A stretch of DNA of 64,000 nucleotides from Sphaerisporangium album. GTDB lineage: Bacteria > Actinomycetota > Actinomycetes > Streptosporangiales > Streptosporangiaceae. Below are positions 1 to 64,000 of this stretch, piece by piece. The position numbers and the translations under genes are program-made. Each line of letters starts with the position of its first letter. Positions within the stretch are counted from its first letter, which is position 1. The DNA lies in the NCBI RefSeq assembly GCF_003323745.1, contig NZ_QOIL01000006.1, positions 1 to 64,000 on the forward strand, in the 5' to 3' direction. The notes under the pieces are model-generated. The model saw only the letters and a list, made by a program, of their open reading frames with translations, had not been told where the DNA came from and did no database searches.

Positions 1-292
1 AAGGAATCCATCCCCACCAGACAGCCACCCGCTAAGACGGCCATCCGTGACAGACGGAGGTTCATGCATGATTCATGCACTGGCTTTTAACACACTGTTG
101 AGTTCTCAAGAAACGGACGCGTACACCATCACCCGAACCCGACCAGGATCCGAACTCCGGGGCTTCCATCTCGTATGCCTTCAAGCTATCAAGCCGCTTG
201 ACCGCCAGCAAATCGCGCCGTTACCAGCACTTGACCTGCGACCCAGCAACCCACTAGCATTCAGGCCGCCCCGTCTCCAGGGCAACCCCTCT
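1..292 (-). other. Leader region of a leftward rRNA operon (16S gene lies outside the window)
   Basis: Read on the minus strand, positions 110-91 contain the TTGAGAACTCAACAG element that lies in the precursor leader upstream of 16S rRNA in many actinomycetes. A near-palindrome (TGCATGATTCATGCA, 65-79) follows and may belong to the processing stem. The 16S gene would start left of base 1. Short open frames can be drawn through this segment on both strands, but they are not supported as genes: the motif is a known source of spurious hypothetical proteins. Identification rests on recall of this leader motif and is an inference. Confidence 0.6.
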
Positions 293-321
293 AACTTAGA
301 CCAGCGAGTCCCACTTGGCAA
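293..321 (-). promoter_or_regulatory. Probable rrn promoter (-35 TTGCCA, -10 TAAGTT)
   Basis: On the minus strand TTGCCA (321-316) is followed after exactly 17 bases by TAAGTT (298-293). The spacing and the position about 200 bases upstream of the rRNA leader element fit a housekeeping-sigma rrn promoter. A second, weaker candidate (TTGCTG with TAGCTT 17 bases later) lies further downstream, so tandem promoters are possible. The rest of the gap up to the AI-2E gene shows no gene. Confidence 0.4.
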
Positions 322-584
322 GCGAGACTTGGTAGATCTTTTAGAGGGGATCGACGGCACCTCTGGCCGCACCCACGCGTCATCCACCCGGAGGGGATGT
401 GCGGTGGGAAGTGGCCGGTCGATGCCGACACCAAAAGATTAGCAGGCCCCAGCGGGCGCTCGATCCAATACAGGCAACGATCGGGTAGAGGCTCCGGTCC
501 TGAAGGCGATACAGATGGTCAACTAGGGCAGTACAACGCCCAACAGCGGGACACCCGAAGTTCCCCGAGCGGATCGAGGCACGC

Positions 585-1622
585 GTGAGCGATCGAGCGG
601 TACCCCGGGCGCTGGTCACATTGCTCGTCGCGGCGGCGGCCGTCATCACGCTGGCCGGCATCAAGGCCATCGACGCGATCGCCGGCCCCGTCGTCCTGGC
701 ACTCGTCCTCACGATCGCCGTCTCCCCCATCAGAAGCTGGCTCGCCCGCCGGCGCGCGCCCGCCTGGGTCGTGGTCGCCGTCCCGTTCACGATCGTCATG
801 GTCCTGCTGCTCGGCATGGTGGCGACGCTGATCGCCGCGGTCGCCGAGCTGGCGGTGCTGATTCCCGGCTACACCGAGCAGTTCCGCAAACTGGTGGCCG
901 ACGCGCAGGCGTGGGCTGCGGCGCACGGCGTCGCTCCTCAGGTGAACAAGGCGCTGCAGTCGCTGGACCCGGGGAAGATCCTGGAGTTCGCGCAAGGACT
1001 GCTGTCCGGCGTGCTCGGGGTGGTCTCCAGCGTGTTCCTCATCGTGGTGCTGCTGCTGGCGATGAGCCTGGACGCCCCGATCATCTCGCGCGTCATGGCG
1101 GCGGCCTCGGCGGAACGCCCGGCGCTGACCCGCGCGTTGACGACGTTCGCGAGCAAGACGCGCCGGTACATCCTGGTCTCGACCATCTTCGGGCTGATCT
1201 GCGCCGCTCTGGACGTCGTCGCGCTGTATCTGCTGCGCGTGCCGCTGCCGCTTCTCTGGGGCGTGCTGGCGTTGATCACGAACTACATTCCGAACATCGG
1301 GTTCGTGGTGGGCCTGGTGCCGCCGGCGCTGCTCGCCCTGCTGACGGGAGGCATTCGAGGGCTGGTGCTGGTGGTGGTCGCCTACATGGTGATCAACGTG
1401 GTGGTGCAGTCATTCATCCAGCCGAAGTTCCTGGGCGACGCCGTGGGGCTGACGACGACGGCGACGTTCCTGTCCTTGATCATCTGGGCGACGGTGCTGG
1501 GCCCGCTCGGCGCGTTGCTCGCGATTCCGCTCACTCTGCTGGTGCGCGCGCTGCTCATCGACAGTGATCCGGGGGCGAAGTGGTCGGGCGCGCTCGTGTC
1601 CGGCGAGATCCCCCGGGATTGA
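585..1622 (+). CDS. AI-2E family transporter (TqsA/PerM-type membrane protein)
   Basis: This 345-residue integral membrane protein belongs to the AI-2E/PerM permease superfamily, whose members export small molecules or ions; the substrate here cannot be told. Two hydrophobic helices at the N-terminus, a soluble stretch of about 80 residues rich in short helices, then five or more helices follow the family layout. The signature NYIPNIG sits near residue 232 and is followed by the usual loop QSFIQPKFLGDAVGL. It starts at GTG with GAGG five bases upstream. It is monocistronic, divergent from the rRNA promoter, with the AraC-type gene 22 bases downstream on the same strand, so co-transcription is possible. 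Confidence 0.85.
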   Translation: MSDRAVPRALVTLLVAAAAVITLAGIKAIDAIAGPVVLALVLTIAVSPIRSWLARRRAPAWVVVAVPFTIVMVLLLGMVATLIAAVAELAVLIPGYTEQFRKLVADAQAWAAAHGVAPQVNKALQSLDPGKILEFAQGLLSGVLGVVSSVFLIVVLLLAMSLDAPIISRVMAAASAERPALTRALTTFASKTRRYILVSTIFGLICAALDVVALYLLRVPLPLLWGVLALITNYIPNIGFVVGLVPPALLALLTGGIRGLVLVVVAYMVINVVVQSFIQPKFLGDAVGLTTTATFLSLIIWATVLGPLGALLAIPLTLLVRALLIDSDPGAKWSGALVSGEIPRD

Positions 1623-1644
1623 CCGTCCCTCGTAGGCTGGGCGC

Positions 1645-2316
1645 GTGTACGTGGAGTCGGCGCCCGATCCGGCACTGGAGGGGCGGGTGGCCTGCCTGTG
1701 GGTGCAGGAGGCCCGGTCCCCGCTGGTGCAGCGTGTGGTGCCGGACGGGTGCGTCGACCTGATCTGGGGGCCGGACGGCCCGCACGTCGCGGGTCCCGAC
1801 ACGGGCCCGTTCCTGGCCGAGCTGCGGCCGGGTGAGCGGCTCACCGGCCTGCGGTTCCGTCCCGGAGCGGTGGGCGGCGTCTTCGGGGTGCCGGTGGAGT
1901 GGCTGCGCGACCAGCGGGTGCCGCTGGCGGACCTCCCGGGAGTCGAGGTACGCGGTCCGGCCGATCTGCAGCGCGCGACGGCCGAACTCCTGCGCGCGGC
2001 GCCCGAGCCGGACGCGGCTGCGGGGCCCATCGCCGCGGCCCTGAGGCGGGGGGCGGCCGTCGGCAGCGTGGCCTGGGATCTCGGGCTGAGCGAGCGGCAG
2101 CTGAACCGGCGTTGCGTGCGCGCGTTCGGGTACGGGCCGAAGGTCCTGCAGCGGGTGGTGCGTTTCCAGCGGGCGCTGACGCTGGCGAGGTCGGGGCTGC
2201 GGCTGGCCGACGTCGCGGCCGCGAGCGGGTACGCGGACCAGGCGCACATGGCGAACGATGTCAGGCGCCTGGCCGGAGTGCCGATGGCGCGGCTGATGGA
2301 GGCGGAACCGGCGTAG
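1645..2316 (+). CDS. AraC-family transcriptional regulator with DUF6597-type N-terminal domain
   Basis: The protein has 223 residues. Residues 1-100 match the DUF6597-like sensor found in small AraC regulators (PDGCVDLIWG, then LTGLRFRPGAVGGVFGVP). The C-terminal 90 residues form the two helix-turn-helix units of the AraC/XylS fold: VAWDLGLSERQLNRR followed by ADVAAASGYADQAHM. It probably binds DNA as a local activator; no ligand or target is evident. It starts at GTG right after the AI-2E gene and converges on the next gene with only 12 bases between the stop codons. Confidence 0.85.
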   Translation: MYVESAPDPALEGRVACLWVQEARSPLVQRVVPDGCVDLIWGPDGPHVAGPDTGPFLAELRPGERLTGLRFRPGAVGGVFGVPVEWLRDQRVPLADLPGVEVRGPADLQRATAELLRAAPEPDAAAGPIAAALRRGAAVGSVAWDLGLSERQLNRRCVRAFGYGPKVLQRVVRFQRALTLARSGLRLADVAAASGYADQAHMANDVRRLAGVPMARLMEAEPA

Positions 2317-2328
2317 AGCCCGGGAGCC

Positions 2329-3636
2329 TCAGACCGCGGCCGCCATCGGCTCGGACGGCACCTTGCCGGAGGTCGGGGACTGCGGCGCCTTACGGCGCGA
2401 GCCCCACGGCATGGCGACGACCAGGACCGGCAGCAGGAGCATCGAGCTGAGCGCCCACGGCGCGTGCAGCATCTCCCAGCGCACATGGTCGAACTGGGTC
2501 AGATAGAGATATCCGACCGCCGCCCAGGTGGAGCAGCCGATGATGACGGGCCAGGCGAACCGGGTGGGCCGGGCGACGAGGAACGGCATGAACCACATCA
2601 GGTACTGCGCGCCGAGCCGAGGGGTGACCACCATGAAGGCGAGCAGGAGCGCCGTGGTGAGGTCGATGGGATCGGCGCGGCGCCAGAAGAAGCCGACGAC
2701 GAGCAGCGTGCCATAGATCATGTACTGGCCGATGCGTGCCAGGCCGGCGTCCAGCGCCCAGTGACCGCCGGTGAAGGGGGGCGTCCACCCCCATTCGCCG
2801 ATGATCGGGCGGACGTCGCCGATGGTGTGGATGACCTCGGGGAGCTGGGCGAGGGACGTGCCCGCGCCGATGGGCAGCGTGACGAGGAAGAAGATGGGCG
2901 CCACTCCCGTGGCGAAGAAGGCGTACGCGCGGGTGCGCAGGTCGGGCAGGAAGAACAGCATGCCGGGCACCAGCCAGATCGGCCAGCTCTTGGCGCAGAG
3001 CGCGAGGCCCATGAGCAGGCCGGCGATGATCGCGTTGCGGACGGGCCGGGAGGTTCTGGCGTTCCTGGCGACGATGAAGGCGGCGACGCCGAACACCAGG
3101 GACACCGGCTCGACCTGGCCGTGGACGGACGCGACCAGGATGGCCAGGGGGTTGCACGCGTACTGGAAGGCGCGCAGTTTGGCGTCCTTCCCGCCGGCGA
3201 GCTTGCCGACCAGCGGGATCAGGATGATGTCAGAGACCACGGTGACGAGGCGGCCGGCGATCTCCCAGGGGATGTGCATCCACAGGAGCAGTCCGTAGAT
3301 GTACGGAATCGTCGGCAGGAAGTGCCACCCCCCGTTGCTTTCCAGCACGGGATCCCGGTGGGCGAGGATGGCCTCGCCCGCCGGTTTGAAGCTGTTCACG
3401 AAGTCGACCGGCTGCCAGGTGTCGACCGCCGACAGCGACATGATGAGGACGCGGACGCCGATCCCGACCGCCAGAGCGACGACGAGGGATGGCTTCCAGC
3501 CCTTCCACTGTGCGGCGATCGCCAGCACGACACCTGAGACGAGGACGAACCCCGTGAGCATTGCGTAATCCATGACGTCACTAGCCTGCCGGAAGGCAGA
3601 CCAAACCGACCACTCGGGTACGAAAATTGCCACCAT
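2329..3636 (-). CDS. Polytopic membrane protein, probable GT-C/GT87-type glycosyltransferase
   Basis: This 435-residue protein has about ten predicted transmembrane helices. An early loop carries acidic residues (VDFVNSFKPAGEAILAHRDP), and NPLAILVASVHGQVE near the middle resembles GT-C mannosyl- or arabinosyltransferases and DUF2029/GT87 proteins that use polyprenyl-phosphate sugars at the outer membrane face. The assignment is from overall pattern only. An alternative ATG at 3573 (MDYAMLTG) removes 21 residues that look non-membranous and may be the true start; neither start has a strong ribosome-binding site. The gene follows the chitinase pair on the same strand after 69 bases. Confidence 0.6.
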   Translation of the reverse strand: MVAIFVPEWSVWSAFRQASDVMDYAMLTGFVLVSGVVLAIAAQWKGWKPSLVVALAVGIGVRVLIMSLSAVDTWQPVDFVNSFKPAGEAILAHRDPVLESNGGWHFLPTIPYIYGLLLWMHIPWEIAGRLVTVVSDIILIPLVGKLAGGKDAKLRAFQYACNPLAILVASVHGQVEPVSLVFGVAAFIVARNARTSRPVRNAIIAGLLMGLALCAKSWPIWLVPGMLFFLPDLRTRAYAFFATGVAPIFFLVTLPIGAGTSLAQLPEVIHTIGDVRPIIGEWGWTPPFTGGHWALDAGLARIGQYMIYGTLLVVGFFWRRADPIDLTTALLLAFMVVTPRLGAQYLMWFMPFLVARPTRFAWPVIIGCSTWAAVGYLYLTQFDHVRWEMLHAPWALSSMLLLPVLVVAMPWGSRRKAPQSPTSGKVPSEPMAAAV

Positions 3637-3705
3637 CTATCCAGAATTGCTCACACAAAGAAGTGTTTCCACTCCAGAGGGTGACGATCGAGTGGTCGGT
3701 GTGCG

Positions 3706-5838
3706 TCACGGCAGTGCGTTGAGGTAGCGGCGGTGGTTGGTCGAGAACTCCGAGGCGTTGTACTTGTCCCAGTTGATCGACCATGTCATGAGCCCGCGCA
3801 GCGCCGGGTACACCCCGCGCGGCCGGTAGGGGCCGCAGTTGGCGCCCTTCGCCAGGCAGTCGAACGCCTTCTGGACCTCCGCCACCGAGGTGAAGCCGTT
3901 ACCGGCGTACACCGCGGCCGGCAGGCCGATGGCGACCTGGTCGGGACGCAGGGCGGGGAAGACGTTCGCGGTGTTCCCCGCGACCGGGAAGCCCGCGAGC
4001 AGCATGTCGGTCATGGCGATGTGGAAGTCCGAGGAGCCCATGGTGTGGTACTGGTTGTCCAGCCCGGTGATCGGACCCGAATTGTAGTCCTGCACGTGGA
4101 GCAGTGTCAGATCGTTGCGCATGGCGTAGATCACCGGCAGGTACGCGCCCGCGCGCGGGTCGGCGCCGCTGCTCCCGCCACCATAGAACTGGTAGCCGAG
4201 CTGGACGAAGAACGTCTCCGGCGCCATCGTCAGCACGAACCTGCTGCCGTACTTGGCCTTGAGCGTCCTGAGCGCCGAGATCAGGTTGACGACGACCGGC
4301 GTGGTCGGGTTCTTGAAGTCGGTGTCGCCGGAGTTCAGCGACAGGGAGTGGCCCTCGAAGTCGATGTCGAGCCCGTCCAGGCCGTACTTGTCGATGATCG
4401 CGCCGACCGAGCTGACGAACTTGTCGCGGGCGGCGGTCGTGGTGAGCTGAACCTGGCCGTTCTGGCCGCCGATCGAGATGAGCACCTTCTTCCCGGCCGT
4501 CTGCTTGGCGCGGATGCCGGCGATGAAGTCGGCCTCGCTCTCGACGTTCGGGCACTCGGCGACCGGGCAACGGGTGAACCGGATGTCGCCCGAGGTGACG
4601 GACGTCGGCTCGCCGAAGGCCAGGTCGATGACGTCCCAGGCGTCGGGGACGTCGCTCATCCTGATGTATCCGGACCCGTTGGCGAACGACGCGTGCAGGT
4701 AGCCCACGAGCACCCGCTTCGGCAGGGAGGTCGGCGGCTGGTTGCCCGGCGTCGCGGTGACCTCGGCCGACCGGGCCGACTCGCCGTTCGCGTTGGAGGC
4801 GCTGACCGAGAAGCGGTAGGTCGTCCCGCTCGTCAGGCCCGTAGCGGTGAAGGTGGTCCCGGAGGGCGTGCCCACCTTCGTCCCGTCCTGGTACACGTTG
4901 TACGAAGTCGCCCCAGAGGACGCCGACCAACTCAGCGAGACGCTCGTCGCGCTGGTGCCGGTCACGGCGAGGCCCCCGGGGACGGGCGGCGGGACCGGCG
5001 TGCTCGACGGTGTCGCGGTGACCTCCGCCGACCGGGCGGACTCGCCCGCCGTGTTGGAGGCGCTGACCGAGAAGCGGTAGGTCGTCCCGCTCGCCAGGCC
5101 CGTAGCGGTGAAGGTGGTCCCGGAGGGCGTGCCCACCTTCGTCCCGTCCTGGTACATGTTGTACGAAGTCGCGCCAGAGGACGCCGACCAACTGAGCGAG
5201 ACGCTGGTGGCGGTCTTGCCGGTGACGGTGAGGCCGGCGGGTGTGGCGGGCGGGGTCGGCGGGGTGCCGCCGCCGTCGGGGCCGTCCAGCACGAGGTCGT
5301 CGGCGTTGTAGGCGCCGGTGCCGTACCAGCCGTTGACGTATACGGTCACCGACGTCGTCGCCGAGCCGGTGGTGAAGGACGTGGTCAGCTGGGACCACGC
5401 CGCGCCGGGCGAGCCCCAGGTGCTGACGTCGGTGGTGCCGGTGCCGAGCGCGCCGAGGAAGACGTAGTTGCCCCTGACCCATGCCGACAGGGTGTACGAC
5501 GAGGACGGCTTGACCTTCACCGACTGCGAGCAGCGCGCGTAGTCGGAGCCGGCGGGCGTGGCCTCCAGGGCGGAGGTGCCCCCGTGCACGGGGGTGGTGA
5601 CCGTCCGGGCGGTGGAGGCGCAGGTCCAGCCGTTGAGGCCGCTCTCGAAGCCGGGGTTGGGCAGGATGTTGGCGGCCAGGGCGGCGGTGGCCGGGACCAC
5701 CGCGAGCCCGAGGGCGATCGCCGCCGCCGCGAGGGCCGCCATGAGGCGGGACCGGCGGCGCGTGAAGGGTGAGCCGCCGGCGCGCGGACGGGGGGCGTCC
5801 GCGCGCGAGGGGCCTGAGATGCGTGACAGGAAGGTCAT
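3706..5838 (-). CDS. Secreted GH18 chitinase with CBM and two fibronectin type III domains
   Basis: The product hydrolyses chitin outside the cell. It has 710 residues: a long export signal with RRRSR followed by a hydrophobic run ending ATAALA (about 1-56), a CBM4/9-like binding module starting ILPNPGFESGLNGW (to about 190), two FnIII domains (about 200-375) and a C-terminal GH18 barrel. The catalytic motif LDGLDIDFEG is complete DxxDxDxE, with SIGGQNG upstream. The ATG overlaps the TGA of the upstream chitinase (ATGA), so translation is coupled and the two enzymes are probably made together. The two FnIII modules are almost identical at the DNA level, which indicates a recent internal duplication. 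Confidence 0.92.
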   Translation of the reverse strand: MTFLSRISGPSRADAPRPRAGGSPFTRRRSRLMAALAAAAIALGLAVVPATAALAANILPNPGFESGLNGWTCASTARTVTTPVHGGTSALEATPAGSDYARCSQSVKVKPSSSYTLSAWVRGNYVFLGALGTGTTDVSTWGSPGAAWSQLTTSFTTGSATTSVTVYVNGWYGTGAYNADDLVLDGPDGGGTPPTPPATPAGLTVTGKTATSVSLSWSASSGATSYNMYQDGTKVGTPSGTTFTATGLASGTTYRFSVSASNTAGESARSAEVTATPSSTPVPPPVPGGLAVTGTSATSVSLSWSASSGATSYNVYQDGTKVGTPSGTTFTATGLTSGTTYRFSVSASNANGESARSAEVTATPGNQPPTSLPKRVLVGYLHASFANGSGYIRMSDVPDAWDVIDLAFGEPTSVTSGDIRFTRCPVAECPNVESEADFIAGIRAKQTAGKKVLISIGGQNGQVQLTTTAARDKFVSSVGAIIDKYGLDGLDIDFEGHSLSLNSGDTDFKNPTTPVVVNLISALRTLKAKYGSRFVLTMAPETFFVQLGYQFYGGGSSGADPRAGAYLPVIYAMRNDLTLLHVQDYNSGPITGLDNQYHTMGSSDFHIAMTDMLLAGFPVAGNTANVFPALRPDQVAIGLPAAVYAGNGFTSVAEVQKAFDCLAKGANCGPYRPRGVYPALRGLMTWSINWDKYNASEFSTNHRRYLNALP
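4751..5236 (-). repeat. Near-identical tandem FnIII module repeat inside the chitinase gene
   Basis: The segments 4751-4975 and 5012-5236 are direct repeats offset by 261 bases (87 codons). In the core 4800-4946 versus 5061-5207 I count four differences. The repeat unit equals one FnIII domain plus linker, so it arose by in-frame duplication or is kept alike by gene conversion. Confidence 0.85.
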
Positions 5839-7172
5839 CCGTTGTACCCCGCGAAGATCTTGGAGAATTCGTACGGCGCCTGGGGGATGTTGGTGCACGA
5901 GTACAGCGCCCCGGTGCAGGCGTTGCGGTCCCGCGTCATCTCCCAGAAGGCGAGCTCGCCCAGGTGCTTGGTCTTGGCGAACGCCACGAGCTGGCGGGCG
6001 TCGGCCTGGTCGTAGATCCGGCCGTCGTCGTTCTGGCCGAGCATCGGCGTGACGCCGACCATCCGCCAGACCTGGGCGTCCGACTTGCCGGGGTAGAGGG
6101 TTTTGAGCTGGTTGAACGTGCTCTGCGCCGCCTGGACGGCCGCGTCGCCGTAGTCGACGGAGCGGTAGTAGTCCATCGCCATGACGTTGACGACGTCGAG
6201 GTTCACCCCGGCGTCGCGCGCGGACCTCACGACGTTCAGCCCGTCCGCGGTGAGCCCCTCCGGGAGCACCGGCAGGGTGAGGGAGACCTTGAGGTCGGGG
6301 TGCGCCTGCTGGAGCCGGGCGAGCGCCTGCGACCTGCGGTTGACCGACACGGGGTCGGCGGTGGCCGCGCCCTCGATGTCCAGGTCGATGTACTTCAGCG
6401 CGTACGCCCTGACGACGGCGTCGTACTCGGTGAACAGGGCGTTGACGTCCGGGCACGCCTGGGCGAGCTCGACGCCGCCGGCGCCGCCGAAGGAGATCTT
6501 CACGTCGCCGCCGGCGGCGCGGACGGCGTCGATCTGGTCCTTGGCCCAGGCCTGGCGGGGGTCGTAGGCGTTGAACCACATGGCCTTGCAGGCGGAGGCG
6601 GTGATGAAGGCCAGAGTGAAGTTCTTCAGCCCGGAGGCCGACCTCATCGCGGCGATGCTGGGGGTGGGCCACGCGCCCATGTCGATGTACGGGGCGTGGA
6701 ACAGGGAGCCGGGGCCCGGGGGTGTGGGCGTGGGGGTGACCGGAGGCGTGGGGGTCGGCGAGGGCGTGGGCGCGGGGCCGCCGGCGCAGGAGGCGCCGTT
6801 CAGCGTGCAGGCGGTGGGAGCTCCGGTGCCGTTCGCCACCCAGCCGAAGGTGGCCGAGGCGCCGGGCGCCAGCGTGCCGTTGTACTCCCGGTTCTTGAAG
6901 GTGTAACGGGAGCCCGACCGGGTCATGAGCGCGTCCCAGTAGGTCCCGGCCGTGGTACCCGCGGGCAGGTCGAAGGCGACCGTCCAGCCGCTGAGCGTCG
7001 TGGAGCCGGTGTTGGTGATCGTGAACTGGCCGTTGTACCCGGCGTCCCAGCTCGACGTCTTGGCGAAGACGGCCGTGTCGGCGTAGGCGGGTCCCGGGAC
7101 GGCGATCGCGGCGGCGACGGCGAGGGCCGCCGCGGCCGCGGTGAGGAACCAGGTCGCGGGGCGCGGTCTCAT
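5835..7172 (-). CDS. Secreted GH18 chitinase with N-terminal CBM2
   Basis: This 445-residue exoenzyme carries a signal peptide (hydrophobic run ending GPAYA, about 1-32), a cellulose/chitin-binding CBM2 (starting AVFAKTSSWDAGYNGQFTI, with GWTVAFDLPAG and WGxxxNG-type motifs), a Pro/Thr linker (PTPSPTPTPP) and a GH18 barrel. The catalytic strand reads YIDLDIEG: the last two Asp and the Glu of DxxDxDxE are present, while Lys stands at the first Asp position, as in a known actinobacterial subgroup. The start was set by GGGAGG five bases upstream; an ATG three bases earlier is also possible. It is the first gene of a two-gene operon. SxGG (ISFGGAGG) is present upstream of the acid. Confidence 0.9.
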   Translation of the reverse strand: MRPRPATWFLTAAAAALAVAAAIAVPGPAYADTAVFAKTSSWDAGYNGQFTITNTGSTTLSGWTVAFDLPAGTTAGTYWDALMTRSGSRYTFKNREYNGTLAPGASATFGWVANGTGAPTACTLNGASCAGGPAPTPSPTPTPPVTPTPTPPGPGSLFHAPYIDMGAWPTPSIAAMRSASGLKNFTLAFITASACKAMWFNAYDPRQAWAKDQIDAVRAAGGDVKISFGGAGGVELAQACPDVNALFTEYDAVVRAYALKYIDLDIEGAATADPVSVNRRSQALARLQQAHPDLKVSLTLPVLPEGLTADGLNVVRSARDAGVNLDVVNVMAMDYYRSVDYGDAAVQAAQSTFNQLKTLYPGKSDAQVWRMVGVTPMLGQNDDGRIYDQADARQLVAFAKTKHLGELAFWEMTRDRNACTGALYSCTNIPQAPYEFSKIFAGYNG

Positions 7173-7564
7173 CATGACCTCCCGGAGGTGGGGAGTGAGG
7201 TCAGGGCCCCGCGCCCCGGGGCGGGCCGGGGCACGGGGAGTCTCGGGGGTGTACGGCCCGCACACCCCGTGGGGGGTCGGGCGTGTGCGGGCCGTACGGT
7301 CAGGGGCTCCGGCCGGGCGGCCTGGAGCGTCACCCGGGCCGGCTTCTCGCCGTGCCGGTGCGGCGGACGCGCCGTACAGGCGGCCGGAGGTCCTGGAAGC
7401 CGCGGCCGGGGGCGCCGGCGGACGCGCGCAGGGGCGGGCGCGTCGGAAGGGGTTGGCGATGAGGACGGGGGCGGGGCGGCTCACGTCTTCAGGGTTCGCG
7501 CAGCTCAGCCGAGGAAGCCGGGGGGTGGAGGGCGGGGCACGGACGCCTCCGTTGGTCACTTCTT

Positions 7565-7581
7565 TTAGGAAAGTTTCCTAA
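7565..7581. promoter_or_regulatory. 17 bp palindrome, probable operator (TTAGGAAAGTTTCCTAA)
   Basis: The two 8-base arms TTAGGAAA and TTTCCTAA are perfect inverted repeats around a single central G. The AT-rich site stands out in a surrounding of about 70% GC. Its form recalls operators I associate with ROK-type regulators of sugar and polysaccharide genes in actinomycetes; this is from memory and unverified. It lies 393 bases upstream of the chitinase start and 202 upstream of the serine hydrolase start. Confidence 0.6.
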
Positions 7582-7675
7582 GAGTTGTCGCGATCGTAGC
7601 CCCGTGGCAGCGTGCCCACAAGACCCAAACACCATGGTTTGCGGGCAGCCAGATGGGACCTGACAAGCCTTCGCG

Positions 7676-7691
7676 ACTGGTCTAGCCGCCC
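7676..7691 (+). promoter_or_regulatory. DasR dre-like half site (ACTGGTCTAG)
   Basis: The first ten bases equal the left part of the DasR consensus ACTGGTCTAGACCAGT, the N-acetylglucosamine-responsive GntR operator that controls chitinase genes in streptomycetes; the right part (CCGCCC) does not match. Proximity to a chitinase operon makes it notable, but a half site alone is weak evidence. Confidence 0.25.
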
Positions 7692-7782
7692 GCCTGGAGA
7701 GGTACGGCACGCCCCGCGTCCACGGTCGTCGCGCACATATTTCATGCGGCTTTCAATCGGCGCGGTGAGAGGCGACCTTCCC

Positions 7783-9027
7783 ATGGACGGGGCGGATCAC
7801 GAGTGGTTCAGTCGCCTCATGGCGATTCATGGCATCTGTGACGCCCGGTACGCCGAGGTCCAGGATGAGTTCGAACGCAACTTCGAGGAACGCGGCGAGG
7901 TCGGCGCCTCCGTCTGCGTCACCGTCGACGGCGAGACCGTCGTCGACCTGTGGGGCGGGACGGCGGACCCCGTGACCGGCGCGGAATGGCGGCAGGACAC
8001 GATCGGCCACGTGTGGTCCTGCACGAAGGGCGCCACGGCGCTGTGCGCCCACATCCTCGCGTCCCGGGGCGATCTCGACCTCAACGTGCCCGTGGTGAAG
8101 TACTGGCCGGAGTTCGCGGCCAAAGGCAAGGACGCGATCTTGGTCAGGCACCTGCTGACCCACACGGCCGGCCTGCCCGCGCTGCGCGAGCCGCTCCCCG
8201 ACGGCGCGTTCTACGACTTCGCCGCCATGGCCGGGCGCCTGGCGGACGAGGAGCCCTTCTGGGAGCCCGGCACCCGCCAGGGCTACCACGCGCTGACCTT
8301 CGGCTTCCTGGTCGGCGAGGTGATCCGCCGCGTCGGCGGGCGCACCCTCGGCACCTTCTTCCGCGACGAGGTCGCCGGCCCGCTCGGGCTGGACTTCTGG
8401 ATCGGCCTGCCGCAGGAGTACGAGGAGCGCGTCGCCCCGACGATCCCGGCGCCCCCGCCCGCGCCCGGCGCCCCCATGCCGACCCTCTACCGGAACGCGT
8501 TCGGCGACCCGTCCTCGATCGCCGCGCTGGTGATCGGCAACACGGGCGGCTACCTGACCCCGGGAGAGTCCGACAGCCGGGCCGCGCACGCCGCCGAGAT
8601 GGGAGCCGTCGGCGCGATCACCAACGGCCGGGGCCTGGCGGGCATGTACCGGCCGCTGGCGCTCGGCGGGGGGCTGGTCTCCCCCGACCAGACGGCGGTG
8701 ATGGCGTCGGTCGCCGCGGCGACGCAGTCGGACGCGGTGCTGTCGGTCCCCACCCGCTGGGCGATGGGCTTCGTGAAGGGCACGGACAACGGCCATCTGC
8801 GCGGACCCGACGCCGAAGGCGTGCTTCTGTCGGAGGACGCGTTCGGGCACTCGGGCATGGGCGGCTCGCTGGGGTTCGCCGACCCGGTGCCGCGCCTGTC
8901 GTTCGGCTACTCCATGAACCTGCAGGGGCCCGGTCTCGGGGTCAACGAGCGCGGCCAGGCCCTGATGAACGCGGTGTACCGGACGCTCGGGTACCGGCAG
9001 GCGTACGGCGGCCTGTGGTACCTCTGA
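7783..9027 (+). CDS. Serine hydrolase, beta-lactamase/EstB family
   Basis: This 414-residue soluble enzyme has the class C beta-lactamase/esterase fold. The nucleophile motif SxxK is SCTKG, the second motif is Tyr-centred (GYHALTFG), and HTAG (LLTHTAGLP) is typical of the family; there is no signal peptide, so it is probably a cytoplasmic esterase or amidase rather than a resistance enzyme. The start at 7783 has GAGAGG ten bases upstream. Many homologues begin at the equivalent of MAIHGICDARY (ATG at 7819), which is the main alternative. Substrate unknown. Confidence 0.85.
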   Translation: MDGADHEWFSRLMAIHGICDARYAEVQDEFERNFEERGEVGASVCVTVDGETVVDLWGGTADPVTGAEWRQDTIGHVWSCTKGATALCAHILASRGDLDLNVPVVKYWPEFAAKGKDAILVRHLLTHTAGLPALREPLPDGAFYDFAAMAGRLADEEPFWEPGTRQGYHALTFGFLVGEVIRRVGGRTLGTFFRDEVAGPLGLDFWIGLPQEYEERVAPTIPAPPPAPGAPMPTLYRNAFGDPSSIAALVIGNTGGYLTPGESDSRAAHAAEMGAVGAITNGRGLAGMYRPLALGGGLVSPDQTAVMASVAAATQSDAVLSVPTRWAMGFVKGTDNGHLRGPDAEGVLLSEDAFGHSGMGGSLGFADPVPRLSFGYSMNLQGPGLGVNERGQALMNAVYRTLGYRQAYGGLWYL

Positions 9028-9076
9028 CGGCCGGGCCGAGGGGGGACGGGTGGACGACAGGAAAGCGATGACCACG

Positions 9077-9092
9077 TGTATAACGTGATACA
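9077..9092. promoter_or_regulatory. Imperfect palindrome upstream of the LysE/LeuE exporter gene
   Basis: TGTATAACGTGATACA has seven of eight base pairs symmetric. It is AT-rich, ends 27 bases before the start codon, and has the size of a GntR- or TetR-type operator, so it may control the exporter. Confidence 0.4.
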
Positions 9093-9119
9093 TCCCTCGC
9101 GACTATGGAGCACGGCGGC

Positions 9120-9770
9120 ATGTTCTTCGGCATCACCAATATCTGGACCTACGTGGTCGGCGCTTTCCTGATCGTCCTCATCCCCGGCCCCAATTCCCTC
9201 TACGTCCTCAGCACCGGCGCCCAGCGCGGCGTGCGGACGGGCTACCGCGCCGCCGCCGGGGTCTTCACCGGCGACACGGTGCTCATGGTCCTGTCGGCGG
9301 CCGGGGTCGCCTCGCTGCTCCAGTCGACGCCGCCGCTGTTCAACGTCGTCAAGTACGCGGGCGCGGGCTACCTCGCGTGGATCGGCATCGGCATGATCCG
9401 CTCGGCGGTGCGGTCGTGGCGAGGCCGGACGGGGAGGGACGAGGCGCCCGCGCCGGTGCCCGACCTCGCCGACCCGTTCAGGAAGGCGCTCACGATCAGC
9501 CTGCTGAACCCGAAGGCGATCTTGTTCTTCATCTCGTTCTTCGTCCAGTTCGTGGACCCGCACTACGGCGCGCCGGCGCTGTCGTTCCTGATCCTCGGCG
9601 CGATCTGTCAGTTCTTCAGCGTGATGTACCTGTCAACGCTGATCTTCGCGGGGGCCTACCTGGCCGGCCAGTTCCGGCGGCGGCGGAGGTTGTCGGCCGG
9701 GCTGACGACCGGAGTGGGCGCGCTGTTCCTGGGCTTCGGCGCCAAGCTGGCCACGACGAGCCTGGGCTGA
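9120..9770 (+). CDS. LysE family amino-acid exporter, LeuE-like
   Basis: This 216-residue inner membrane protein has about six helices and exports amino acids. Recognised from the LysE/RhtB motif IPGPNSLYVLSTGAQRG at the end of helix 1, GAGYLAWIGIGM in helix 3 and LLNPKAILFFISFF in the central region. The chosen ATG has GGAG nine bases upstream; an ATG 15 bases earlier contains that GGAG and is less likely. It is monocistronic and ends before a strong bidirectional terminator. The exact substrate (leucine is the LeuE substrate) is not proven. Confidence 0.88.
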   Translation: MFFGITNIWTYVVGAFLIVLIPGPNSLYVLSTGAQRGVRTGYRAAAGVFTGDTVLMVLSAAGVASLLQSTPPLFNVVKYAGAGYLAWIGIGMIRSAVRSWRGRTGRDEAPAPVPDLADPFRKALTISLLNPKAILFFISFFVQFVDPHYGAPALSFLILGAICQFFSVMYLSTLIFAGAYLAGQFRRRRRLSAGLTTGVGALFLGFGAKLATTSLG

Positions 9771-9820
9771 GCGACGGGCCCGGGGTAATGGACGGGGCTC
9801 GGTCGAGAAGCGCCGGACGA

Positions 9821-9848
9821 GCCGGCCACCGCCTCAGCGGTGGCCGGC
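9821..9848. terminator. Bidirectional hairpin terminator
   Basis: Arms GCCGGCCACCGC and GCGGTGGCCGGC pair perfectly (12 bp) around the loop CTCA. It lies between the convergent exporter and DUF5519 genes; the loop contains the stop codon of the latter, so the arms overlap its last codons. No T-run is obvious. Confidence 0.6.
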
Positions 9849-10190
9849 CTCGTGCTCCTGGTTGGCCTTCAAGGCCACGCTGACCAGCGAGAGGAACATC
9901 TGGGCGTCCGTGCGGTCCTCGATCTCGACCCGGATCCACCCGGCGTTGTGCCCGCGGGTGACTCGGTGGGATTCGGCGAGGACCCGCGCCCATCGGTCGA
10001 TGACGGGGGTGGTGAGACGGAGCTCCGCCGTGTGATCGCCCGACATGCGGATGATCTCGCGGCCTTCGGCGAGGAATCTGATTGATCTACGGGTACGACT
10101 GACGACCAGGTCGGGCCATCGAGTCAACTCGACGGCGACATCGGCCACGCACCCAGCCGACCGAACATGCGTGCGTGAGAGCACTGCCAT
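9834..10190 (-). CDS. DUF5519 (luciferase-like domain) family protein
   Basis: This small cytoplasmic protein of 118 residues resembles the DUF5519 'luciferase family protein' group, which despite its name has no proven luciferase activity. Features seen are an N-terminal ELTRWPDLVVSR segment, then FLAEGREIIRM, a DHTAELRLTTPVIDRW block and the C-terminal HNAGWIRVEIEDRTDAQMFL with LVSVALKANQEH. The start is uncertain: ATG at 10190 has GAGG only two bases away, while GTG at 10184 has the same GAGG eight bases away and may be the real start. Confidence 0.65.
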   Translation of the reverse strand: MAVLSRTHVRSAGCVADVAVELTRWPDLVVSRTRRSIRFLAEGREIIRMSGDHTAELRLTTPVIDRWARVLAESHRVTRGHNAGWIRVEIEDRTDAQMFLSLVSVALKANQEHEAGHR

Positions 10191-10330
10191 AGCCTCATGC
10201 TCGCGGGCCGAACCTCGTCCGGAAACCCCCCGTTCCCGAACTGTTATCCAAAGTTCAATCACCCGGAGGAACTCCGTCATAACCAGAGCGTGACCAGCGA
10301 TCGCTTGAAAGGATCTTTTTCGACGAATGC

Positions 10331-10355
10331 CGGGTATCGCCAATATTGGGTATCG
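10331..10355. repeat. Direct repeat GGGTATCG flanking a CCAATATTGG palindrome
   Basis: GGGTATCG occurs at 10332-10339 and 10348-10355, separated by the perfect palindrome CCAATATTGG (10340-10349, sharing two bases with the second copy). The 16-base periodicity and AT-rich centre, in the space between two divergent genes, suggest a regulator site. No family can be named. Confidence 0.35.
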
Positions 10356-10464
10356 TCGGCCCCAATGACGGCAATTCAGCATTGGCGGCCAGTTTTGACA
10401 TTCCCCACTCAGGGTAGGCGCCGAAGCCTTAGCGTCGGTCTCAGCCGCCGTCCGTGGGAGAACC

Positions 10465-11118
10465 ATGAGCCACCCGACCTTCACCCTCCCGAGGATCACC
10501 GCCCTGCTCAGGCAGGCCGTGCCGAAGCTGCTGGAGGGGGTGGTGGCCCCGCTGGCCGTCTTCTACACGGCTCTCGCGCTGCTCGGTCTGGACGGGGCGC
10601 TGATCGCCGCCGTGTCCTGGGTGTACGCCGGGGTGCTCTGGCGGGTGGTCCGCAGGCGCCCGATCCCCGGCACGATGCTGCTCGCGGCCATCGCCATCAC
10701 CGCCAGGGCGGCGGTGGGCTGGTGGACGGGCAGCGCGGTGGTGTACTTCCTGCAACCTGAGCTCGGCACCATCTGCATCAGCATGGCCTTCCTCGCCTCC
10801 GTCCGGCTGAACAGGCCGCTCGTCCAGAAGCTGACGCTCGACTACATCCACCTGCCCTCGGCCGTGCTGCGGCACGAGCGGGTGCGGCGGTTCTTCGCGC
10901 GTATCACGCTGCTGTGGGCCTTCGTGCTGCTGGCCAATTCGACGGTCAGCATCTGGCTGCTGCTGCACCAGTCGATCGGCACCTATCTGCTGGTCCGCAC
11001 CGCGGTCGTCGCGGCCATCAGCGGCGTGGCCGTCGGCATCTCGATCTACGCGTTCCGCCGCGTCCTGCGCCGCCTCCACACCGACACGCCGCGTCCGAGA
11101 GCCCTCACCGCCGGCTAG
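10465..11118 (+). CDS. VC0807-like/DUF3159-type integral membrane protein
   Basis: This 217-residue protein has about six transmembrane helices and resembles the VC0807 family of small polytopic membrane proteins, whose function is unknown. The stretch AAVSWVYAGVLWRVVRRRPIPG and the loop LASVRLNRPLVQKL before the fourth helix are typical. It starts at ATG after a weak Shine-Dalgarno. A possible -35 TTGACA lies at 10397-10402, but no well-spaced -10 was found. The next gene (DedA) follows 110 bases downstream, perhaps separately transcribed. Confidence 0.7.
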   Translation: MSHPTFTLPRITALLRQAVPKLLEGVVAPLAVFYTALALLGLDGALIAAVSWVYAGVLWRVVRRRPIPGTMLLAAIAITARAAVGWWTGSAVVYFLQPELGTICISMAFLASVRLNRPLVQKLTLDYIHLPSAVLRHERVRRFFARITLLWAFVLLANSTVSIWLLLHQSIGTYLLVRTAVVAAISGVAVGISIYAFRRVLRRLHTDTPRPRALTAG

Positions 11119-11228
11119 CGGGCCGTCTTCCCCTACGGGAACCCGGGGGACGAACCCTGACTAAAGCCAGGGACTGACGAGACCTTCGGAGGAAGCGCGC
11201 CTTTAACGGGCGTTTCTAACGTGGACAT

Positions 11229-11894
11229 ATGTCCCAAGCCCTGCTCGACCTGCTGAACGACGTCATGACCTCCCCTTGGGTCTACCTGGCCCTGTTCGCG
11301 CTCGCCGCGGTCGACGGGTTCTTCCCAGCGGTGCCGAGCGAGACGGCCGTGATCACCGCGGGCGTGTTCGCGGCCACAGGGAAGCCCAACCTGGCGCTGG
11401 TGATCCTGGTGTCGGCGCTCGGGGCCTTCGCCGGCGACCACCTCTCGTACCTGATCGGCCGTTCCTCGGTCGGACGGCTCCGGCGCGGCAGGCGTGCGCG
11501 CGCGGCGTTCGACTGGGCGTCCAAGGCATTGGCCGAGCGCGGCGGGGTGGTGCTGGTCATCGCCCGCTACATCCCCGGCGGCCGCACGGCCGTGACGCTG
11601 ACGATGGGCGGGGTCAGGTACCCGCTGCGGTCGTTCTCCCCCTTCGACGCGCTCGCCGCGGGCTCGTGGGCGCTGTACTCGGCGCTGGTCGGCTTCCTCG
11701 GCGGCATGGCGTTCGAGAACGACCCGATCAAGGGCCTCCTCCTCGGCTTCGCGGTCGCGATGTCGATCGCGGTCACGACCGAGATCGTCCGGCACGTGCG
11801 CCGCCGCCGCCCGACGGCGCCGGTCCCCGCGGCGGCCCCGTCCTCGCGCGACGCCCTCGCCCGGGTGCCCGCACGGGACGATCAAGCAGATTAG
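11229..11894 (+). CDS. DedA family membrane protein
   Basis: This 221-residue protein is a DedA/SNARE-associated (VTT) family member, thought to act in lipid scrambling and membrane homeostasis. Motifs: FPAVPSETAVITAGVFAA in the first re-entrant region, GDHLSYLIGR, RYIPGGRTAVTLTMGG with the conserved Arg-Pro-Gly, and a late glycine-rich helix. The C-terminal 30 residues form a charged cytoplasmic tail. No clear ribosome-binding site precedes the ATG. A short hairpin (CCCTG/CAGGG) lies about 70 bases upstream. Confidence 0.88.
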   Translation: MSQALLDLLNDVMTSPWVYLALFALAAVDGFFPAVPSETAVITAGVFAATGKPNLALVILVSALGAFAGDHLSYLIGRSSVGRLRRGRRARAAFDWASKALAERGGVVLVIARYIPGGRTAVTLTMGGVRYPLRSFSPFDALAAGSWALYSALVGFLGGMAFENDPIKGLLLGFAVAMSIAVTTEIVRHVRRRRPTAPVPAAAPSSRDALARVPARDDQAD

Positions 11895-11943
11895 TCGTGA
11901 AATAGGCGAAGATTGGAGGTCTCATCGCGGAAAGGACATTTAC

Positions 11944-12663
11944 ATGGGATGCGCACTCGTCACCGGGGCGTCGCGCGGGCTCGGCGCCGTCATCGCCGAG
12001 CGGCTGGCGGCCGACGGCTGGAAGGTCGTCGTGAACTACGCCAACGACACCGACGGGGCGAACGCCGTGGCGCGGCGCATAGGCGAGGCCGCCTACGTGG
12101 CGCGGTTCGACGTGACCGACGAGGAGGCGGTGCGGCACGGCATCGCCGAGATCCGCGAGAACGCCGGGCCGATCGGCGTCGTGGTCAACAACGCCACCGG
12201 CCCGCAGCCCATGATGCCGATCGAGAAGCAGACCTGGGACGACCATCTCGACCAGCTCCGCTTCTTCGTCAAGGCCCCGCTGCTGCTCCTGCAGGCCGCC
12301 CTGCCCGACCTGCGGGCCGACGGCGAGGGGCGCGTGATCAACGTCGGCAGCGAGGTCGCCGACCTGGGCAACGCCGACTTCGGGCACTACGTCTCGGCCA
12401 AGGCCGCCATGCACGGGCTCACCCGGTCGTGGGCCCGGGAACTCGGGCCGCTGGGCATCACCGTCAACACCGTCGAGCCCGGCTGGATCCCGGTCGAACG
12501 TCACGAGGGCTCCGACCACACCGAGTACCTGCGGACGTTGCCCCTCGGCCGCATGGGCGTGCCCGCCGACGTGGCCGAGGCGGTCGCCTTCCTTGCCTCG
12601 CCGAAGGCGCGGTTCATCACCGGGCAGCGGCTCGCCGTCAACGGCGGCAACACCATGAGCTGA
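11944..12663 (+). CDS. SDR family oxidoreductase (FabG-like)
   Basis: This 239-residue NAD(P)-dependent enzyme of the classical short-chain dehydrogenase family probably reduces a ketone or beta-ketoacyl group. The cofactor motif is TGASRGLG (residues 7-14), NNA is at 82-84, and the catalytic Ser136, Tyr149 and Lys153 are all present (GSEV, HYVSAK). It ends with the FabG-like ITGQRLAVNGG. AAAGGA lies about seven bases before the ATG. It stands alone, convergent with the LLM oxidoreductase gene, so its pathway is not given by context. Confidence 0.88.
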   Translation: MGCALVTGASRGLGAVIAERLAADGWKVVVNYANDTDGANAVARRIGEAAYVARFDVTDEEAVRHGIAEIRENAGPIGVVVNNATGPQPMMPIEKQTWDDHLDQLRFFVKAPLLLLQAALPDLRADGEGRVINVGSEVADLGNADFGHYVSAKAAMHGLTRSWARELGPLGITVNTVEPGWIPVERHEGSDHTEYLRTLPLGRMGVPADVAEAVAFLASPKARFITGQRLAVNGGNTMS

Positions 12664-12674
12664 GGCCCGTCACC

Positions 12675-12699
12675 CCGGCGGGGCGTGGCGTCCCGCCGG
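12675..12699. terminator. Hairpin between convergent genes
   Basis: CCGGCGGG (12675-12682) pairs perfectly with CCCGCCGG (12692-12699) around a 9-base loop. It sits between the convergent SDR and LLM genes and probably ends transcription from both sides. Confidence 0.5.
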
Positions 12700-12728
12700 A
12701 ACGGGCGGCCGGAGCATCGGGGACGGGC

Positions 12729-13637
12729 TCAGCCGGCCAGGGTGGCGAGCAACGCGCGGGTGCGCGCGGCGTCGTCGCCGGTGGCGAAGATCGAGGCCGC
12801 GAAGTCGGTGACGCCCGCGGCGGCGAACGTCTCCAGCTGGGCGCGGACATCGTCCTCGTCGCCCGCCACGACGACGTCGCCGGGGCCCGCGACGCCCTCG
12901 CGGTCCAGCATCGCCCGGTAGGACGGGAGCTGCCCGTAGATGGCGAGCACCTCGCCGGCCCGCGCCCGGACGGCGGCGACGTCGCCGGTCACCGCGACCG
13001 GCAGCGCGCACACGACGCGCGGGGCCGGGCGTCCCGCCTCGCGCGCGGCCTCGGTGACGGCCGGGACGACGTGGCCGGCGACGGTCTTGGGGCCGGTCAT
13101 CCACAGCACGGTGCCGTCGGCGACCTCGCCGGCCAGGCGCAGCATGCGGGGCGCGAGCGCGGCGAGCAGCACGGGCACCTCGCCGGCCTTGGGGGTGCCG
13201 AGCTCGACGTGCGCCGTGAGGGTCTCGCCGTCGACGTCGGCCCGCTCGCCGCGCAGGAGGGGGCGCAGCACCGACAGGTACTCGCGCATGTGCCGGGCCG
13301 GCTTGGCGAAGTCGTACCCGTACATGTCCTCGATGACGACCTTGTGGCTCAGGCCGATGCCGAGGGCGAGGCGCCCGCCGAGCGCGGCGTCGGTCGTGAG
13401 GGCCTGCTGGGCGAGGACGGCGGGGTGGCGGGGGTAGGTGGGGACGACGGCCGTGCCGAGCTCGATACCGGGCACCCGGCTTCCCGCGGCGGCGAGGGCG
13501 GTCAGTGCGTCGAGTCCGAAGATGTTGGAGACCCATGCCGTCGCGAAGCCGTCCGCGGCCGCGCGGGCGATCCGATCCTCCAGCTCGGCGATCGCGTCCG
13601 GTCCCGAGGGCTCGTCGAGGAGAAGCCCGATGCGCAT
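12729..13637 (-). CDS. LLM-class F420-dependent oxidoreductase (TIGR03564-like)
   Basis: This 302-residue flavin/F420-type enzyme has the luciferase-like monooxygenase barrel. It begins MRIGLLLDEPSG, has the actinobacterial LSNIFGLDALTALA-type region (WVSNIFGLDALTALAAAG) and LALGIGLSHK, and closes with a mobile-loop region PSYRAMLDREG. The family uses coenzyme F420 to oxidise or reduce small organic substrates; the substrate here is unknown. The ATG has GGTGAG just upstream; an in-frame TTG 24 bases earlier is unlikely. Monocistronic. Confidence 0.82.
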   Translation of the reverse strand: MRIGLLLDEPSGPDAIAELEDRIARAAADGFATAWVSNIFGLDALTALAAAGSRVPGIELGTAVVPTYPRHPAVLAQQALTTDAALGGRLALGIGLSHKVVIEDMYGYDFAKPARHMREYLSVLRPLLRGERADVDGETLTAHVELGTPKAGEVPVLLAALAPRMLRLAGEVADGTVLWMTGPKTVAGHVVPAVTEAAREAGRPAPRVVCALPVAVTGDVAAVRARAGEVLAIYGQLPSYRAMLDREGVAGPGDVVVAGDEDDVRAQLETFAAAGVTDFAASIFATGDDAARTRALLATLAG

Positions 13638-13774
13638 CGTCTCACCGTCAATCCGAATCAAATTCTAGTTATGGTGCCGGCCATCGTACGCCGCCGCGCC
13701 GACCATAGGCGATCTTGCGCTGTTAGCGTCGGCGGTTTCCGTGAAGTACCGCCGACAGCCCCAGGAGGAGCATC

Positions 13775-14626
13775 ATGCGCGTCACGACCAGGATCGCCGT
13801 CGTCGCCGCCGCGCTGGCCGGGACCGCCGTGCCCATCGCCGTGCCGGTCGCAGCCGCGCACGCCGTGGGCGCGGAAAAGCCCGGGAACGCACCCGCGTTC
13901 GTGGCCTACCACGGCATCAGCGCGGCCCAGCAGTCCGAGCGCCTCGCCGCCCTGACCAAGCAGGGGTACCGTCCCATCTCGCTCAGCGTGTCCGAGCCTG
14001 GCAGTCCCCGGTACGCGGCCGTCTGGGCCAGGCGGCACGGCTCGGCGTGGGCGCTCTACCAGGGAATGTCCCCGAACGGCTACCAGAAGCGCTTCGACCA
14101 GTACTCCGCCAAGGGTTACCGGCCGGCCGTCGTGTCCGCCACGGGCAGCGGCGGCGGCGCCACGTTCGCGGCGGTCTTCGAGAAGGCGGACGGCGGCTTC
14201 CTGGCCCGGCACGGGCTCACCGGGAGCCGGCTCACCGCCATCCACGCCGCGCAGACCCAGGCGGGCCGCCGGCTCGTCACCGTCAACGCCTACGGCACCG
14301 CCGCCGAGCCCCGCTACGCCGCCGTGTGGGCGCAGGACCCCACCGGCGGCACGTCCGTCACCGTGGGGAAGACCCCCGCCGAGCACCAGGCCGAGTTCCT
14401 GTCGCGCAGGGACAAGGGCGAGCGGCCGGTCCTGGTCTCGGTCGGCCCCGGCGACACCTATACCGCCGCCTGGCGCAAGGACGACCTCGGCCCGTGGCAG
14501 GCGTACGCCGGCATGTCCGCCTCGGCGTACCAGAACCGGTTCGACCGCCTCAAGGCAGAGGGGTACCACCCCGTCCAGGTGGACGCCGAGGACGGTCGCT
14601 ACGCCGCCATCTGGGCCAAGGGCTGA
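13775..14626 (+). CDS. Secreted protein made of bacterial tandem repeat domains (BTRD1-like)
   Basis: This 283-residue protein has a signal peptide (arginine-rich start, hydrophobic run, AAAHAVGA cleavage region near residue 30). The mature part is about five repeats of 45-50 residues, each with a helical FxxxxxKGYRP-type segment followed by YAAVWA (PRYAAVWARR, TFAAVFEK, PRYAAVWAQD, TYTAAWRK, RYAAIWAK). These resemble the BTRD1 repeats found next to beta-lactamase-like domains in polyglycine hydrolases, but no catalytic domain is present here. AGGAGGAGC precedes the ATG. It may be an extracellular binding or inhibitor protein. Confidence 0.7.
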   Translation: MRVTTRIAVVAAALAGTAVPIAVPVAAAHAVGAEKPGNAPAFVAYHGISAAQQSERLAALTKQGYRPISLSVSEPGSPRYAAVWARRHGSAWALYQGMSPNGYQKRFDQYSAKGYRPAVVSATGSGGGATFAAVFEKADGGFLARHGLTGSRLTAIHAAQTQAGRRLVTVNAYGTAAEPRYAAVWAQDPTGGTSVTVGKTPAEHQAEFLSRRDKGERPVLVSVGPGDTYTAAWRKDDLGPWQAYAGMSASAYQNRFDRLKAEGYHPVQVDAEDGRYAAIWAKG

Positions 14627-14668
14627 GCGGCGGCGGTGTGGACGGGGGTGGGCCTACCCCGCCCCCCG

Positions 14669-14692
14669 GCCACCGCGTCCGGACGCGGTGGC
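14669..14692. promoter_or_regulatory. 24 bp perfect palindrome at the start of the TIR-like gene
   Basis: Twelve-base arms (GCCACCGCGTCC and its exact complement) meet without a loop, ending seven bases before the ATG of the next gene. It could be an operator, a terminator of the preceding gene, or a hairpin that masks the start codon. No T-run follows. Confidence 0.55.
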
Positions 14693-14699
14693 ACCGATA

Positions 14700-16865
14700 A
14701 TGGCGCCCATGGTGGGTTCTCGCGCGAGTGGACGGGAGCGGAACGAATCGTCCGCCTCCCTGTCCTGGCTGGCGGACGCCCTCGGGGTGTCCCCCGGCTC
14801 CGCGCCGGGGCCGGTCGCCGCCGCGTGGGCCGAGACGCGCGACACGATGCGGGAGCCGCGCAACCAGGCCGTCGCCCACCCGAACGACTGGACGTCCGAC
14901 CCGTGGCTGGCGCGCGGCACGGGCATCACCGGGTCCGGGATGATCCCCACCTGGATCCCGCCGGACGGCATCGACGAGTGGCCCGCCGCCGACCTGACGG
15001 GCCTGCTGGACGTCTTCGCCTCCTCGGCGCGCCGCACCCGCCCGCAGACGCTCGCCGGGCCGTCGGAGGCGGCTGGGAACGTTCCCGGCGACGCCGTGGC
15101 GGCCTTCCTCCGGGAGGAAGCGGGGGCGGGAACGGACGGGGCCGCCGCCGTGCGGGCGCAGCACGTCCGCGCCTGGCTGGGCTGCGCGGTCGGGCCGCTG
15201 CTCCGCGAGGTCGTGCTCACCCCCGGAAACGGCCACGACGCGCTCGCCGCGGCCGCCGCCGCCCGGCTGGAGACCCCGCGCCGGGTCAACCTGCCCGTCT
15301 CGTGGGCCTCGGCGAACCAGTTCGCCGAGAAGTACCTCGACCTGCTGTACAACCTGCGGACGTCGGCCGACGGCCGTTTGGCGTTCCCCGACGCGGCGGA
15401 CGTCAGGACCGGCCAGGGAGAGGGCTGGCGCGAGCACTGGACCTGGCTGAGCCGCGACCTCGGCCTCGGCGACGTGCGCGAGGCGCTGCGGACGGCCGCG
15501 CGCCTCATGCGCCACCCGCCGCTCGTCGAGGGCCTGCTGCGGACGGTCGAGGCGCAGGACCGGCGGCTCGGCATGACGGCCCTCGGGGTCGCGCGGCGCT
15601 GGCTTCTCACCCTGAAGGCGATGGCGTGGCTGGAGGACGCCACCGCGCACGAGTGGGAGCACGTCCGGCCACGCGACCTCGCCTGCTTCGCGTTCAACGC
15701 GCTCAAGCCCGACTGGCCGCGCCGCGTCCTCGGCATCAGCCACCGGTCGATCGACACCAAGTCGGCGCTGAGCCGGACGGACCTGTGGTCCTCGGGCCGC
15801 TGCGCCATCGACGCCACCTACGTCCCGTCCTGGGAGACCAACACCGGCATGGTGTGGGGGCTGTTCGGCGCGACGCCCGCGATCGTCCGGGTGCGCTCGG
15901 CGGGCTACGAGAAGTCCGCCTGGTGCCGGCGCGAGGCCGAGCTGACCCACTACCTGGTCGAGCGGGCGGACTTCCTGGCCGAGCGGTGGGTGCTGGACCT
16001 CGTCCCCGGGGACCTCACCGCGCTCGAAGCCGCGCACAACGCGCGCGACCCCCGCCCGCGACCCGGCGCGGCCGTCCCCGTGCCGGCCAGGCGTCCGGCG
16101 CCGTACGAGGTGCCGGTCTGGACGCCCGGCCCGCGACCGGCCTGGCAGACGGCGGTGCTGCGGGCGAGCGCGGCGCTGCGCGTCATCAACACGCTTCTCG
16201 CGGACGCCGAGCTGACCAACCGGTTCGTCACCGAGTTCCTGCTGGGCGACGCGCACTTCCCGGAGCCCGCGCCGACCGGCCATCCGGAGGGCTGGCAGGC
16301 GTACCGCTCGATCTTCCGCGAGCTCCAGGCGCTGGCCGGCGGCACCGAGCCGGCCGTGCGGCTGCCCTGGGGGTACAGCGCCGAGCAGACCGCGCTCGAC
16401 GTGCACATGTTCCGGCGCCTGCCCCACCTCGGCGGGAGCGCTCACGTACGCGCGGGCTCCGGCACGCACGCGGGCACGGGCGCGGCCGGGCTGCGGGACG
16501 TGCTGGTCGCCTACGAGTTCCTGCGCAGCGAGTGGCCCTCGGTGGCCGGCGACCGGCGACGGTACCTCGCGGTCGACTGCCGCGACGTGCGGCCCGGGCT
16601 GTGGGCGGGCGACGAGCGGCTGTCCCTGCAACGCGGCCTGCTCGCGGTGCGCACACCCGTGCCGGTCTGGATCGTCCAGCGCGCCGGGCAGGAGGTCGAC
16701 ACCTGGCCCATCCCCGGCGACCACCCGATCTTCACCGAGCACTTCCCCGGCCAGTTCTCCTGGATGGCCGGGGAGCGCGACGACCGGGCGGCCCCGTCCC
16801 CCGGCTCGGGGCTGGAGTTCTCCCCCGCCCTCGCCGCCATGATCCGGCGTTCGGGCGATCGGTGA
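14700..16865 (+). CDS. Unknown 721-residue protein with a TIR-like segment
   Basis: No known family was recognised over the full length. It is soluble with no signal peptide. Residues 1-100 are Pro/Trp-rich (PTWIPPDGIDEWP); 150-335 look helical. Residues 340-434 resemble a TIR fold: a hydrophobic strand ending in ISHRS (346-350), a strand before DATYVPSWETNTGMVWGL, a strand AIVRVRS, then SAWCRREAEL (406-415), similar to the 'WCxxEL' helix of TIR domains. Residues 480-700 are helical with a Trp-rich end (HPIFTEHFPGQFSWM). TIR proteins cleave NAD+ or signal in defence, but a catalytic Glu cannot be assigned. The ATG at 14700 is used; GTG at 14688 and ATG at 14709 are alternatives. It is a single gene with no defence partner nearby. 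Confidence 0.7.
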   Translation: MAPMVGSRASGRERNESSASLSWLADALGVSPGSAPGPVAAAWAETRDTMREPRNQAVAHPNDWTSDPWLARGTGITGSGMIPTWIPPDGIDEWPAADLTGLLDVFASSARRTRPQTLAGPSEAAGNVPGDAVAAFLREEAGAGTDGAAAVRAQHVRAWLGCAVGPLLREVVLTPGNGHDALAAAAAARLETPRRVNLPVSWASANQFAEKYLDLLYNLRTSADGRLAFPDAADVRTGQGEGWREHWTWLSRDLGLGDVREALRTAARLMRHPPLVEGLLRTVEAQDRRLGMTALGVARRWLLTLKAMAWLEDATAHEWEHVRPRDLACFAFNALKPDWPRRVLGISHRSIDTKSALSRTDLWSSGRCAIDATYVPSWETNTGMVWGLFGATPAIVRVRSAGYEKSAWCRREAELTHYLVERADFLAERWVLDLVPGDLTALEAAHNARDPRPRPGAAVPVPARRPAPYEVPVWTPGPRPAWQTAVLRASAALRVINTLLADAELTNRFVTEFLLGDAHFPEPAPTGHPEGWQAYRSIFRELQALAGGTEPAVRLPWGYSAEQTALDVHMFRRLPHLGGSAHVRAGSGTHAGTGAAGLRDVLVAYEFLRSEWPSVAGDRRRYLAVDCRDVRPGLWAGDERLSLQRGLLAVRTPVPVWIVQRAGQEVDTWPIPGDHPIFTEHFPGQFSWMAGERDDRAAPSPGSGLEFSPALAAMIRRSGDR

Positions 16866-16907
16866 ACCCGCGCGCCGCTTGATCGGCTCGTGGGTAGAGT
16901 GACCGGG

Positions 16908-17336
16908 ATGCGATGTTTCGGGATGTACGCGCTGGTGGCGGGGCTGGCGGCGGCCGGGTGCGCTCCCGCGCCCGTCCACGCGGAGGCCGCGGGAGTGCTC
17001 CGCGAGGACGGCGCCACGCTGAGCCGCATCGCGCTGAGCGGCAAGAACGTCCGCACCGGCGACGACGGCTCGGGCTGCGCGCCCGGAACCCGCCGCGGCC
17101 TCTACACGATCACGGGCGACCTGGCGCCGGGCACCGAGCCGTCGGCCGTGGCGACGGCGCTCGGCACCGAGCTGCACACCATGGGCTACCAGGAGGCCGG
17201 AGGACCCGACGCGCGGTTCGGCGTGACCGTCAGCGTGCTGCGGAAGGACTCGCTCGACATCACCTTCACCGTCACGCTGCGCGGCCGGTCGCCGAACGTC
17301 GAGGTCGCCGGGACGACCGGCTGCCTGCCCGCGTGA
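16908..17336 (+). CDS. Small putative lipoprotein
   Basis: This 142-residue protein has a short signal with the lipobox LAAAGC (Cys about residue 17), so it is probably anchored to the outer face of the membrane. The mature part contains a conserved-looking SGCAPGTRRGLYTITGDLAPGTEPSAVA... region and ends GTTGCLPA, with two more Cys that may form a disulfide. No family was recognised. It starts at ATG 42 bases after the TIR-like gene; a GTG 18 bases upstream is possible. Confidence 0.65.
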   Translation: MRCFGMYALVAGLAAAGCAPAPVHAEAAGVLREDGATLSRIALSGKNVRTGDDGSGCAPGTRRGLYTITGDLAPGTEPSAVATALGTELHTMGYQEAGGPDARFGVTVSVLRKDSLDITFTVTLRGRSPNVEVAGTTGCLPA

Positions 17337-17375
17337 CGACGGCTCACGCGCAGCGGCGCGCGGCCGGGAGGGTGA

Positions 17376-18563
17376 TCACAGCGCCTCCGCCGGTGCGGTG
17401 CGGACCTCGCCGAACTCGCGGAGCTCGCGGAGCTCGACGCGCCGTCCCTCGGCCGAGGAGCGCAGCCCCGCCTCGGCCAGCCGCACGCCGCGCGCCCCGG
17501 CGGTGAAGTCGTACGGGAACGGCGTGCCGTCCACGACCGCGCGGACGAACATCTCCCACTGCACCTTGAAGCCGTTGTCGAACTCCTCGTTGTCCGGGAC
17601 CTCCTGCCAGTCGTCCCTGAAGGAGTGCGTCACGGGCACGTCCGGGTTCCACACGGGCTTCGGCGTGGACGCCCGATGCTGGATCCGGCAGCCGCGCAGC
17701 CCGGCCACCGCACTGCCGTGCGTCCCGTCCACCTGGAACTCCACCAGCTCGTCGCGGTGGACGCGCACGCACCACGAGGAGTTGATCTGCGCCACCACCC
17801 CGGCCTCCAGCTCGAAGATGCCGTACGCGGCGTCGTCCGCCGTGGCCCGGTACGCGCGGCCGTCCTCGTCGACACGCTCGGCGATGTGCGTGACCGTGCG
17901 CGCGGTGACCGCCTCGACCCGGCCGAAGAGGTTCTCCAGGACGTACGACCAGTGGCAGAACATGTCGAGCGCGATGCCGCCGCCGTCCTCGGCGCGGTAG
18001 TTCCAGGACGGGCGCTGCGCGCTCTGCCAGTCCCCCTCGAACACCCAGTAGCCGAACTCGCCGCGCACGGACAGGACGCGGCCGAAGAAGCCGCCGTCCA
18101 CCAGGCGCCTGAGCTTGAGCAGGCCCGGCAGGAAGAGCTTGTCCTGCACGACGCCGTGCCTGACCCCGGACTCCCCGGCCAGGCGGGCCAGCTCGACCGC
18201 CTCGGCGAGCGTCTCGGCGGTCGGCTTCTCGGTGTAGACGTGCTTGCCCGCCTCGATGGCCCGGGTGATCGCGCCCACGCGGGCGGAGGTGACCTGGGCG
18301 TCGAAATACAGGTGGTTGTCCGGGTCGCGCAGGGCGCCGGCGAGGTCGGTGGTCCAGTTCTTGATGGCGTGCCGCTCGCAGATCTCGCGCAGCTTGGACT
18401 CGCTGCGCCCGACCAGCACGGGTTGCAGCAGCACCCTCCCGCCCCCGGCGACCGCAACGCCGCCGCCCTCGTTGATGGCCAGGATCGACCGCACCAGATG
18501 TTGCCGATAGCCCATGCGACCGGTCACACCGTTCATGACGACGCCCAGGGTGCGTGTGGTCAC
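17376..18563 (-). CDS. Gfo/Idh/MocA family oxidoreductase
   Basis: This 395-residue NAD(P)-dependent sugar or inositol dehydrogenase family protein has an N-terminal Rossmann domain (starting TLGVVMNGVTGRMGYRQHL, with DLAGAL and the family hallmark GKHVYTEKPTAETLAEA, where Glu-Lys-Pro carries the catalytic Lys) and a C-terminal GFO_IDH_MocA_C domain (GGGIALDMFCHWSYVLENL). The start is GTG with GAGGAGG six bases upstream. Two LacI-type operators lie about 75-120 bases upstream, so expression is probably induced by a sugar. No transporter is adjacent; the substrate is unknown. Confidence 0.88.
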   Translation of the reverse strand: MTTRTLGVVMNGVTGRMGYRQHLVRSILAINEGGGVAVAGGGRVLLQPVLVGRSESKLREICERHAIKNWTTDLAGALRDPDNHLYFDAQVTSARVGAITRAIEAGKHVYTEKPTAETLAEAVELARLAGESGVRHGVVQDKLFLPGLLKLRRLVDGGFFGRVLSVRGEFGYWVFEGDWQSAQRPSWNYRAEDGGGIALDMFCHWSYVLENLFGRVEAVTARTVTHIAERVDEDGRAYRATADDAAYGIFELEAGVVAQINSSWCVRVHRDELVEFQVDGTHGSAVAGLRGCRIQHRASTPKPVWNPDVPVTHSFRDDWQEVPDNEEFDNGFKVQWEMFVRAVVDGTPFPYDFTAGARGVRLAEAGLRSSAEGRRVELRELREFGEVRTAPAEAL

Positions 18564-18635
18564 GCAGAGCCTCCTCTGGTCACGTGCTGGAAGCGGACCG
18601 GCGGGCGGGCCTGCGCTGCCGGCACGACCATGCGG

Positions 18636-18683
18636 GGTAAACGCTTTCCAATCCCGGCTCATATACCCGGGAAAGCGCTCTCT
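18636..18683 (-). promoter_or_regulatory. Two LacI-family operators with a -10-like element between them
   Basis: GGTAAACGCTTTCC (18636-18649) and GGAAAGCGCTCTCT (18670-18683) both match the LacI/GalR consensus centred on CG (GGAAAGCGCTTTCC). Their centres are 34 bases apart, about three helical turns. On the minus strand TATATG lies between them and may be the -10 of the oxidoreductase promoter. The regulator gene is not in the window. Confidence 0.7.
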
Positions 18684-18792
18684 GAGCCGCAGCCTAAGTT
18701 CGCCCCGACAAGCCGGTCAAGCAACGCGCCCCGCCCCCGCCCCGAAAACGTGCGCGAGCGCTCCCTGATGGCGGTAAGCTCATAAACAACGA

Positions 18793-18869
18793 CGCGGGGT
18801 GGAGCAGCTCGGTAGCTCGCTGGGCTCATAACCCAGAGGTCGCAGGTTCAAATCCTGTCCCCGCTACCA
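18793..18869 (+). tRNA. Initiator tRNA-fMet (anticodon CAT)
   Basis: The 77-base cloverleaf has an encoded CCA end. The anticodon loop is CTCATAA, closed by three G-C pairs (GGG/CCC), and the acceptor begins with an unpaired C opposite T, both hallmarks of initiator tRNA. D arm GGAGCAGCTCGG and T arm GCAGGTTCAAATCCTGT are canonical. A -10-like TAAGCT lies at 18775-18780. It stands alone and is followed at once by a strong terminator. Confidence 0.97.
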
Positions 18870-18871
18870 AG

Positions 18872-18903
18872 AAGGCCCTGGCCATTTCGATGGCCAGGGC
18901 CTT
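18872..18903 (+). terminator. Rho-independent terminator of the tRNA gene, TTCG tetraloop
   Basis: A perfect 14 bp stem (AAGGCCCTGGCCAT with its complement) closed by TTCG is followed by TTCTTTG. UUCG loops are very stable. It begins three bases after the tRNA CCA end. Confidence 0.9.
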
Positions 18904-18942
18904 TTCTTTGTCTTTCCGGCCTGCTTTCCGGGGACCAGCTCG

Positions 18943-19857
18943 TCACCGCCGGGGCGGCACCGGGACGCGCATCAAATCTTCGGCCACCACCAGGTCGCTC
19001 TCGAAGTGGCGGCGGGCCTCGGTGGCGAAGGCCGTGGGGTCGGGGTAGCGCTGGCTGAAGTGGGTCAGGACGAGGCGGCGGACGCCGCTCTCGCGGGCCA
19101 CGCGGGCGGCCTGGCCGGCGGTGAGGTGGCCGAACTCGTGCGCCAGGCGGGCGTCGGCGTCCAGGAACGTCGACTCGATGACCAGCATGTCGGCGCCTTC
19201 GGCGAGGGTGTGGACGCCCTCGCACAGGCGGGTGTCCATGACGAACGCGAACCGCTGGCCGGGCCGGGGCTCGCTGACCTCCTCGACGGTCACCGTGCGC
19301 CCGCCCACGCGGATGCCTCCCTCGCGCACCAGCTCGCCCACGCGGGGGCCGCTGATGCCGAGGGCCGCGAGGCGGTCCGGCAGCATGCGGCGCCCGTCGG
19401 GTTCGACCAGCCGGTAGCCGTAGGCCTGGACGGGATGGTCCAGAGGATGGGCCTCCAGCCGGCCGAACGCGCCCTCGGCGATCACTCCGGGCGCGCGCAC
19501 GGGCTGGGCGATGACAGTGGCGGTCTCGTGGTAGGAGCTGGCGTGCCGCAGGCGGGCGAAGTACTCGGCGCCCGAGGCCGGGAAGTGGGCGTACACGGGA
19601 TGCGGCACGCGGTCCAGGGACATGCGCTGGACGACGCCGGGCACGCCGAGGCAGTGGTCGCCGTGGAAGTGGCTGATCAGGATGCGGGTGATGTCGGTGG
19701 CGGCCACCCCCGCCATGATCATCTGGCGCTGGGTGCCCTCGCCCGGGTCGAACAGCAGACCGGCGCCGTCCCAGCGCAACAGGTAGGCGTTGTGGTTGCG
19801 CCGGCGGGTCGGCGTCTGACTGGCCGTACCTAGGACGACGAGCTCACGCGTGGACAC
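18943..19857 (-). CDS. rnz: Ribonuclease Z (tRNA 3' processing endonuclease)
   Basis: This 304-residue metallo-beta-lactamase-fold endonuclease removes 3' trailers of tRNA precursors. The zinc motif is HFHGDH (residues 63-68); further ligands are in SSYHET and VMDTRL, and LTHFSQRY is the conserved motif near the C-terminus. The length equals the bacterial RNase Z short form. It starts at GTG with a weak ribosome-binding site. It is convergent with the tRNA-fMet gene, which suits its role but may be chance, since that tRNA has an encoded CCA. Confidence 0.93.
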
Positions 19858-19968
19858 CTGCGCCAGGATAGACCGCCGGGCGCGTCCGGGGCTCCAGGCT
19901 TTCCGGTGGCGGCGGACACGCGGGCATTACGGTGCCGGGGTTCGCGGACCGGAGGCGCCCGGCGCGTC

Positions 19969-20895
19969 TCAGAGGTGCTCGGCGAGGAACGCCGTGGTCG
20001 CCTCGACGGCCTGGGTGACGTAGGGCTCGGTGTCGTAGAGGTCGATGTGGTGGCGGGCGTCGAGCCAGACGATCCGCTTCGGGCCCTCCATGCGCTTGTA
20101 CGCCTCCTCGGCCCCCTCCGGCGCGCAGAGGCGGTCGACGACGCCGTGCACGATGAGCCCCGGTTTGGGGGCCAGGAAGTCCGCGCCGATCATGCCGTCC
20201 ATCGTGATGAGCTCGCGGACCGACGCCCGGGTGACCTCGTTGACCCACGAGGGCGCGGCCGAACGCGCGGTGCCGTAATAGGCGAACGGCTCCTCCCCCG
20301 GCATGGCCGCCTCCCCCGACACGGCCACCGCGGGAAGGTACTCGACCTCGCCACCCAGGTCCTGGCGCTCCAGCACGCCGGTGAGCGCGGCCAGCGCCTC
20401 CTCGTAACCGTCGTCGGACATGCCCGCGCGCATCGCGTACGGGTTGTCGTACGCGCCCGCGATGCCGGCGAAGACCTTCACCCGGGGGTCGAACGCGGCG
20501 AAGCGCAGAGCGTACCCGCCGCCGAGGCAGATGCCGACGACGCCGACCCGCTCGCCGTCCACGGAGGGGAGCGCGCGCAGGTAGGAGACGGCGGCGCGCA
20601 GGTCGGCGAGCTTGCCCTGCGGGTCCTCGTGCCGGCGCGGCGTGCCCTGGGAGGAGCCGAAGTTGCGGTGGTCGAACGCCAGCGTGACGTACCCCGCCTC
20701 GGCGAGCCGCGCCGCGTACAGGCCGGTCACCTGCTCCTTCACGCCGGTGAACGGACCGGTGAGGACGAGCGCGGGACGCGGCCCCTCCCCTGTGGGCACG
20801 CGCAGGTCGCCCGCGAGAGTGAGACCGTCGGCCTTGAACGTCACCGGGTCGATCACGACGGGCGCGGCCACGGGCTCGGGGACTGGCACGGTCAT
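19969..20895 (-). CDS. Dienelactone-hydrolase-like alpha/beta hydrolase (Cys nucleophile)
   Basis: This 308-residue enzyme has an alpha/beta hydrolase fold. The nucleophile elbow reads GICLGGG, so the nucleophile is Cys123 rather than Ser, as in dienelactone hydrolases. DHRNFGSSQG before it is the usual oxyanion region, GLIVHGVVDRLCAPEG carries the acid and DARHHIDLYD the probable His. It starts at ATG; a GTG 18 bases earlier is an alternative. It lies 22 bases after the S9 peptidase gene and is probably the last gene of the peptide-amide operon, where it could hydrolyse an ester, amide or lactone product. Confidence 0.8.
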   Translation of the reverse strand: MTVPVPEPVAAPVVIDPVTFKADGLTLAGDLRVPTGEGPRPALVLTGPFTGVKEQVTGLYAARLAEAGYVTLAFDHRNFGSSQGTPRRHEDPQGKLADLRAAVSYLRALPSVDGERVGVVGICLGGGYALRFAAFDPRVKVFAGIAGAYDNPYAMRAGMSDDGYEEALAALTGVLERQDLGGEVEYLPAVAVSGEAAMPGEEPFAYYGTARSAAPSWVNEVTRASVRELITMDGMIGADFLAPKPGLIVHGVVDRLCAPEGAEEAYKRMEGPKRIVWLDARHHIDLYDTEPYVTQAVEATTAFLAEHL

Positions 20896-20917
20896 GCCGC
20901 CACCGTACGGCACCGGC

Positions 20918-22771
20918 TCACCCGACGAGCCAGCGTCCCAGCCAGCTGGCGACGGCCTCCCAGAAGACCAGCTTGTTGGCCGTCCGCACGGTCTCGTGGC
21001 CCTCGTCCTCGAACAGCAGGTAGCGGCAGGGGATGCCGCGCGCGGTGGCGGCGGCCACGACCTGCTCGGCCTCGTAGACCGGCACGTTGGTGTCCTGGGC
21101 GCCGTGGACGACCAGCAGCGGCGCGGTGAGCCGGTCGAAGGAGTGGATCGGCGACAGCGAGCGCAGCAGCTCGCGGTCGGCCACCGGGTCGCCGTACTCG
21201 CCGACGGCGGCGGCCGCGATCCACGGCTCGGTGAGGGCGTAGAACGTCGCGAAGTCGGCCATGCCGCACACGTCGACGCCCGCCCGGAACAGCTCCGGGT
21301 AGGTGACCAGGGCGGCGAGCGTGAGGTAGCCGCCGTAGGAGCGGCCCATGCAGGCGACGCGGCCGGGGTCGGCGACGCCGATCCTCACCATGTGCTCGAC
21401 GCAGTCGGCGACGTCGTCGATGGCGTGGAAGCGCAGCGCGTGGTTGTCGGCGTCGAGGAAGGCCCGCCCGTACCCCGAGGAGCCCCGGACGTTCGGCGCG
21501 AACACGCTGATGCCGGCCATGAGGAGCCGGTGGAAGAGCGGGTTGAACGTGGGGCGTTCCTGGCTTTCCGGGCCGCCGTGCAGGTAGATGAGGCACGGCC
21601 CGGCGGACGGCCCCGCGCGGTGCAGCCAGCCGGTCAGCTCCAGGCCGTCCCGGGCGGCGAAGCGGACCAGCTCGGTCTCGACCCCGTCCGGCAGCGGCTC
21701 GTCCCCCGCGACCCGGTGGTACCGGCCGCTCTCCAGGTCGCACAGCAGGATGTGGGACGGCGTGTCCGGGGACTCGGCCGCCAGCACGGCGAGCGTGCCG
21801 TCGCAGGAGATCCGTGCCGAGGTGACCACGTCGGCGGGCGGCGGGGGCAGCGGGCGGAGGTGGTTGCCCTGGAGGTCGGCGACCTCCAGCTCGGAGCGGC
21901 CCATGACGTTCCAGGCCAGCAGGGCCACGCGGCCGTCCAGGCTGACCGAGAACCGGTCGAGGTCGGCCTCCGGGCGCTCGGCGACCACGCGCGGCGCCCC
22001 GCCGACCGGCACGGCGACCAGCGCGGCGCGGTCGCGGCCCGCGTCGGAGCGGACGTAGGCGATCTCGCCGTCCGGCGACAGCGCGCCGAGGTCGGTGGTG
22101 GCCGGCAGCAGCGGGCGCTCGTCGCCGACGGGAAGGTCGGCGACGGCCATCATGCGCTGGCCGCGCGGCCCGTGGCGCAGCAGCGCGCGCCGGTGGTCGC
22201 GGCTCACCGCGCTCGGCCACATCAGCGGCCCGCTGGCGATGGTGTCCCGGTGGCCGAGCTCGGCGTCGATCAGGACGGCCTCGGTGGTGCCCGAGCCGCT
22301 GAGCTCGGCGACGAGCAGGGTGGCGCCGCGCCCGGTCCACCGGACGAACACGGCCGAGCCCCGCGCGGGGGCGTCCACCGGCCCGGCGAGCAGGCGCCGG
22401 TCGGTGCCGTCCGGGCGTACCGCCCAGACCTGGGTGTGCTCGCCGCCGCCGGGGGCGACCAGGACGGCGAGCCACGCGCCGTCGGGCGACCAGAGCACGT
22501 CCCCGACCGGCTCCGGCCCGGTGTCGACGAGCCAGGCGGGGGCGGGAGGTCCCTGGGACGGGGTCGCCCCGCCGGGAGGCAGGGGCTGGACCCAGACGCG
22601 GGGAGAGCCGTCGCGGTCGCTGACGAAGGCGACGGCCGTGCTGTCAGGGGACAGTGCGGGAGACCGGCAGGTCCACGAGACGTCTACTTCAGACTCCTTG
22701 CGCTTGCAGCCACAGTTCGAGAAGTCCAAGTTGCCACAAAGCGTTGGCTCCGAGTGTGGTTCTGTGGTCAT
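20918..22771 (-). CDS. S9 family prolyl-oligopeptidase-type peptidase
   Basis: This 617-residue serine peptidase has an N-terminal beta-propeller with WD/TolB-like blades (SPDSTAVAFVSDRDG, WSPDGAWLAVLV) and a C-terminal alpha/beta hydrolase. The triad is Ser478 (GRSYGG), Asp560 (HGAQDTNVP) and His592 (EDEGHE). It has no signal peptide, so it should cleave short peptides in the cytoplasm. The only in-frame start overlaps the end of asnB by 83 bases; the resulting N-terminus is Cys-rich (CGNLDFSNCGCKRKE). Within this operon it may degrade or trim the peptide product, in the place taken by an M42-type hydrolase in the related NAGGN trio. Confidence 0.85.
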   Translation of the reverse strand: MTTEPHSEPTLCGNLDFSNCGCKRKESEVDVSWTCRSPALSPDSTAVAFVSDRDGSPRVWVQPLPPGGATPSQGPPAPAWLVDTGPEPVGDVLWSPDGAWLAVLVAPGGGEHTQVWAVRPDGTDRRLLAGPVDAPARGSAVFVRWTGRGATLLVAELSGSGTTEAVLIDAELGHRDTIASGPLMWPSAVSRDHRRALLRHGPRGQRMMAVADLPVGDERPLLPATTDLGALSPDGEIAYVRSDAGRDRAALVAVPVGGAPRVVAERPEADLDRFSVSLDGRVALLAWNVMGRSELEVADLQGNHLRPLPPPPADVVTSARISCDGTLAVLAAESPDTPSHILLCDLESGRYHRVAGDEPLPDGVETELVRFAARDGLELTGWLHRAGPSAGPCLIYLHGGPESQERPTFNPLFHRLLMAGISVFAPNVRGSSGYGRAFLDADNHALRFHAIDDVADCVEHMVRIGVADPGRVACMGRSYGGYLTLAALVTYPELFRAGVDVCGMADFATFYALTEPWIAAAAVGEYGDPVADRELLRSLSPIHSFDRLTAPLLVVHGAQDTNVPVYEAEQVVAAATARGIPCRYLLFEDEGHETVRTANKLVFWEAVASWLGRWLVG

Positions 22772-24512
22772 CCGGCGCGGCGAGGAGCTTCTCCACCATC
22801 GCGGGCCGGAACAGGCCGCGTGAGCGCGCGGCGGGAGCGTTGAGGGCCTCGCGCACCATCTCCAGGAACGGGCCGTGGATGTGGCGGATCGCGGGCACCG
22901 GGAAGTACCCCTTCGGCCGGTCGATGACCTCGTCGGGGACCAGCCCGCGCGCGGCGGCCTTGAGCACGCCCTTGCCGCCCTCGGCCAGCTTGAGCTCGGG
23001 CGGGCACATCGCGGCCAGCTCGACGAGCTCGTGGTCGAGGAACGGCGTGCGCGCCTCCAGCCCGAAGGCCATGGTCATGTTGTCGACCCGCTTGACCGGG
23101 TCGTCGACCAGCATGACCTCGGTGTCCAGGCGCAGCACCGCGTCCAGCGCGGTGTCGGCGCCCGGCTCGGCCAGGTGTGCGCGGACGAACGCGCCGCTGA
23201 CGTCCTCGCCGACCAGGTACTCGGGTTCGAGGATCTCGGCCAGGTCCTCGTGCGGCCGGTCGAAGAAGACCTTCGCGTACGCCTCGGCCGCCCCGGCGCG
23301 GGGCACGTCGGCGAGCGGCGGGTACCAGTCGTAGCCGGCGAAGACCTCGTCGGCTCCCTGGCCGGACTGGACGACCTTGACGTGCCGGGACACCTCCTGC
23401 GACAGCAGGTGGAAGGCGACGCAGTCGTGGCTGACCATGGGCTCGCTCATCGCGGCCACGGCGCGGCCGAGCGCGGGCAGCAGCCGCGCGTCGTCCACCA
23501 TGATCTTGTGGTGGTCGGTGCCGAACCTCTGGGCCACGAGGTCGGAGTACGCGAACTCGTCCCCCGACTCGCCGCCGGCGGCGTGGAAGCCGACGCTGAA
23601 CGTCGCCAGGCCGTGCTGGCCCTCCTGCGCCAGCAGCGCGACGATCATGCTGGAGTCCAGCCCCCCGGACAGCAGCACGCCGACCGGCACGTCCGCGACC
23701 GTCCGGCGCCGCACGGCCACCCGCAGGGCGTCCAGCACGGCGTCCCGCCAGTCGCCCGCGTCCATCGGCCCCGCCGCCGTCTGCAGCACGTCGAGCTGCC
23801 CCTGGCGGACGGCCCCCTCGGCCGGGCGGGTGAACGGCGGGTTCCAGTACCGGTCGTCGCTGATTGCGCCGTCGGGCTCGATCGTGCGGACGGTGGCGGG
23901 CGGCAGCTTCTCGACCCCGGTCAGGATCGTCCGGGGCGAGGGCACCACCGAGTGGAACGTCATGTAGTGGTGCAGGGCGACCCGGTCGATGTCGGTGCGC
24001 ACGCCGCCGCCCGCGAGCAGCGCGGGCAGCGTCGAGGCGAACCGCAGGCGGGAGGCGTCCCGGGTGATGTAGAGCGGCTTGATGCCGAGGCGGTCGCGGC
24101 CGAGCACGACGCGGCCGGTGTCGCGCTCGGCGATCGCGAAGGCGAACATGCCCTTGAATCTCTCCACGCACCGGGGCCCCCAGTGGCGGTACGCCTTGAG
24201 CAGCACCTCGGTGTCGGATGTCGAGAAGAACCGGTGGCCCTCGGCGATCAGGACCTCGCGCAGCTCCCGGTAGTTGTAGAGGCAGCCGTTGAACACGCCC
24301 GCCAGGCCGGCCTCGGGGTCGGTCATCGGCTGCGATCCGCGCTCGGACAGGTCGATGATCTTCAGCCGCCGGTGTCCCAGAGCCACGGGGCCGAGCGACC
24401 ACAGGCCCGTGCCGTCGGGGCCCCGGTCCAGCATCGCCGCCGTCATGCGCTGGACGGCGGCGACGTCCGCCGCGTGCCCGTCGAAGCGGATCTCCCCGCT
24501 GAGGCCGCACAT
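22689..24512 (-). CDS. AsnB-type amidotransferase, N-acetylglutaminylglutamine amide family-like (TIGR03104)
   Basis: This 607-residue glutamine-dependent amidotransferase has an N-terminal class II glutaminase (catalytic Cys2 in MCGLSG, RGPDG, FNGCLYNYRELR) and a C-terminal synthetase domain with the ATP-pyrophosphatase loop SGGLDSS (282-288). KVVQSGQGADEVFAGYDWYP, DDPVKRVDNMTMAFGLEART and RPKGYFPVPA match what I recall of the amidotransferase that caps N-acetylglutaminylglutamine as its amide, more closely than housekeeping AsnB. It probably amidates the carboxyl end of a dipeptide. GGAGG lies seven bases before the ATG, which shares one base with the stop of the upstream ligase gene (TGATG), so translation is coupled. 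Confidence 0.85.
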   Translation of the reverse strand: MCGLSGEIRFDGHAADVAAVQRMTAAMLDRGPDGTGLWSLGPVALGHRRLKIIDLSERGSQPMTDPEAGLAGVFNGCLYNYRELREVLIAEGHRFFSTSDTEVLLKAYRHWGPRCVERFKGMFAFAIAERDTGRVVLGRDRLGIKPLYITRDASRLRFASTLPALLAGGGVRTDIDRVALHHYMTFHSVVPSPRTILTGVEKLPPATVRTIEPDGAISDDRYWNPPFTRPAEGAVRQGQLDVLQTAAGPMDAGDWRDAVLDALRVAVRRRTVADVPVGVLLSGGLDSSMIVALLAQEGQHGLATFSVGFHAAGGESGDEFAYSDLVAQRFGTDHHKIMVDDARLLPALGRAVAAMSEPMVSHDCVAFHLLSQEVSRHVKVVQSGQGADEVFAGYDWYPPLADVPRAGAAEAYAKVFFDRPHEDLAEILEPEYLVGEDVSGAFVRAHLAEPGADTALDAVLRLDTEVMLVDDPVKRVDNMTMAFGLEARTPFLDHELVELAAMCPPELKLAEGGKGVLKAAARGLVPDEVIDRPKGYFPVPAIRHIHGPFLEMVREALNAPAARSRGLFRPAMVEKLLAAPDDHRTTLGANALWQLGLLELWLQAQGV

Positions 24513-27043
24513 CAGACGGCCTCCCCGGACAGCAGCCAGGTATCTTTGGCTCCCCCGCCCATCGACGAGTTGACGATCATGCTCCCGGCGGGGGCGACGC
24601 GGCTCAGCGCCACCTGCGGGACGACGGCCTCCCGTCCGGAGAAGACGAACGCCCGCAGGTCCACCACGTGCGGGCGCATGCGGTCGCCGTCGAAGGTGGG
24701 GTGCGTGGACAGGCTCACGGTCTCCTGGGCCACCCAGCGCTCGGGCGCGGCGAGGATGTCCGCGCGGACGGCCTCCAGCTCGCGCCCCGAGGCGTCCCTG
24801 CCGATGATCACGCCCTGTCCTCCGAAGCCGTCCACCGGTTTGACCACGAGCTCCTCCAGGCGGTCGAGCACGTGCTCGCGGTCCTCGGGGTCGCGGCAGA
24901 GGTAGGTGGTGACGTTGGCGAGCAAAGGGCGTTCTCCCAGGTAGTAGTCGATGAGCCGGGGCACGTAGCGGTACAGGCTCTTGTCGTCGGCCACGCCGTT
25001 GCCCGGCGCGTTGGCCAGGGTGAGCGCGCCGGACTCGATCGCGTCGAGCAGCGCGGGGCCGATCGGGCCGTTCAGCAGCTCGTCCTCGTCGATCCTGCGG
25101 TACAGCACGTCCACCCGCTCCCCCGCGGCGTAGACGGCGCCGTCCCGCACCTCCAGCTGCGCGGGCTCGGCCAGGACCACGCCCATCTCCTCGGCGAGCG
25201 AGCGGTGCTCGTAGTAGGCGGGGTCCTCGCGCCCGGAGGTCACCACGCCGAGCCTCGCGCCGTCGGCCGCGGTGGCTTGGAGCAGGATGCGCTTCAGCAG
25301 CGACGCGGTGCCCTCGGGGTCCAGAACGCCCGAACGGTCCAGCTCGGGCAGAGCGTGGGCGGTGACGCGGCGATTGCCCGTGGCGTACCCGATGCCGGAG
25401 GGGACGCGCAGGTTGTCCTCCAGGACGGCCCAGCGCCCGGCCCCGTCGCGGGCGACGTCGAGCCCGGCGACCGAGCACCGGATCATGTCCTCGCGCACCC
25501 GCCACCCGGCGGGCCGGTATCCGGGCGACTCGTCCACGACCCAGGCGGGCAGCACGTGGTCCTTGATGACCTCGCGCCTGCCGTACACGTCGCGCAGGAA
25601 CGCCTCCAGGGCGCGCACGCGTTGCGGCATCCCCTCGCGGATCTTCGCCCAGTCGTCGGCGGCGACGAGCCTCGGCACCAGATCCAGCGGCATCCGCTCC
25701 CGGCCCTCGGTCACCTCCTCGTCCTTGACGCGGAAGGTCATGCCGATCTCGCGCATGTACCGGTCGCGCTCGGCCTCGCGCTCGCGCAGTTCCACGGCGC
25801 CGAGCCGGTCGAGCACCCCGAAGACCGGCTGGTAGGGCTGGCGGACGGTGCCCTCGATGACGGCCTCGTCCCGCACGGCCTCGTAACCCTTGAGCAGGCT
25901 GGTCGCGAGGTCGGGGACGGGGCCGCCGAACGCCGCCTGCCAGCCTTCCGAGCGCGTCTCGGCGACGAGCAGGTCCACGACGTCGGCGAGGGTCCCGCCG
26001 TCGCCGATGACGCGGCGCTGCCGGGTGGCCGAGCTGCCCCGGGCCAGCGCCTCCTCGGCCAGAGCCGTCACGATCTCCCAGTCGCCGGTGGCCTCCAGCT
26101 GGGGACGCAGGCCCGTGATCGTCCGCCTGACGACCTCGGCGGCGGGCATGGGCGTGCCCTCGTGCGGGTCCACGAGCACGCCTTCCAGGCCCGAGCGCGC
26201 CGAGCGCCAGGTCGCGGCGCGGACGATCTCCATGCCGTCGTCCTGGGGCGGCTCCTCGTTCTGGACGGCGCGCAGCTCGCGCAGCACGATCGCACGGAAG
26301 ATCCCGGCGAGCAGGACGACGTCCTCGACGCGGGGGCAGGCGTCGCACATGCGCAGCTCGATGGTGGGGACGTGCGCCGACGGCCGGACGTCGAAGTAGA
26401 TCATCCCCGGGTCCATGATCACGCCGGAGCGCACGAGGTCGGCGACGACCCGGTCGTACTCGGCGGCGGAGGCGAACTTGCGCACCGGGCCCGTGGTGGG
26501 CCAGCGCTGCCACACCAGCGTGCGGTAACTGGCGTAGCCGCTGTCGGTGCCGAGCCAGAAGGGTGAGCTGGCGCTGAGCGCGAGCAGCGGCGGCAGGTAC
26601 CTGGCCACGCGGTGGGCGACGTTGACCGCGAGGTCGCGGTCGGCCACGTCCACGTGCACCTGCGCGCCGCAGATGAGCTGCTCGCGGGTGAGGAGCTGGT
26701 AGTCCTCCAGCATCTGCTCGTATCGGGCGTCCGGCGAGATCTCCAGCGCGGCCGGGTCCACGAGCGGCACCGTGCCCGCCGCCACGATGCCGAGCCCGAG
26801 CCCGTCGGCGGCCTCGATGACCGTGCGGCGCAGCGCGGTGAGATCCTGCCCGAGGTCCTCCAGCCGCACGTACGGGCGGCTGTTGGACTCGACGACCGAG
26901 CGTTGCAACTCCTGGGTGAAACGCCGGTCGGGCAGCCTTTGGAGGAGGTTGCCCGCGCGTGGCACCAGGTGGCGAGTCTCAAGATCCACGACGTGGAACT
27001 CCTCTTCGACGCCTACGGCGACCGACTCCGCGAGACCCGTCAT
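24512..27043 (-). CDS. Fusion of GCS2 carboxylate-amine ligase and circularly permuted ATP-grasp ligase
   Basis: One 843-residue protein combines two peptide-bond-forming folds. Residues 1-370 are a glutamate-cysteine ligase type 2 (YbdK) domain: VGVEEEFHVVD, HVDVADRDLAVNVAHR, PFWLGTDSGYASYR, TIELRMCDACP. Residues 400-843 are a type 2 circularly permuted ATP-grasp (DUF404/407-like): VLEDNLRVPSGIGYATGNR, VDVLYRRIDEDEL, TLANAPGNGVADDK, VVKPVDGFGGQGVIIG, and the end SMGGGAKDTW. Together they could join two or three amino-acid units without a ribosome. The ATG has AAGGA seven bases upstream. It precedes the coupled AsnB gene. The substrates are unknown; Glu-containing peptides are the usual products of both families. 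Confidence 0.85.
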   Translation of the reverse strand: MTGLAESVAVGVEEEFHVVDLETRHLVPRAGNLLQRLPDRRFTQELQRSVVESNSRPYVRLEDLGQDLTALRRTVIEAADGLGLGIVAAGTVPLVDPAALEISPDARYEQMLEDYQLLTREQLICGAQVHVDVADRDLAVNVAHRVARYLPPLLALSASSPFWLGTDSGYASYRTLVWQRWPTTGPVRKFASAAEYDRVVADLVRSGVIMDPGMIYFDVRPSAHVPTIELRMCDACPRVEDVVLLAGIFRAIVLRELRAVQNEEPPQDDGMEIVRAATWRSARSGLEGVLVDPHEGTPMPAAEVVRRTITGLRPQLEATGDWEIVTALAEEALARGSSATRQRRVIGDGGTLADVVDLLVAETRSEGWQAAFGGPVPDLATSLLKGYEAVRDEAVIEGTVRQPYQPVFGVLDRLGAVELREREAERDRYMREIGMTFRVKDEEVTEGRERMPLDLVPRLVAADDWAKIREGMPQRVRALEAFLRDVYGRREVIKDHVLPAWVVDESPGYRPAGWRVREDMIRCSVAGLDVARDGAGRWAVLEDNLRVPSGIGYATGNRRVTAHALPELDRSGVLDPEGTASLLKRILLQATAADGARLGVVTSGREDPAYYEHRSLAEEMGVVLAEPAQLEVRDGAVYAAGERVDVLYRRIDEDELLNGPIGPALLDAIESGALTLANAPGNGVADDKSLYRYVPRLIDYYLGERPLLANVTTYLCRDPEDREHVLDRLEELVVKPVDGFGGQGVIIGRDASGRELEAVRADILAAPERWVAQETVSLSTHPTFDGDRMRPHVVDLRAFVFSGREAVVPQVALSRVAPAGSMIVNSSMGGGAKDTWLLSGEAV

Positions 27044-27142
27044 TCCATCGTCCTTCTCCCGTTTGTCCAGGGGTGTTTCAGGAGCTTCTGCCCAGAAACC
27101 ACCTAGATGCACGTAACGATGGAAATCTTCGCCCTGTGATGT

Positions 27143-27730
27143 TCAGACGCCCCGCGGACGGCCGCCCGGCACCGTGAGCGAGGCGAGCAGCGTCTCTATG
27201 GCGTCCAGCCGGCGGTTCAGCGCGGCGATGTCCGCCTTGTCCGCGCTCTGCTCCTCCGGCCGCAGCGTGAGCACCAGATGCCCGGTCTCGGCCAGCTCGC
27301 CGACCTGGACCTCGCGGATCTCGTCGCCGTTCTGGATGCGCACGGCGTGCTCCAGCTCCTTGGTGGACATCGCGAGGCGGCGCAGGTTCTCGGTCACCGG
27401 ACGGCCGTCACGGATGACGATCGTCGAGGTGCCCTGGAGCAGCCGCGAGACCCACGCGTACCGCACGGACAGGTGGTTGAGCAGCTCGTTGACGACGACG
27501 AGCGTGACCGCGCCGACGACACCGCCCGCCAGGCTGTTGTCGTTCCCGATCACCGCGTTCTGCACGACGTTGGAGAGCAGGAAGATCACCACGAAGTCGA
27601 ACGTGTTGAGTCCCGCCATGTTGCGCTTGCCCGCCACGCGGAAGATCACGACGATCAGGGCGTAGACCAGGACGGTCCTGAGCAGCTTCTCGGCCACCGG
27701 GAGCTGGAAGGTGAACATGTCGTGCCACAC
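27143..27730 (-). CDS. DUF421 (YetF-like) membrane protein
   Basis: This 195-residue protein has three N-terminal helices followed by the DUF421 domain: RVAGKRNMAGLNTFDFVVIFLLSN, then a soluble portion with TSTIVIRDGRPVTENLRRLAMSTKEL. The family occurs in sporulating Gram-positives and stress settings; its function is unknown. A C-terminal coiled segment (DIAALNRRLDAIETLLASL) may mediate assembly. The GTG start has AGGAG seven bases upstream. It lies 99 bases upstream of the ligase gene on the same strand and may be its first operon partner. Confidence 0.85.
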   Translation of the reverse strand: MWHDMFTFQLPVAEKLLRTVLVYALIVVIFRVAGKRNMAGLNTFDFVVIFLLSNVVQNAVIGNDNSLAGGVVGAVTLVVVNELLNHLSVRYAWVSRLLQGTSTIVIRDGRPVTENLRRLAMSTKELEHAVRIQNGDEIREVQVGELAETGHLVLTLRPEEQSADKADIAALNRRLDAIETLLASLTVPGGRPRGV

Positions 27731-27829
27731 GGGAGGTCTCCTCGTCGCAAGCGTCGCGCCGATCCCTCCGCCCACGGCGGGGCGGAGGTTCGTACGGAGC
27801 GGGCGCCCGTACGAACCTCCTATCATGCG

Positions 27830-29233
27830 TCAGGAGTCGAAGCCGAGCCCCAGCCGGTCCAGGGTGCGCAGCCACAGGTTGCGCCGTCCCTGGTGGGCGT
27901 CCGCCTGGGCGATCGACCAGCGGGTGAGCTGGATGACCCCCGAGCGGATCGGCTCCGGCGGGAACGGAACCGGCTTCTCACGCACCATGCGCAGCTCGGT
28001 GCGCTCGGTCGGCTCTCCCTCCAGCAGGTCCAGCATCACGTTGGCGCCGAACCGCGTCGCGCCCACGCCCATCCCCGTGTACCCGACCGCGTAGGCCAGC
28101 CGCCCCTTGTGCGCCGTCCCGTAGAACGCGCTGAAGCGGCTGCAGGTGTCGATCACCCCGCCCCAGCGGTGCGTGAACCGCACGCCGGCGAGCTGCGGGA
28201 AGGTGGAGGAGAAGTGCGCGGCCAGGGTCGCGAACGTCGCGTCCCTCTGCTCGTACTCCTGCCTGACCCTGCCCCCGTTGAAGTACACCGCGTCGTACCC
28301 GCCCCACAGGACGCGGTTGTCGGCGGTCAGCCGGTAGTAGTGGAACTGGTTCCCGCCGTCGCCGACGCCCTGCCGGTTGCGCCAGCCCACCGACGCGAGC
28401 TGCTCCGCCGTGAGCGGCTCGGTCATCAGCGCGTAGTCGTACACCGGCACCAGGAAGTTGCGCAGCCGCCCGAGCAGCGGCGGGAACACCCCAGTGCCGA
28501 GGGCGACCCTGGCCGCCCGCACGGCGCCGTGCGGGGTGGTCAGCTCCATGGTCGTCCCGTCGTCCCTCAGCGAGCGCACCGGGCTGCGCTCGTAGATGCG
28601 GACGCCGAGCGACAGGCACGCCGCGCGCAGTCCCCACGCCAGGCGGGCGGGGTCGAGCATCGCGCAGCCGCCCCGGTCCCACTGACCGCCGACGTAGGTG
28701 GGCGAGTCCACCTCGGCGCGGACCTGTTCGGCGTTGAGCAGCCGCATGTCCAGGCCGAGCTCGCGGGCGATGCCCGTCTCCTCGGCCATCGCGTCGAGCT
28801 GCCACGGCTCGGTGGCCACGTGCAGCTCGCCGGTGCGCTCGAACGCGCAGTCGATGTCGTACTTGGCGACCGTCCGCTCGATCTCGTCGAGGTTCTCCCC
28901 GCCCAGGCGGACGAGCGTGGAGATCTCGCGGGGCCAGCGGCTGAGGCCGTTGCCGAGCCCGTGGGTGAGGCTCGCGAGGCAGAAGCCTCCGTTACGGCCG
29001 GAGGCCGCCCAGCCGACGCGCCTGCCCTCCAGCAGGACCACGTCGAGCGAGGGGTCGCGTTCCTTGGCCATCAAGGCCGCCCAGAGGCCGGAGAAGCCGC
29101 CGCCGACCACGGCCAGGTCGGCGGTCGTGTTCTCGAAGAGCCGCGGCAGCGGCTCGGGTTTGTCCGGACTGTCCAACCAGTACGGCTTACGCTCCGCGTC
29201 AGCCAGTGCTTTCAGCGGATCCACACATTTCAC
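27830..29233 (-). CDS. FAD-dependent amine oxidase, PuuB/OrdL-like
   Basis: This 467-residue flavoprotein of the DAO family has the dinucleotide fold ADLAVVGGGFSGLWAAL near residue 40, the GWAASGRNGGF loop typical of gamma-glutamylputrescine oxidase-type enzymes, and the C-terminal FAD segment VGYTGMGVGATRFGAN. It probably oxidises a polyamine or an N-substituted amine to an aldehyde. It lies just downstream of potCBDA and shares the locus with an aminobutyraldehyde dehydrogenase, which would take the aldehyde. The start GTG is weakly supported; GTG at 29224 is an alternative. Confidence 0.87.
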   Translation of the reverse strand: MKCVDPLKALADAERKPYWLDSPDKPEPLPRLFENTTADLAVVGGGFSGLWAALMAKERDPSLDVVLLEGRRVGWAASGRNGGFCLASLTHGLGNGLSRWPREISTLVRLGGENLDEIERTVAKYDIDCAFERTGELHVATEPWQLDAMAEETGIARELGLDMRLLNAEQVRAEVDSPTYVGGQWDRGGCAMLDPARLAWGLRAACLSLGVRIYERSPVRSLRDDGTTMELTTPHGAVRAARVALGTGVFPPLLGRLRNFLVPVYDYALMTEPLTAEQLASVGWRNRQGVGDGGNQFHYYRLTADNRVLWGGYDAVYFNGGRVRQEYEQRDATFATLAAHFSSTFPQLAGVRFTHRWGGVIDTCSRFSAFYGTAHKGRLAYAVGYTGMGVGATRFGANVMLDLLEGEPTERTELRMVREKPVPFPPEPIRSGVIQLTRWSIAQADAHQGRRNLWLRTLDRLGLGFDS

Positions 29234-29308
29234 GTCCCAACGAACAGCGTCGTTTTTCCCTGGGCCGGGAACGCCGTGTTCCCGGTGCCAGGCGGGTGTT
29301 TCCCGTCT

Positions 29309-30160
29309 CTAGGTGCGGCGGCGCGAGGTCACGGTGTTGATCACCGCGATGACCACGCCCACCGCGAAGATGAGGGTGCCGAGGATGTTGACCTGCGGGG
29401 GCACGCCGATGCGGACCGCGCCGTAGATCCACAGGGGGAAGGTGATCGTCGCCCCGCTGGTGAACTGCGTGATGACGAAGTCGTCGATCGACAGGGCGAA
29501 GGCGAGCAGCGCGCCGGAGACCACACCCGGCAGGATCATCGGGAACGTGACCCGCCAGAACGTGATCCACGTGGAGGCGCCGAGGTCGCGCGCGGCCTCC
29601 TCCACCGACGCGTCCAGGCCCACCACGCGGGCCCGCACGGTCACCGCGACGAACGAGACCGAGAACAGCACGTGCGCCAGCACGATCGTCGTGTACCCCG
29701 TCTGCACGCCCAGGCTGATGAACAGCGACAGCAGCGAGGCGCCCATGACCAGCTCGGGCGAGGAGATCGCCGCGAACATCACCAGGTTGGTCGGCCCCTG
29801 GCCGCGGAAGCGGTAGCGGCCCAGGGCGATGCCCATCAGCGTGCCGAGCACGGTGGTGACGAGCGTGGCCAGCAGGGCGATGCTGATCGAGTTCGTGACG
29901 GCGGTGGTCAGGTCGGGGTAGTCCCCGAGCCGGCCCCACCACTTGAAGGTGAACCCCTGCCAGCTCACGTTCGACTTGCTCTTGGTGTCGTTGAAGCCGA
30001 ACGCGATCATCACCGCGATCGGCGCGAACAGCCAGAGCAGGACGAGCCACGTGTAGCCGTAGAGAAGGCGGTCGCCCCACCGGGCGCGCGGGCGCCTCGG
30101 CGCGCCCACCGGCGCCTGCCGGGCCTCGGCGGGCAGGGCCGGGCTGAGTGAACCGCTCAT
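29309..30160 (-). CDS. potC: Polyamine ABC transporter permease, PotC-like
   Basis: This 283-residue inner membrane permease has six helices. The EAA loop that contacts the ATPase is EEAARDLGASTWITFWRV, followed by PMILPG. The charged N-terminal 30 residues (APRRPRARWGD) are cytoplasmic. The ATG overlaps the TGA of potB by four bases (ATGA), so the subunits are translated together. Substrate specificity (putrescine or spermidine) is inferred from the neighbours. Confidence 0.9.
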   Translation of the reverse strand: MSGSLSPALPAEARQAPVGAPRRPRARWGDRLLYGYTWLVLLWLFAPIAVMIAFGFNDTKSKSNVSWQGFTFKWWGRLGDYPDLTTAVTNSISIALLATLVTTVLGTLMGIALGRYRFRGQGPTNLVMFAAISSPELVMGASLLSLFISLGVQTGYTTIVLAHVLFSVSFVAVTVRARVVGLDASVEEAARDLGASTWITFWRVTFPMILPGVVSGALLAFALSIDDFVITQFTSGATITFPLWIYGAVRIGVPPQVNILGTLIFAVGVVIAVINTVTSRRRT

Positions 30161-31011
30161 CGCGCCGCCGCCTCCAGGACGTTCTCGGTGCCGAGGGCCT
30201 TGGCGTAGGCGAAGATGCCGATGAGCATCGCCGCCATGAGGATGAACGACAGCGCCGCGCCAGCCGGATAGTCGTTGTTCACGAGATACTCCGTCTGGAT
30301 GATGTTACCGATCATGGTATTCGCCGGGCCGCCCAGGATCGAGGCGTTCACGTAGTCCGCCGTCATCGGCACGAACGTCATCAGAACGCCCGCGAACACC
30401 CCGGGCAGCGACAGCGGCAGCACGATCCTGAGGAACGAGTCGCGGCGCGTCGCGTACAGGTCCTGCGCCGCCTCGACGACCCGCGGGTCCACGCGCTCCA
30501 GCGCGACGTAGATCGGCAGCACCATGAACGGCAGGTAGTTGTACGTCAGCCCGCCAATCACCGCCACCGTCGTCTGCAGCACGTGGAAGTCCGCCGGCAG
30601 CAGCCCGACGTCCTTCAGGGGCTGCAGCAGGATGCCGTCGTCGGCGAGCAGGAACTTCCACGACACCGTCCGCAGCACGAACGAGACGAAGAACGGCAGC
30701 AGCACCAGCAGCAGGTACGTCGACTTGCGCGCGCCCGCCTTGAAGGCGATCCAGTAGGCCACCGGGTAGGCGAGCAGGATGGTCAGCGCCGTCCCCGCCA
30801 GCCCGTACCCGGCCGAGCGCAGGAACTGCGTCTTGTACTCGCCGAGCGCATTGCCGAAGTTGGCCAGGTGGAAGGTCTGGACGAAGCCGTTGACGACGTC
30901 GCCCTCCTGGGTGGAGACCGACGCCATGAACACCAGCGGCACCACCAGGAAGCACAGCAGCCAGAGCCCGCCCGGGAGGATCAGGAGGTATGGCGCGATC
31001 TTCTGTCTCAC
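30157..31011 (-). CDS. potB: Polyamine ABC transporter permease, PotB-like
   Basis: This 284-residue permease of six helices begins at GTG, four bases after the potD stop, with AGGG in the end of potD as ribosome-binding site. The EAA motif reads VEAAQDLYATRRDSFLRIVLPLS. NYLPFMVLPIYVALERVDP is typical of PotB. It forms the heterodimeric channel with PotC. Confidence 0.9.
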   Translation of the reverse strand: MRQKIAPYLLILPGGLWLLCFLVVPLVFMASVSTQEGDVVNGFVQTFHLANFGNALGEYKTQFLRSAGYGLAGTALTILLAYPVAYWIAFKAGARKSTYLLLVLLPFFVSFVLRTVSWKFLLADDGILLQPLKDVGLLPADFHVLQTTVAVIGGLTYNYLPFMVLPIYVALERVDPRVVEAAQDLYATRRDSFLRIVLPLSLPGVFAGVLMTFVPMTADYVNASILGGPANTMIGNIIQTEYLVNNDYPAGAALSFILMAAMLIGIFAYAKALGTENVLEAAAR

Positions 31012-31015
31012 GGCA

Positions 31016-32272
31016 CTAGCCCTGCGTGATCGGCTGGAAGATTCCCTCGAAGGCCTTCTCCTCGGCCGGGGTCAGGGACTTGTAGGAGCGCAGCCTGGCC
31101 ATGTCGGACTCGGAGGGGAAGATCAACGGGCTGGTGGCGGCCAGTTCCAGGGCCTTCTTGTCGTCCCCGCTCGCCTTGGCCGCGTCGGCCTTGATGACCT
31201 CCTGCGCGGCGGGCACGGGGGTGATGTAGGTGATGTACTCGGCCAGGTGCGCGGCGATCTCGGGCTTGTAGACGTAGTCCATCATCGCCAGCGCGTCGAC
31301 CGGGTTCTGCGCGGTCTTGGGGATGCACATGTTGTCGGTCCAGATCGTCGCGCCCTCCTCGGGGACGACGAACTTCAGGTCCTGCCCCTCGGCGATCTGC
31401 TGGTAGATGTCGCCGGACCAGGCCATGCACATCCAGATGTCCCCGCGGACCAGCGCGTCCACGTAGTCGTTCTCGTAGTACTTGCGGACGAGACCGGCGT
31501 CGCGCTGCTGCTGGAGCTTCTGCCCCGCCTTCTCCCAGTCGGCCTGCACGGACTTGTCCGGGTCGACGCCGAGGGCGAACAACGCGAAGTTCGCAATCTC
31601 CTGGGCGTCGAGCATCATGCCGACCTTGCCCTTGTACTTGGGGTTCCACAGCTCCTGGATGCTGGTGATGTCCCCGTCGACGTACTTCGGGTTGTACGCG
31701 ATGCCCGTCAGGCCCGACTGCCAGGGCACGGTGTAGGCGTTGCCCGGGTCGTAGGACGGGTTCTTGTACTTGGCCCCCACGTTGGCGTTGAACGTCGGCA
31801 GCTTGGAGTGGTCGAGCGGCACCAGGTAGCCGAGCGCCATGGCGCGGCCGAGGTGGATGCCGTTCGTCATCACCATCATGTCGAAGCCGATGTCCTGCCC
31901 GGCGGCCAGCTGCGGCTGGATCTTGCCGAACCAGGTGGAGTTGTCCTGGATGGCCTCCTGGTAGGTCACCTGGATGCCGGTGTCCTTGGTGAACGCCTCC
32001 AGGGTCGGGTAGGAGTTCCCCTTCTTCTCCATGTACAGCGGCCAGTTGGCCCACCGCAGGACGCCGTTCTTCTTCTTGTCGGCCCAGTACCCGGCGGCGG
32101 CGCTCGGCTTCGGCGGCTCGACCTTCTTGCCCTGGACGCCGCACGCGGCCAGGCCCAGCGCGGCGGCGGACAGCCCTCCGAGGCGCAGCGCGTCGCGGCG
32201 GGTGAGGGAGGAACGGGTGCGGCTCTGGGTCAGGCCGCGCAGGAACGCGAGATCACGTGGAGGGGTGGTCAT
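31016..32272 (-). CDS. potD: Polyamine-binding lipoprotein, PotD-like
   Basis: This 418-residue extracellular binding protein delivers polyamine to the permease. The signal shows a Tat-like LTRRDALRLGG and the lipobox LAAC, so the mature protein is lipid-anchored. LRWANWPLYMEKKG and FMxxxNxHLGRAM-like MTNGIHLGRAMALGYLVPLD, plus the acidic and aromatic pocket residues in YTVPWQSGLTGIAYNP and AWSGDIYQQIAEG, fit PotD/PotF. The ATG overlaps the potA stop by four bases. Confidence 0.9.
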   Translation of the reverse strand: MTTPPRDLAFLRGLTQSRTRSSLTRRDALRLGGLSAAALGLAACGVQGKKVEPPKPSAAAGYWADKKKNGVLRWANWPLYMEKKGNSYPTLEAFTKDTGIQVTYQEAIQDNSTWFGKIQPQLAAGQDIGFDMMVMTNGIHLGRAMALGYLVPLDHSKLPTFNANVGAKYKNPSYDPGNAYTVPWQSGLTGIAYNPKYVDGDITSIQELWNPKYKGKVGMMLDAQEIANFALFALGVDPDKSVQADWEKAGQKLQQQRDAGLVRKYYENDYVDALVRGDIWMCMAWSGDIYQQIAEGQDLKFVVPEEGATIWTDNMCIPKTAQNPVDALAMMDYVYKPEIAAHLAEYITYITPVPAAQEVIKADAAKASGDDKKALELAATSPLIFPSESDMARLRSYKSLTPAEEKAFEGIFQPITQG

Positions 32273-33432
32273 GAGGTGGTTCGACTTCCAATCGCGTACG
32301 AGTGCTGCGGCTGCCATGACAACCAGACGGATTCACCGCGCTCCGCCGTGATGCTGCTGTCCCGGGCGTTCTGCTCGAACACCGTGAACTCGGCACCGCT
32401 CGCGAGGTTCACGGCGTAGCTGTTGTAGGTGCCGAGGTAGACCACCTCGGAAACGACGCCGCGCACGGCGCTGACGTCGGCGTCCGGCTGCTCGTGGGAG
32501 ATCCGGATCTTCTCCGGGCGGACGGTGACCTCCACCTGGCCGCCCTCGCGCGTCCGGTCGCCGACCGGCACCAGCACACGCTCGCCGTCCCCGACGCGGA
32601 TCACGGCCGTGCCTCCGCTGACCTGGGCGGCCGTGCCGCTGAGCAGGTTGGACGTCCCGATGAAACCGGCGACGAACGTGGTGGCCGGCCGCTCGTAGAT
32701 CTCCCTCGGCCCGGCGAGCTGCTCGACCAGGCCGTCGTTCATGACGGCGATGCGGTCACTCATGGTGAGCGCCTCGTTCTGGTCGTGGGTCACGTACACG
32801 AAGGTGATGCCGACCTCGCGCTGGATGCGCTTCAGCTCCATCTGCATGGCCTGGCGCAGCTTGAGGTCCAGGGCGCCGAGCGGCTCGTCCAGCAGCAGGG
32901 CCCTGGGGTTGTTCACCAGGGCGCGGGCGAGCGCCACGCGCTGCTGCTGGCCGCCCGACATCTGCCGGGGACGGCGGTTCTCGCGGCCGGTGAGGTCCAC
33001 GATCTCCAGCATCTCGCCGACCCGCCGCTTGATCTCCGCCTCGGGGACGCGCTTGCGCCGCAGGCCGAAGGCGACGTTCTCCCACACGTTCATGTGCGGG
33101 AACAGCGCGTAGGACTGGAAGACCATGTTCACGTCGCGCCTGTTGGGCGGCACGTTGGTGACGTCCTGCCCGTGCAGCCGTACGGTCCCCCGGGACGGAT
33201 CCTCGAACCCGGCGATCATCCGCATGGTGGTGGTCTTGCCACAGCCCGACGGTCCGAGCATGGAGAAGAACTCTCCCTCGGCGATCGACAGGCTCACTCC
33301 CTTGACCGCCTGCACGACCTCACCGTGCGCGTGGTACTCCTTGACGACTCCGTCGAGTTCGATGGCGGGCACCGGGGAGATGTCGGAGGCGGCCGGGGCA
33401 GCCGCCTCCTTGCCCGCCTGGATATCGGTCAT
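32269..33432 (-). CDS. potA: Polyamine ABC transporter ATPase, PotA-like
   Basis: This 387-residue ATPase powers the PotBCD importer. Walker A is GPSGCGKTT, the Q-loop is NMVFQSYALFPHM, the signature MSGGQQQRVALARAL, Walker B LLLDEP and the switch HDQ. A C-terminal TOBE domain (VTVRPEKIRISHEQ) extends from about 290. A 20-residue Ala-rich N-terminal extension precedes the domain. It is the first gene of the potABDC operon, 61 bases downstream of the aldehyde dehydrogenase gene, so all five or six genes may be one unit. Confidence 0.92.
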   Translation of the reverse strand: MTDIQAGKEAAAPAASDISPVPAIELDGVVKEYHAHGEVVQAVKGVSLSIAEGEFFSMLGPSGCGKTTTMRMIAGFEDPSRGTVRLHGQDVTNVPPNRRDVNMVFQSYALFPHMNVWENVAFGLRRKRVPEAEIKRRVGEMLEIVDLTGRENRRPRQMSGGQQQRVALARALVNNPRALLLDEPLGALDLKLRQAMQMELKRIQREVGITFVYVTHDQNEALTMSDRIAVMNDGLVEQLAGPREIYERPATTFVAGFIGTSNLLSGTAAQVSGGTAVIRVGDGERVLVPVGDRTREGGQVEVTVRPEKIRISHEQPDADVSAVRGVVSEVVYLGTYNSYAVNLASGAEFTVFEQNARDSSITAERGESVWLSWQPQHSYAIGSRTTS

Positions 33433-33493
33433 TCCAGGCTATCCCTCATCTATATCCGTATCCGTGCGCGGAAACGGCGCGCGGAGCAGGTGA

Positions 33494-34927
33494 TCATTCA
33501 CCGATGTAGTGCATGACGTGCTTGACGCGGCTGTAGTCGTGCAGGCTGAAGACCGACAGGTCCTTGCCGTAGCCCGAGTGCTTGAAGCCGCCGTGGGGCA
33601 TCTCCGACACGAACGGGATGTGGGTGTTCACCCAGACCACGCCGAACTCCAGCCGCCGGGACAGGCGCATTGCCCGCCCGTGGTCGGAGGTCCACACCGA
33701 CGCCGACAGGCCGTACTTCACGTCGTTGGCCTTGGCGAGCGCGTCGGCCTCGTCGCTGAACGTCTGGATCGTGATGACCGGGCCGAACACCTCGGTCTGC
33801 ACCATCTCGTCGTCCTGCCGCAGGCCGTCCACGACGGTCGGCTCGAACAGGTAGCCCTTCTCCCCGATGCGCCTGCCCCCGGTGAGGACCTTCGCGTGGC
33901 CGGGGACGCGCTCCAGGAAGCCCTCGACGCGGGCGAGCTGGGCGGCGTTGTTGAGCGGGCCGTAGTACGCGTCCTCGTCGCCGTAGGCGCCGGTCTTGGT
34001 GGCCGCGGCCGCCTCGGCGAGGGCCGCCGCGAACGGCTCGTGGATGCTCTCGTGGACCAGCACGCGGCAGGCGGCCGTGCAGTCCTGGCCGGCGTTGTAG
34101 AAGCCGGCGCCCGCGATGGCCTCGGCCACGGCGGCGATGTTCTTGACGTCCTCGAAGACGACGACCGGCGCCTTGCCGCCGAGCTCCAGGTGCACGCGTT
34201 TGACGTCGTCGGCCGCGGACCTGGCGACCTGCATGCCCGCGCCGACCGAGCCCGTGATCGCGACCATCGACGCCGACGGGTGGCCCACGACCATGGCGCC
34301 GGTCTCGCGGTCCCCTGCGACCACGTTGAAGACGCCCGCGGGGAGGACCTCGCCGATGATCTCGGCCATCTTCAGGGTCGAGACCGGCGTGGTGTCGGAC
34401 GGCTTGAGCACCACCGTGTTGCCCGCCGCCAGCGCCGGGGCGATCTTCCACACCGCCATCATCAGCGGGTAGTTCCACGGCGTGACCTGGCCGATCACGC
34501 CGATCGGCTCGTGACGGATCACCGAGGTGTGGTCGGCAAGGAACTCGGCCGAGGTCGGGCCCTCCAGGGTGCGCGCGGCGCCCGCGAAGAAGCGGAAGTG
34601 GTCGGCGGCGGGCGGGATCTCGTCCTCGGCCATCCGCGCCCGCGGCTTGCCGGTGTTGAGGCACTCGGCCTCGACAAGCTCCTCGGCCCGTGCTTCGATG
34701 GCGTCGGCGATCTTCAGCAAGTACCCGGCGCGTTCACCCGGCGTCTTCTGCCCCCACGACTCGAACGCGGCGACCGCCGCGGCGTAGGCTGCGTCCACGT
34801 CCTCCTGACCGGACACCGGCGCCTGAAGGTAGGCCTCCCCGGTGCTGGGATCGATCACATCGGAGAACCGATCGCTCCTGGCTTCCACGAGCTCGCCGTT
34901 GATGAAGTTCTGCAGACGGGTGGTCAA
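33494..34927 (-). CDS. Gamma-aminobutyraldehyde dehydrogenase (aldehyde dehydrogenase family)
   Basis: This 477-residue NAD-dependent enzyme should oxidise 4-aminobutyraldehyde or a similar aminoaldehyde to GABA. The catalytic Cys is in NAGQDCTAA, the general base Glu in LELGGKAP, and the cofactor loop in TGSVGAG. The motif GQDC (rather than GQVC) and GVVWVNTHIPFVSEMPHGG are typical of PatD/YdcW-like aminobutyraldehyde dehydrogenases. It starts at TTG with a very strong AGGAGG seven bases upstream. It is the first gene of the polyamine locus. Confidence 0.9.
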   Translation of the reverse strand: MTTRLQNFINGELVEARSDRFSDVIDPSTGEAYLQAPVSGQEDVDAAYAAAVAAFESWGQKTPGERAGYLLKIADAIEARAEELVEAECLNTGKPRARMAEDEIPPAADHFRFFAGAARTLEGPTSAEFLADHTSVIRHEPIGVIGQVTPWNYPLMMAVWKIAPALAAGNTVVLKPSDTTPVSTLKMAEIIGEVLPAGVFNVVAGDRETGAMVVGHPSASMVAITGSVGAGMQVARSAADDVKRVHLELGGKAPVVVFEDVKNIAAVAEAIAGAGFYNAGQDCTAACRVLVHESIHEPFAAALAEAAAATKTGAYGDEDAYYGPLNNAAQLARVEGFLERVPGHAKVLTGGRRIGEKGYLFEPTVVDGLRQDDEMVQTEVFGPVITIQTFSDEADALAKANDVKYGLSASVWTSDHGRAMRLSRRLEFGVVWVNTHIPFVSEMPHGGFKHSGYGKDLSVFSLHDYSRVKHVMHYIGE

Positions 34928-34962
34928 AGCTCGACCTCCTCGTAGTGGGCTGAGTTGTCGCG

Positions 34963-34991
34963 ACTCTGACAGGTGCCGGACGCCACGACAA
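34963..34991 (-). promoter_or_regulatory. Probable promoter of the polyamine operon (TTGTCG - 17 - CAGAGT)
   Basis: On the minus strand TTGTCG (34991-34986) is followed after 17 bases by CAGAGT (34968-34963), about 35 bases before the TTG start codon. It lies just downstream of the inverted repeat thought to bind the Lrp regulator. Confidence 0.4.
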
Positions 34992-34993
34992 GG

Positions 34994-35029
34994 GATTTCG
35001 TCGCGAATATATCAAATTGCTACGAAATC
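34994..35029. promoter_or_regulatory. Inverted repeat GATTTCGT-N20-ACGAAATC, candidate Lrp operator
   Basis: Two perfect 8-base arms flank an AT-rich 20-base centre containing AATATATC. It lies between the divergent aldehyde dehydrogenase and Lrp-type genes, adjacent to both promoters, as expected for an autoregulated Lrp/AsnC local regulator. Confidence 0.6.
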
Positions 35030-35031
35030 GC

Positions 35032-35059
35032 TTGACAGGGCGCGGTGAACTGACAACAT
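35032..35059 (+). promoter_or_regulatory. Probable promoter of the Lrp-type gene (TTGACA - 16 - CAACAT)
   Basis: A perfect -35 hexamer starts three bases after the inverted repeat. The -10 is weak, either CAACAT at 16 bases or AACATG at 17. Confidence 0.4.
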
Positions 35060-35142
35060 GTCGCACCAGGACGGCAACATCATCGGAACGGCCAGGTAAT
35101 CATCTTGCTGTAGCCGTCCGGTCGCAGGGAGGACGCACGGAG

Positions 35143-35646
35143 ATGACCACGCCGCCGAAAGCGCGACGGGACAACAACCACAACGACGCCAGGCCGGGTC
35201 CCGTGGTACTGGACGATATCTCCAAGCGCATCATCGAGGAGCTCCAGGAGGACGGGCGCAAGCCCTACGCCGCCATCGGCAAGGCCGTCGGACTGTCCGA
35301 GGCCGCCGTACGCCAGCGCGTCCAGCGGCTCCTCGACGCCGGGGTCATGCAGATCGTCGCCGTCACCGACCCTCTCACCCTCGGCTTCCCCCGCCAGGCG
35401 TTGATCGGCATCAAGTGCGAGGGCGACCTGGAGACGGTGGCCGACAACCTGTCGTCCATCGACGAGATCGACTACGTCGTCCTCACGGCGGGGTCGCTGG
35501 ACATCATGGTCGAGGTCGTCTGCGAGGGCGACTCCCACCTGCTGGAGATCCTCGGCAAGATCCGGGCCATTCCGACCGTCCGCGCCACCGAGACGTTCGT
35601 CTACCTCAAGCTCCGCAAGCAGACATACTCCTGGGGCACCCGCTGA
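35143..35646 (+). CDS. Lrp/AsnC family transcriptional regulator of the polyamine locus
   Basis: This 167-residue regulator has a winged helix-turn-helix (DISKRIIEELQEDGRKPYAAIGKAVGLSEAAVRQR) and a C-terminal RAM ligand-binding domain (RQALIGIKCEGDLETVADNL through TFVYLKLRKQTY). The 25-residue N-terminal extension is basic and Asn-rich. It is divergent from the aldehyde dehydrogenase gene across 215 bases with an inverted repeat, so it probably senses a polyamine or its amino-acid product. The ATG has GGAGG ten bases upstream. Confidence 0.9.
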   Translation: MTTPPKARRDNNHNDARPGPVVLDDISKRIIEELQEDGRKPYAAIGKAVGLSEAAVRQRVQRLLDAGVMQIVAVTDPLTLGFPRQALIGIKCEGDLETVADNLSSIDEIDYVVLTAGSLDIMVEVVCEGDSHLLEILGKIRAIPTVRATETFVYLKLRKQTYSWGTR

Positions 35647-35923
35647 CCTCGCCCCGGCCCGACGACCGCCCCTTCCCCCTGAGCCACCTTCCGACCGTGT
35701 CCCAGGGCAATGACCGGCCTCATCCTCCTGGGGCACCGCCGAACTCCCGCTCCTAGGTGGAAGTCCACCCACGATCGCCGGGGCCCCGTCCTCTCACGCT
35801 CGCTACGGTGCTTCCCCTCCGGCGCCGGGTCGGCGGGCAGTGGCGCGGCGAATGCGGCGCCGCCGTACGGCGGGTCACCCGGCGAACCTCCGTGGAAGGC
35901 GCACCAGGAGCCCGCGGCGTCCC

Positions 35924-37030
35924 TCAGACGCGTTGTCCCTGCTCACTCAGCAGGACGTCGCGACGGTCCAGGACGCCGGCGACCTCGGCGAGGAAGGCGT
36001 CCACCTGGGTCACGGCGTACCCGGTCCTGAACAGGACCGTGGCGAACCTGGCCGCTCTCACCTGGTCACCGGTCAGGGGCAGATCGGTCGTCCCGCGCAG
36101 GGTGGCCACGACCCGGTCCAGGAAGATGTCGACCTGGCCCTCGTTGTAGCCCGAACCGAAGCGCCCCCGGCGGAACAGCACCCGCTCGACCTTCGCGGCC
36201 TGGGACTCCAGCCAGGCCGCGGCGAGCGCGCTCCCGACCGGCCGGGCCGCCTCGTGCGGGTCCGCTTCCCCGCTCTCCATGGCGTGGATGGCGCTCTCCG
36301 CGGCACGGACACCGCCCACGGGGTCCGGGGGGCCGTAGCCGGCCAGCGCCGGAGTCCACGGCACCCGCTCGTCGCGTCCGAGCGGGTCCCAGGCGCCCGC
36401 CGCCTGCCCGATCTCCTGGGGGTGCAGCGGACGCCCCTCCGCGGCGCCGATCCGGGACGGCCGGAGGGGGCCCTCCCCGTCCGCGCGCACCGCGGGCATC
36501 CCCGGCAACGTCGGGGCGTCCTCCTCCTCCGCCTGCTCCGGCTCGCCGGGCGCGGGCATGCTCGTCCCGCCGTACGCGATCTCGGACGCCGGCACGGGCG
36601 CGGCGTGGAACGTCTCCCCTCCCAGGTACCGCCGCGGCTCCGGAACGCCGGGCATCCCCGGACGGCCACCGGCATCTGCGCCGGACGTGGCCGTCAGGGG
36701 CCCACCAGGCGGCGCGGCGGTCACGGCCCCCACCCCGCCCGGCGGGGCCGTCACGGCCGTCACCGGCCCGGCCGCCACCCCAGTCAGCGCCGGGCGAAAG
36801 GGCAAGGTCTCCACGGCCACCACGAAGGCATCCAGCGCGTAGTCGACCGCCATCTCGTTGTAGCCGCCGCGCTTGGCGCCGAAGCCCGCCATGCGGATCT
36901 CGTCCGCCGTCACCGGAGGTCCCTCCAGCGTGCCCCGGCCCAGGGTCGCCTCGATCCGCCGGATGAGAGCGTCGACCTGCCCGGGGTCGTATCCGGTACG
37001 TAACGCAAGTACACGTGGAAAGCGGTTCAA
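35924..37030 (-). CDS. DivIVA-domain repeat protein (TIGR03543/TIGR03544-like)
   Basis: This 368-residue protein has four short DivIVA-type motifs: FPRVLALRTGYDPGQVDALI with ATLGRGTL near the N-terminus, FGAKRGGYNEMAVDYALDAF, then near the C-terminus FGSGYNEGQVDIFLDRVVATL and FRTGYAVTQVDAFLAEVA. The middle 170 residues are Pro/Gly-rich and disordered. Actinobacterial proteins of this kind have unknown function, perhaps at curved membranes. It starts at TTG, supported by GGAGG seven bases upstream. It faces an ABC-type gene across a 111-base divergent gap. Confidence 0.8.
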   Translation of the reverse strand: MNRFPRVLALRTGYDPGQVDALIRRIEATLGRGTLEGPPVTADEIRMAGFGAKRGGYNEMAVDYALDAFVVAVETLPFRPALTGVAAGPVTAVTAPPGGVGAVTAAPPGGPLTATSGADAGGRPGMPGVPEPRRYLGGETFHAAPVPASEIAYGGTSMPAPGEPEQAEEEDAPTLPGMPAVRADGEGPLRPSRIGAAEGRPLHPQEIGQAAGAWDPLGRDERVPWTPALAGYGPPDPVGGVRAAESAIHAMESGEADPHEAARPVGSALAAAWLESQAAKVERVLFRRGRFGSGYNEGQVDIFLDRVVATLRGTTDLPLTGDQVRAARFATVLFRTGYAVTQVDAFLAEVAGVLDRRDVLLSEQGQRV

Positions 37031-37141
37031 ACCGCGTCCTCCCGGTTCACAGCCCCCGCATACGTATCGTCTTTACCATTCTTATTGCATGACTTGGGGA
37101 AATCCAGGCAGTTAGCCCCAGGGGAGTAAGCTTCCTGATCT

Positions 37142-38020
37142 ATGCGGCTCGCGAACCTCTCCTTCCGCTACGCCCGCCGCGCCCCCTGGGTGCTCCACGA
37201 CGTGCGTCTTGACCTGCCACCCGGCACGGTCGCCGAAGTCACCGGCCGCAACGGCGCCGGAAAGTCGACCCTCCTGAGGCTCCTCGCCGGCACGACCCGT
37301 CCCACCCGCGGCACGATCGCCGACCGCCCGCCGATCGTCGGATACGCCCCCGAGATCTTCCCCGTGGGCCAGCCGTTCACGGTCATCGCCTACCTCTCGC
37401 ACATGGCCGCCGTCCGGGGCGTCCCCGCGTCCGCCGTCACACCGTGGGCCGAGCGCCTCGGCATGACGACATTTCTGGACGTACCGCTCGGCGACCTCTC
37501 CAAGGGAAGCGCGCACAAGGTGGGCCTGGCCCAGGCGCTCCTCGCCCCGCCCGGCCTCCTGATCATGGACGAGCCCTTCTCCGGCCTGGACGCCGAAACG
37601 CGCGCCGAGCTGCCCCGGATCATCGAGGAGGTCGCCGCCGCCGGAGGCATCGTCGTCGTCAGCGACCACCAGAGCGGCCTCGCCGACCGCCCCGGGCTCA
37701 CCCGCCTGGCGGTCGAGCACAACACCGTCCGGCTCCTCTCCCCCGGCGAGGCCCTCGCTCCGGACCCGCACATCGGCGCCTCCGAGGCCCCTGCGGCCGA
37801 CGACGTCTTCGCCGAGTCCACGCCCCTTTCCTCGGACACCGACGCGCCCGGCGAGCGGGCCGGGCCGCGTCTCTCCCCCGATCCCACCGACCGCGCCGAG
37901 ACGGTCGTCTCCGGCAAGACGGTGATCGAGGTACTGGTCGACGGCGACGAGGCGGAAGCGGTGACCCAGAAGCTGCGCGCCGACGGCTACGACGCCCACA
38001 TCCGAGGAGAACGGCTATGA
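37142..38020 (+). CDS. ABC transporter ATP-binding protein with C-terminal extension
   Basis: This 292-residue protein has an ATPase domain in residues 1-205: Walker A GRNGAGKST, Walker B LLIMDEP, switch SDHQ. The signature is LSKGS instead of LSGGQ, a substitution seen in some exporter ATPases. Residues 205-250 are disordered, and 255-292 (TVIEVLVDGDEAEAVTQKLRADGY) look like a small extra alpha/beta domain. The permease gene follows after two tiny ORFs. Substrate unknown; lipid or peptide export is possible. Confidence 0.8.
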   Translation: MRLANLSFRYARRAPWVLHDVRLDLPPGTVAEVTGRNGAGKSTLLRLLAGTTRPTRGTIADRPPIVGYAPEIFPVGQPFTVIAYLSHMAAVRGVPASAVTPWAERLGMTTFLDVPLGDLSKGSAHKVGLAQALLAPPGLLIMDEPFSGLDAETRAELPRIIEEVAAAGGIVVVSDHQSGLADRPGLTRLAVEHNTVRLLSPGEALAPDPHIGASEAPAADDVFAESTPLSSDTDAPGERAGPRLSPDPTDRAETVVSGKTVIEVLVDGDEAEAVTQKLRADGYDAHIRGERL

Positions 38021-38079
38021 CCGCCCCGACCACCACTCCGGCGAGCGCCGGCCCTTCCGCCTGCGGAGAACCGTCGTGA
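38017..38079 (+). CDS. Tiny coupled ORF 1 between ABC ATPase and permease genes
   Basis: This 20-codon frame starts MTAPTTTPASAG. Its ATG overlaps the ATPase stop (ATGA), with GGAG seven bases upstream. It may be a translated spacer peptide, or a trace of a deleted gene. No homology is claimed. Confidence 0.3.
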   Translation: MTAPTTTPASAGPSACGEPS

Positions 38080-38168
38080 CCGCCCCGGTCGTCCGCCTCG
38101 CGGGCGCCGACGCCCCCTCTCGCGATCTCCGGCGGGCCGGCCGTCCTCGACCTGGAGCCCCGGAGTGA
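38076..38168 (+). CDS. Tiny coupled ORF 2 between ABC ATPase and permease genes
   Basis: This 30-codon frame starts MTAPVVRLAGAD at GTG, overlapping the stop of the previous tiny ORF (GTGA), with GGAG six bases upstream, and ends four bases before the permease ATG. Its first 25 bases with ribosome-binding site imperfectly repeat those of tiny ORF 1 (GGAGAACNGNNNTGACCGCC). The pair probably transmits ribosomes to the permease gene. Confidence 0.3.
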   Translation: MTAPVVRLAGADAPSRDLRRAGRPRPGAPE

Positions 38169-38172
38169 CGCG

Positions 38173-38856
38173 ATGAAGCCGACCTTGCTGCTCGTGCGGT
38201 TCAAGATCGCCGCCTACCTGCGCTCCCACCGGATCATCCAGCCGTTCGTGGGACTGCTCGCCATGCTGATCATCCTGTACTCGACGCGCGTCCTGGCCGG
38301 ACACGAGCTCTCCTCCTACGGGGACTCCGCCGCCCTGCTGGTCCCCGTCTTCGCCTGGGCGGCCCGCGGCCTGCTCGACACCGAGCCGGACGTCCAGCGG
38401 CTCATCTCGGTGACCGCCTCCGGACGCCCCGGCCGCGAGGTGACGGCGGGCCTGCTCGCCGCGGCCGCCGTGAACGCCGTCCTCGCCGCCCTGGCGGTCC
38501 TCGTCCCTCTGGGCATCGGCTTCGCCGTCATGCCAGGCGGCGCGGTGCTGGCGGGCGGCCTGGCCCTGCACTTCCTCTCCCTGCTCACCGGCACCGCCCT
38601 GGGCGCGCTGTCCAGTCGCCCGATCCTGCGTGACCAGGCGATGTCCACCCTGGTCATGCTCGGCGCCTACGTGGCGATGCTCCTGATCAGCCTGGCCCCC
38701 GTCACCTGGCTGACCGTCCCCCTGATCAGCTGGATGCGCGCCGCCGGCCGGCCATCCTTCCTGGCCTCCGCCCTCCCCGGCCTCGCCGCGATCACCCTCG
38801 CCTGGTGCACGGCGGCCTTCCTCGCCTACACCTACCTCCGCCGCACCCGCCCATAG
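38173..38856 (+). CDS. ABC transporter permease-like membrane protein
   Basis: This 227-residue protein has about six hydrophobic helices, beginning RFKIAAYLRSHRIIQPFVGLLAML, in the style of ABC-2-type exporter permeases. A cytoplasmic loop VTASGRPGREVTAGL follows helix 2. GGAG lies seven bases before the ATG. It is expected to pair with the preceding ATPase; no substrate is evident. A weak hairpin (GCCGCC/GGCGGC, 38889-38907) follows the gene. Confidence 0.7.
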   Translation: MKPTLLLVRFKIAAYLRSHRIIQPFVGLLAMLIILYSTRVLAGHELSSYGDSAALLVPVFAWAARGLLDTEPDVQRLISVTASGRPGREVTAGLLAAAAVNAVLAALAVLVPLGIGFAVMPGGAVLAGGLALHFLSLLTGTALGALSSRPILRDQAMSTLVMLGAYVAMLLISLAPVTWLTVPLISWMRAAGRPSFLASALPGLAAITLAWCTAAFLAYTYLRRTRP

Positions 38857-38936
38857 CCCCCTCCCCAGACGGCCTGCTCGCCCGGCTTGCCGCCGCGAGG
38901 AGGCGGCGCCGTTCTCACTGATTCATCTCAGTATGT

Positions 38937-38946
38937 AATACGTATT
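38937..38946. promoter_or_regulatory. AATACGTATT palindrome upstream of the methyltransferase gene
   Basis: A perfect 10 bp palindrome within an AT-rich stretch lies about 65 bases before the start codon. It could be a small operator; no regulator is known. Confidence 0.25.
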
Positions 38947-39009
38947 CGCTCGCATTGTGGACAGCGGCGTAGGCTGGCGGCGGTTCGGATCACAGAGGAG
39001 TTGATCGGC

Positions 39010-39810
39010 ATGTCCGCTGTCTACACGCACGGTCACCACGAGTCGGTGCTGCGCTCGCACACCTGGCGTACGGCGGCCAACTCGGCCGCGTACCTGCTGC
39101 CGCACCTGCGGTCGGGGATGTCCCTGCTGGATGTCGGGTGCGGTCCGGGGACGATCACGGCTGATCTGGCGGAGCTGGTGGCGCCCGGACACGTCACAGC
39201 GATCGATGCCGCCGACGGAGTCGTGGCGAAGGCGAGGGAGGTCGCGGCGCGGCGCGGGCTGGAGAACGTCGCCTGTGAGGTGGGGGACCTGTACCGGCCG
39301 GCCTACCCCGAGGGTTCGTTCGACGTGGTGCACGCCCATCAGGTGTTGCAGCACGTCGCCGATCCCGTCGGCGCGCTGGTCGCGATGCGGCGCGCCTGCG
39401 GGCCGGGCGGGCTCGTCGCCGCGCGCGACTCCGACTACGCCACCTTCACCTGGTATCCAGAGGTGCCCGCCCTGGACGAGTGGCAGGACCTGTACCACCG
39501 GGTGGCGCGCGCCAACGGCGGTGAGCCTGACGCGGGACGTCGCCTGCTGTCCTGGGCCCGCCAGGCCGGGTTCAGCGACATCACCGCCACCGGCTCGGTG
39601 TGGTGTTTCGCCACCCCGGCCGACCGCGCCTGGTGGAGCGGCCTGTGGGCCGAGCGCGTCACGTCTTCGGCCATGGCCGAGCAGTCCATCTCGTACGGCT
39701 TCGCCGCCCGCGCCGACCTGGAGCGCATCGCGGACGGCTGGCGCGAGTGGGGCGCGGCCGAGGACGGCTGGTTCGCCGTCGTACACGGCGAGATCCTCTG
39801 CCGCGCCTGA
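39010..39810 (+). CDS. Class I SAM-dependent methyltransferase
   Basis: This 266-residue methyltransferase has a Rossmann fold: motif I LLDVGCGPGTITADL, acidic motif AIDAADGVV, and DVVHAHQVLQHVADP (motif IV region) as in UbiE/MenG-type enzymes. The substrate is unknown. GAGGAG lies nine bases before the ATG. It is monocistronic and convergent with rnhA. Confidence 0.85.
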   Translation: MSAVYTHGHHESVLRSHTWRTAANSAAYLLPHLRSGMSLLDVGCGPGTITADLAELVAPGHVTAIDAADGVVAKAREVAARRGLENVACEVGDLYRPAYPEGSFDVVHAHQVLQHVADPVGALVAMRRACGPGGLVAARDSDYATFTWYPEVPALDEWQDLYHRVARANGGEPDAGRRLLSWARQAGFSDITATGSVWCFATPADRAWWSGLWAERVTSSAMAEQSISYGFAARADLERIADGWREWGAAEDGWFAVVHGEILCRA

Positions 39811-39881
39811 CGGAGACCCGCGCGGCCCGCGCGGGCCCTCAGCCGGCCCCGGTGGCCCGGCCGCTCACCCGGCGGGCGTGC

Positions 39882-40361
39882 TCACCGAGAGGCCTTGAGG
39901 ACCTGCTCGACGCCGCGGCGGGCCAGGGCATCGGCGCGCTCGTTCTCCGGGTGACCGGCATGGCCCTTGACCCAGAGCCACTCGACCGTGTGCCGAGCCG
40001 CCGCCGCGTCGAGGCGCTGCCAGAGGTCCATGTTCTTGACCGGCTGCCTGCCCGCCGTCTTCCAGCCGTTGCGCTTCCAGCCGCGCAGCCATTGGGTGAT
40101 GCCGTTGCGGACATAGGTGCTGTCGGTGTACAGCCGGACGGTGACCGGCCGGGTGAGGGTCTCCAGGGCCATGATGGCGGCCATCAGTTCCATACGGTTG
40201 TTGGTCGTGCCGGCCTCACCGCCATAGATCTCCTTCTCGGTGCCGCCGTAACGCAGCACCGCACCCCAGCCGCCGGGGCCCGGATTGCCGCTGCACGCGC
40301 CGTCGGTGTAGATGTCCACGGCCTGCCCGGCCCCCTTTTCCTGGTCACGCACAGCCGGCAT
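39882..40361 (-). CDS. rnhA: Ribonuclease HI
   Basis: This 159-residue enzyme cuts the RNA strand of RNA-DNA hybrids. It begins with [18 protein letters not shown], with catalytic Asp20, Glu58 (RMELMA), Asp80 (YTDSTYV) and a late Asp (NERADALA). [13 protein letters not shown] is the typical end. It starts at ATG with AGGAG nearby. A short N-terminal extension of about 14 residues precedes the core. Confidence 0.95.
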
Positions 40362-40952
40362 GTGCTCCTACTCCGTCGGTCTCAGGGCCGGTACCTGTCA
40401 TGCCACTGCGCGGTTTGGACAGGGGTCAAGGCTCTCTTCCCATTGTCCTTGCGTCCGCGTCATCGAGCGGCCGGAAGGGGTCGGGCTCCGTTCCCGGATG
40501 CTCGTGGCCACGGCCTCCTGAACCACCGACGCCTCGGCCGGGGACTCCTCCGGGATTCCCACGCCCAGGGTATCGGGGCCACGCGTTCGGCGACGACGCC
40601 GGCCGCCTCTGCTGCAGCTCTCCGGAGAAGGATCTGCCCGGCTGATCTCTCGCGCCTTCCGTCCGCGGTTCTCAGGAACTCGGTTCGAGCCACACCATCG
40701 GGCTCTATCCCTTCCACTTCGAATCACTTGATATCGCTGGATATGGCGAGTCGCCTATGATTTTGCGCGTTTACCCGGATTGGCAGGAAAGAAGCGGCTC
40801 ACCAGGCTTGCCGCACATACCGAATATATCCACCCATAGACGCATTTGACCGCGGGCAGTTGTCGCCGCAAATGGTCTTTCCTCCAGCGCGCCCATCCAC
40901 GGTGCAATAAATTCCTGAGACGAATGCCCTTCCCTCAGGCAGGAGGATGTCC
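40362..40952. other. 591 bp gap without a supported gene
   Basis: A minus-strand frame of 109 codons (40398-40727) and an overlapping one in another frame (40460-40717) show partly gene-like codon use, but neither has a recognised domain and they exclude one another; a decayed small gene is possible. The part 40730-40940 is less GC-rich and holds the likely promoter of the small membrane protein. Confidence 0.4.
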
Positions 40953-41207
40953 GTGGACAGTCCGGACGGGCGCGTACTGATCATCGTGATCGTCGCGACG
41001 ATTCTGTTCGTCGCGGGCCGGAACTTCCAGCGCACCTTGGATACCTGGGCAGGCTGGGGCAAGGCGGTGAAAACAGCCGCCGAGGCCAGGGACAAGATTC
41101 CGGGCGCGAAATCCTCGGCGTGGGCGGCGGTGCGACGCATGATCTTCATCGGCGCGGTGACGCTGGCCCTGCTGGCTCTGCTCGTCAACGCGTTCCGATT
41201 CGTCTGA
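40953..41207 (+). CDS. Small two-helix membrane protein
   Basis: This 84-residue protein has two predicted transmembrane helices (VLIIVIVATILFVAG and MIFIGAVTLALLALLVNAF) joined by a charged helical loop. No family was recognised. The GTG start was chosen because a perfect AGGAGG lies six bases upstream; the ATG directly after AGGAGG is too close. It ends before a long hairpin shared with rlmN. Confidence 0.7.
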   Translation: MDSPDGRVLIIVIVATILFVAGRNFQRTLDTWAGWGKAVKTAAEARDKIPGAKSSAWAAVRRMIFIGAVTLALLALLVNAFRFV

Positions 41208-41222
41208 CCCTTGGTGAGCCAG

Positions 41223-41263
41223 GGCCGGAGGCGTGCCGGTCGGAAGGCCGCACGCCCCCGGCC
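41223..41263. terminator. Bidirectional hairpin terminator before rlmN
   Basis: GGCCGG-A-GGCGTGC (41223-41236) pairs with GCACGCC-C-CCGGCC (41250-41263): 13 base pairs and one A-C mismatch around a 13-base loop. It lies between the convergent small membrane protein gene and rlmN. Confidence 0.55.
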
Positions 41264-41269
41264 GGCGAC

Positions 41270-42373
41270 CTATGAGTCGGGGGTCGCGGCTGCGAGCTGG
41301 CCGCAGGCGCCGTCGATCTCCCGGCCGCGGGTGTCGCGGACGGTGACGGCGACGCCGTGGGATTCCAGGCGGCGGACGAACGCGCGCTCGTCCTCCGGCC
41401 GGGAGGCCGTCCACTTGGAGCCCGGGGTCGGGTTGAGCGGGATCAGATTGACGTGGACCAGCTTGCCCTTGAGCAGGCGGCCCAGCAGGTCGGCCCGCCA
41501 TTCGTGGTCGTTGATGTCCTTGATCAGGGCGTATTCGATGGAGACGCGACGCTTGGTCTTGGCCGCGTACTTCCAGGCCGCGTCCAGAACCTCGGCGACC
41601 TTCCAGCGGGTGTTGACCGGGACCAGTGTGTCGCGCAGCTCGTCGTCAGGGGCGTGCAGGGAGACGGCGAGCGTCACCGGCAGCCCCTCGTCGGAGAGCT
41701 TCTCGATCGCGGGGACCAGCCCGACGGTCGAGACGGTGACACCGCGCGCGGAGATGCCGAGCCCCTCGGGGGCGGGTTCGGTGATGCGCCGGACGACGCC
41801 GATGACCGCCTTGTAGTTGGCGAGTGGCTCGCCCATGCCCATGAAGACGATGTTGCTGACCCGTCCCGGACCTCCGGGCACCTCGTCACGCGCCAACGCG
41901 CGGGCGCCCGCGACGACCTGCTCGACGATCTCGGCGGTGGACATGTTGCGGGTCAGCCCGGCCTGTCCGGTGGCACAGAAGGGGCAGTTCATGCCGCATC
42001 CGGCCTGGGACGACACGCAGATGGTGACCCGGTCGGGATAACGCATCAGGACCGACTCGACCAGCGCGCCGTCGAAGAGCCGCCACAGGGTCTTACGGGT
42101 CGTGCCGCCGTCGCAGGTGATCTCCCTGACCGAGGTGAGCAGGCCGGGCATCAGGCTCGTTACGAGCAGGTCGCGCGACGCGGCCGGGAGGTCGGTCATG
42201 TGCGCGGGGTCGGTGGTCAGCCGCTCGAAGTAGTGCCGCGAGAGCTGCTCGGCGCGGAAGGGCTTCTCCCCGAGCTCGGCGACGGCCGTACGGCGCTCGG
42301 CCAGCGTCAGGTCGGCGAGGTGGCGGGACGGTTTCGCACGTCGGGGGGCGACAAAGGTTAGCTCGGCGGACAT
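41270..42373 (-). CDS. rlmN: 23S rRNA (adenine2503-C2)/tRNA methyltransferase RlmN
   Basis: This 367-residue radical-SAM methyltransferase binds a 4Fe-4S cluster through Cys126, Cys130 and Cys133 (CGMNCPFC). The two methylation Cys are likely in the C-terminal GACGQL and in [12 protein letters not shown] neighbourhood. [13 protein letters not shown] and NLIPLNP are family motifs. The start ATG has AAGGA close upstream. It lies near cdsA-frr-pyrH-tsf-rpsB, as is usual in actinobacteria, but here a SUFU-domain gene is inserted. Confidence 0.95.
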
Positions 42374-42480
42374 GTCCTTCTCTTAACAGTTTGCCGGAAG
42401 CTGCACTGCACAGCCCCTTGTTGTGATCTATTGCGATCCACGGCCGAACGGGAGACGTCCACCGGAAAGGCGGATAGGCG

Positions 42481-43518
42481 TTGGGCACCACCGATGTCGT
42501 CCTCACCGACACCAGCCCATATGGCAGTCGCACGGTGACCGTCGAGTACGAGGGGGCGTCCTCGGTAGCTTACCTGCGCGGCGCCGACGGCGGGATCCAC
42601 GGCGCCGTGTGGCTCGCCAACCATGGACAGGCGCCCCCCTCCGTCGACCTGGACCAGATCGGCCGGGGCCACGCCCCCGTCATGCCCGTGGCCAACACCC
42701 GCGTCCCGGAGGGCACGGCGCCGTTCACGGCCGCCGAGCTGGAGGTCCTCTGGTTCGAGGAGGGCGACGGTGCGGCCCTGTATCGCAACGGCGATCTCCT
42801 GGCGGTCATTCCCGGCTGGGCGGACCTGGAGCGCGGAATGCCCGGGTACGCCAGGGACGCGGTCGGCGAGTCCCCCTTCGCATGGTCCCTGGACGAGGCC
42901 CTCGAAGGGTTGGCCCCACGCATCGCCAAGGCCCGTTCGTACTGGGAATGGCGTCACGGCGACGGCGCGTGGCAGTCGTTCCAGCAGTTCGTCATGAGCC
43001 ATCTGGACTCGCGGGTCGGCCCGCCGGCGCGGTACTGGGACATCGGCGGCGACCGGCTCCCCACCGTGGGCATCACCGAGCGGCCGCAGAACGGCTACAC
43101 CGTGCTGTCGACGGTCGGGATGAGCTGCCAGCGCATGCCCACCGTGGAGCAGTACATCGACCGGCCCGACGCCTACACCCGCATCGAACTGGCCATCGCG
43201 ACACGGGGAGAGCCCGCGGAGGCGGCGCAGCTGTTCCTGTGGCTGGCGCGGTACCCGTGGCACTCGATCACCTGGCTCGGGCACGGCCACACCGCCCGCT
43301 GGTACGGCGCCCCGGCGACCTTCCCGCTCGGCCGTGGCCATGAGGGCGTGCTGATGCTGGACACCGTTCCCGGGCTGCCCGACCTGTCGGGGTTCGCGTT
43401 CGGGGGCGACGAGGTGCGGTGGCTCTGGCTGATCCCGCTGACCGACCATGAACTGCGGATCGCCGCCGAGCGCGGCCACGAGGCCCTGGCGCTGTCGCTG
43501 CCCGGACGAATCCCCTGA
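42481..43518 (+). CDS. Suppressor of fused (SUFU) domain protein
   Basis: This 345-residue cytoplasmic protein has an N-terminal part (TVTVEYEGASSVAYLRGADGG, 1-150) and a C-terminal SUFU domain (about 165-340) with IGGDRLPTVGITERPQNGYTVLSTVGMS, YTRIELAIATRG and the LWLIPLTDHELRIAAERG ending. Bacterial SUFU proteins are often linked to toxin immunity or unknown roles; no toxin gene is adjacent. It starts at TTG with a GGCGGATAGG region upstream. It is inserted, in the opposite direction, between rlmN and cdsA. Confidence 0.8.
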   Translation: MGTTDVVLTDTSPYGSRTVTVEYEGASSVAYLRGADGGIHGAVWLANHGQAPPSVDLDQIGRGHAPVMPVANTRVPEGTAPFTAAELEVLWFEEGDGAALYRNGDLLAVIPGWADLERGMPGYARDAVGESPFAWSLDEALEGLAPRIAKARSYWEWRHGDGAWQSFQQFVMSHLDSRVGPPARYWDIGGDRLPTVGITERPQNGYTVLSTVGMSCQRMPTVEQYIDRPDAYTRIELAIATRGEPAEAAQLFLWLARYPWHSITWLGHGHTARWYGAPATFPLGRGHEGVLMLDTVPGLPDLSGFAFGGDEVRWLWLIPLTDHELRIAAERGHEALALSLPGRIP

Positions 43519-43523
43519 ACCCC

Positions 43524-44594
43524 TCAGCCGGGGAGGAAGGCCGCCAGGAGCAGCCACATCGGGACGAGCGTCGCGAGCAGGGAGTCGAGACGATCCATCA
43601 GGCCGCCATGGCCGGGGAGCAGGCTGCCCATGTCCTTGATGCCGAGATCGCGCTTGATGACCGACTCGACCAGGTCGCCGAGGGTGGCGCACACGGCCGC
43701 CACGACGCCGATGAGGGCGCCCTGCCAGTACTGGCCGTCGAGCAGGAACCGCATCATGAGCGACCCGCACAGGACGCAGGCGAGGACGGATCCGGCGAAC
43801 CCCTCCCACGTCTTCTTCGGGCTGATGATCGACATCTTGTGCCTGCCGAACAGGATGCCCGCGAAGTAGCCGCCGATGTCGCTGCACACCGTGACGGCGA
43901 TGAACAGCACCACGCGGTCGGACCCGTCGGGCTTGGCCAGCATCAGCGGCACGAACCCGGCGATCAGCGACGGATACACCGAGGTCAGGACGCTTCCCGC
44001 GGCGTCCCTGACGTAGCCCTCCGCGCCCTTGAACATCCGCTCGCAGAGCAGCACCAGCACGGTGATCGTGAACGCGCCCAGCAGCCAGATCGGGCCGCCC
44101 CAGTACGCTCCGGCCAGCATGGCGGCCAGGCCGGTCAACTGGAGCTTCATCGGCACCTGGATGTCCCGGACGCCGAACGCGCGGATCATCTCGACGACGC
44201 CGACGCCGACGGCCGCCACGAGCACCAGCAGGAACAGGGCCTTCTGGGTGTAAAGGGTGCCGATGACGGCGGCTCCCAGCGCGAGGCCCACGCCGATCGC
44301 GGCCGGGAGGTTGCGGCCTGTACGGATACCGCTCGGCTTACCGGCCGGGTGCTGCCCGCCGGGGTCGCCGGCGGCCTCGTCGTGCGCGGTGCCGTTGGCC
44401 CGCGCCCGCAGCCGCGCCGCGGGATCGCGATGCTCCACCCGGCTGGAAGCGGTCCCGAGGTCGCCATCCCTCGCGGGGGAGGCGTCGGCGCCCCCTTCCG
44501 GGCCTTCCATCCGGGCGCCGGGAGCCGCGGGCGGACGCGCCTCGGACCGCCGACCTGGGGCAGGACCGGTACCGTCCGCCGTCGTACCTTCCAC
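43524..44594 (-). CDS. cdsA: Phosphatidate cytidylyltransferase CdsA
   Basis: This 356-residue membrane enzyme makes CDP-diacylglycerol for phospholipid synthesis. The C-terminal CDS signature is ESVIKRDLGIKDMGSLLPGH with GGLMDRLDS after it. Eight or so helices follow a long charged, disordered N-terminal region of about 95 residues (EGPEGGADASPARDGD), typical of actinobacteria. It starts at GTG with GTGGGA upstream. It is downstream of frr after 164 bases and converges on the SUFU gene with a 5-base gap. Confidence 0.92.
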   Translation of the reverse strand: MEGTTADGTGPAPGRRSEARPPAAPGARMEGPEGGADASPARDGDLGTASSRVEHRDPAARLRARANGTAHDEAAGDPGGQHPAGKPSGIRTGRNLPAAIGVGLALGAAVIGTLYTQKALFLLVLVAAVGVGVVEMIRAFGVRDIQVPMKLQLTGLAAMLAGAYWGGPIWLLGAFTITVLVLLCERMFKGAEGYVRDAAGSVLTSVYPSLIAGFVPLMLAKPDGSDRVVLFIAVTVCSDIGGYFAGILFGRHKMSIISPKKTWEGFAGSVLACVLCGSLMMRFLLDGQYWQGALIGVVAAVCATLGDLVESVIKRDLGIKDMGSLLPGHGGLMDRLDSLLATLVPMWLLLAAFLPG

Positions 44595-44758
44595 AGTGTT
44601 CCCACTCTCGTACCGCCGGCCACGCTCGGCGGCCCACTACGCCTGACCCGCCACAAGGACGGGGAGGGAGCGCGATGGGGCCCAACGCGGCGAGGGCGCC
44701 CCACCCGCGGCAGGCACCGGAGTGGCAGCGCCCCTACCTGACTGCGGCCGCTGCGCGC

Positions 44759-45316
44759 TCAGACCTCGAGCAGCTCGGCTTCCTTGTGCTTGAGAAGCTC
44801 GTCGATCTTGGCGACGTGCTTGTGCGTGAGGTCGTCGAGCTCCTTCTCGGCGCGGCGGACCTCGTCCTCGCCCGCCTCGCCGTCCTTGACCATCTTGTCG
44901 AGGGTCTCCTTGGCGTGGCGGCGGATGTTGCGCACCGAGACCCTGCTGCTCTCGGCCTTGTTCCGGGCGACCTTGATGTACTCGCGGCGGCGTTCCTCCG
45001 ACAGCTCGGGGAACACCACGCGGATCACCGCGCCGTCGTTGCCCGGGTTCACCCCGAGATCGCTGTCGCGGATGGCCTTCTCGATGGCGCCCATCGAGCC
45101 CTTGTCGTAGGGCTGGATGATGACCATGCGGGCTTCGGGGACGTGGAACGAGGCCAGTTGCTGCACCGGCGTGGGAGACCCGTAGTAGTCGACATTGATC
45201 TTGTTGAACATCGACGGGCTGACCCTGCCGGTGCGAATCGTCGCGAAGTCCTCCTTGGCGACCGCGACCGCCTTGTCCATCTTCTCCTCGGCTTCGAAGA
45301 GGGTTTCGTCGATCAC
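44759..45316 (-). CDS. frr: Ribosome recycling factor
   Basis: This 185-residue factor splits post-termination ribosomes with EF-G. It shows the family's motifs: [44 protein letters not shown] and [19 protein letters not shown], with the usual length. The GTG has GGGAG five bases upstream. It lies nine bases after pyrH. Confidence 0.96.
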
Positions 45317-45325
45317 AGCGGCTCC

Positions 45326-46147
<822 letters not shown>

Positions 46148-46153
46148 CTAAGC

Positions 46154-46987
46154 CTATGCCTGACCGACCTTGTAGCGGGCGAAGGCCAGGACCTTCACGC
46201 CGGCCTCGGACGCGTACTTGCCGATCGTCTTCTTCGGGTCCTTGACGAAGGACTGCTCGACGAGCGTGAAGTCCTTGTACCAGCCGTTGATGCGGCCGTC
46301 GACGATCTTGCCGATCGCGGCCTCCGGCTTGCCCTCCTCGCGGGTCATCTGCTCGAAGACCGTGCGCTCCTTCTCGACCACGTCGGCCGGGACGGAGTTC
46401 GGGCTGAGGTACTTGGGGGCCATCGCGGCGGTGTGCTGGGCGATGTCCTTGGCGACCTCGGCGTTCGGGCTGTCGAGCTGGATCAGCACGCCCACGGCCG
46501 GGGGAAGCTGCGGGTCGGTCTTGTGCATGTAGGAGACGATGTAGCCGCCGTCCAGCACGGTGAACCGGCGGACCTCGATCTTCTCGCCCAGGGCCGCGTT
46601 GGCCTCGTCGAGGTGCTCCTTGACGCTCTTGCCGTCGATCTCGGAGTCGAGCAGCGCGGGCACGTCGGACGGCCGGGAGGCGAGGATGTGGCCGACGACG
46701 AGGGCGGCCAGCTCCTGGAAGCGCTCGCCCTTGGCGACGAAGTCGGTCTCGCAGTTCAGCTCGAGGAGGGCGGCGAGGGAGTCGCCCTCGTGCTTGACGG
46801 CGATCAGGCCGTTGGAGGCGGTGCGCGTCTCGCGCTTGCCGACGTCCTTGGCGCCCTTGACGCGAAGGAGGTCGACGGCCTTGTCGAAGTCGCCCTCCGA
46901 CTCCTCCAGGGCCTTCTTGCAGTCCATCATTCCGGCGGCGGTGAGCTCACGAAGCCGCTTGACGTCGGCCATGTTCACGGAAGCCAT
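46154..46987 (-). CDS. tsf: Elongation factor Ts
   Basis: This 277-residue nucleotide exchange factor for EF-Tu has the N-terminal UBA-like domain (DVKRLRELTAAGMMDCKKALEE) and the conserved TDFVAKGERF core; VLIQLDSPNAEVAKDIAQHTAAM marks the second core domain. The ATG has GAGGA eight bases upstream; an ATG 15 bases later (MADVKRL) is an alternative. It is separated from rpsB by two strong hairpins. Confidence 0.96.
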   Translation of the reverse strand: MASVNMADVKRLRELTAAGMMDCKKALEESEGDFDKAVDLLRVKGAKDVGKRETRTASNGLIAVKHEGDSLAALLELNCETDFVAKGERFQELAALVVGHILASRPSDVPALLDSEIDGKSVKEHLDEANAALGEKIEVRRFTVLDGGYIVSYMHKTDPQLPPAVGVLIQLDSPNAEVAKDIAQHTAAMAPKYLSPNSVPADVVEKERTVFEQMTREEGKPEAAIGKIVDGRINGWYKDFTLVEQSFVKDPKKTIGKYASEAGVKVLAFARYKVGQA

Positions 46988-47019
46988 TGTCTTTTTCCTC
47001 GTCGAGTGTCGTCGTGGGT

Positions 47020-47097
47020 CGGGTGGGTGCGCCGCGTCAGGCGCACCCACCCGGAAGGAGCCTTGCTGGCCGTACGGTCGTCGATTCCCGTACGGCC
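47020..47097 (-). terminator. Two tandem hairpins between rpsB and tsf
   Basis: The first hairpin met by polymerase is GGCCGTACG/CGTACGGCC (47068-47076 and 47089-47097, 9 bp, 12-base loop). The second is a perfect 14 bp stem, CGGGTGGGTGCGCC with its complement (47020-47033 and 47040-47053), with loop GCGTCA. They probably act as an attenuator or processing site that lowers tsf mRNA relative to rpsB. Confidence 0.7.
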
Positions 47098-47108
47098 TGA
47101 CGCGAGCC

Positions 47109-48080
47109 TCAGCCCTGCTGGTCGGTGCCCTCGGTGCCCTCGGCGGCCTCGGCGGCCTCGGAGACCTCGGGAGCGGCCTCCTGCGCCGGAGCCTCGGCCG
47201 GAGCCTCGGCGGGGGCCTCGGCAGGCGCCTCGGCGGCAGCGGCCTCGGCGGCGGGCGCGGCGTCCTGGGCGGCGGCGTCCTGGGCGGCGGCTTCCTCGTC
47301 CGTGCGCGCGAGCAGCTCGCGCTCCCACTCGGCCAGCGGCTCGGCGACGGCGGCGCCGGACGGCTTGTCGTCGCCGCGCGTCGCACCGGCGCGGGCCATC
47401 AGACCGTCGGCGACCGCGTCGGCGATCACGCGGGTGAGCAGGCTGACGGCGCGGATCGCGTCGTCGTTGCCCGGGATCGGGTAGTCGACCTCGTCGGGGT
47501 CGCAGTTGGTGTCGAGGATCGCGACGACCGGGATGCTCAGCTTGCGGGCCTCGCTGATCCCGATGTGCTCCTTCTTGGTGTCGACGACCCACACCGCGCT
47601 GGGGACGCGGGCCATGTCGCGGATACCGCCGAGGGTGCGCTCCAGCTTGTCCTTCTCGCGGCGGCGCATCAGGAGCTCCTTCTTGGTGAGCCCGGAGCCT
47701 GCCACGTTGTCGAAGTCGAGCTCCTCAAGCTCCTTCAGACGCTGAAGCCTCTTGTGGACGGTGGAGAAGTTGGTGAGCATGCCACCCAGCCAGCGCTGGT
47801 TGACGTACGGCATGCCGACCCGCGCGGCCTGCTCGGCGATGGCCTCCTGGGCCTGCTTCTTGGTGCCGATGAACAGGATGGTGCCGCCGTGGGCGACCGT
47901 CTCCTTGACGAAGTCATAGGCGCGGTCGATGTAGGACAGCGACTTCTGCAGGTCGATGATGTAGATGCCGTTGCGCTCCGTGAGGATGAAGCGCTTCATC
48001 TTCGGGTTCCAGCGACGGGTCTGGTGCCCGAAGTGAACACCGCTCTCGAGCATCTGCCGCATGGTGACGACGGGGGCCAT
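47109..48080 (-). CDS. rpsB: 30S ribosomal protein S2
   Basis: This 323-residue protein has the S2 core at 1-230: [20 protein letters not shown], then [33 protein letters not shown] and GNDDAIRAV. The C-terminal 80 residues are a disordered Ala/Glu/Pro tail with AEAP repeats ([14 protein letters not shown]), longer than in E. coli S2 (241 residues). AGGAGG lies a few bases before the ATG. It is the first gene of the rpsB-tsf-pyrH-frr-cdsA unit. Confidence 0.97.
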
Positions 48081-48381
48081 GAGTATGGTCCTCCTGGGTA
48101 GAGCGCCGTTGAAGGCGCGTGCCTCGGTTGTACGCGAAGGCCTGCGGCCTCCGCCCTGACGCCCTGAGTCGTCCTATCCGGGTCGGTGACCCGGACCGAG
48201 AGGACGATTCGCCTGTGGGCGTGCGAAGTCGGCCCGCCTGACGAGCCACCAAAAAGTGTACCCGGAACCCGGCCTCGCCCCGGCCACGCGGACGAGCATC
48301 CTCACCCGCCGGTCAGAGCGCGGTCAGCCTGTTCGCGGTCGTTCCGGGGCCTCGCCGAAGATCGGTACGGCGAGAGGCGGG
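48081..48381 (-). other. Leader and promoter region of rpsB
   Basis: No gene is visible. A nested hairpin lies at 48169-48207: outer arms TCGTCCT/AGGACGA and inner arms CCGGGTC/GACCCGG. On the minus strand GGGTACACT gives an extended -10 TACACT (48260-48255). The hairpin could be an S2 autoregulatory element in the leader or a terminator of the upstream CoA-transferase gene. Confidence 0.45.
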
Positions 48382-49842
48382 TCACCACCAGGCGGGCGGA
48401 TGCTCGGCCCGGCGGGGCGGCGGCGAGGTCCAGTACGGCCTGAGGTCGCCGATGGCGCCCGGCGCGCGGACGTAGGTCAGCCTTCCCTGCGGGGCGTCCA
48501 TCTCGTCCAGAAGATCCGACGGGTCCGGCTCGGCGACCTGGCCGCCGTCGACGCGGCCCAGCCCGTCCAGCCACCGGGCGACGCGGGCCAGGGACAGCTC
48601 CACGTGCCAGGAGCCGCCCTCGGCGCGGCGTCGCAGGAGGCCGGCCAGGGCTCCCAGGGCGGCCAGCCAGCCCGCGGAGTGATCCAGGACCTGGGCGGGC
48701 AACGGGACGGGCCGATCGCCGTCCCCGCCCTCGTGGGCGATCCCGCAGGCCATCTGCACCAGGCTGTCGAAGCCGCGTCGTCCCGCCCACGGGCCGCGCG
48801 TCCCATAGGCGGATATGTCGACAGATACGATGCCCGGCCTGATCGCGGCGAGATCCTCCGGGCCGAACCCCAGCGCCGCCAGCGCGCCCGGCCGGTACGC
48901 CTGGATCAGGACGTCCGCGCCGGCGACGAGTTCCCTGAGCGCGGCGACCCCCTCGCGCGTCCGGAGGTCGATCTCGCACGACCGCTTGCCGAAGGCCGTG
49001 CTGACGACCAGTCCGGGCACTTCGGGCAGGTGCGCGGCGCCCACCCGGAGCACGTCGGCCCCGTGGGCGGCGAGCGTGCGGCTCGCCACCGGACCGGCGA
49101 TCACCCTGGTCAGGTCCAGCACCCGGATCCCTTCGAGCGGACGCCCGGCCGCCGCCGTGGCTCCGCCCCGAGGGTCCGGTGCGGGGACCCCTGAGCCCTC
49201 ATGGTCCAGGCGCCTGATCGCCACCAGCGGTGTCTCCGCCACGGCGGCACTCTGCGGGTGGGCGTCCCACTCCGCACGGCTGCGCATGGCGGCCGCGCAG
49301 CCACCCGCCTCGGTGACCGCCTCCTCCACGCTCAGCGCCATCCGGCGGGCGCAGGCCTCGGCGACCTGCTCCTTGTCCGCCTCCAGGGGAAGTCCCAGCG
49401 CACGCAGGGCGGCGTCCCTGTGGTGGTCGAAATTGCAGTGCAGGCGGACCCACCCGTCGGCCGTGCGGTAGTCGCCCGACAACGGCGCCCACAGGCCCCC
49501 GGCCTCACCGTCGATACGGAAATAGCGCTCGTCACGAAAGGCGATCGCGGCCTCCCGCACGTCGACGGTCACCCGCTCCGCCGGAACACGACCCGCGTCC
49601 GGCGCCGGCGGGCCGCCGCCGAGGAATCCGTCGGGCGACCTCTTCGAGGCCGCGAGGCGGTCCCGCTCGGATCGCAGGACCAGCGCGACGGCCGCGGTCA
49701 CCGCCCCGACCGTGGCGGCGGCCGCCGTCCCGACCCTGAAGGCCGAGGGCAGGACCGGATCATCGCCTGTCACGTGGACGGCGGGGAGGTCCAGCCCTAC
49801 CTCGGCCCCCAACTCCCGGACGAGATCCGTGATCACCCTCAT
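48382..49842 (-). CDS. CoA-transferase, CaiB/BaiF family (class III)
   Basis: This 486-residue enzyme transfers CoA between carboxylic acids. The C-terminal half is the family III core: LEGIRVLDLTRVIAGPVASRTLAAHGADVLRV, RSCEIDLRTREG, ISAYGTRGPWAGRRGFDSLVQMACG. The catalytic Asp would be in GFDSLVQ. The N-terminal half (FRVGTAAAATVGAVTAAVAL, LRxH-type region) is a degenerate second copy as seen in actinobacterial members. The ATG chosen has GAGAGGG close by; GTG at 49872 is an alternative. Substrate unknown. Confidence 0.82.
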   Translation of the reverse strand: MRVITDLVRELGAEVGLDLPAVHVTGDDPVLPSAFRVGTAAAATVGAVTAAVALVLRSERDRLAASKRSPDGFLGGGPPAPDAGRVPAERVTVDVREAAIAFRDERYFRIDGEAGGLWAPLSGDYRTADGWVRLHCNFDHHRDAALRALGLPLEADKEQVAEACARRMALSVEEAVTEAGGCAAAMRSRAEWDAHPQSAAVAETPLVAIRRLDHEGSGVPAPDPRGGATAAAGRPLEGIRVLDLTRVIAGPVASRTLAAHGADVLRVGAAHLPEVPGLVVSTAFGKRSCEIDLRTREGVAALRELVAGADVLIQAYRPGALAALGFGPEDLAAIRPGIVSVDISAYGTRGPWAGRRGFDSLVQMACGIAHEGGDGDRPVPLPAQVLDHSAGWLAALGALAGLLRRRAEGGSWHVELSLARVARWLDGLGRVDGGQVAEPDPSDLLDEMDAPQGRLTYVRAPGAIGDLRPYWTSPPPRRAEHPPAWW

Positions 49843-50002
49843 GCCCTCTCGTTCCTGGACATCGCCGCCCACATGAACTCACCCACTCCCGCGTGCCGCG
49901 CGACCTTCTGTCAGGGCCTGTCACGCGTCCTGGGCACCGGCATCCCGGCGCTTCCGCGGTTTATCCACAGAATCACGTTCAGCCATCCGTGCGCCCGGCC
50001 CT

Positions 50003-50761
50003 ATGAGCCAGTGTGCTCGGGTGCCTCATGCCCCGATCCGCCCCATGGTGGTGTTCCTCGTCACTGTCACCGTCGTCGCCTCGGTGGCCGCTCCGCGATT
50101 GTCCGTCGCCGTTCGGGCCGTGGCTCCCCAGCCGGGCCCTGAGGCGTCGGCGTCCTCCGGGAGCCCGCCCGCGCTCCCGGCGTACGAGCTTCTCGGAAGC
50201 CTCCGAGACCAGGCCGGCTCTTCCGGCCCACTCGCCCCGCACCGGAGGGACGGTCCCGGCAAGGCACGCCAGCTCGACCCGCCGGATCCGGACGGGCCCC
50301 GATGGCGGCTGCCGCTCGACGTCCCCTACCGCCAGGCCCTGCGCCGCTTCTCTCCGCCCGCCCGGCCATGGTTCGCCGGTCATCGGGGTGTGGATCTCGA
50401 CACGAAGCCAGGGCAGGCCGTACGCGCGGCCGGCGACGGAATCGTGGGTTACGCGGGTCCCCTCGCGGGTCGCGGCGTCGTGATGATCGTTCATGCCGAA
50501 GGGCTCCGAACCACTTACTTGCCGGTTCGCGCGTCGGTCCGGCGTGGGCAGGCGGTGCGACTCGGCGACGTCATCGGCTCGGTGGAGCAGAGCACCGGCC
50601 ACTGCCCCAGCTCATGCCTGCATTGGGGCCTGATCAGCCGAACCCGCTATCTGGATGCCCTTCTCCTGATCGGCCTCGGCCAGGTACGCCTCCTGCCGAG
50701 GTGGTCGCCCTCCCCCGACGTCGGCGCGCCTGCCCCGTATCGCTCCCTCCTGCCGCCGTGA
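50003..50761 (+). CDS. M23 family metallopeptidase (LytM-like), secreted or membrane-anchored
   Basis: This 252-residue protein has an N-terminal hydrophobic helix (MVVFLVTVTVVASVAA) and a C-terminal LytM domain. Zinc ligands are in HRGVDLDT and CLHWGL (HxH is altered to HWG), so the second histidine of HxH is missing and activity is uncertain. GDGIVGYAG, GVVMIVHAEGLRTTYLPV are family motifs. Peptidases of this type cut cell-wall peptides. It is divergent from the CoA-transferase gene and near rpsB, where actinobacteria usually keep an M23 gene. Confidence 0.82.
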   Translation: MSQCARVPHAPIRPMVVFLVTVTVVASVAAPRLSVAVRAVAPQPGPEASASSGSPPALPAYELLGSLRDQAGSSGPLAPHRRDGPGKARQLDPPDPDGPRWRLPLDVPYRQALRRFSPPARPWFAGHRGVDLDTKPGQAVRAAGDGIVGYAGPLAGRGVVMIVHAEGLRTTYLPVRASVRRGQAVRLGDVIGSVEQSTGHCPSSCLHWGLISRTRYLDALLLIGLGQVRLLPRWSPSPDVGAPAPYRSLLPP

Positions 50762-50808
50762 CGCCGAGGGGCCCGGCCGCAGGGTCGCCCGATCTGGCCG
50801 GGAAGTGC

Positions 50809-51255
50809 TCAGTCCGTGTACTCCACGATGACGAGGGGAATCTCGCGCTCGGTTCGAGATTGGTGGTCCGCGACGCCGGGGTTGGCGGCCTGGAGGACGC
50901 CGAACAGGCGCTCACGCTCGGCCCCCTGGGCGGTGGTGGCGATGCCCTGGAAGGTCTTCACGACACCGGCGTCGGTTCTTAGCTCGATGGTCACGTGCGG
51001 GTCGGCGACCAGGTTGTGGTACCAGGCGGGGTGGGACGGGGCCGCCATGGCCGACGCCCAGAGGACGATGCGGCCGGGACCGTCACGCAGGAAGCCGAGG
51101 GGCGTCGTGCGCGATCGTCCGGTCCGGGCACCGGTGGTGGTGAGCAGGACGAGCGGCACGTCCCTGAGCATCTCGTTCTTGACCAGCCCGTTGCCCGTGC
51201 GGAACTCTTCGATGATCGAACTGTTGAAGGCGGACTGGTCGTGAGGTGTAGACAT
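50809..51255 (-). CDS. Deazaflavin (F420)-dependent nitroreductase family protein (DDN-like)
   Basis: This 148-residue split-barrel protein resembles the deazaflavin-dependent nitroreductase family. Motifs: FNSSIIEEFRTGNG, LLTTTGARTGRSRTTPLGFL (F420-phosphate binding loop) and the terminal HPAWYHNLVADPHVTIEL. The ATG has GGGGAG six bases upstream. It converges with the M23 gene across 47 bases. The substrate is unknown. Confidence 0.88.
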   Translation of the reverse strand: MSTPHDQSAFNSSIIEEFRTGNGLVKNEMLRDVPLVLLTTTGARTGRSRTTPLGFLRDGPGRIVLWASAMAAPSHPAWYHNLVADPHVTIELRTDAGVVKTFQGIATTAQGAERERLFGVLQAANPGVADHQSRTEREIPLVIVEYTD

Positions 51256-51394
51256 CGGCCGCTCCCCTGAGGTCATGATCGCTTGAGGTCACCACGCTAC
51301 CCGCTCGGCCGAACTCTTCATCAACACACGATCGGCGGGGCGAAAATACGCGATCGGCCAGTCGAAACGTGAGCGCCACGGGCCGTCCCCGCCG

Positions 51395-51826
51395 TCACTG
51401 GAAGTCGCAGCCGGGGTTGGGAGCGTCCTGCGACAGCGGGCTGCCGGCCGGATCGACGTAGACCACGTCGAGGATCACGGGTCGAGGGCCGAGGTTACGT
51501 CCCAGGTGCACATGACCCACGCCGCTCGGCTCGACGAACTCCGCACCCGGCCCATGGACGTTGTCGAGCGCGCATGTGGCCCCGTAATGGCTCAGCATCC
51601 CCTGTCTCACCCTCACGTACAGCGTGCCGTCGTGAAAGTGCCAGCCCGTGCTCCCGCCGGGCTGCAGGGTGATCTCGCGCAGGATGTAGTCCCTGCCGCC
51701 CACCGTGATCCGAGCGATGATCGTGCCGGTGACCCCCGTGCCGGGACTGGCGTCCGCGGCCCCGCCAACGGACGAGAGCCCCGCGACCATCACGCCGACG
51801 AGCCCGGCCCGAACCGCGATGCGCAT
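51395..51826 (-). CDS. Secreted cupin-domain protein
   Basis: This 143-residue protein has a signal peptide (about 1-27, ending AADAS) and a single cupin barrel with metal-type ligands GWHFHDGTLYV and VGHVHLG (His in both), plus EFVEPSGV. GGAGGAG lies six bases before the ATG. Function unknown; secreted cupins may bind small ligands. Confidence 0.75.
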   Translation of the reverse strand: MRIAVRAGLVGVMVAGLSSVGGAADASPGTGVTGTIIARITVGGRDYILREITLQPGGSTGWHFHDGTLYVRVRQGMLSHYGATCALDNVHGPGAEFVEPSGVGHVHLGRNLGPRPVILDVVYVDPAGSPLSQDAPNPGCDFQ

Positions 51827-52224
51827 GCGCGTCTCCTCCCTCGCTCCGTTGACGACGTCCCACGAAGATCCTTTCGGCGCGACCGCCTGGGCGGGCAACG
51901 GATCGGTCTCGTACCTGTCCCGGCCAGTCGACCACGTCGCGGCGACTCGGCGCGGCCGTTCGCCATGTCAGCGCATCAGAACGACCCGCGGGTGCCCTGA
52001 GCGACCCGCTTGCCATCCGAGTTGTCCACAGCCCAGGCAGCCTCCGCCTGGCCGAAGAGCTCGCCCGCCGCCCCGCCGGCACGCTGACCTGGACGGACAC
52101 CGCGACCGAGCCTTCCCACCCGGCCACCGAAACCGAACGCCCCTCGGTCCGTTGTCCCCAGAACCCGGTTCTACGGCGAAGGCGGCGGGCGGACTGCGCG
52201 AAGGTCGCTGCCGGAGGTGGTCAC
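51827..52224. other. 398 bp gap; no supported gene
   Basis: It lies between the divergent cupin and yraN genes and should hold their promoters. A frame open from about 51970 to the yraN start (for example LAIRVVHSPGSLRLAEELA) has gene-like codon use but no start codon with ribosome-binding site; it may be a remnant near an inversion boundary. Confidence 0.35.
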
Positions 52225-52578
52225 ATGGCCGCGACACACGAGCTCGGAAGATACGGCGAGCAACTCGCCGTCGATTATCTCCGGGCGGCCGGTTTCAAGA
52301 TCCTTGATCGCAACTGGTCCTGTCACGAGGGGGAGATCGACATCCTCGTCCGTGACGGATCCGTGCTGGTGGTCGTGGAGGTCAAGACCCGGTCGGGCAG
52401 GAGCCACGGCACCGCGTTCGAGGCCGTGACCCCGGCGAAGCTGGCGCGGCTGCGCACACTGGCGGCCCGCTGGCTCAGCGGCCAGCCCGAATGGTTCTCC
52501 GCCATCCGCATCGACGTGGTGGCACTGGAGCGCTTCGCCGGTGAGTTCTCGATCCGGCATGACCGGGGGGTTTCGTAA
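52225..52578 (+). CDS. YraN family protein (UPF0102, endonuclease-like)
   Basis: This 117-residue protein has an Holliday-junction-resolvase-like fold: LGRYGEQLAVDYLRAAGFKILDRNW, EGEIDILVRDG (Glu/Asp) and VVVEVKTRSG with the metal-binding Glu-x-Lys. Its role is probably in DNA repair or uptake with YifB and DprA. GGAGGTG lies five bases before the ATG. It abuts yifB (the TAA is followed at once by ATG). Confidence 0.92.
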   Translation: MAATHELGRYGEQLAVDYLRAAGFKILDRNWSCHEGEIDILVRDGSVLVVVEVKTRSGRSHGTAFEAVTPAKLARLRTLAARWLSGQPEWFSAIRIDVVALERFAGEFSIRHDRGVS

Positions 52579-54126
52579 ATGGCCGTCGCCCGTACGCGCT
52601 GCGTCGCGCTGGTCGGCGTCAGCGGTCACATCGTCGAGGTCGAGGCCGACGTGGGCCACGGCATCGCCGGCGTCAGCCTGATCGGCATGCTCGACACGGC
52701 GCTCAGCGAGGCCCGCGACCGGGTCCGCTCGGCCGTCATCAACAGCAGGTACGCCTGGCCCGACGCCCGGGTCACGATCAGCCTGTTTCCCGCCAGCCTC
52801 CCGAAGCGGGGCAGCCTGTTCGATCTCGCCATCGCGGTGGCGCTGCTGGGCGCCGCCGGTCTCGTCCCTCGGGAACCGATATCCCAGCCCTTCTTCCTCG
52901 GAGAGCTCGGGCTGGACGGGACGGTCAAGCCGGTGCGCGGCATCCTGCCCGCCGTGATGGCGGCGGCGGAGGCCGGTGCCCGTTGCGTCGTCGTGCCGAC
53001 CGCGAACGCCGCCGAGGCCAGCCTCGTACCAGGGGTGGACGTCGTGCCGGTGCTCAAACTCGCCGAGCTGGTCGAGTGGCTGCGCACCGGCGATCCGGCG
53101 AGCAAGCCGACTCTGGCGAGCGCGGGCGCGCCGGTGTCGTGGGCTGATCCGCCTTCTCCCGGCGAACCTACGCTCGACCTGGCGGACGTCGCGGGCCAGG
53201 CCACGGCGCGGCGCGCACTCGAGGTCTGCGCCGCGGGCGGGCACAACCTCTGGATGCTCGGACAGCCCGGCACGGGGAAGACCATGCTCGCCGAGCGGCT
53301 CCCCACCCTGCTGCCCCCTCTTGACCGAGACCAGGCACTGGAGATCACGGCGATCCATTCGGTCGCCGGCGCCCTTCCCGCCGGGCGGCCCTTGCTGACG
53401 CGTCCGCCGTTCATGGCCCCTCACCACACGGCCACGATCGCCGCCATCGTCGGAGGCGGCAGCGGAGTGATCCGGCCGGGCGCCGTCTCGCTCGCTCACC
53501 GCGGGGTGCTGTTCCTTGACGAGGCGCCCGAGTTCCCGGCCCGGGTGCTCGACTCGCTGCGGCAGCCGGTGGAGTCGGGCAAGGTGGTCGTCGCGAGGGC
53601 GGCGGGAACGGTGTCCTTTCCGGCCCGGTTCATGCTCGTGCTCGCCGCCAATCCCTGCCCCTGCGCCCAGCCGTCCACGCCCGAGAGCCCATGCCAGTGC
53701 ACGCCCACCCAGCGGCGGCGCTACCTGGCCCGTCTGTCCGGGCCGCTGGTCGACCGCATCGACGTCAAGGTCCGCCTGACGCGTTCGACCCGGCGCGAGC
53801 TGCTGGCGGACCGGCAGTTCATCGAGCCGAGCGCCGTCGTGGCCGGGCGCGTCGCGCTGGCGCGGGAGCGCACGCTCAAGCGGCTGGCCGGAACGCCGTG
53901 GCGGTGCAACGCCGAGATACCCACGGCGGCCCTGCACGGAGATTTCCGGCTGCCCGCGTCCGCGATGGCACCCCTCTATCGCTGTCTCGACACAGGCGAG
54001 CTCAGCGCGCGAGGCCTGGACCGAGTGATCCGCGTCGCCTGGACCCTCGCCGACCTCATTGGCAAGGAAAAACCCGACATCACCGAGAGCACCACCGCTC
54101 TCGGCCTATGGCTGGGGGCCGAGTGA
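52579..54126 (+). CDS. YifB/ComM family Mg-chelatase-like AAA+ ATPase
   Basis: This 515-residue protein has an N-terminal Lon-protease-like domain (GVSLIGMLDTALSEARDRVRSAV) and an AAA+ Mg-chelatase domain with Walker A GQPGTGKT, Walker B VLFLDEAPEF and ANPCPCAQ with a Cys-rich insertion. ComM-type proteins drive branch migration during natural transformation. It lies directly after yraN, and its TGA overlaps the dprA start (GTGA). Confidence 0.93.
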   Translation: MAVARTRCVALVGVSGHIVEVEADVGHGIAGVSLIGMLDTALSEARDRVRSAVINSRYAWPDARVTISLFPASLPKRGSLFDLAIAVALLGAAGLVPREPISQPFFLGELGLDGTVKPVRGILPAVMAAAEAGARCVVVPTANAAEASLVPGVDVVPVLKLAELVEWLRTGDPASKPTLASAGAPVSWADPPSPGEPTLDLADVAGQATARRALEVCAAGGHNLWMLGQPGTGKTMLAERLPTLLPPLDRDQALEITAIHSVAGALPAGRPLLTRPPFMAPHHTATIAAIVGGGSGVIRPGAVSLAHRGVLFLDEAPEFPARVLDSLRQPVESGKVVVARAAGTVSFPARFMLVLAANPCPCAQPSTPESPCQCTPTQRRRYLARLSGPLVDRIDVKVRLTRSTRRELLADRQFIEPSAVVAGRVALARERTLKRLAGTPWRCNAEIPTAALHGDFRLPASAMAPLYRCLDTGELSARGLDRVIRVAWTLADLIGKEKPDITESTTALGLWLGAE

Positions 54127-55643
54127 ACACCACACCATTCACCGATGTCGCTCACCCGCATCCCCACCGGGACGACCCCTCCACAACGTCGCCGAGCGTA
54201 GCCAATGCCGCTCCTGAGAGCCCGGCCGACGGTGCACCGCTGGACGATTCGGTCGCAGCGGGGACAGACGGCGGCACGGAACGTGATCAGGGGGCGGAAG
54301 CCGTGTCCGACGACCTTGGCATGACGGTGTCGGACGGCCATGGCATGGCGGTGCCCGGTGCCGTTGGTGCGACGGTCGCCGATGGCCGTGGCAACGGGGG
54401 GGTCGATGGCCATGTCGTGGCCGGCGGCGTGTCGGCTGATGTGGCTGGGCCAGGGGGCGTCGCCGTGCCGACTGGTCTTCGGTGGGATGCGGTGCGGCTG
54501 GCGAGGGTCACGTTGATGCGGGTGGCGGATGCCGGAGACGCGGTGATGGGGCGTCTCGTCGCCGAGTACGGGCCGGAGGGCGCGCTCGGCCAGGTACGGC
54601 GTGGCCATCTTGATACGAGCTTCGTCGAGGAGTTGAGCCGTGGGCGAGGCCGCGCACCGGACCTCGCTCGCATGCTGAGCGGATGGCGGGCGCGGCTCCT
54701 GGTCGCCGATCCGGTGGCCGACCTCACCGAAGGGCACGATCTGGGCGCCCGCCTGATCATGCCCGGTGATCTCGAATGGCCCACGCAGTTGGACGACCTC
54801 GGTCCCGAGAGGCCGTTCGGGCTCTGGCTCCACGGTGACGCGGATCTCCGCTTCTCCTGTCTCCGTTCGGTGGCCGTGGTCGGCTCCAGGGCCGCCACTC
54901 CGTACGGCACCCATGTGGCCGCGGAGTTCGGCGCCGCCCTCAGCGAGGCGGGGTGGACGGTCATCTCGGGTGGTGCCCATGGGATCGACGCGGCGGCACA
55001 TCGTGGGGCCCTGACCGGCGAGGCCCGGACGATCGCCGTACTGGCCTGTGGCGCGGACATCGCCTACCCCGCCGCCAATCAGGATCTTTTCGCGGCCATC
55101 CGGGCGAGGGGCGTCGTGGTCAGCGAATCGCCGATGGGCGTCCGGCCCACACGGCTTCGCTTTCTCGTCCGCAATCGGCTGATCGCGGCGCTGTCCCGGG
55201 GGACGGTCGTCGTCGAGGCGGCCGTGCGGAGCGGAGCCCTCAACACCGCCGGCCACGCCGTCGCCCTCCGACGTCACCTGGCCGCCGTGCCTGGCCCGGT
55301 GACCTCGGAGAACTCCGCCGGCTGCCATCGGTTGATCCGGCGGGCGGAAGCGGTCTGCGTGACGTCGGCGCGGGAGGTCGTGGAGTTGGTCGGAGCGGTA
55401 GGAGACGATCTCGCGCCGGAGCCGAGAGGCCCGGTCCTGCCCAGGGACGCCCTGGACGAGGACACCCGCAAGGTGCTGGAGGCCGTCCCCGCGCGCGGGG
55501 GAACCGGTCCCGCGACGATCGCCCTGGATGCCGGGCTCGACCTGATGACCACTCTGGCCTGCCTGGGAGCCTTGGCCGCAGCGGGCTACGTCGAGCGCGC
55601 CCCCCGAGGCTGGCGTATCCGAAGACCGACCCCCATCCCCTGA
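54123..55643 (+). CDS. dprA: DNA-processing protein DprA with long N-terminal extension
   Basis: This 506-residue protein protects incoming single-stranded DNA and loads RecA. The Rossmann core (about 230-430) has VAVVGSRAATPYG, VISGGAHGIDAAAHRGAL, LRFLVRNRLIAALSRGTVVVEAA, SGALNTAGHA. The C-terminal 60 residues (TRKVLEAVPARG, TIALDAGLDLM) are a winged helix. The first 120 residues are an unusual low-complexity extension with DGHG/DGRG repeats, making it about 100 residues longer than normal. The GTG overlaps the yifB stop. Confidence 0.92.
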   Translation: MNTTPFTDVAHPHPHRDDPSTTSPSVANAAPESPADGAPLDDSVAAGTDGGTERDQGAEAVSDDLGMTVSDGHGMAVPGAVGATVADGRGNGGVDGHVVAGGVSADVAGPGGVAVPTGLRWDAVRLARVTLMRVADAGDAVMGRLVAEYGPEGALGQVRRGHLDTSFVEELSRGRGRAPDLARMLSGWRARLLVADPVADLTEGHDLGARLIMPGDLEWPTQLDDLGPERPFGLWLHGDADLRFSCLRSVAVVGSRAATPYGTHVAAEFGAALSEAGWTVISGGAHGIDAAAHRGALTGEARTIAVLACGADIAYPAANQDLFAAIRARGVVVSESPMGVRPTRLRFLVRNRLIAALSRGTVVVEAAVRSGALNTAGHAVALRRHLAAVPGPVTSENSAGCHRLIRRAEAVCVTSAREVVELVGAVGDDLAPEPRGPVLPRDALDEDTRKVLEAVPARGGTGPATIALDAGLDLMTTLACLGALAAAGYVERAPRGWRIRRPTPIP

Positions 55644-56029
55644 CCCACCAACCCGCTCCGGTGACCACCGACAACCGTGAACCTCGACCGCCACCTACAG
55701 AAGGCGGTCGACTCACAGGCGCTGGTCGTCCGCAGAAAACACGCGACAGCACCCACGGTGGGGTGGCGGTGGACAGGGCCGTCGGCGCAGCGTGTGGTCG
55801 GGTGCGCTTGTGGCCCGGCTCCACGGGGTGGGCTCGATGTCGGGGACGGGGTGAGCCGGAAGCGGACGGTGTGCGCGCCCGGGCTGTTCCAGATCTCGAT
55901 GGTCGCGTACTCGCCGAACAGCGCGGGCCAGGCCTACTCTGCGCAACCTTGAACGCCTGCATGAGGCGTCGTGCCGGTTGCTCGGGTGCTACCGACGGGG
56001 TGGTGTGGTGTCCTTGGGCGGGAGTTGGG
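55644..56029. other. 386 bp gap between convergent dprA and DUF2469 genes
   Basis: No intact gene. On the minus strand, about 55935-55835, a frame reads LFGEYATIEIWNSPG followed by AHTVRFRLTPSP with strong coding-type third-base GC, but a stop precedes it and no start is present. It looks like a gene fragment. Its family is not recognised. Confidence 0.4.
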
Positions 56030-56353
56030 TCAGGTGGAGAAGCCTTCCTTGGGCATTTCCAGGTCGGGCTTGGCCAGTTCTTCCACGTTGACGTCCTTGA
56101 AGGTGACCACGCGGACGTTCTTGACGAACCTGGCGGGGCGGTACATGTCCCACACCCAGGCGTCCTGCATCTTCACGTCGAAGAAGACATCACCGTTCTC
56201 GGCGGTGCGCACGTCGAGATCGACGGAGTTGGTCAGGTAGAAGCGCCGCTCGGTTTCGACGACATAGGTGAACAGGCCCACCACATCGCGGTACTCCCGG
56301 TAGAGCTGCAACTCCATTTCGGTCTCGTATTTCTCGAGATCCTCTGCGCTCAT
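56030..56353 (-). CDS. DUF2469 family protein
   Basis: This 107-residue protein belongs to the DUF2469 family found in almost all actinobacteria next to rnhB. It begins MSAEDLEKYETEMELQLYRE, has VVGLFTYVVETERRFYL and DVFFDVKMQDAWVWDMYRP, and a lysine/aspartate C-terminus. The function is unknown. It lies 39 bases downstream of rnhB. Confidence 0.93.
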   Translation of the reverse strand: MSAEDLEKYETEMELQLYREYRDVVGLFTYVVETERRFYLTNSVDLDVRTAENGDVFFDVKMQDAWVWDMYRPARFVKNVRVVTFKDVNVEELAKPDLEMPKEGFST

Positions 56354-56392
56354 CCCGGCCCTCCACTTCCCTTCCTCCCCCGGTGTGGCCGA

Positions 56393-57088
56393 TCAGGCGA
56401 CACCGGCCCCCATTTCATTCTCGCCTATCTCGGCCCCCGCTCCGGACCGCGCCACCGTGTTCACGGTTACGAATGAGAACCGATGATGCGGACTGGGCCC
56501 GTGGGCCGCCAGAGCGCGACGGTGCCCCGCCGTCACGTACCCCTTGTGGTCGGCGAAGCCGTACTGGGGGTAGAGGTCGTCCAGCGAGGTCATCATGCGG
56601 TCCCTGGTCACCTTGGCGATGATGGACGCCGCGGCCACGCACGCCGAGACCTGGTCTCCCTTCCACACCGCCAGCGACGGGGCGGGCAGCCCAGGCACCG
56701 GGAATCCGTCGATCAGAACGTACCCGAGATCGCACTGAAGACCTGCGACGGCCCGCCGCATCCCCGCGATGTTGCACTTGTGCAGGCCGCGCGCGTCGAT
56801 CTCGTCCGGCGGGATCACCACGACCTTCACGGAGCGCGCGGTCGCCATGATGCGGTCGTGAAGCTCCTCGCGCCGGGCGGGGGTCAGTGCCTTGGAGTCG
56901 GCCAGGCCGTCGATCTCGGTGCGCAGGACCACGGCCGCGACCACGAGCGGCCCGGCGCAGGCTCCGCGGCCCGCCTCGTCGACGCCGGCGATGGGCGACA
57001 GGCCTCGCCGCGCGAGCGCGCGCTCATATCCGTACAGACCGGAATCGCGGCGCACGATGCTGGGACGCGGACGGTAGAGAACAGTCAT
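56393..57088 (-). CDS. rnhB: Ribonuclease HII
   Basis: This 231-residue enzyme removes ribonucleotides from DNA. The motif IAGVDEAGRGACAGPLVVAAV carries two acidic ligands; later VLIDGFPVP (Asp), KGDQVSACVAAASIIAKVTRD and the end YGFADHKGYVTAGHR. It starts at ATG with no strong ribosome-binding site; upstream frame extension is Arg-rich and not part of it. Confidence 0.93.
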   Translation of the reverse strand: MTVLYRPRPSIVRRDSGLYGYERALARRGLSPIAGVDEAGRGACAGPLVVAAVVLRTEIDGLADSKALTPARREELHDRIMATARSVKVVVIPPDEIDARGLHKCNIAGMRRAVAGLQCDLGYVLIDGFPVPGLPAPSLAVWKGDQVSACVAAASIIAKVTRDRMMTSLDDLYPQYGFADHKGYVTAGHRRALAAHGPSPHHRFSFVTVNTVARSGAGAEIGENEMGAGVA

Positions 57089-57472
57089 AAGCCAAGCGGC
57101 ACGGAACCCCGCCGCGAAGGGATGAACCCGCGGGACGGTCGGACCCCCCGGCCGGTGAACGGCGATGCGAGCACGACCATGGGGCAAGCCTACGCCCGAA
57201 TGCGCCGCGGGGGTACGCTATCGCACCTTTGAGAACCTCTCCTGCGCGCTCACGTACACAGGCATGCGCCGCCACCAGCAGGAACGACCAGAAGGGCGGA
57301 TCGGACGGCCGGTCCCCCTCCGACCACGTCATCTGCGCGATCTTCCATGCGGGGCGCCGAGGGCCGGTGTGCCGGCCAGGAGACACATCACCGGCCTGGC
57401 GTACCTCTGGCAGTGACGGGAGGATGCCTTGCGACGACACTCCCGAGCGGTGTGCCCTGGCCTCCGTCCGCG
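57089..57472. other. 384 bp gap between rnhB and the first lepB; no gene seen
   Basis: Frames are open on both strands but lack starts with ribosome-binding sites and any recognisable domain. It would hold the rnhB promoter if rnhB-DUF2469 is separate from lepB. Confidence 0.4.
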
Positions 57473-58318
57473 CTAGCGGATCTTGGCGAACGTTTCCGGG
57501 ACTGGCAGCGTCGATATGCGGGAGAAGGGCCAGTACAGCGCGAACGCCCTGCCGATGACGTCGCCGGTGGCGATCGTGCCGTGGAAGCCGTTCTTCATGT
57601 AGGCGCGAGAGTCCTCCGAGGCCGCGCGGTGGTCGCCCATGAGCCACAGGCGTCCTTCGGGCACGGTGACGTCGAACTTCTCCTGCGACGGGAAGTCGTC
57701 CGGGTTGAGGTACGACTCCTCGTCGAGGGGGACGCCGTTCACCGTGATCCGGTTCTGGGCGTCACAGCACTTCACATGGTCGCCGCCGATGCCGATGACG
57801 CGCTTGATCGTTGGAGTGCCGTCCCAGCCGTGGAAGACCACGACCTCTCCGCGGTCGATGTCCCCGGTGAGGCGGTTGACGATCACCCGGTCGTCGATGA
57901 GCAGGGTGTTCTCCATGGACTCCGACGGGATGAAGAAGGAGTCCAGGACGAACAGGCGCACCAGCAACGCGACGACGACCCCGCCGAGCACCAGCAGCAC
58001 CGACTCCCGCCACCCGGATCTCTTCCCTTTGGCGTCGGATGCGGCGGTGTCCGGCTCGCCGGACGGCGACACGCCGGAGCCGGCCGCGGATCCCGTACGC
58101 TCCCCCGAGTCCGAATCCGAGTCCGCAGGCTCGGGCGCGGTGGCCTGGGCAGCACCGGAGGGACCGGTGAGGCCGGCGCCAGGAGCGCCTGCCCCGGGCG
58201 CGGCAAGGTCAGGCGAGCCGGACTCGGAGGCGGCAGAGCGAGGAGAGCCGGGCTCACCCGCACCGGAGGGGTCAGAGGTGCGGGGATCGGGCTCGGGCCT
58301 GTGCTCTGTGACGCTCAT
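57473..58318 (-). CDS. lepB: Signal peptidase I (first of two)
   Basis: This 281-residue membrane serine protease cleaves signal peptides. A 115-residue acidic, Pro/Gly/Ser-rich cytoplasmic region precedes one transmembrane helix (VLLVLGGVVVALLVRLFVL); then FIPSESMENTLL carries the catalytic Ser and GTPTIKRVIGIGGD the catalytic Lys. GDHRAASEDSRAY is box E. It starts at ATG without a clear ribosome-binding site. The paralogue lies 429 bases upstream on the same strand. Confidence 0.92.
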   Translation of the reverse strand: MSVTEHRPEPDPRTSDPSGAGEPGSPRSAASESGSPDLAAPGAGAPGAGLTGPSGAAQATAPEPADSDSDSGERTGSAAGSGVSPSGEPDTAASDAKGKRSGWRESVLLVLGGVVVALLVRLFVLDSFFIPSESMENTLLIDDRVIVNRLTGDIDRGEVVVFHGWDGTPTIKRVIGIGGDHVKCCDAQNRITVNGVPLDEESYLNPDDFPSQEKFDVTVPEGRLWLMGDHRAASEDSRAYMKNGFHGTIATGDVIGRAFALYWPFSRISTLPVPETFAKIR

Positions 58319-58747
58319 CGGAACTTTGGGGCGGTTTCCCGGCGGCGAGCCGGGAGGGGTTCGTGGCCCCGTCTCCTTCAAATGTCTCGGGGGTGGACGG
58401 ACGGCTCCGCGTCTCTTGGACGTGGAGGGAACGTTTCACACTCACTGCACGGAACAACGGTTCCGAATCATAGGGGTGGAAACGATGCCGAATGTCCGGA
58501 CTCAGCAGAAATTCTCCAGCCACAGGCAGGCACCCTCCGCGAGCGGAGAGGATCCTCCCCAGCCCGAGCAGCACCCACGAAACTCAAAGCTCCCGATCAT
58601 CTCCGAGAAGCTCTGCGGCCAAGGGCCAGACGACCGCCGCAGCGACCTGAAGACGGTCACCGTACTTCCGCAGGCGTCAGGCCACGCCGGCCCAGGCGGG
58701 TGCGCCCACGGGGTGATGTCGCGGGCTTGGGGCGGTGGGGGCGGTGG
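58319..58747. other. 429 bp gap between the two lepB genes with a promoter-like element
   Basis: On the minus strand TATGAT (58472-58467) is followed at once by the inverted repeat CGGAAC-CGTT-GTTCCG (58465-58450), which would overlap the transcript start. No gene is supported. The element suggests that the downstream lepB has its own regulated promoter. Confidence 0.4.
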
Positions 58748-59626
58748 TCAGAGGGTTGGTACTCGGGTTCGGGGCAGGTATCGGCGGCGGAGGGTTACCA
58801 GAGGGAAGGCGCCGGCGAAGCCGAGGAGGAGTGGCGACGTGGACTCGGCCAGGGCGGCGGCCTTGAGGGCGGGCTGGGTGAAGGTGTCCGGGATCGGGAG
58901 CGTGGTCGCGCGGCCGAGCGGCCAGACGACGACGAAGGCGCGCCCGACCACGCTGTCCTTCGGGATGGCGCCGCCGCCGGGGTCGCCCTGGTGGGACCGC
59001 GAGTCCAGGGAGACGGAGCGGTGGTCGCCCATGACCCACAGGCGGTCCTTCTCGACCTTGATCTCGAAGAACTTCTGGGACGGCTGGTCGTCGGGGTACA
59101 GGTAGGCCTTCTCGTCGAGCGGGACGCCGTTCACCGTGATGCGCCCCTGGGGATCGCAGCACTTGACCGTGTCGCCGGGCAGGCCGATGACGCGCTTGAT
59201 GTAGTCCTTCTCGCCGGGGACGACGCCGAACGCCGTGCCCACCCAGCGGAAGAAGCCGGAGACCGGATTGGAGGGCTCGGGGACGTTGATCTCGCTGGCC
59301 CAGGAGTCGACGCCGGAGAAGACCACGATGTCGCCGCGCTCGATCTCACGCGTGTGGTAGACGAGCTTGTTGACCAGCACCCTGTCGTTGACGAGCAGGG
59401 TGTTCTCCATGGACTCCGAGGGGATGTAGAACGCCTGGACCACGAAGCTCTTGATGATGAGCGCCAAGAGAAGCGCCACCACCACCAGAACCGGCAACTC
59501 GCGCCAGAACGAGCCCTTCTTTTCCTTGCCGCCCTTGGCAGCCGGCTTGGTGTCTTCCGCGACCACGTCTACCTCGTCCTCGACGGGGCGGCGCGGCCCG
59601 CCGGCCCCCTGGCCATCGCTAGTCAT
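58748..59626 (-). CDS. lepB: Signal peptidase I (second of two)
   Basis: This 292-residue signal peptidase has a short charged N-terminus (KPAAKGGKEKKGSF), one N-terminal helix (ELPVLVVVALLLALIIKSF), catalytic Ser in YIPSESMENTLL and Lys in DYIKRVIGLPGD. A C-terminal hydrophobic helix (SPLLLGFAGAFPLVTL) ends with RRRYLPRTR, so it is double-anchored, unlike the first. It follows rplS on the same strand after the rplS terminator. Confidence 0.93.
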   Translation of the reverse strand: MTSDGQGAGGPRRPVEDEVDVVAEDTKPAAKGGKEKKGSFWRELPVLVVVALLLALIIKSFVVQAFYIPSESMENTLLVNDRVLVNKLVYHTREIERGDIVVFSGVDSWASEINVPEPSNPVSGFFRWVGTAFGVVPGEKDYIKRVIGLPGDTVKCCDPQGRITVNGVPLDEKAYLYPDDQPSQKFFEIKVEKDRLWVMGDHRSVSLDSRSHQGDPGGGAIPKDSVVGRAFVVVWPLGRATTLPIPDTFTQPALKAAALAESTSPLLLGFAGAFPLVTLRRRYLPRTRVPTL

Positions 59627-59803
59627 CGGTGTCGAGCCTAAATGATGCCCGCTCCACGCCGGGTCGCCGACTCGGCTTCACGCCCAAAGAACTGGGCACC
59701 CCCGGCCGTATGACCAGGGAGGCGAGCGGGGAACGCCCCGGCGTTCGGCTGGAGCTCCCGGTCCGGCGGAGCCGCCCCGCGCCGGCCCCGGAAGAACCCC
59801 AGC

Positions 59804-59837
59804 AAAATGGCCCGCATCCCTGGTGGGATGCGGGCCA
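59804..59837 (-). terminator. Rho-independent terminator after rplS
   Basis: A perfect 13 bp stem (TGGCCCGCATCCC with its complement, loop TGGT read on plus) is followed on the minus strand by TTTT. It lies 13 bases after the rplS stop and should end the rpsP-rplS unit. Confidence 0.85.
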
Positions 59838-59850
59838 CCGAGCGTAAGGG

Positions 59851-60216
59851 CTACTTGCCGGTGGGCAGCGCGTCGCGCTTCTCGCGGATTCGGGCGGCCT
59901 TGCCGCGCAGGTCGCGCATGTAGTAAAGCTTCGCCCGGCGGACGTCGCCGCGGGTCACGACATCGATCTTCTCGATGACCGGGCTGTGCACCGGGAAGGT
60001 GCGCTCGACGCCGACGCCGTAGCTCACCTTGCGGACGGTGAACGTCTCGCGGGCGCCACCGCCCTGGCGGCGCAGGACGAAGCCCTTGAAGACCTGGATG
60101 CGGGACCGGTTGCCTTCGACGACGCGGACGTGGACCTCCAGCGTGTCGCCCGGGCGGAAGCTCGGGACGTCACTGCGTACGGCGGCCTTCTCAAGCTCCT
60201 GGATCAGCGTGTGCAT
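59851..60216 (-). CDS. rplS: 50S ribosomal protein L19
   Basis: This 121-residue ribosomal protein begins [20 protein letters not shown], with [20 protein letters not shown] and [17 protein letters not shown]. The ATG has GAGGA nine bases upstream; a longer frame upstream is spurious. It closes the conserved rpsP-khpA-rimM-trmD-rplS unit. Confidence 0.97.
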
Positions 60217-60383
60217 GGCAGCGGTTCCTCGATTTAAGCGAGCACCCGGAGGTCCGCCCGGCCATGCGTGTGGCACGGCATCGAGGTGGACACGAGCGCT
60301 GGGCTGAATACGTCTGGGAGGCCGGGCGTCGCTCTTGCCCGAGCCGACCGCGCGTCGACCACGAACGAGTCGACGGCAGCGAT

Positions 60384-61169
60384 TCAGTTTGCCATATCTT
60401 CCGGCGGGAAGCGAAACGAAGCGTCGTCGAGGACCTCGCGGTCGCGCTTGTCAAGAGCTCCGGGGCCGAGCCGCGTGAGCAGTTCGGGCCTGGTGGAGGC
60501 CGTGCGGCGCAGCGCCTCGTCCCGCCGCCAGCGGGCGATCGCCCCGTGGTTGCCCGACAGCAGGATGGGCGGCACCTCGTGGCCGCGCCACACGGGCGGC
60601 TTGGTGTAGACGGGGCCTTCCACGAGGGAGGCCATGGCGCCGGGGGCGAAGGAGTCGTCGGCTACGGAGTCGGCGTTGCCGAGCACGCCGGGCAGGAGGC
60701 GCGCGACGGCCTCGACCATGACCAGCACGGCAGCCTCGCCGCCGGCGAGGACGTAGTCGCCGATGCCGACCTCGTCGACGCGCAGGCGGGGGCCGTACTC
60801 GGCCATGACGCGGGCGTCGATGCCCTCGTAGCGGGCGGGCGCGAACAGCAGCCAGGGCTCTTTGGCGTATTCGAGCGCCACTTCCTGGGTGAACGGGCGT
60901 CCGCTGGGCGTCGGCACGATGAGGCGGGGCGGGGCGGTGGCGGCGCCGGCGATCGCGTCGATGGCCTCACCCCACGGCTCGGGCTTCATGACCATGCCCG
61001 GCCCGCCGCCGTACGGCGTGTCGTCGACGGTGCGGTGCACGTCGTGCGTCCAGTCGCGGAGCTGGTGCACCCGGATGTCGAGGATGCCCCTCTGGCGCGC
61101 CTTGCCGATCAGGGACACGTCGAGCGGGGCGAAGTATTCGGGAAAGATCGTGATGATGTCGACGCGCAT
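60384..61169 (-). CDS. trmD: tRNA (guanine37-N1)-methyltransferase TrmD
   Basis: This 261-residue SPOUT enzyme methylates G37 of tRNA. It begins [16 protein letters not shown], has [17 protein letters not shown], and the knot motifs [11 protein letters not shown] and [19 protein letters not shown]. The ATG at 61169 was chosen by family length. An ATG at 61283, two bases after the rimM stop, would add 38 atypical residues. Confidence 0.95.
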
Positions 61170-61285
61170 GCCCGCGTCCCGCCCGGCCTCCGGCAACGGG
61201 GACGGGTTCAGGTCCGCGACCAGATCGAGCGGCGCGTCCAGGCCCAGGTCGCGGCCCTGGCCCGGGTTCGAGTCCAGGCCCATGG

Positions 61286-61801
61286 TCAGATCGCCTCGTT
61301 CACGTCGAGCAGCCCGGGCGGGGCGTCCACAACGACACGACCGGCGTCCAGGTCGATCTCGGGCACCAGGGTCTTGACGAAGGGGACGAACACCTCGCCG
61401 GCTCCCCGCCGCACCACCAGCAGATCTTGCCCGTGGTGGAGGACGTCGGTGATCTCGCCGACGGCCTCGCCCGCGACGGTCACGACGGCCAGGCCGATGA
61501 GCTGGTGGTCGTAGAACTCGTCCGGGTCCTCCGGCGGGGGGACGTCGTCGGAGTCGATCACCAGCATGGTGCCGCGCAGCGCCTCGGCGCCCTCACGGCC
61601 GAAGACGCCCTCGAAGCCGAGCAGCAGGATGTTCTTGTGCCAGCGCACGGTCTCGACGACCAGCGGCCCCGCGCCCGAGGGGTCGGTCGCCAGCGACACG
61701 CCGGGGGCGAAGCGCGTCCCCGGGTCGTCGGTGCGCACCTCGACCGTCACCTCGCCACGGATGCCGTGCGGGCGGCCGATACGGCCGACGACGAGCTGCA
61801 C
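61286..61801 (-). CDS. rimM: Ribosome maturation factor RimM
   Basis: This 171-residue protein assists 30S subunit maturation, binding S19. It has VGRIGRPHGIRGEVTVEVRTDDP and a PRC-barrel domain (HQLIGLAVVTVAGEAVGEITDVLHHG). The GTG has AGGAG seven bases upstream. Confidence 0.95.
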   Translation of the reverse strand: MQLVVGRIGRPHGIRGEVTVEVRTDDPGTRFAPGVSLATDPSGAGPLVVETVRWHKNILLLGFEGVFGREGAEALRGTMLVIDSDDVPPPEDPDEFYDHQLIGLAVVTVAGEAVGEITDVLHHGQDLLVVRRGAGEVFVPFVKTLVPEIDLDAGRVVVDAPPGLLDVNEAI

Positions 61802-61852
61802 GTCGCTGCTCCTTTCGAACTCGCGGAGCCCAGGAGGGCGCCGCAGAATCGC

Positions 61853-61888
61853 GACAGGGGACCGCCCGGCTGCCGGGGGTCCCCTGTC
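61853..61888 (-). terminator. Long intercistronic hairpin between khpA and rimM
   Basis: GACAGGGGACC pairs with GGTCCCCTGTC and CCCGG with CCGGG inside, giving 16 base pairs with one bulged G and loop CTG. It has no T-run. It may be an mRNA processing or attenuation site within the operon. Confidence 0.6.
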
Positions 61889-61915
61889 CAGAGGGCTGGT
61901 GGCCTCTGAGCCTCG

Positions 61916-62158
61916 TTACCGGGCTTCGTTCAGGTCGAGCAGGTCGACCCGTACGTACTTGCCGTCGGCCAGGGCGTTCATCACGGTGCGAAGCGCCTTG
62001 GCCGTGCGGCCACCACGGCCGATGACCTTGCCGAGGTCCTCGGGGTGAACCCGGACCTCCAGGACGCGCCCGGTGCGAATGCGACGGGCGCGCACAAGAA
62101 CGTCGTCGGGATGCTCGACGATGCCCTTGACCAGATGCTCGAGGGCTTCCTCAAGCAC
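61916..62158 (-). CDS. khpA: KH-domain RNA-binding protein KhpA
   Basis: This 80-residue single KH-domain protein contains VHPEDLGKVIGRGGRTAKALRTVMNAL with the GxxG loop. It binds RNA and is often co-transcribed with rpsP. The GTG lies one base after the rpsP stop, with GAGG six bases upstream. Confidence 0.95.
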   Translation of the reverse strand: MLEEALEHLVKGIVEHPDDVLVRARRIRTGRVLEVRVHPEDLGKVIGRGGRTAKALRTVMNALADGKYVRVDLLDLNEAR

Positions 62159-62159
62159 C

Positions 62160-62624
62160 TCAGACCTCGCCTTCCGGCTTCTCCTCCGCGGCCGGCTCGG
62201 CCGGAGTCGCAGGGGTGTCGTCGGCCTTCACGGTCTTCTTGGCCTTGCGCTGGGTGGTGGCGTTGCTGCTGCCGGTGTCACCGGACAGCGCCTCCTTGGC
62301 GGCGGCCTCGTAGATGGCGTGACGGTCGGGCTTGGGCTCGGCGACGAGCAGAGGCGCCGGGGCGGGCTCGCCCTTGAACTTCTGCCAGTCACCGGTCAGC
62401 TTGAAGATCTTGAGAACCGGGTCGGTCGGCTGGGCGCCGACGCCGAGCCAGTACTGCGCCCGCTCGGAGTCCACCTTGATAAACGAGGGGTTCTCCTTGG
62501 GGTGGTAGAGGCCGATCTCTTCGATCGCACGGCCGTCACGCTTGGTGCGGCTGTCCGCCACCACGATGCGGTACTGCGGGTTGCGGATCATGCCGAGCCG
62601 CTTGAGCTTGATCTTGACTGCCAC
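62160..62624 (-). CDS. rpsP: 30S ribosomal protein S16
   Basis: This 154-residue protein begins [24 protein letters not shown] with the core to about 85, and a C-terminal 65-residue Ala/Lys/Glu tail ([20 protein letters not shown]) longer than in E. coli (82 residues), as is common in actinobacteria. It starts at GTG with AGGAGA upstream. It is the first gene of the rpsP-rplS unit. Confidence 0.96.
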
Positions 62625-62958
62625 GGGTGTGGTCTCTCCTGGGCTTTGAGCGCGGGTGGACGGGCGTCTCGCCGAGTGGGGCACGACGGGATGACCGCCC
62701 GAGGGACAAGCGTGAGCCGCGGGGGTGAGAGGGCACCCACGGCCACGGTGTTCCAACATGACATTGTGCCAGATGTTCCGGCCGCTTTCCGAATCGGCGC
62801 GACCTCACACCGTGTCGGGCCGATTTCTGTACCGCACCGCGCCCCTGTGCCGGGAGGCTCCCCTGACCGGGCCGCTACCCCCGTGCCCGACCTCCACCCC
62901 GCCGGACCGCCCGAAGACCGGCGGCGCCCGGTACGCGAGGCGGGGCGCCGCCGTGGGA
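62625..62958. other. 334 bp gap with rpsP promoter region and ffh terminator
   Basis: No gene is seen. On the minus strand CACAAT (62768-62763) could be the -10 of the rpsP promoter, with no good -35; a GGAAC-17-GTT pattern also overlaps it. The ffh terminator is entered separately. Confidence 0.4.
62920..62952 (-). terminator. Hairpin after ffh
   Basis: GGCGGCGCCC pairs perfectly with GGGCGCCGCC (10 bp, 13-base loop), seven bases after the ffh stop codon. Confidence 0.6.
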
Positions 62959-64000
62959 CTACTTCTGGCCGGGCAGGCGGAACTTGGAGGGATCGAAGCC
63001 GGGCGGGAGCTCCAGGCCGGGGGGCAGCTGCCCGCCCACGCCGTCCAGGCCGGCGAGGCCCGGCGGCAGCGGCTCGGAGGACCCGCCGCTCGCGGCGCCG
63101 GCCTTGCCGAGCGCGGCCTTGCGCGGGTCGCCGCTGACCCTGCGGCCCTTCTTGGCCTTCTTCTGCGCGGCCTTGCCGCCCTTGCGGCCGCCGGGCATGC
63201 CCGGGATGCCCATGCCCCCGGCGACCTGCTTCATCATCTTCTGCGCGTCGAAGAAGCGGGTGACCAGGTTGCTGACCTCGGTGACGGTGACGCCGGAGCC
63301 CCGGGCGATGCGGGCGCGGCGCGAGCCGTTGATGATCTTGGGTTCCTGGCGCTCGGCCGGGGTCATCGAGCGGATGATGGCGGCGACGCGGTCGAGGTCG
63401 CGCTCGTCGACCTGGTTGAGCTGGTCACGCATCTGCCCCATGCCGGGCATCATGCCGAGCAGGTTCTTCAGCGGGCCCATCTTGCGGACCATCATCATCT
63501 GCTCGAGGAAGTCGTCGAGCGTGAAGCCGTCGCCGGAGACGAGCTTGCCCGCCATCTTGGCGGCTTCCTGCTCGTCGAAGGTGCGCTGCGCCTGCTCGAT
63601 CAGGGTGAGGATGTCACCCATGTCGAGGATGCGGCTCGCCATGCGGTCGGGGTGGAAGGCGTCGAAGTCTTCGAGCTTCTCGCCCGTGGAGGCGAACATG
63701 ATGGGACGGCCGGTGATGTGCCGCACCGACAGCGCGGCGCCGCCGCGGGCGTCGCCGTCGAGCTTGGTGAGCACGACGCCGTCGAACCCGACCCCGTCCA
63801 TGAAGGCCTGGGCGGTGGTGACGGCGTCCTGGCCGATCATCGCGTCGACGACGAACAGGACCTCGTCGGGGCTGACGGCGTCGCGGATGTCCGCGGCCTG
63901 CTTCATCAGCTCCTGGTCGATGCCGAGGCGGCCGGCGGTGTCGATGATGACGATGTCGTGCTGCTGGCGCCGGGCGTGGTCGATGGAGCCGCGCGCCACG
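62959..64000 (-). CDS. ffh: Signal recognition particle protein Ffh (C-terminal part; gene continues beyond the window)
   Basis: The last 346 or so residues of the SRP GTPase are in the window; the start lies to the right. Visible are G3 DTAGRLGID, G4 TKLDGDARGG, then RILDMGDILTLIEQAQ and the methionine-rich M domain (QMMMVRKMGPLKNLLGMMPG) with the RNA-binding RRARIARGSG. A C-terminal Gly/Lys/Pro tail of about 70 residues follows. Ffh brings ribosomes with nascent membrane proteins to FtsY. It precedes rpsP in the same direction. Confidence 0.96.
   Translation of the reverse strand, partial: VARGSIDHARRQQHDIVIIDTAGRLGIDQELMKQAADIRDAVSPDEVLFVVDAMIGQDAVTTAQAFMDGVGFDGVVLTKLDGDARGGAALSVRHITGRPIMFASTGEKLEDFDAFHPDRMASRILDMGDILTLIEQAQRTFDEQEAAKMAGKLVSGDGFTLDDFLEQMMMVRKMGPLKNLLGMMPGMGQMRDQLNQVDERDLDRVAAIIRSMTPAERQEPKIINGSRRARIARGSGVTVTEVSNLVTRFFDAQKMMKQVAGGMGIPGMPGGRKGGKAAQKKAKKGRRVSGDPRKAALGKAGAASGGSSEPLPPGLAGLDGVGGQLPPGLELPPGFDPSKFRLPGQK

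Follow-up and report, generated by a model that had tools for sequence, protein, structure and literature searches.

The locus lies in the genome of Sphaerisporangium album, within a 64,000-nucleotide stretch of DNA that was analysed as a whole (the window), where a fusion ligase made of a GCS2 and a circularly permuted (CP) ATP-grasp half, an asnB-type amidotransferase gene and an S9-family peptidase gene are consecutive on the minus strand (Table 1). This order was kept in 10/10 genus mates, and gene order was likewise found conserved among actinobacteria. The comparison covered a class sample of 246 actinomycete genomes holding 75 copies of the amidotransferase family TIGR03104, and a set of 55 named loci with AsnB, whose maps were drawn by tblastn.

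Table 1. Features of the locus, with position in the window, strand, and basis of the assignment.
GCS2 + CP ATP-grasp fusion ligase	24512..27112	-	ORF of 866 aa; Pfam, NF010041, 11-genome alignment
GCS2 (YbdK-like carboxylate-amine ligase) domain	26186..27016	-	Pfam; relative of YbdK 1r8g
CP ATP-grasp domain	24593..25675	-	Pfam; solved relative 3n6x
asnB, NAGGN-family glutamine-dependent amidotransferase (AsnO/TIGR03104), 607 aa	22689..24512	-	TIGR03104; alignment
Base common to fusion stop and asnB start (TGATG)	24512..24512	-	Sequence; genus mates
S9-family peptidase, start codon uncertain, overlaps asnB end	20918..22771	-	Pfam; solved relatives
Alpha/beta hydrolase, weakly UilS-like, ATG at 20895	19969..20895	-	Pfam; partly conserved neighbour
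DUF421/YetF-like membrane protein	27143..27826	-	PF04239; neighbour outside conserved set

The original prediction held that the fusion stop and the asnB start share one base; this was confirmed (TGA and ATG), and the 1-base TGATG overlap is retained in 10/10 genus mates. An ORF at 22768-24510, considered as asnB, is in the wrong frame and has no family match. Since the conserved N-terminus of the fusion begins at Met24 (base 27043) in the 11-genome alignment, this residue is probably the true start. The overlap of 83 bases claimed between asnB and the S9 gene stood in part: the first ATG of the S9 ORF does give 83 bases, and the two genes are likely to overlap to some extent, given that a possible S9-frame start precedes the asnB stop in 10/10 genus mates, but the exact length of the overlap is uncertain. 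The 83-base ATG is present in 1/10 genus mates, while the others have GTG codons giving overlaps of 25 to 55 bases, one of them also having an ATG that gives 4 bases; clear S9 similarity starts only at residues 25-29 in 9/10. That the overlap is an artefact, with the S9 gene starting just past the asnB stop, was rejected because neither ATG nor GTG occurs there in frame, and the overlap thus stands.

Among the neighbours, the alpha/beta hydrolase gene and the S9 stop are 22 bases apart, in agreement with the original prediction. Its membership of the operon, and that of the DUF421 gene, were not borne out, these genes lying alongside the cassette in 6/10 and 1/10 genus mates, respectively, as local neighbours. 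An upstream DAO gene accompanies the cassette in 9/10 genus mates but in none of the named loci outside the genus, and was rejected as a member together with an upstream polyamine ABC transporter. The closest solved relatives of the S9 protein are the aminoacyl peptidase 5l8s, the S9 peptidase 8wt1 and acylaminoacyl-peptidases.

Both folds proposed for the fusion ligase were found by Pfam, with GCS2 (PF04107) at residues 33-309 (187.6 bits) and CP_ATPgrasp_2 (PF14403) at residues 480-840 (381 bits), in addition to a CP_ATPgrasp_1 (PF04174) match. The GCS2 domain resembles the solved YbdK 1r8g (E 5e-36), and the whole-length match to the YbdK-type subfamily NF010041 passes its cut-off (367.3 versus 332 bits), whereas the ergothioneine model EgtA (TIGR03444) gave only 25.3 bits against 370.8. 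Residues 427-862 match the solved CP ATP-grasp protein 3n6x (E 7.6e-95). In contrast to YbdK-type ligases, the GCS2 studied here occurs in fusion with a CP ATP-grasp and is linked to an amidotransferase, and GCS2 proteins from the cassettes, whether or not they carry the fusion, form one group apart from the other sampled paralogues (SH-aLRT 93; 88 rows, 12 of them without AsnB alongside). With a mean pLDDT of 59.7, the AF2 model of the fusion was too poor for use. The pair of ligase folds is nevertheless not the core of the system, because 9/31 GCS2-linked AsnB copies of the class sample have GCS2 alone, the other 22 having the fused CP ATP-grasp. This half is also missing from 10/55 named loci; among the cassettes seen, those of Microbispora, Nonomuraea and Bailinhaonella and most of those of Streptomyces lack it. 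Streptomyces fungicidicus, with the GCS2 gene CNQ36_RS33395 and the AsnB gene RS33390, is an example of a cassette with GCS2 alone.

The AsnB protein belongs to the family of the amidotransferase of N-acetylglutaminylglutamine amide (NAGGN), as predicted, and by family is not an asparagine synthetase: it scored 962.7 bits on TIGR03104 (cut-off 570.1), compared with 400.6 on TIGR01536 and 256.7 on PRK09431. Cys2 and the PP-loop SGGLDSS are intact, and residue 385 is the family hallmark Gln, found in 118/118 family rows on both sides of the tree, where the outgroup paralogue has Glu; the Glu of the SGEG(S/A)DE loop is the catalytic residue of asparagine synthetase B. The retention of Gln385 on both sides suggests an acceptor of the same type. 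The AF2 model of AsnB had a mean pLDDT of 83.2.

Few dipeptide osmolytes are known, and NAGGN is one of them. In its annotated pathway (asnO - ngg - M42, TIGR03104/TIGR03103/TIGR03106, e.g., Azospirillum brasilense L208), ligase and hydrolase genes adjoin the amidotransferase gene, as they do here, and the amidotransferases are alike in family and in the tested catalytic positions. The partners differ, since Ngg (the NAGGN synthetase, GNAT + ATP-grasp) lies downstream of AsnB, whereas the cassette ligase, GCS2 with or without CP ATP-grasp, lies upstream, and M42 is replaced by S9 or by an EgtC-like protein. Across the class sample, Ngg follows AsnB in 40/75 copies (gaps of -2 to 330 bp), and a same-strand GCS2 stands directly upstream in 31, that is, in 31 of the 35 copies without Ngg, the GCS2 model match lying 17 to 424 bp from AsnB. 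No GCS2 was seen upstream in the 31 Ngg-linked sample copies whose loci were examined. The M42 peptidase was found in 34/40 Ngg genomes (33 over its cut-off; the other 6 lack it despite AsnB and Ngg) and in 0/31 GCS2-linked genomes. In the Sphaerisporangium genome, the best TIGR03103 match is partial (model positions 247-511), lies on another contig and reaches 164.8 bits against a cut-off of 569, and no M42 relative occurs at E <= 1e-60; the claim that Ngg and M42 are replaced was therefore upheld, with GCS2(-CP ATP-grasp) and S9 in their places. What the computation establishes is the gene set and its conservation, the family of AsnB, and that Ngg and M42 are excluded.

The same split appears in the AsnB tree, where all Ngg-linked copies fall on one side of one branch (119 rows, SH-aLRT 96; in a 53-row tree support was lower, 88/80), and the tree mirrors the division of partners with moderate support. 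The AsnB and GCS2 trees share the same major groups. Residues 584 and 588 follow the sides of the tree: position 588 is Gly in 84/84 rows on one side, and Arg (32) or Asn (2) in the 34 rows of the other, while position 584 is Arg in 81/84 and Leu/Ile in 34/34. The outgroup paralogue branch is very long (6.06), and hence no ancestral partner is claimed.

Four AsnB copies (one each in G149, G183 and G200, and the second of the two in G206) lack both Ngg and a GCS2 directly upstream on the same strand, and three of these retain S9; the second G206 copy has only a divergent GCS2 (37%) on the opposite strand about 2 kb away, with an alpha/beta hydrolase downstream. Two Streptomyces plasmids also carry AsnB and S9 without GCS2 directly upstream. 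Conversely, 6 of the 28 fusion-bearing genomes of the class sample lack any TIGR03104 (G225, G251, G056, G074, G089 and G103). Among 11 genomes picked for AsnB not being beside GCS2, four had no TIGR03104 over the cut-off, three with the fusion (two being G225 and G251 by coordinates) and one with GCS2 alone. Since fusions occur in genomes lacking TIGR03104, the ligase can act without AsnB.

Variants were further seen on the hydrolase side. In Actinomadura-type loci an EgtC-like gene stands beside AsnB, and where it follows AsnB, S9 was lacking in 14/14 loci (within 3.5 kb or to the sequence end). A GCS2 ligase and an EgtC-like amidohydrolase likewise occur in the ergothioneine pathway; by contrast with EgtC itself, the operon gene is a second copy, with a higher-scoring EgtC elsewhere in 10/10 genomes tested, and its scores, which range from 200 to 224, exceed the cut-off of 218.65 in 3/10. 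A GNAT gene follows AsnB/S9 in most Frankia-type loci and adjoins the cassette in 13/55 named loci, all Frankia-type; in the Sphaerisporangium genome no ortholog of it was found, the best match having 30% identity over 80 residues.

The chemical steps, substrates and role of the cassette we infer as follows. At the expense of ATP, GCS2 would link the amino group of an amino acid, glutamine being the likeliest, with a carboxylate, which family precedent suggests is the gamma-carboxylate of glutamate, and the CP ATP-grasp half, where present, may add another residue or a cap. The N-terminal domain of AsnB would then draw ammonia from glutamine, and the enzyme would adenylate and amidate the C-terminal carboxylate of the peptide. 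S9 may cleave the peptide for turnover, with the EgtC-like protein (gamma-glutamyl hydrolase family) in its place in Actinomadura-type loci, and in most Frankia-type loci the added GNAT could acetylate it. A small amidated peptide is probably made by GCS2 and then AsnB. Marginally less firmly, we favour the fuller reading that the cassette makes a small, non-ribosomal, C-terminally amidated peptide in parallel to NAGGN with another peptide-forming enzyme; as a different peptide-making enzyme is paired with the NAGGN-finishing enzyme, the product would probably be related to NAGGN but different. GCS2 enzymes are known to form gamma-glutamyl rather than alpha peptide bonds, and a gamma-glutamyl bond, whose regiochemistry here would follow family precedent only, has an even chance of being right. 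The likelihood of an osmotic or desiccation role falls just short of that. Gamma-glutamyl-glutamine amide, which would carry no net charge, could plausibly serve as a compatible solute, although it is unlikely that the product is exactly this compound.

The cassette might instead make NAGGN itself, with the Gln-Gln bond formed by GCS2 or the ATP-grasp, acetylation by a GNAT (encoded within the Frankia operon, and outside the cassette in other genomes) and amidation by AsnB. The common AsnB family, with its tested catalytic positions and Gln385, the GNAT beside the Frankia-type cassettes and the kinship of S9 with aminoacyl- and acylaminoacyl-peptidases, which would fit an N-acetylated peptide, agree with this. 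Nevertheless, the Sphaerisporangium genome has neither an Ngg over the cut-off nor the Frankia GNAT ortholog, M42 is missing from all GCS2-linked genomes, the 584/588 differences follow the tree, and the GCS2 family is known for gamma-glutamyl and not alpha bonds, and we consider this explanation improbable.

More doubtful still is that the fusion and AsnB serve separate functions, such as a thiol/redox gamma-glutamyl peptide and an unrelated amidation, and owe their proximity to chance or co-regulation. The fusions in genomes without TIGR03104, and AsnB with S9 in three sample genomes and two Streptomyces plasmids without GCS2 directly upstream, would suit it, but the linkage in 31/35 non-Ngg copies, the major groups shared by both trees and the stop-start overlap in every genus mate argue against it. 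CP ATP-grasp domains have been tied to a peptide synthesis/modification system, as described in excerpts of PMC3597751, and with both CP_ATPgrasp models matching the fusion, this half could define a CP ATP-grasp/Alpha-E/transglutaminase type of pathway for tagging with peptides or modifying proteins, in which AsnB amidates the tag. In contrast to such systems, no Alpha-E or transglutaminase was found among the cassette and neighbour proteins scanned with Pfam (eight queries, one a wrong frame; AsnB scanned separately), and the CP half is dispensable in the GCS2-only copies, which makes this reading very improbable.

Among the top-ranked literature matches, none described a GCS2-AsnB cassette. 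The excerpt of the Frankia alni PEG-proteome study (PMC5768760) was rejected as support for an osmotic role, its FRAAL1888 and FRAAL2171 not being tied to the cassette, and the glutamate-cysteine ligase mentioned in the excerpt of PMC10733313 has no bearing on it. In public annotation, Streptomyces records carry the NAGGN name on family members without an adjoining Ngg.

In brief, the GCS2-AsnB cassette is a newly seen variation on the NAGGN type of pathway. Somewhat below an even chance, we tentatively propose that Streptosporangiaceae, Thermomonosporaceae, Frankiaceae and some Streptomycetaceae make a gamma-glutamyl peptide amide (e.g., gamma-glutamyl-glutamine amide, with one more residue in cassettes that have the CP ATP-grasp fusion), which would represent a class of compatible solutes or stress peptides not recognised before. 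It would be the NAGGN counterpart of Ngg-less lineages, the NAGGN amidotransferase having switched its ligase partner once. Given the split between Ngg with M42 and GCS2 with S9 or an EgtC-like protein, a large share of the AsnO-type genes in actinomycetes (between 31 and 35 of the 75 sample copies) is predicted to act in another pathway, and AsnB residue 588 is predicted to tell Ngg-type from GCS2-type copies. This split enables a concrete metabolite hunt in cultivable strains and may bear on NAGGN assignments published in studies of salt and drought in Frankia.

Judged by its sequence, the AsnB protein encoded beside the GCS2 ligase is an amidotransferase of the N-acetylglutaminylglutamine amide (NAGGN) type, with 962.7 bits against the TIGR03104 model (cut-off 570.1), 400.6 against asparagine synthase and 395.8 against the XrtA amidotransferase model. 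Given this score, an intact nucleophile Cys2 and SGGLDSS loop, and a Gln385 shared by 118/118 aligned family rows, both Ngg-linked and GCS2-linked (Glu in the ordinary AsnB paralogue of the same genome), the enzyme is unlikely to carry out ordinary asparagine synthesis and probably acts on a NAGGN-like acceptor. In contrast to the canonical asnO-ngg-M42 gene set of Azospirillum brasilense, the cassette consists of GCS2, with or without a fused circularly permuted (CP) ATP-grasp half, AsnB and an S9 peptidase.

All profile searches covered the same 246 actinomycete genomes, in which TIGR03104, counted at E <= 1e-160, was detected in 74 genomes (75 copies), Ngg (TIGR03103) in 41, and the M42 peptidase (TIGR03106) in 34, 33 of them above its cut-off. 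Where AsnB and Ngg occurred together, Ngg was directly downstream in 40/40 genomes (gaps of -2 to 330 bp). Among the 35 AsnB copies without adjoining Ngg, 22 had the fusion and nine had GCS2 alone directly upstream on the same strand, with 17 to 424 bp from model match to AsnB (the contig of genome G234 begins inside the fusion). The remaining four, in G149, G183 and G200 and the second copy of G206, had neither; a GCS2 match (35%) lies several kb downstream of AsnB in G183, and a divergent one (37%) lies on the other strand ~2 kb from the G206 copy. S9 followed AsnB in 29/35 of these copies (that of G234 cut by the contig end), including three of the four without GCS2; otherwise, a GNAT took its place in four copies of the Frankia-type family f17, the contig ended in G162, and the second copy of G206 had an alpha/beta hydrolase. 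Furthermore, M42 was present in 34/40 Ngg genomes vs 0/31 GCS2-linked genomes, and neither GCS2 nor S9 was found beside AsnB in 34 Ngg-linked loci (31 of the sample's 40 and three plasmids), 22 of which have only ~1.5 kb of flank. The other nine Ngg-linked sample copies had no fusion-model match next to AsnB among the matches listed. One genome (G074) carried Ngg without TIGR03104 (locus L203) and also had an unlinked GCS2-CP ATP-grasp fusion.

A maximum-likelihood analysis of 119 AsnB sequences placed every Ngg-linked copy (34, those of three alphaproteobacterial plasmids among them) on one side of a single branch (SH-aLRT 96), and the same branch reached 88/80 in a 53-sequence subset with bootstraps, so that support for the split appears moderate; the extremely long outgroup branch fixes no direction for the partner switch. 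Two residues close to the C-terminus of AsnB differ between the two sides: all 84 non-Ngg rows (six of them without directly upstream GCS2) have Gly at 588, against Arg in 32 and Asn in two of the 34 Ngg-side rows, and residue 584 is Arg in 81/84 and Leu/Ile in 34/34, respectively. These counts are not independent, since near-identical sequences occur in both sets. In the GCS2 tree, cassette domains, fused or not (88 rows, 12 without adjoining AsnB), grouped apart from other sampled GCS2 paralogues (SH-aLRT 93), and GCS2-alone forms occur at several points within it, suggesting repeated loss or gain of the CP ATP-grasp half.

Minus-strand genes of the cassette region in the window (genome of 9.3 Mb), in order of transcription
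Gene	Coordinates	Strand	Remark
DUF421	27143-27826	-	
GCS2 + CP ATP-grasp fusion	24512-27112	-	probable start 27043
asnB	22689-24512	-	
S9 peptidase	20918-22771	-	
alpha/beta hydrolase	19969-20895	-	
RNase Z	18943-19857	-	last

The original prediction of a five-gene operon held for the ligase, AsnB and S9 and was not borne out for the flanking genes; the hydrolase adjoins the cassette in 6/10 other Sphaerisporangium genomes and DUF421 in 1/10, and neither had a match beyond the genus among 67 named loci. The predicted one-base overlap between the fusion stop and the asnB start was confirmed, being present in 10/10 of these relatives. An 83-base overlap of asnB and S9 applies if the first ATG is used; that ATG recurs in 1/10 relatives, and the remainder offer GTG starts with overlaps of 25 to 55 bases, one of them an ATG with 4 as well. 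With such alternative starts, some overlap is likely, 83 bases being one candidate length. Directly upstream on the same strand (27830-33432) are PotC/PotB/PotD/PotA-like polyamine ABC transporter genes and an FAD-dependent oxidoreductase (DAO), the latter kept in 9/10 relatives, possibly forming an operon for polyamine uptake and oxidation.

The 67 named loci were found with the fusion alignment, and seven are Sphaerisporangium, overlapping the genus set. AsnB was downstream in 55/67, 45 with the fusion and 10 with GCS2 alone (Microbispora, Nonomuraea, Bailinhaonella and Streptomyces). S9 was present in 35 of the 55, with three cut off by a contig end; an EgtC-like protein, with no S9 seen, in 14 (Actinomadura, Actinocorallia and five records titled only Streptosporangiaceae or Actinomycetes bacterium); and a GNAT in 13 (Frankia, Parafrankia and Pseudofrankia), 10 of which also have S9. 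The EgtC-like gene is additional to another EgtC, a better-scoring one lying elsewhere in 10/10 genomes tested; the cassette copies score 200 to 224 (cut-off 218.65; 3/10 above). GCS2 lacked an adjoining AsnB in 12/67 loci; in the 11 genomes searched, TIGR03104 was elsewhere in seven (one probably only split by a contig break) and absent over the cut-off in four, two of them matching sample genomes G225 and G251 by coordinates.

On Streptomyces fungicidicus plasmid p1, consecutive genes are annotated 'glutamate--cysteine ligase', 'N-acetylglutaminylglutamine amidotransferase' and 'alpha/beta fold hydrolase', with no ngg. At L204 (4105-12004), public annotation gives this amidotransferase name to a GCS2-linked AsnB that has no Ngg close by; upstream of the GCS2 gene, in divergent orientation, are an OsmC-family gene and, at a greater distance, one for a sigma factor. 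Two other Streptomyces plasmids (L205 8001-12034; L211 8001-12091) carry AsnB and an S9-type prolyl oligopeptidase with no adjoining ligase gene, two Streptosporangium loci (L053 from ~16142; L055 from ~16575) have a second GCS2 gene, ~40% identical, after S9, and in Microbispora corallina an unfused CP ATP-grasp gene (L094, ~18565, minus strand; 43% identity) lies within a few kb of the GCS2-only AsnB cassette.

For Casuarina Frankia strains, one study reports asnO at >60% identity and an 'Ngg' that shares <15% identity with known Ngg, the two separated by a dipeptidase gene (PMC5563000). This order would fit the AsnB-S9-GNAT arrangement described above, in which case the GNAT may have been mistaken for Ngg and the GCS2 fusion missed. 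Under PEG, the glutamine amidotransferase FRAAL1888 (2.20-fold) and the N-acyltransferase FRAAL2171 (1.5-fold), named as NAGGN genes, were up in another study (PMC5768760); no tie between them and the cassette could be established. Further papers report NAGGN in a Micromonospora that carries asnO and ngg, canonical by its own gene naming (PMC8146288), regard NAGGN clusters as conserved in Micromonospora (PMC11537254), and connect a peptide synthesis/modification system with CP ATP-grasp and Alpha-E (PMC3597751). No description of the GCS2-AsnB cassette was found in the open-access literature among the matches listed.

GCS2 enzymes use ATP to activate a carboxylate that is coupled to an amine, classically gamma-Glu and Cys, and AsnB-type enzymes use glutamine nitrogen to amidate a carboxylate. 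For the cassette we infer that, in the simplest scheme, GCS2 would form a gamma-glutamyl peptide whose C-terminal carboxylate AsnB would cap as an amide; the CP ATP-grasp half, which some Streptosporangiaceae cassettes and most of the Streptomyces ones examined lack, may contribute a further residue. The best hint of a gamma-glutamyl bond is the EgtC-like gene of the gamma-glutamyl hydrolase family, which stands where S9 is missing in 14/14 such loci. The closest solved structures to S9 are aminoacyl and acylaminoacyl peptidases.

Against an amidated peptide, fusions occurred without AsnB in 6/28 fusion-bearing class-sample genomes, and 4/75 AsnB copies had neither ligase directly beside them. 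The central idea of an amidated peptide from a GCS2-AsnB cassette nevertheless stands at the level of sequence comparison, and the case is stronger than in the original prediction, since the partner sets are mutually exclusive. An osmotic role would be carried over from NAGGN. The TIGR03104 score and the partner sets (Ngg and M42 vs GCS2 and S9) bear out the same amidotransferase family with a different ligase and a different hydrolase, so that the product is probably an amidated peptide related to, yet distinct from, NAGGN.
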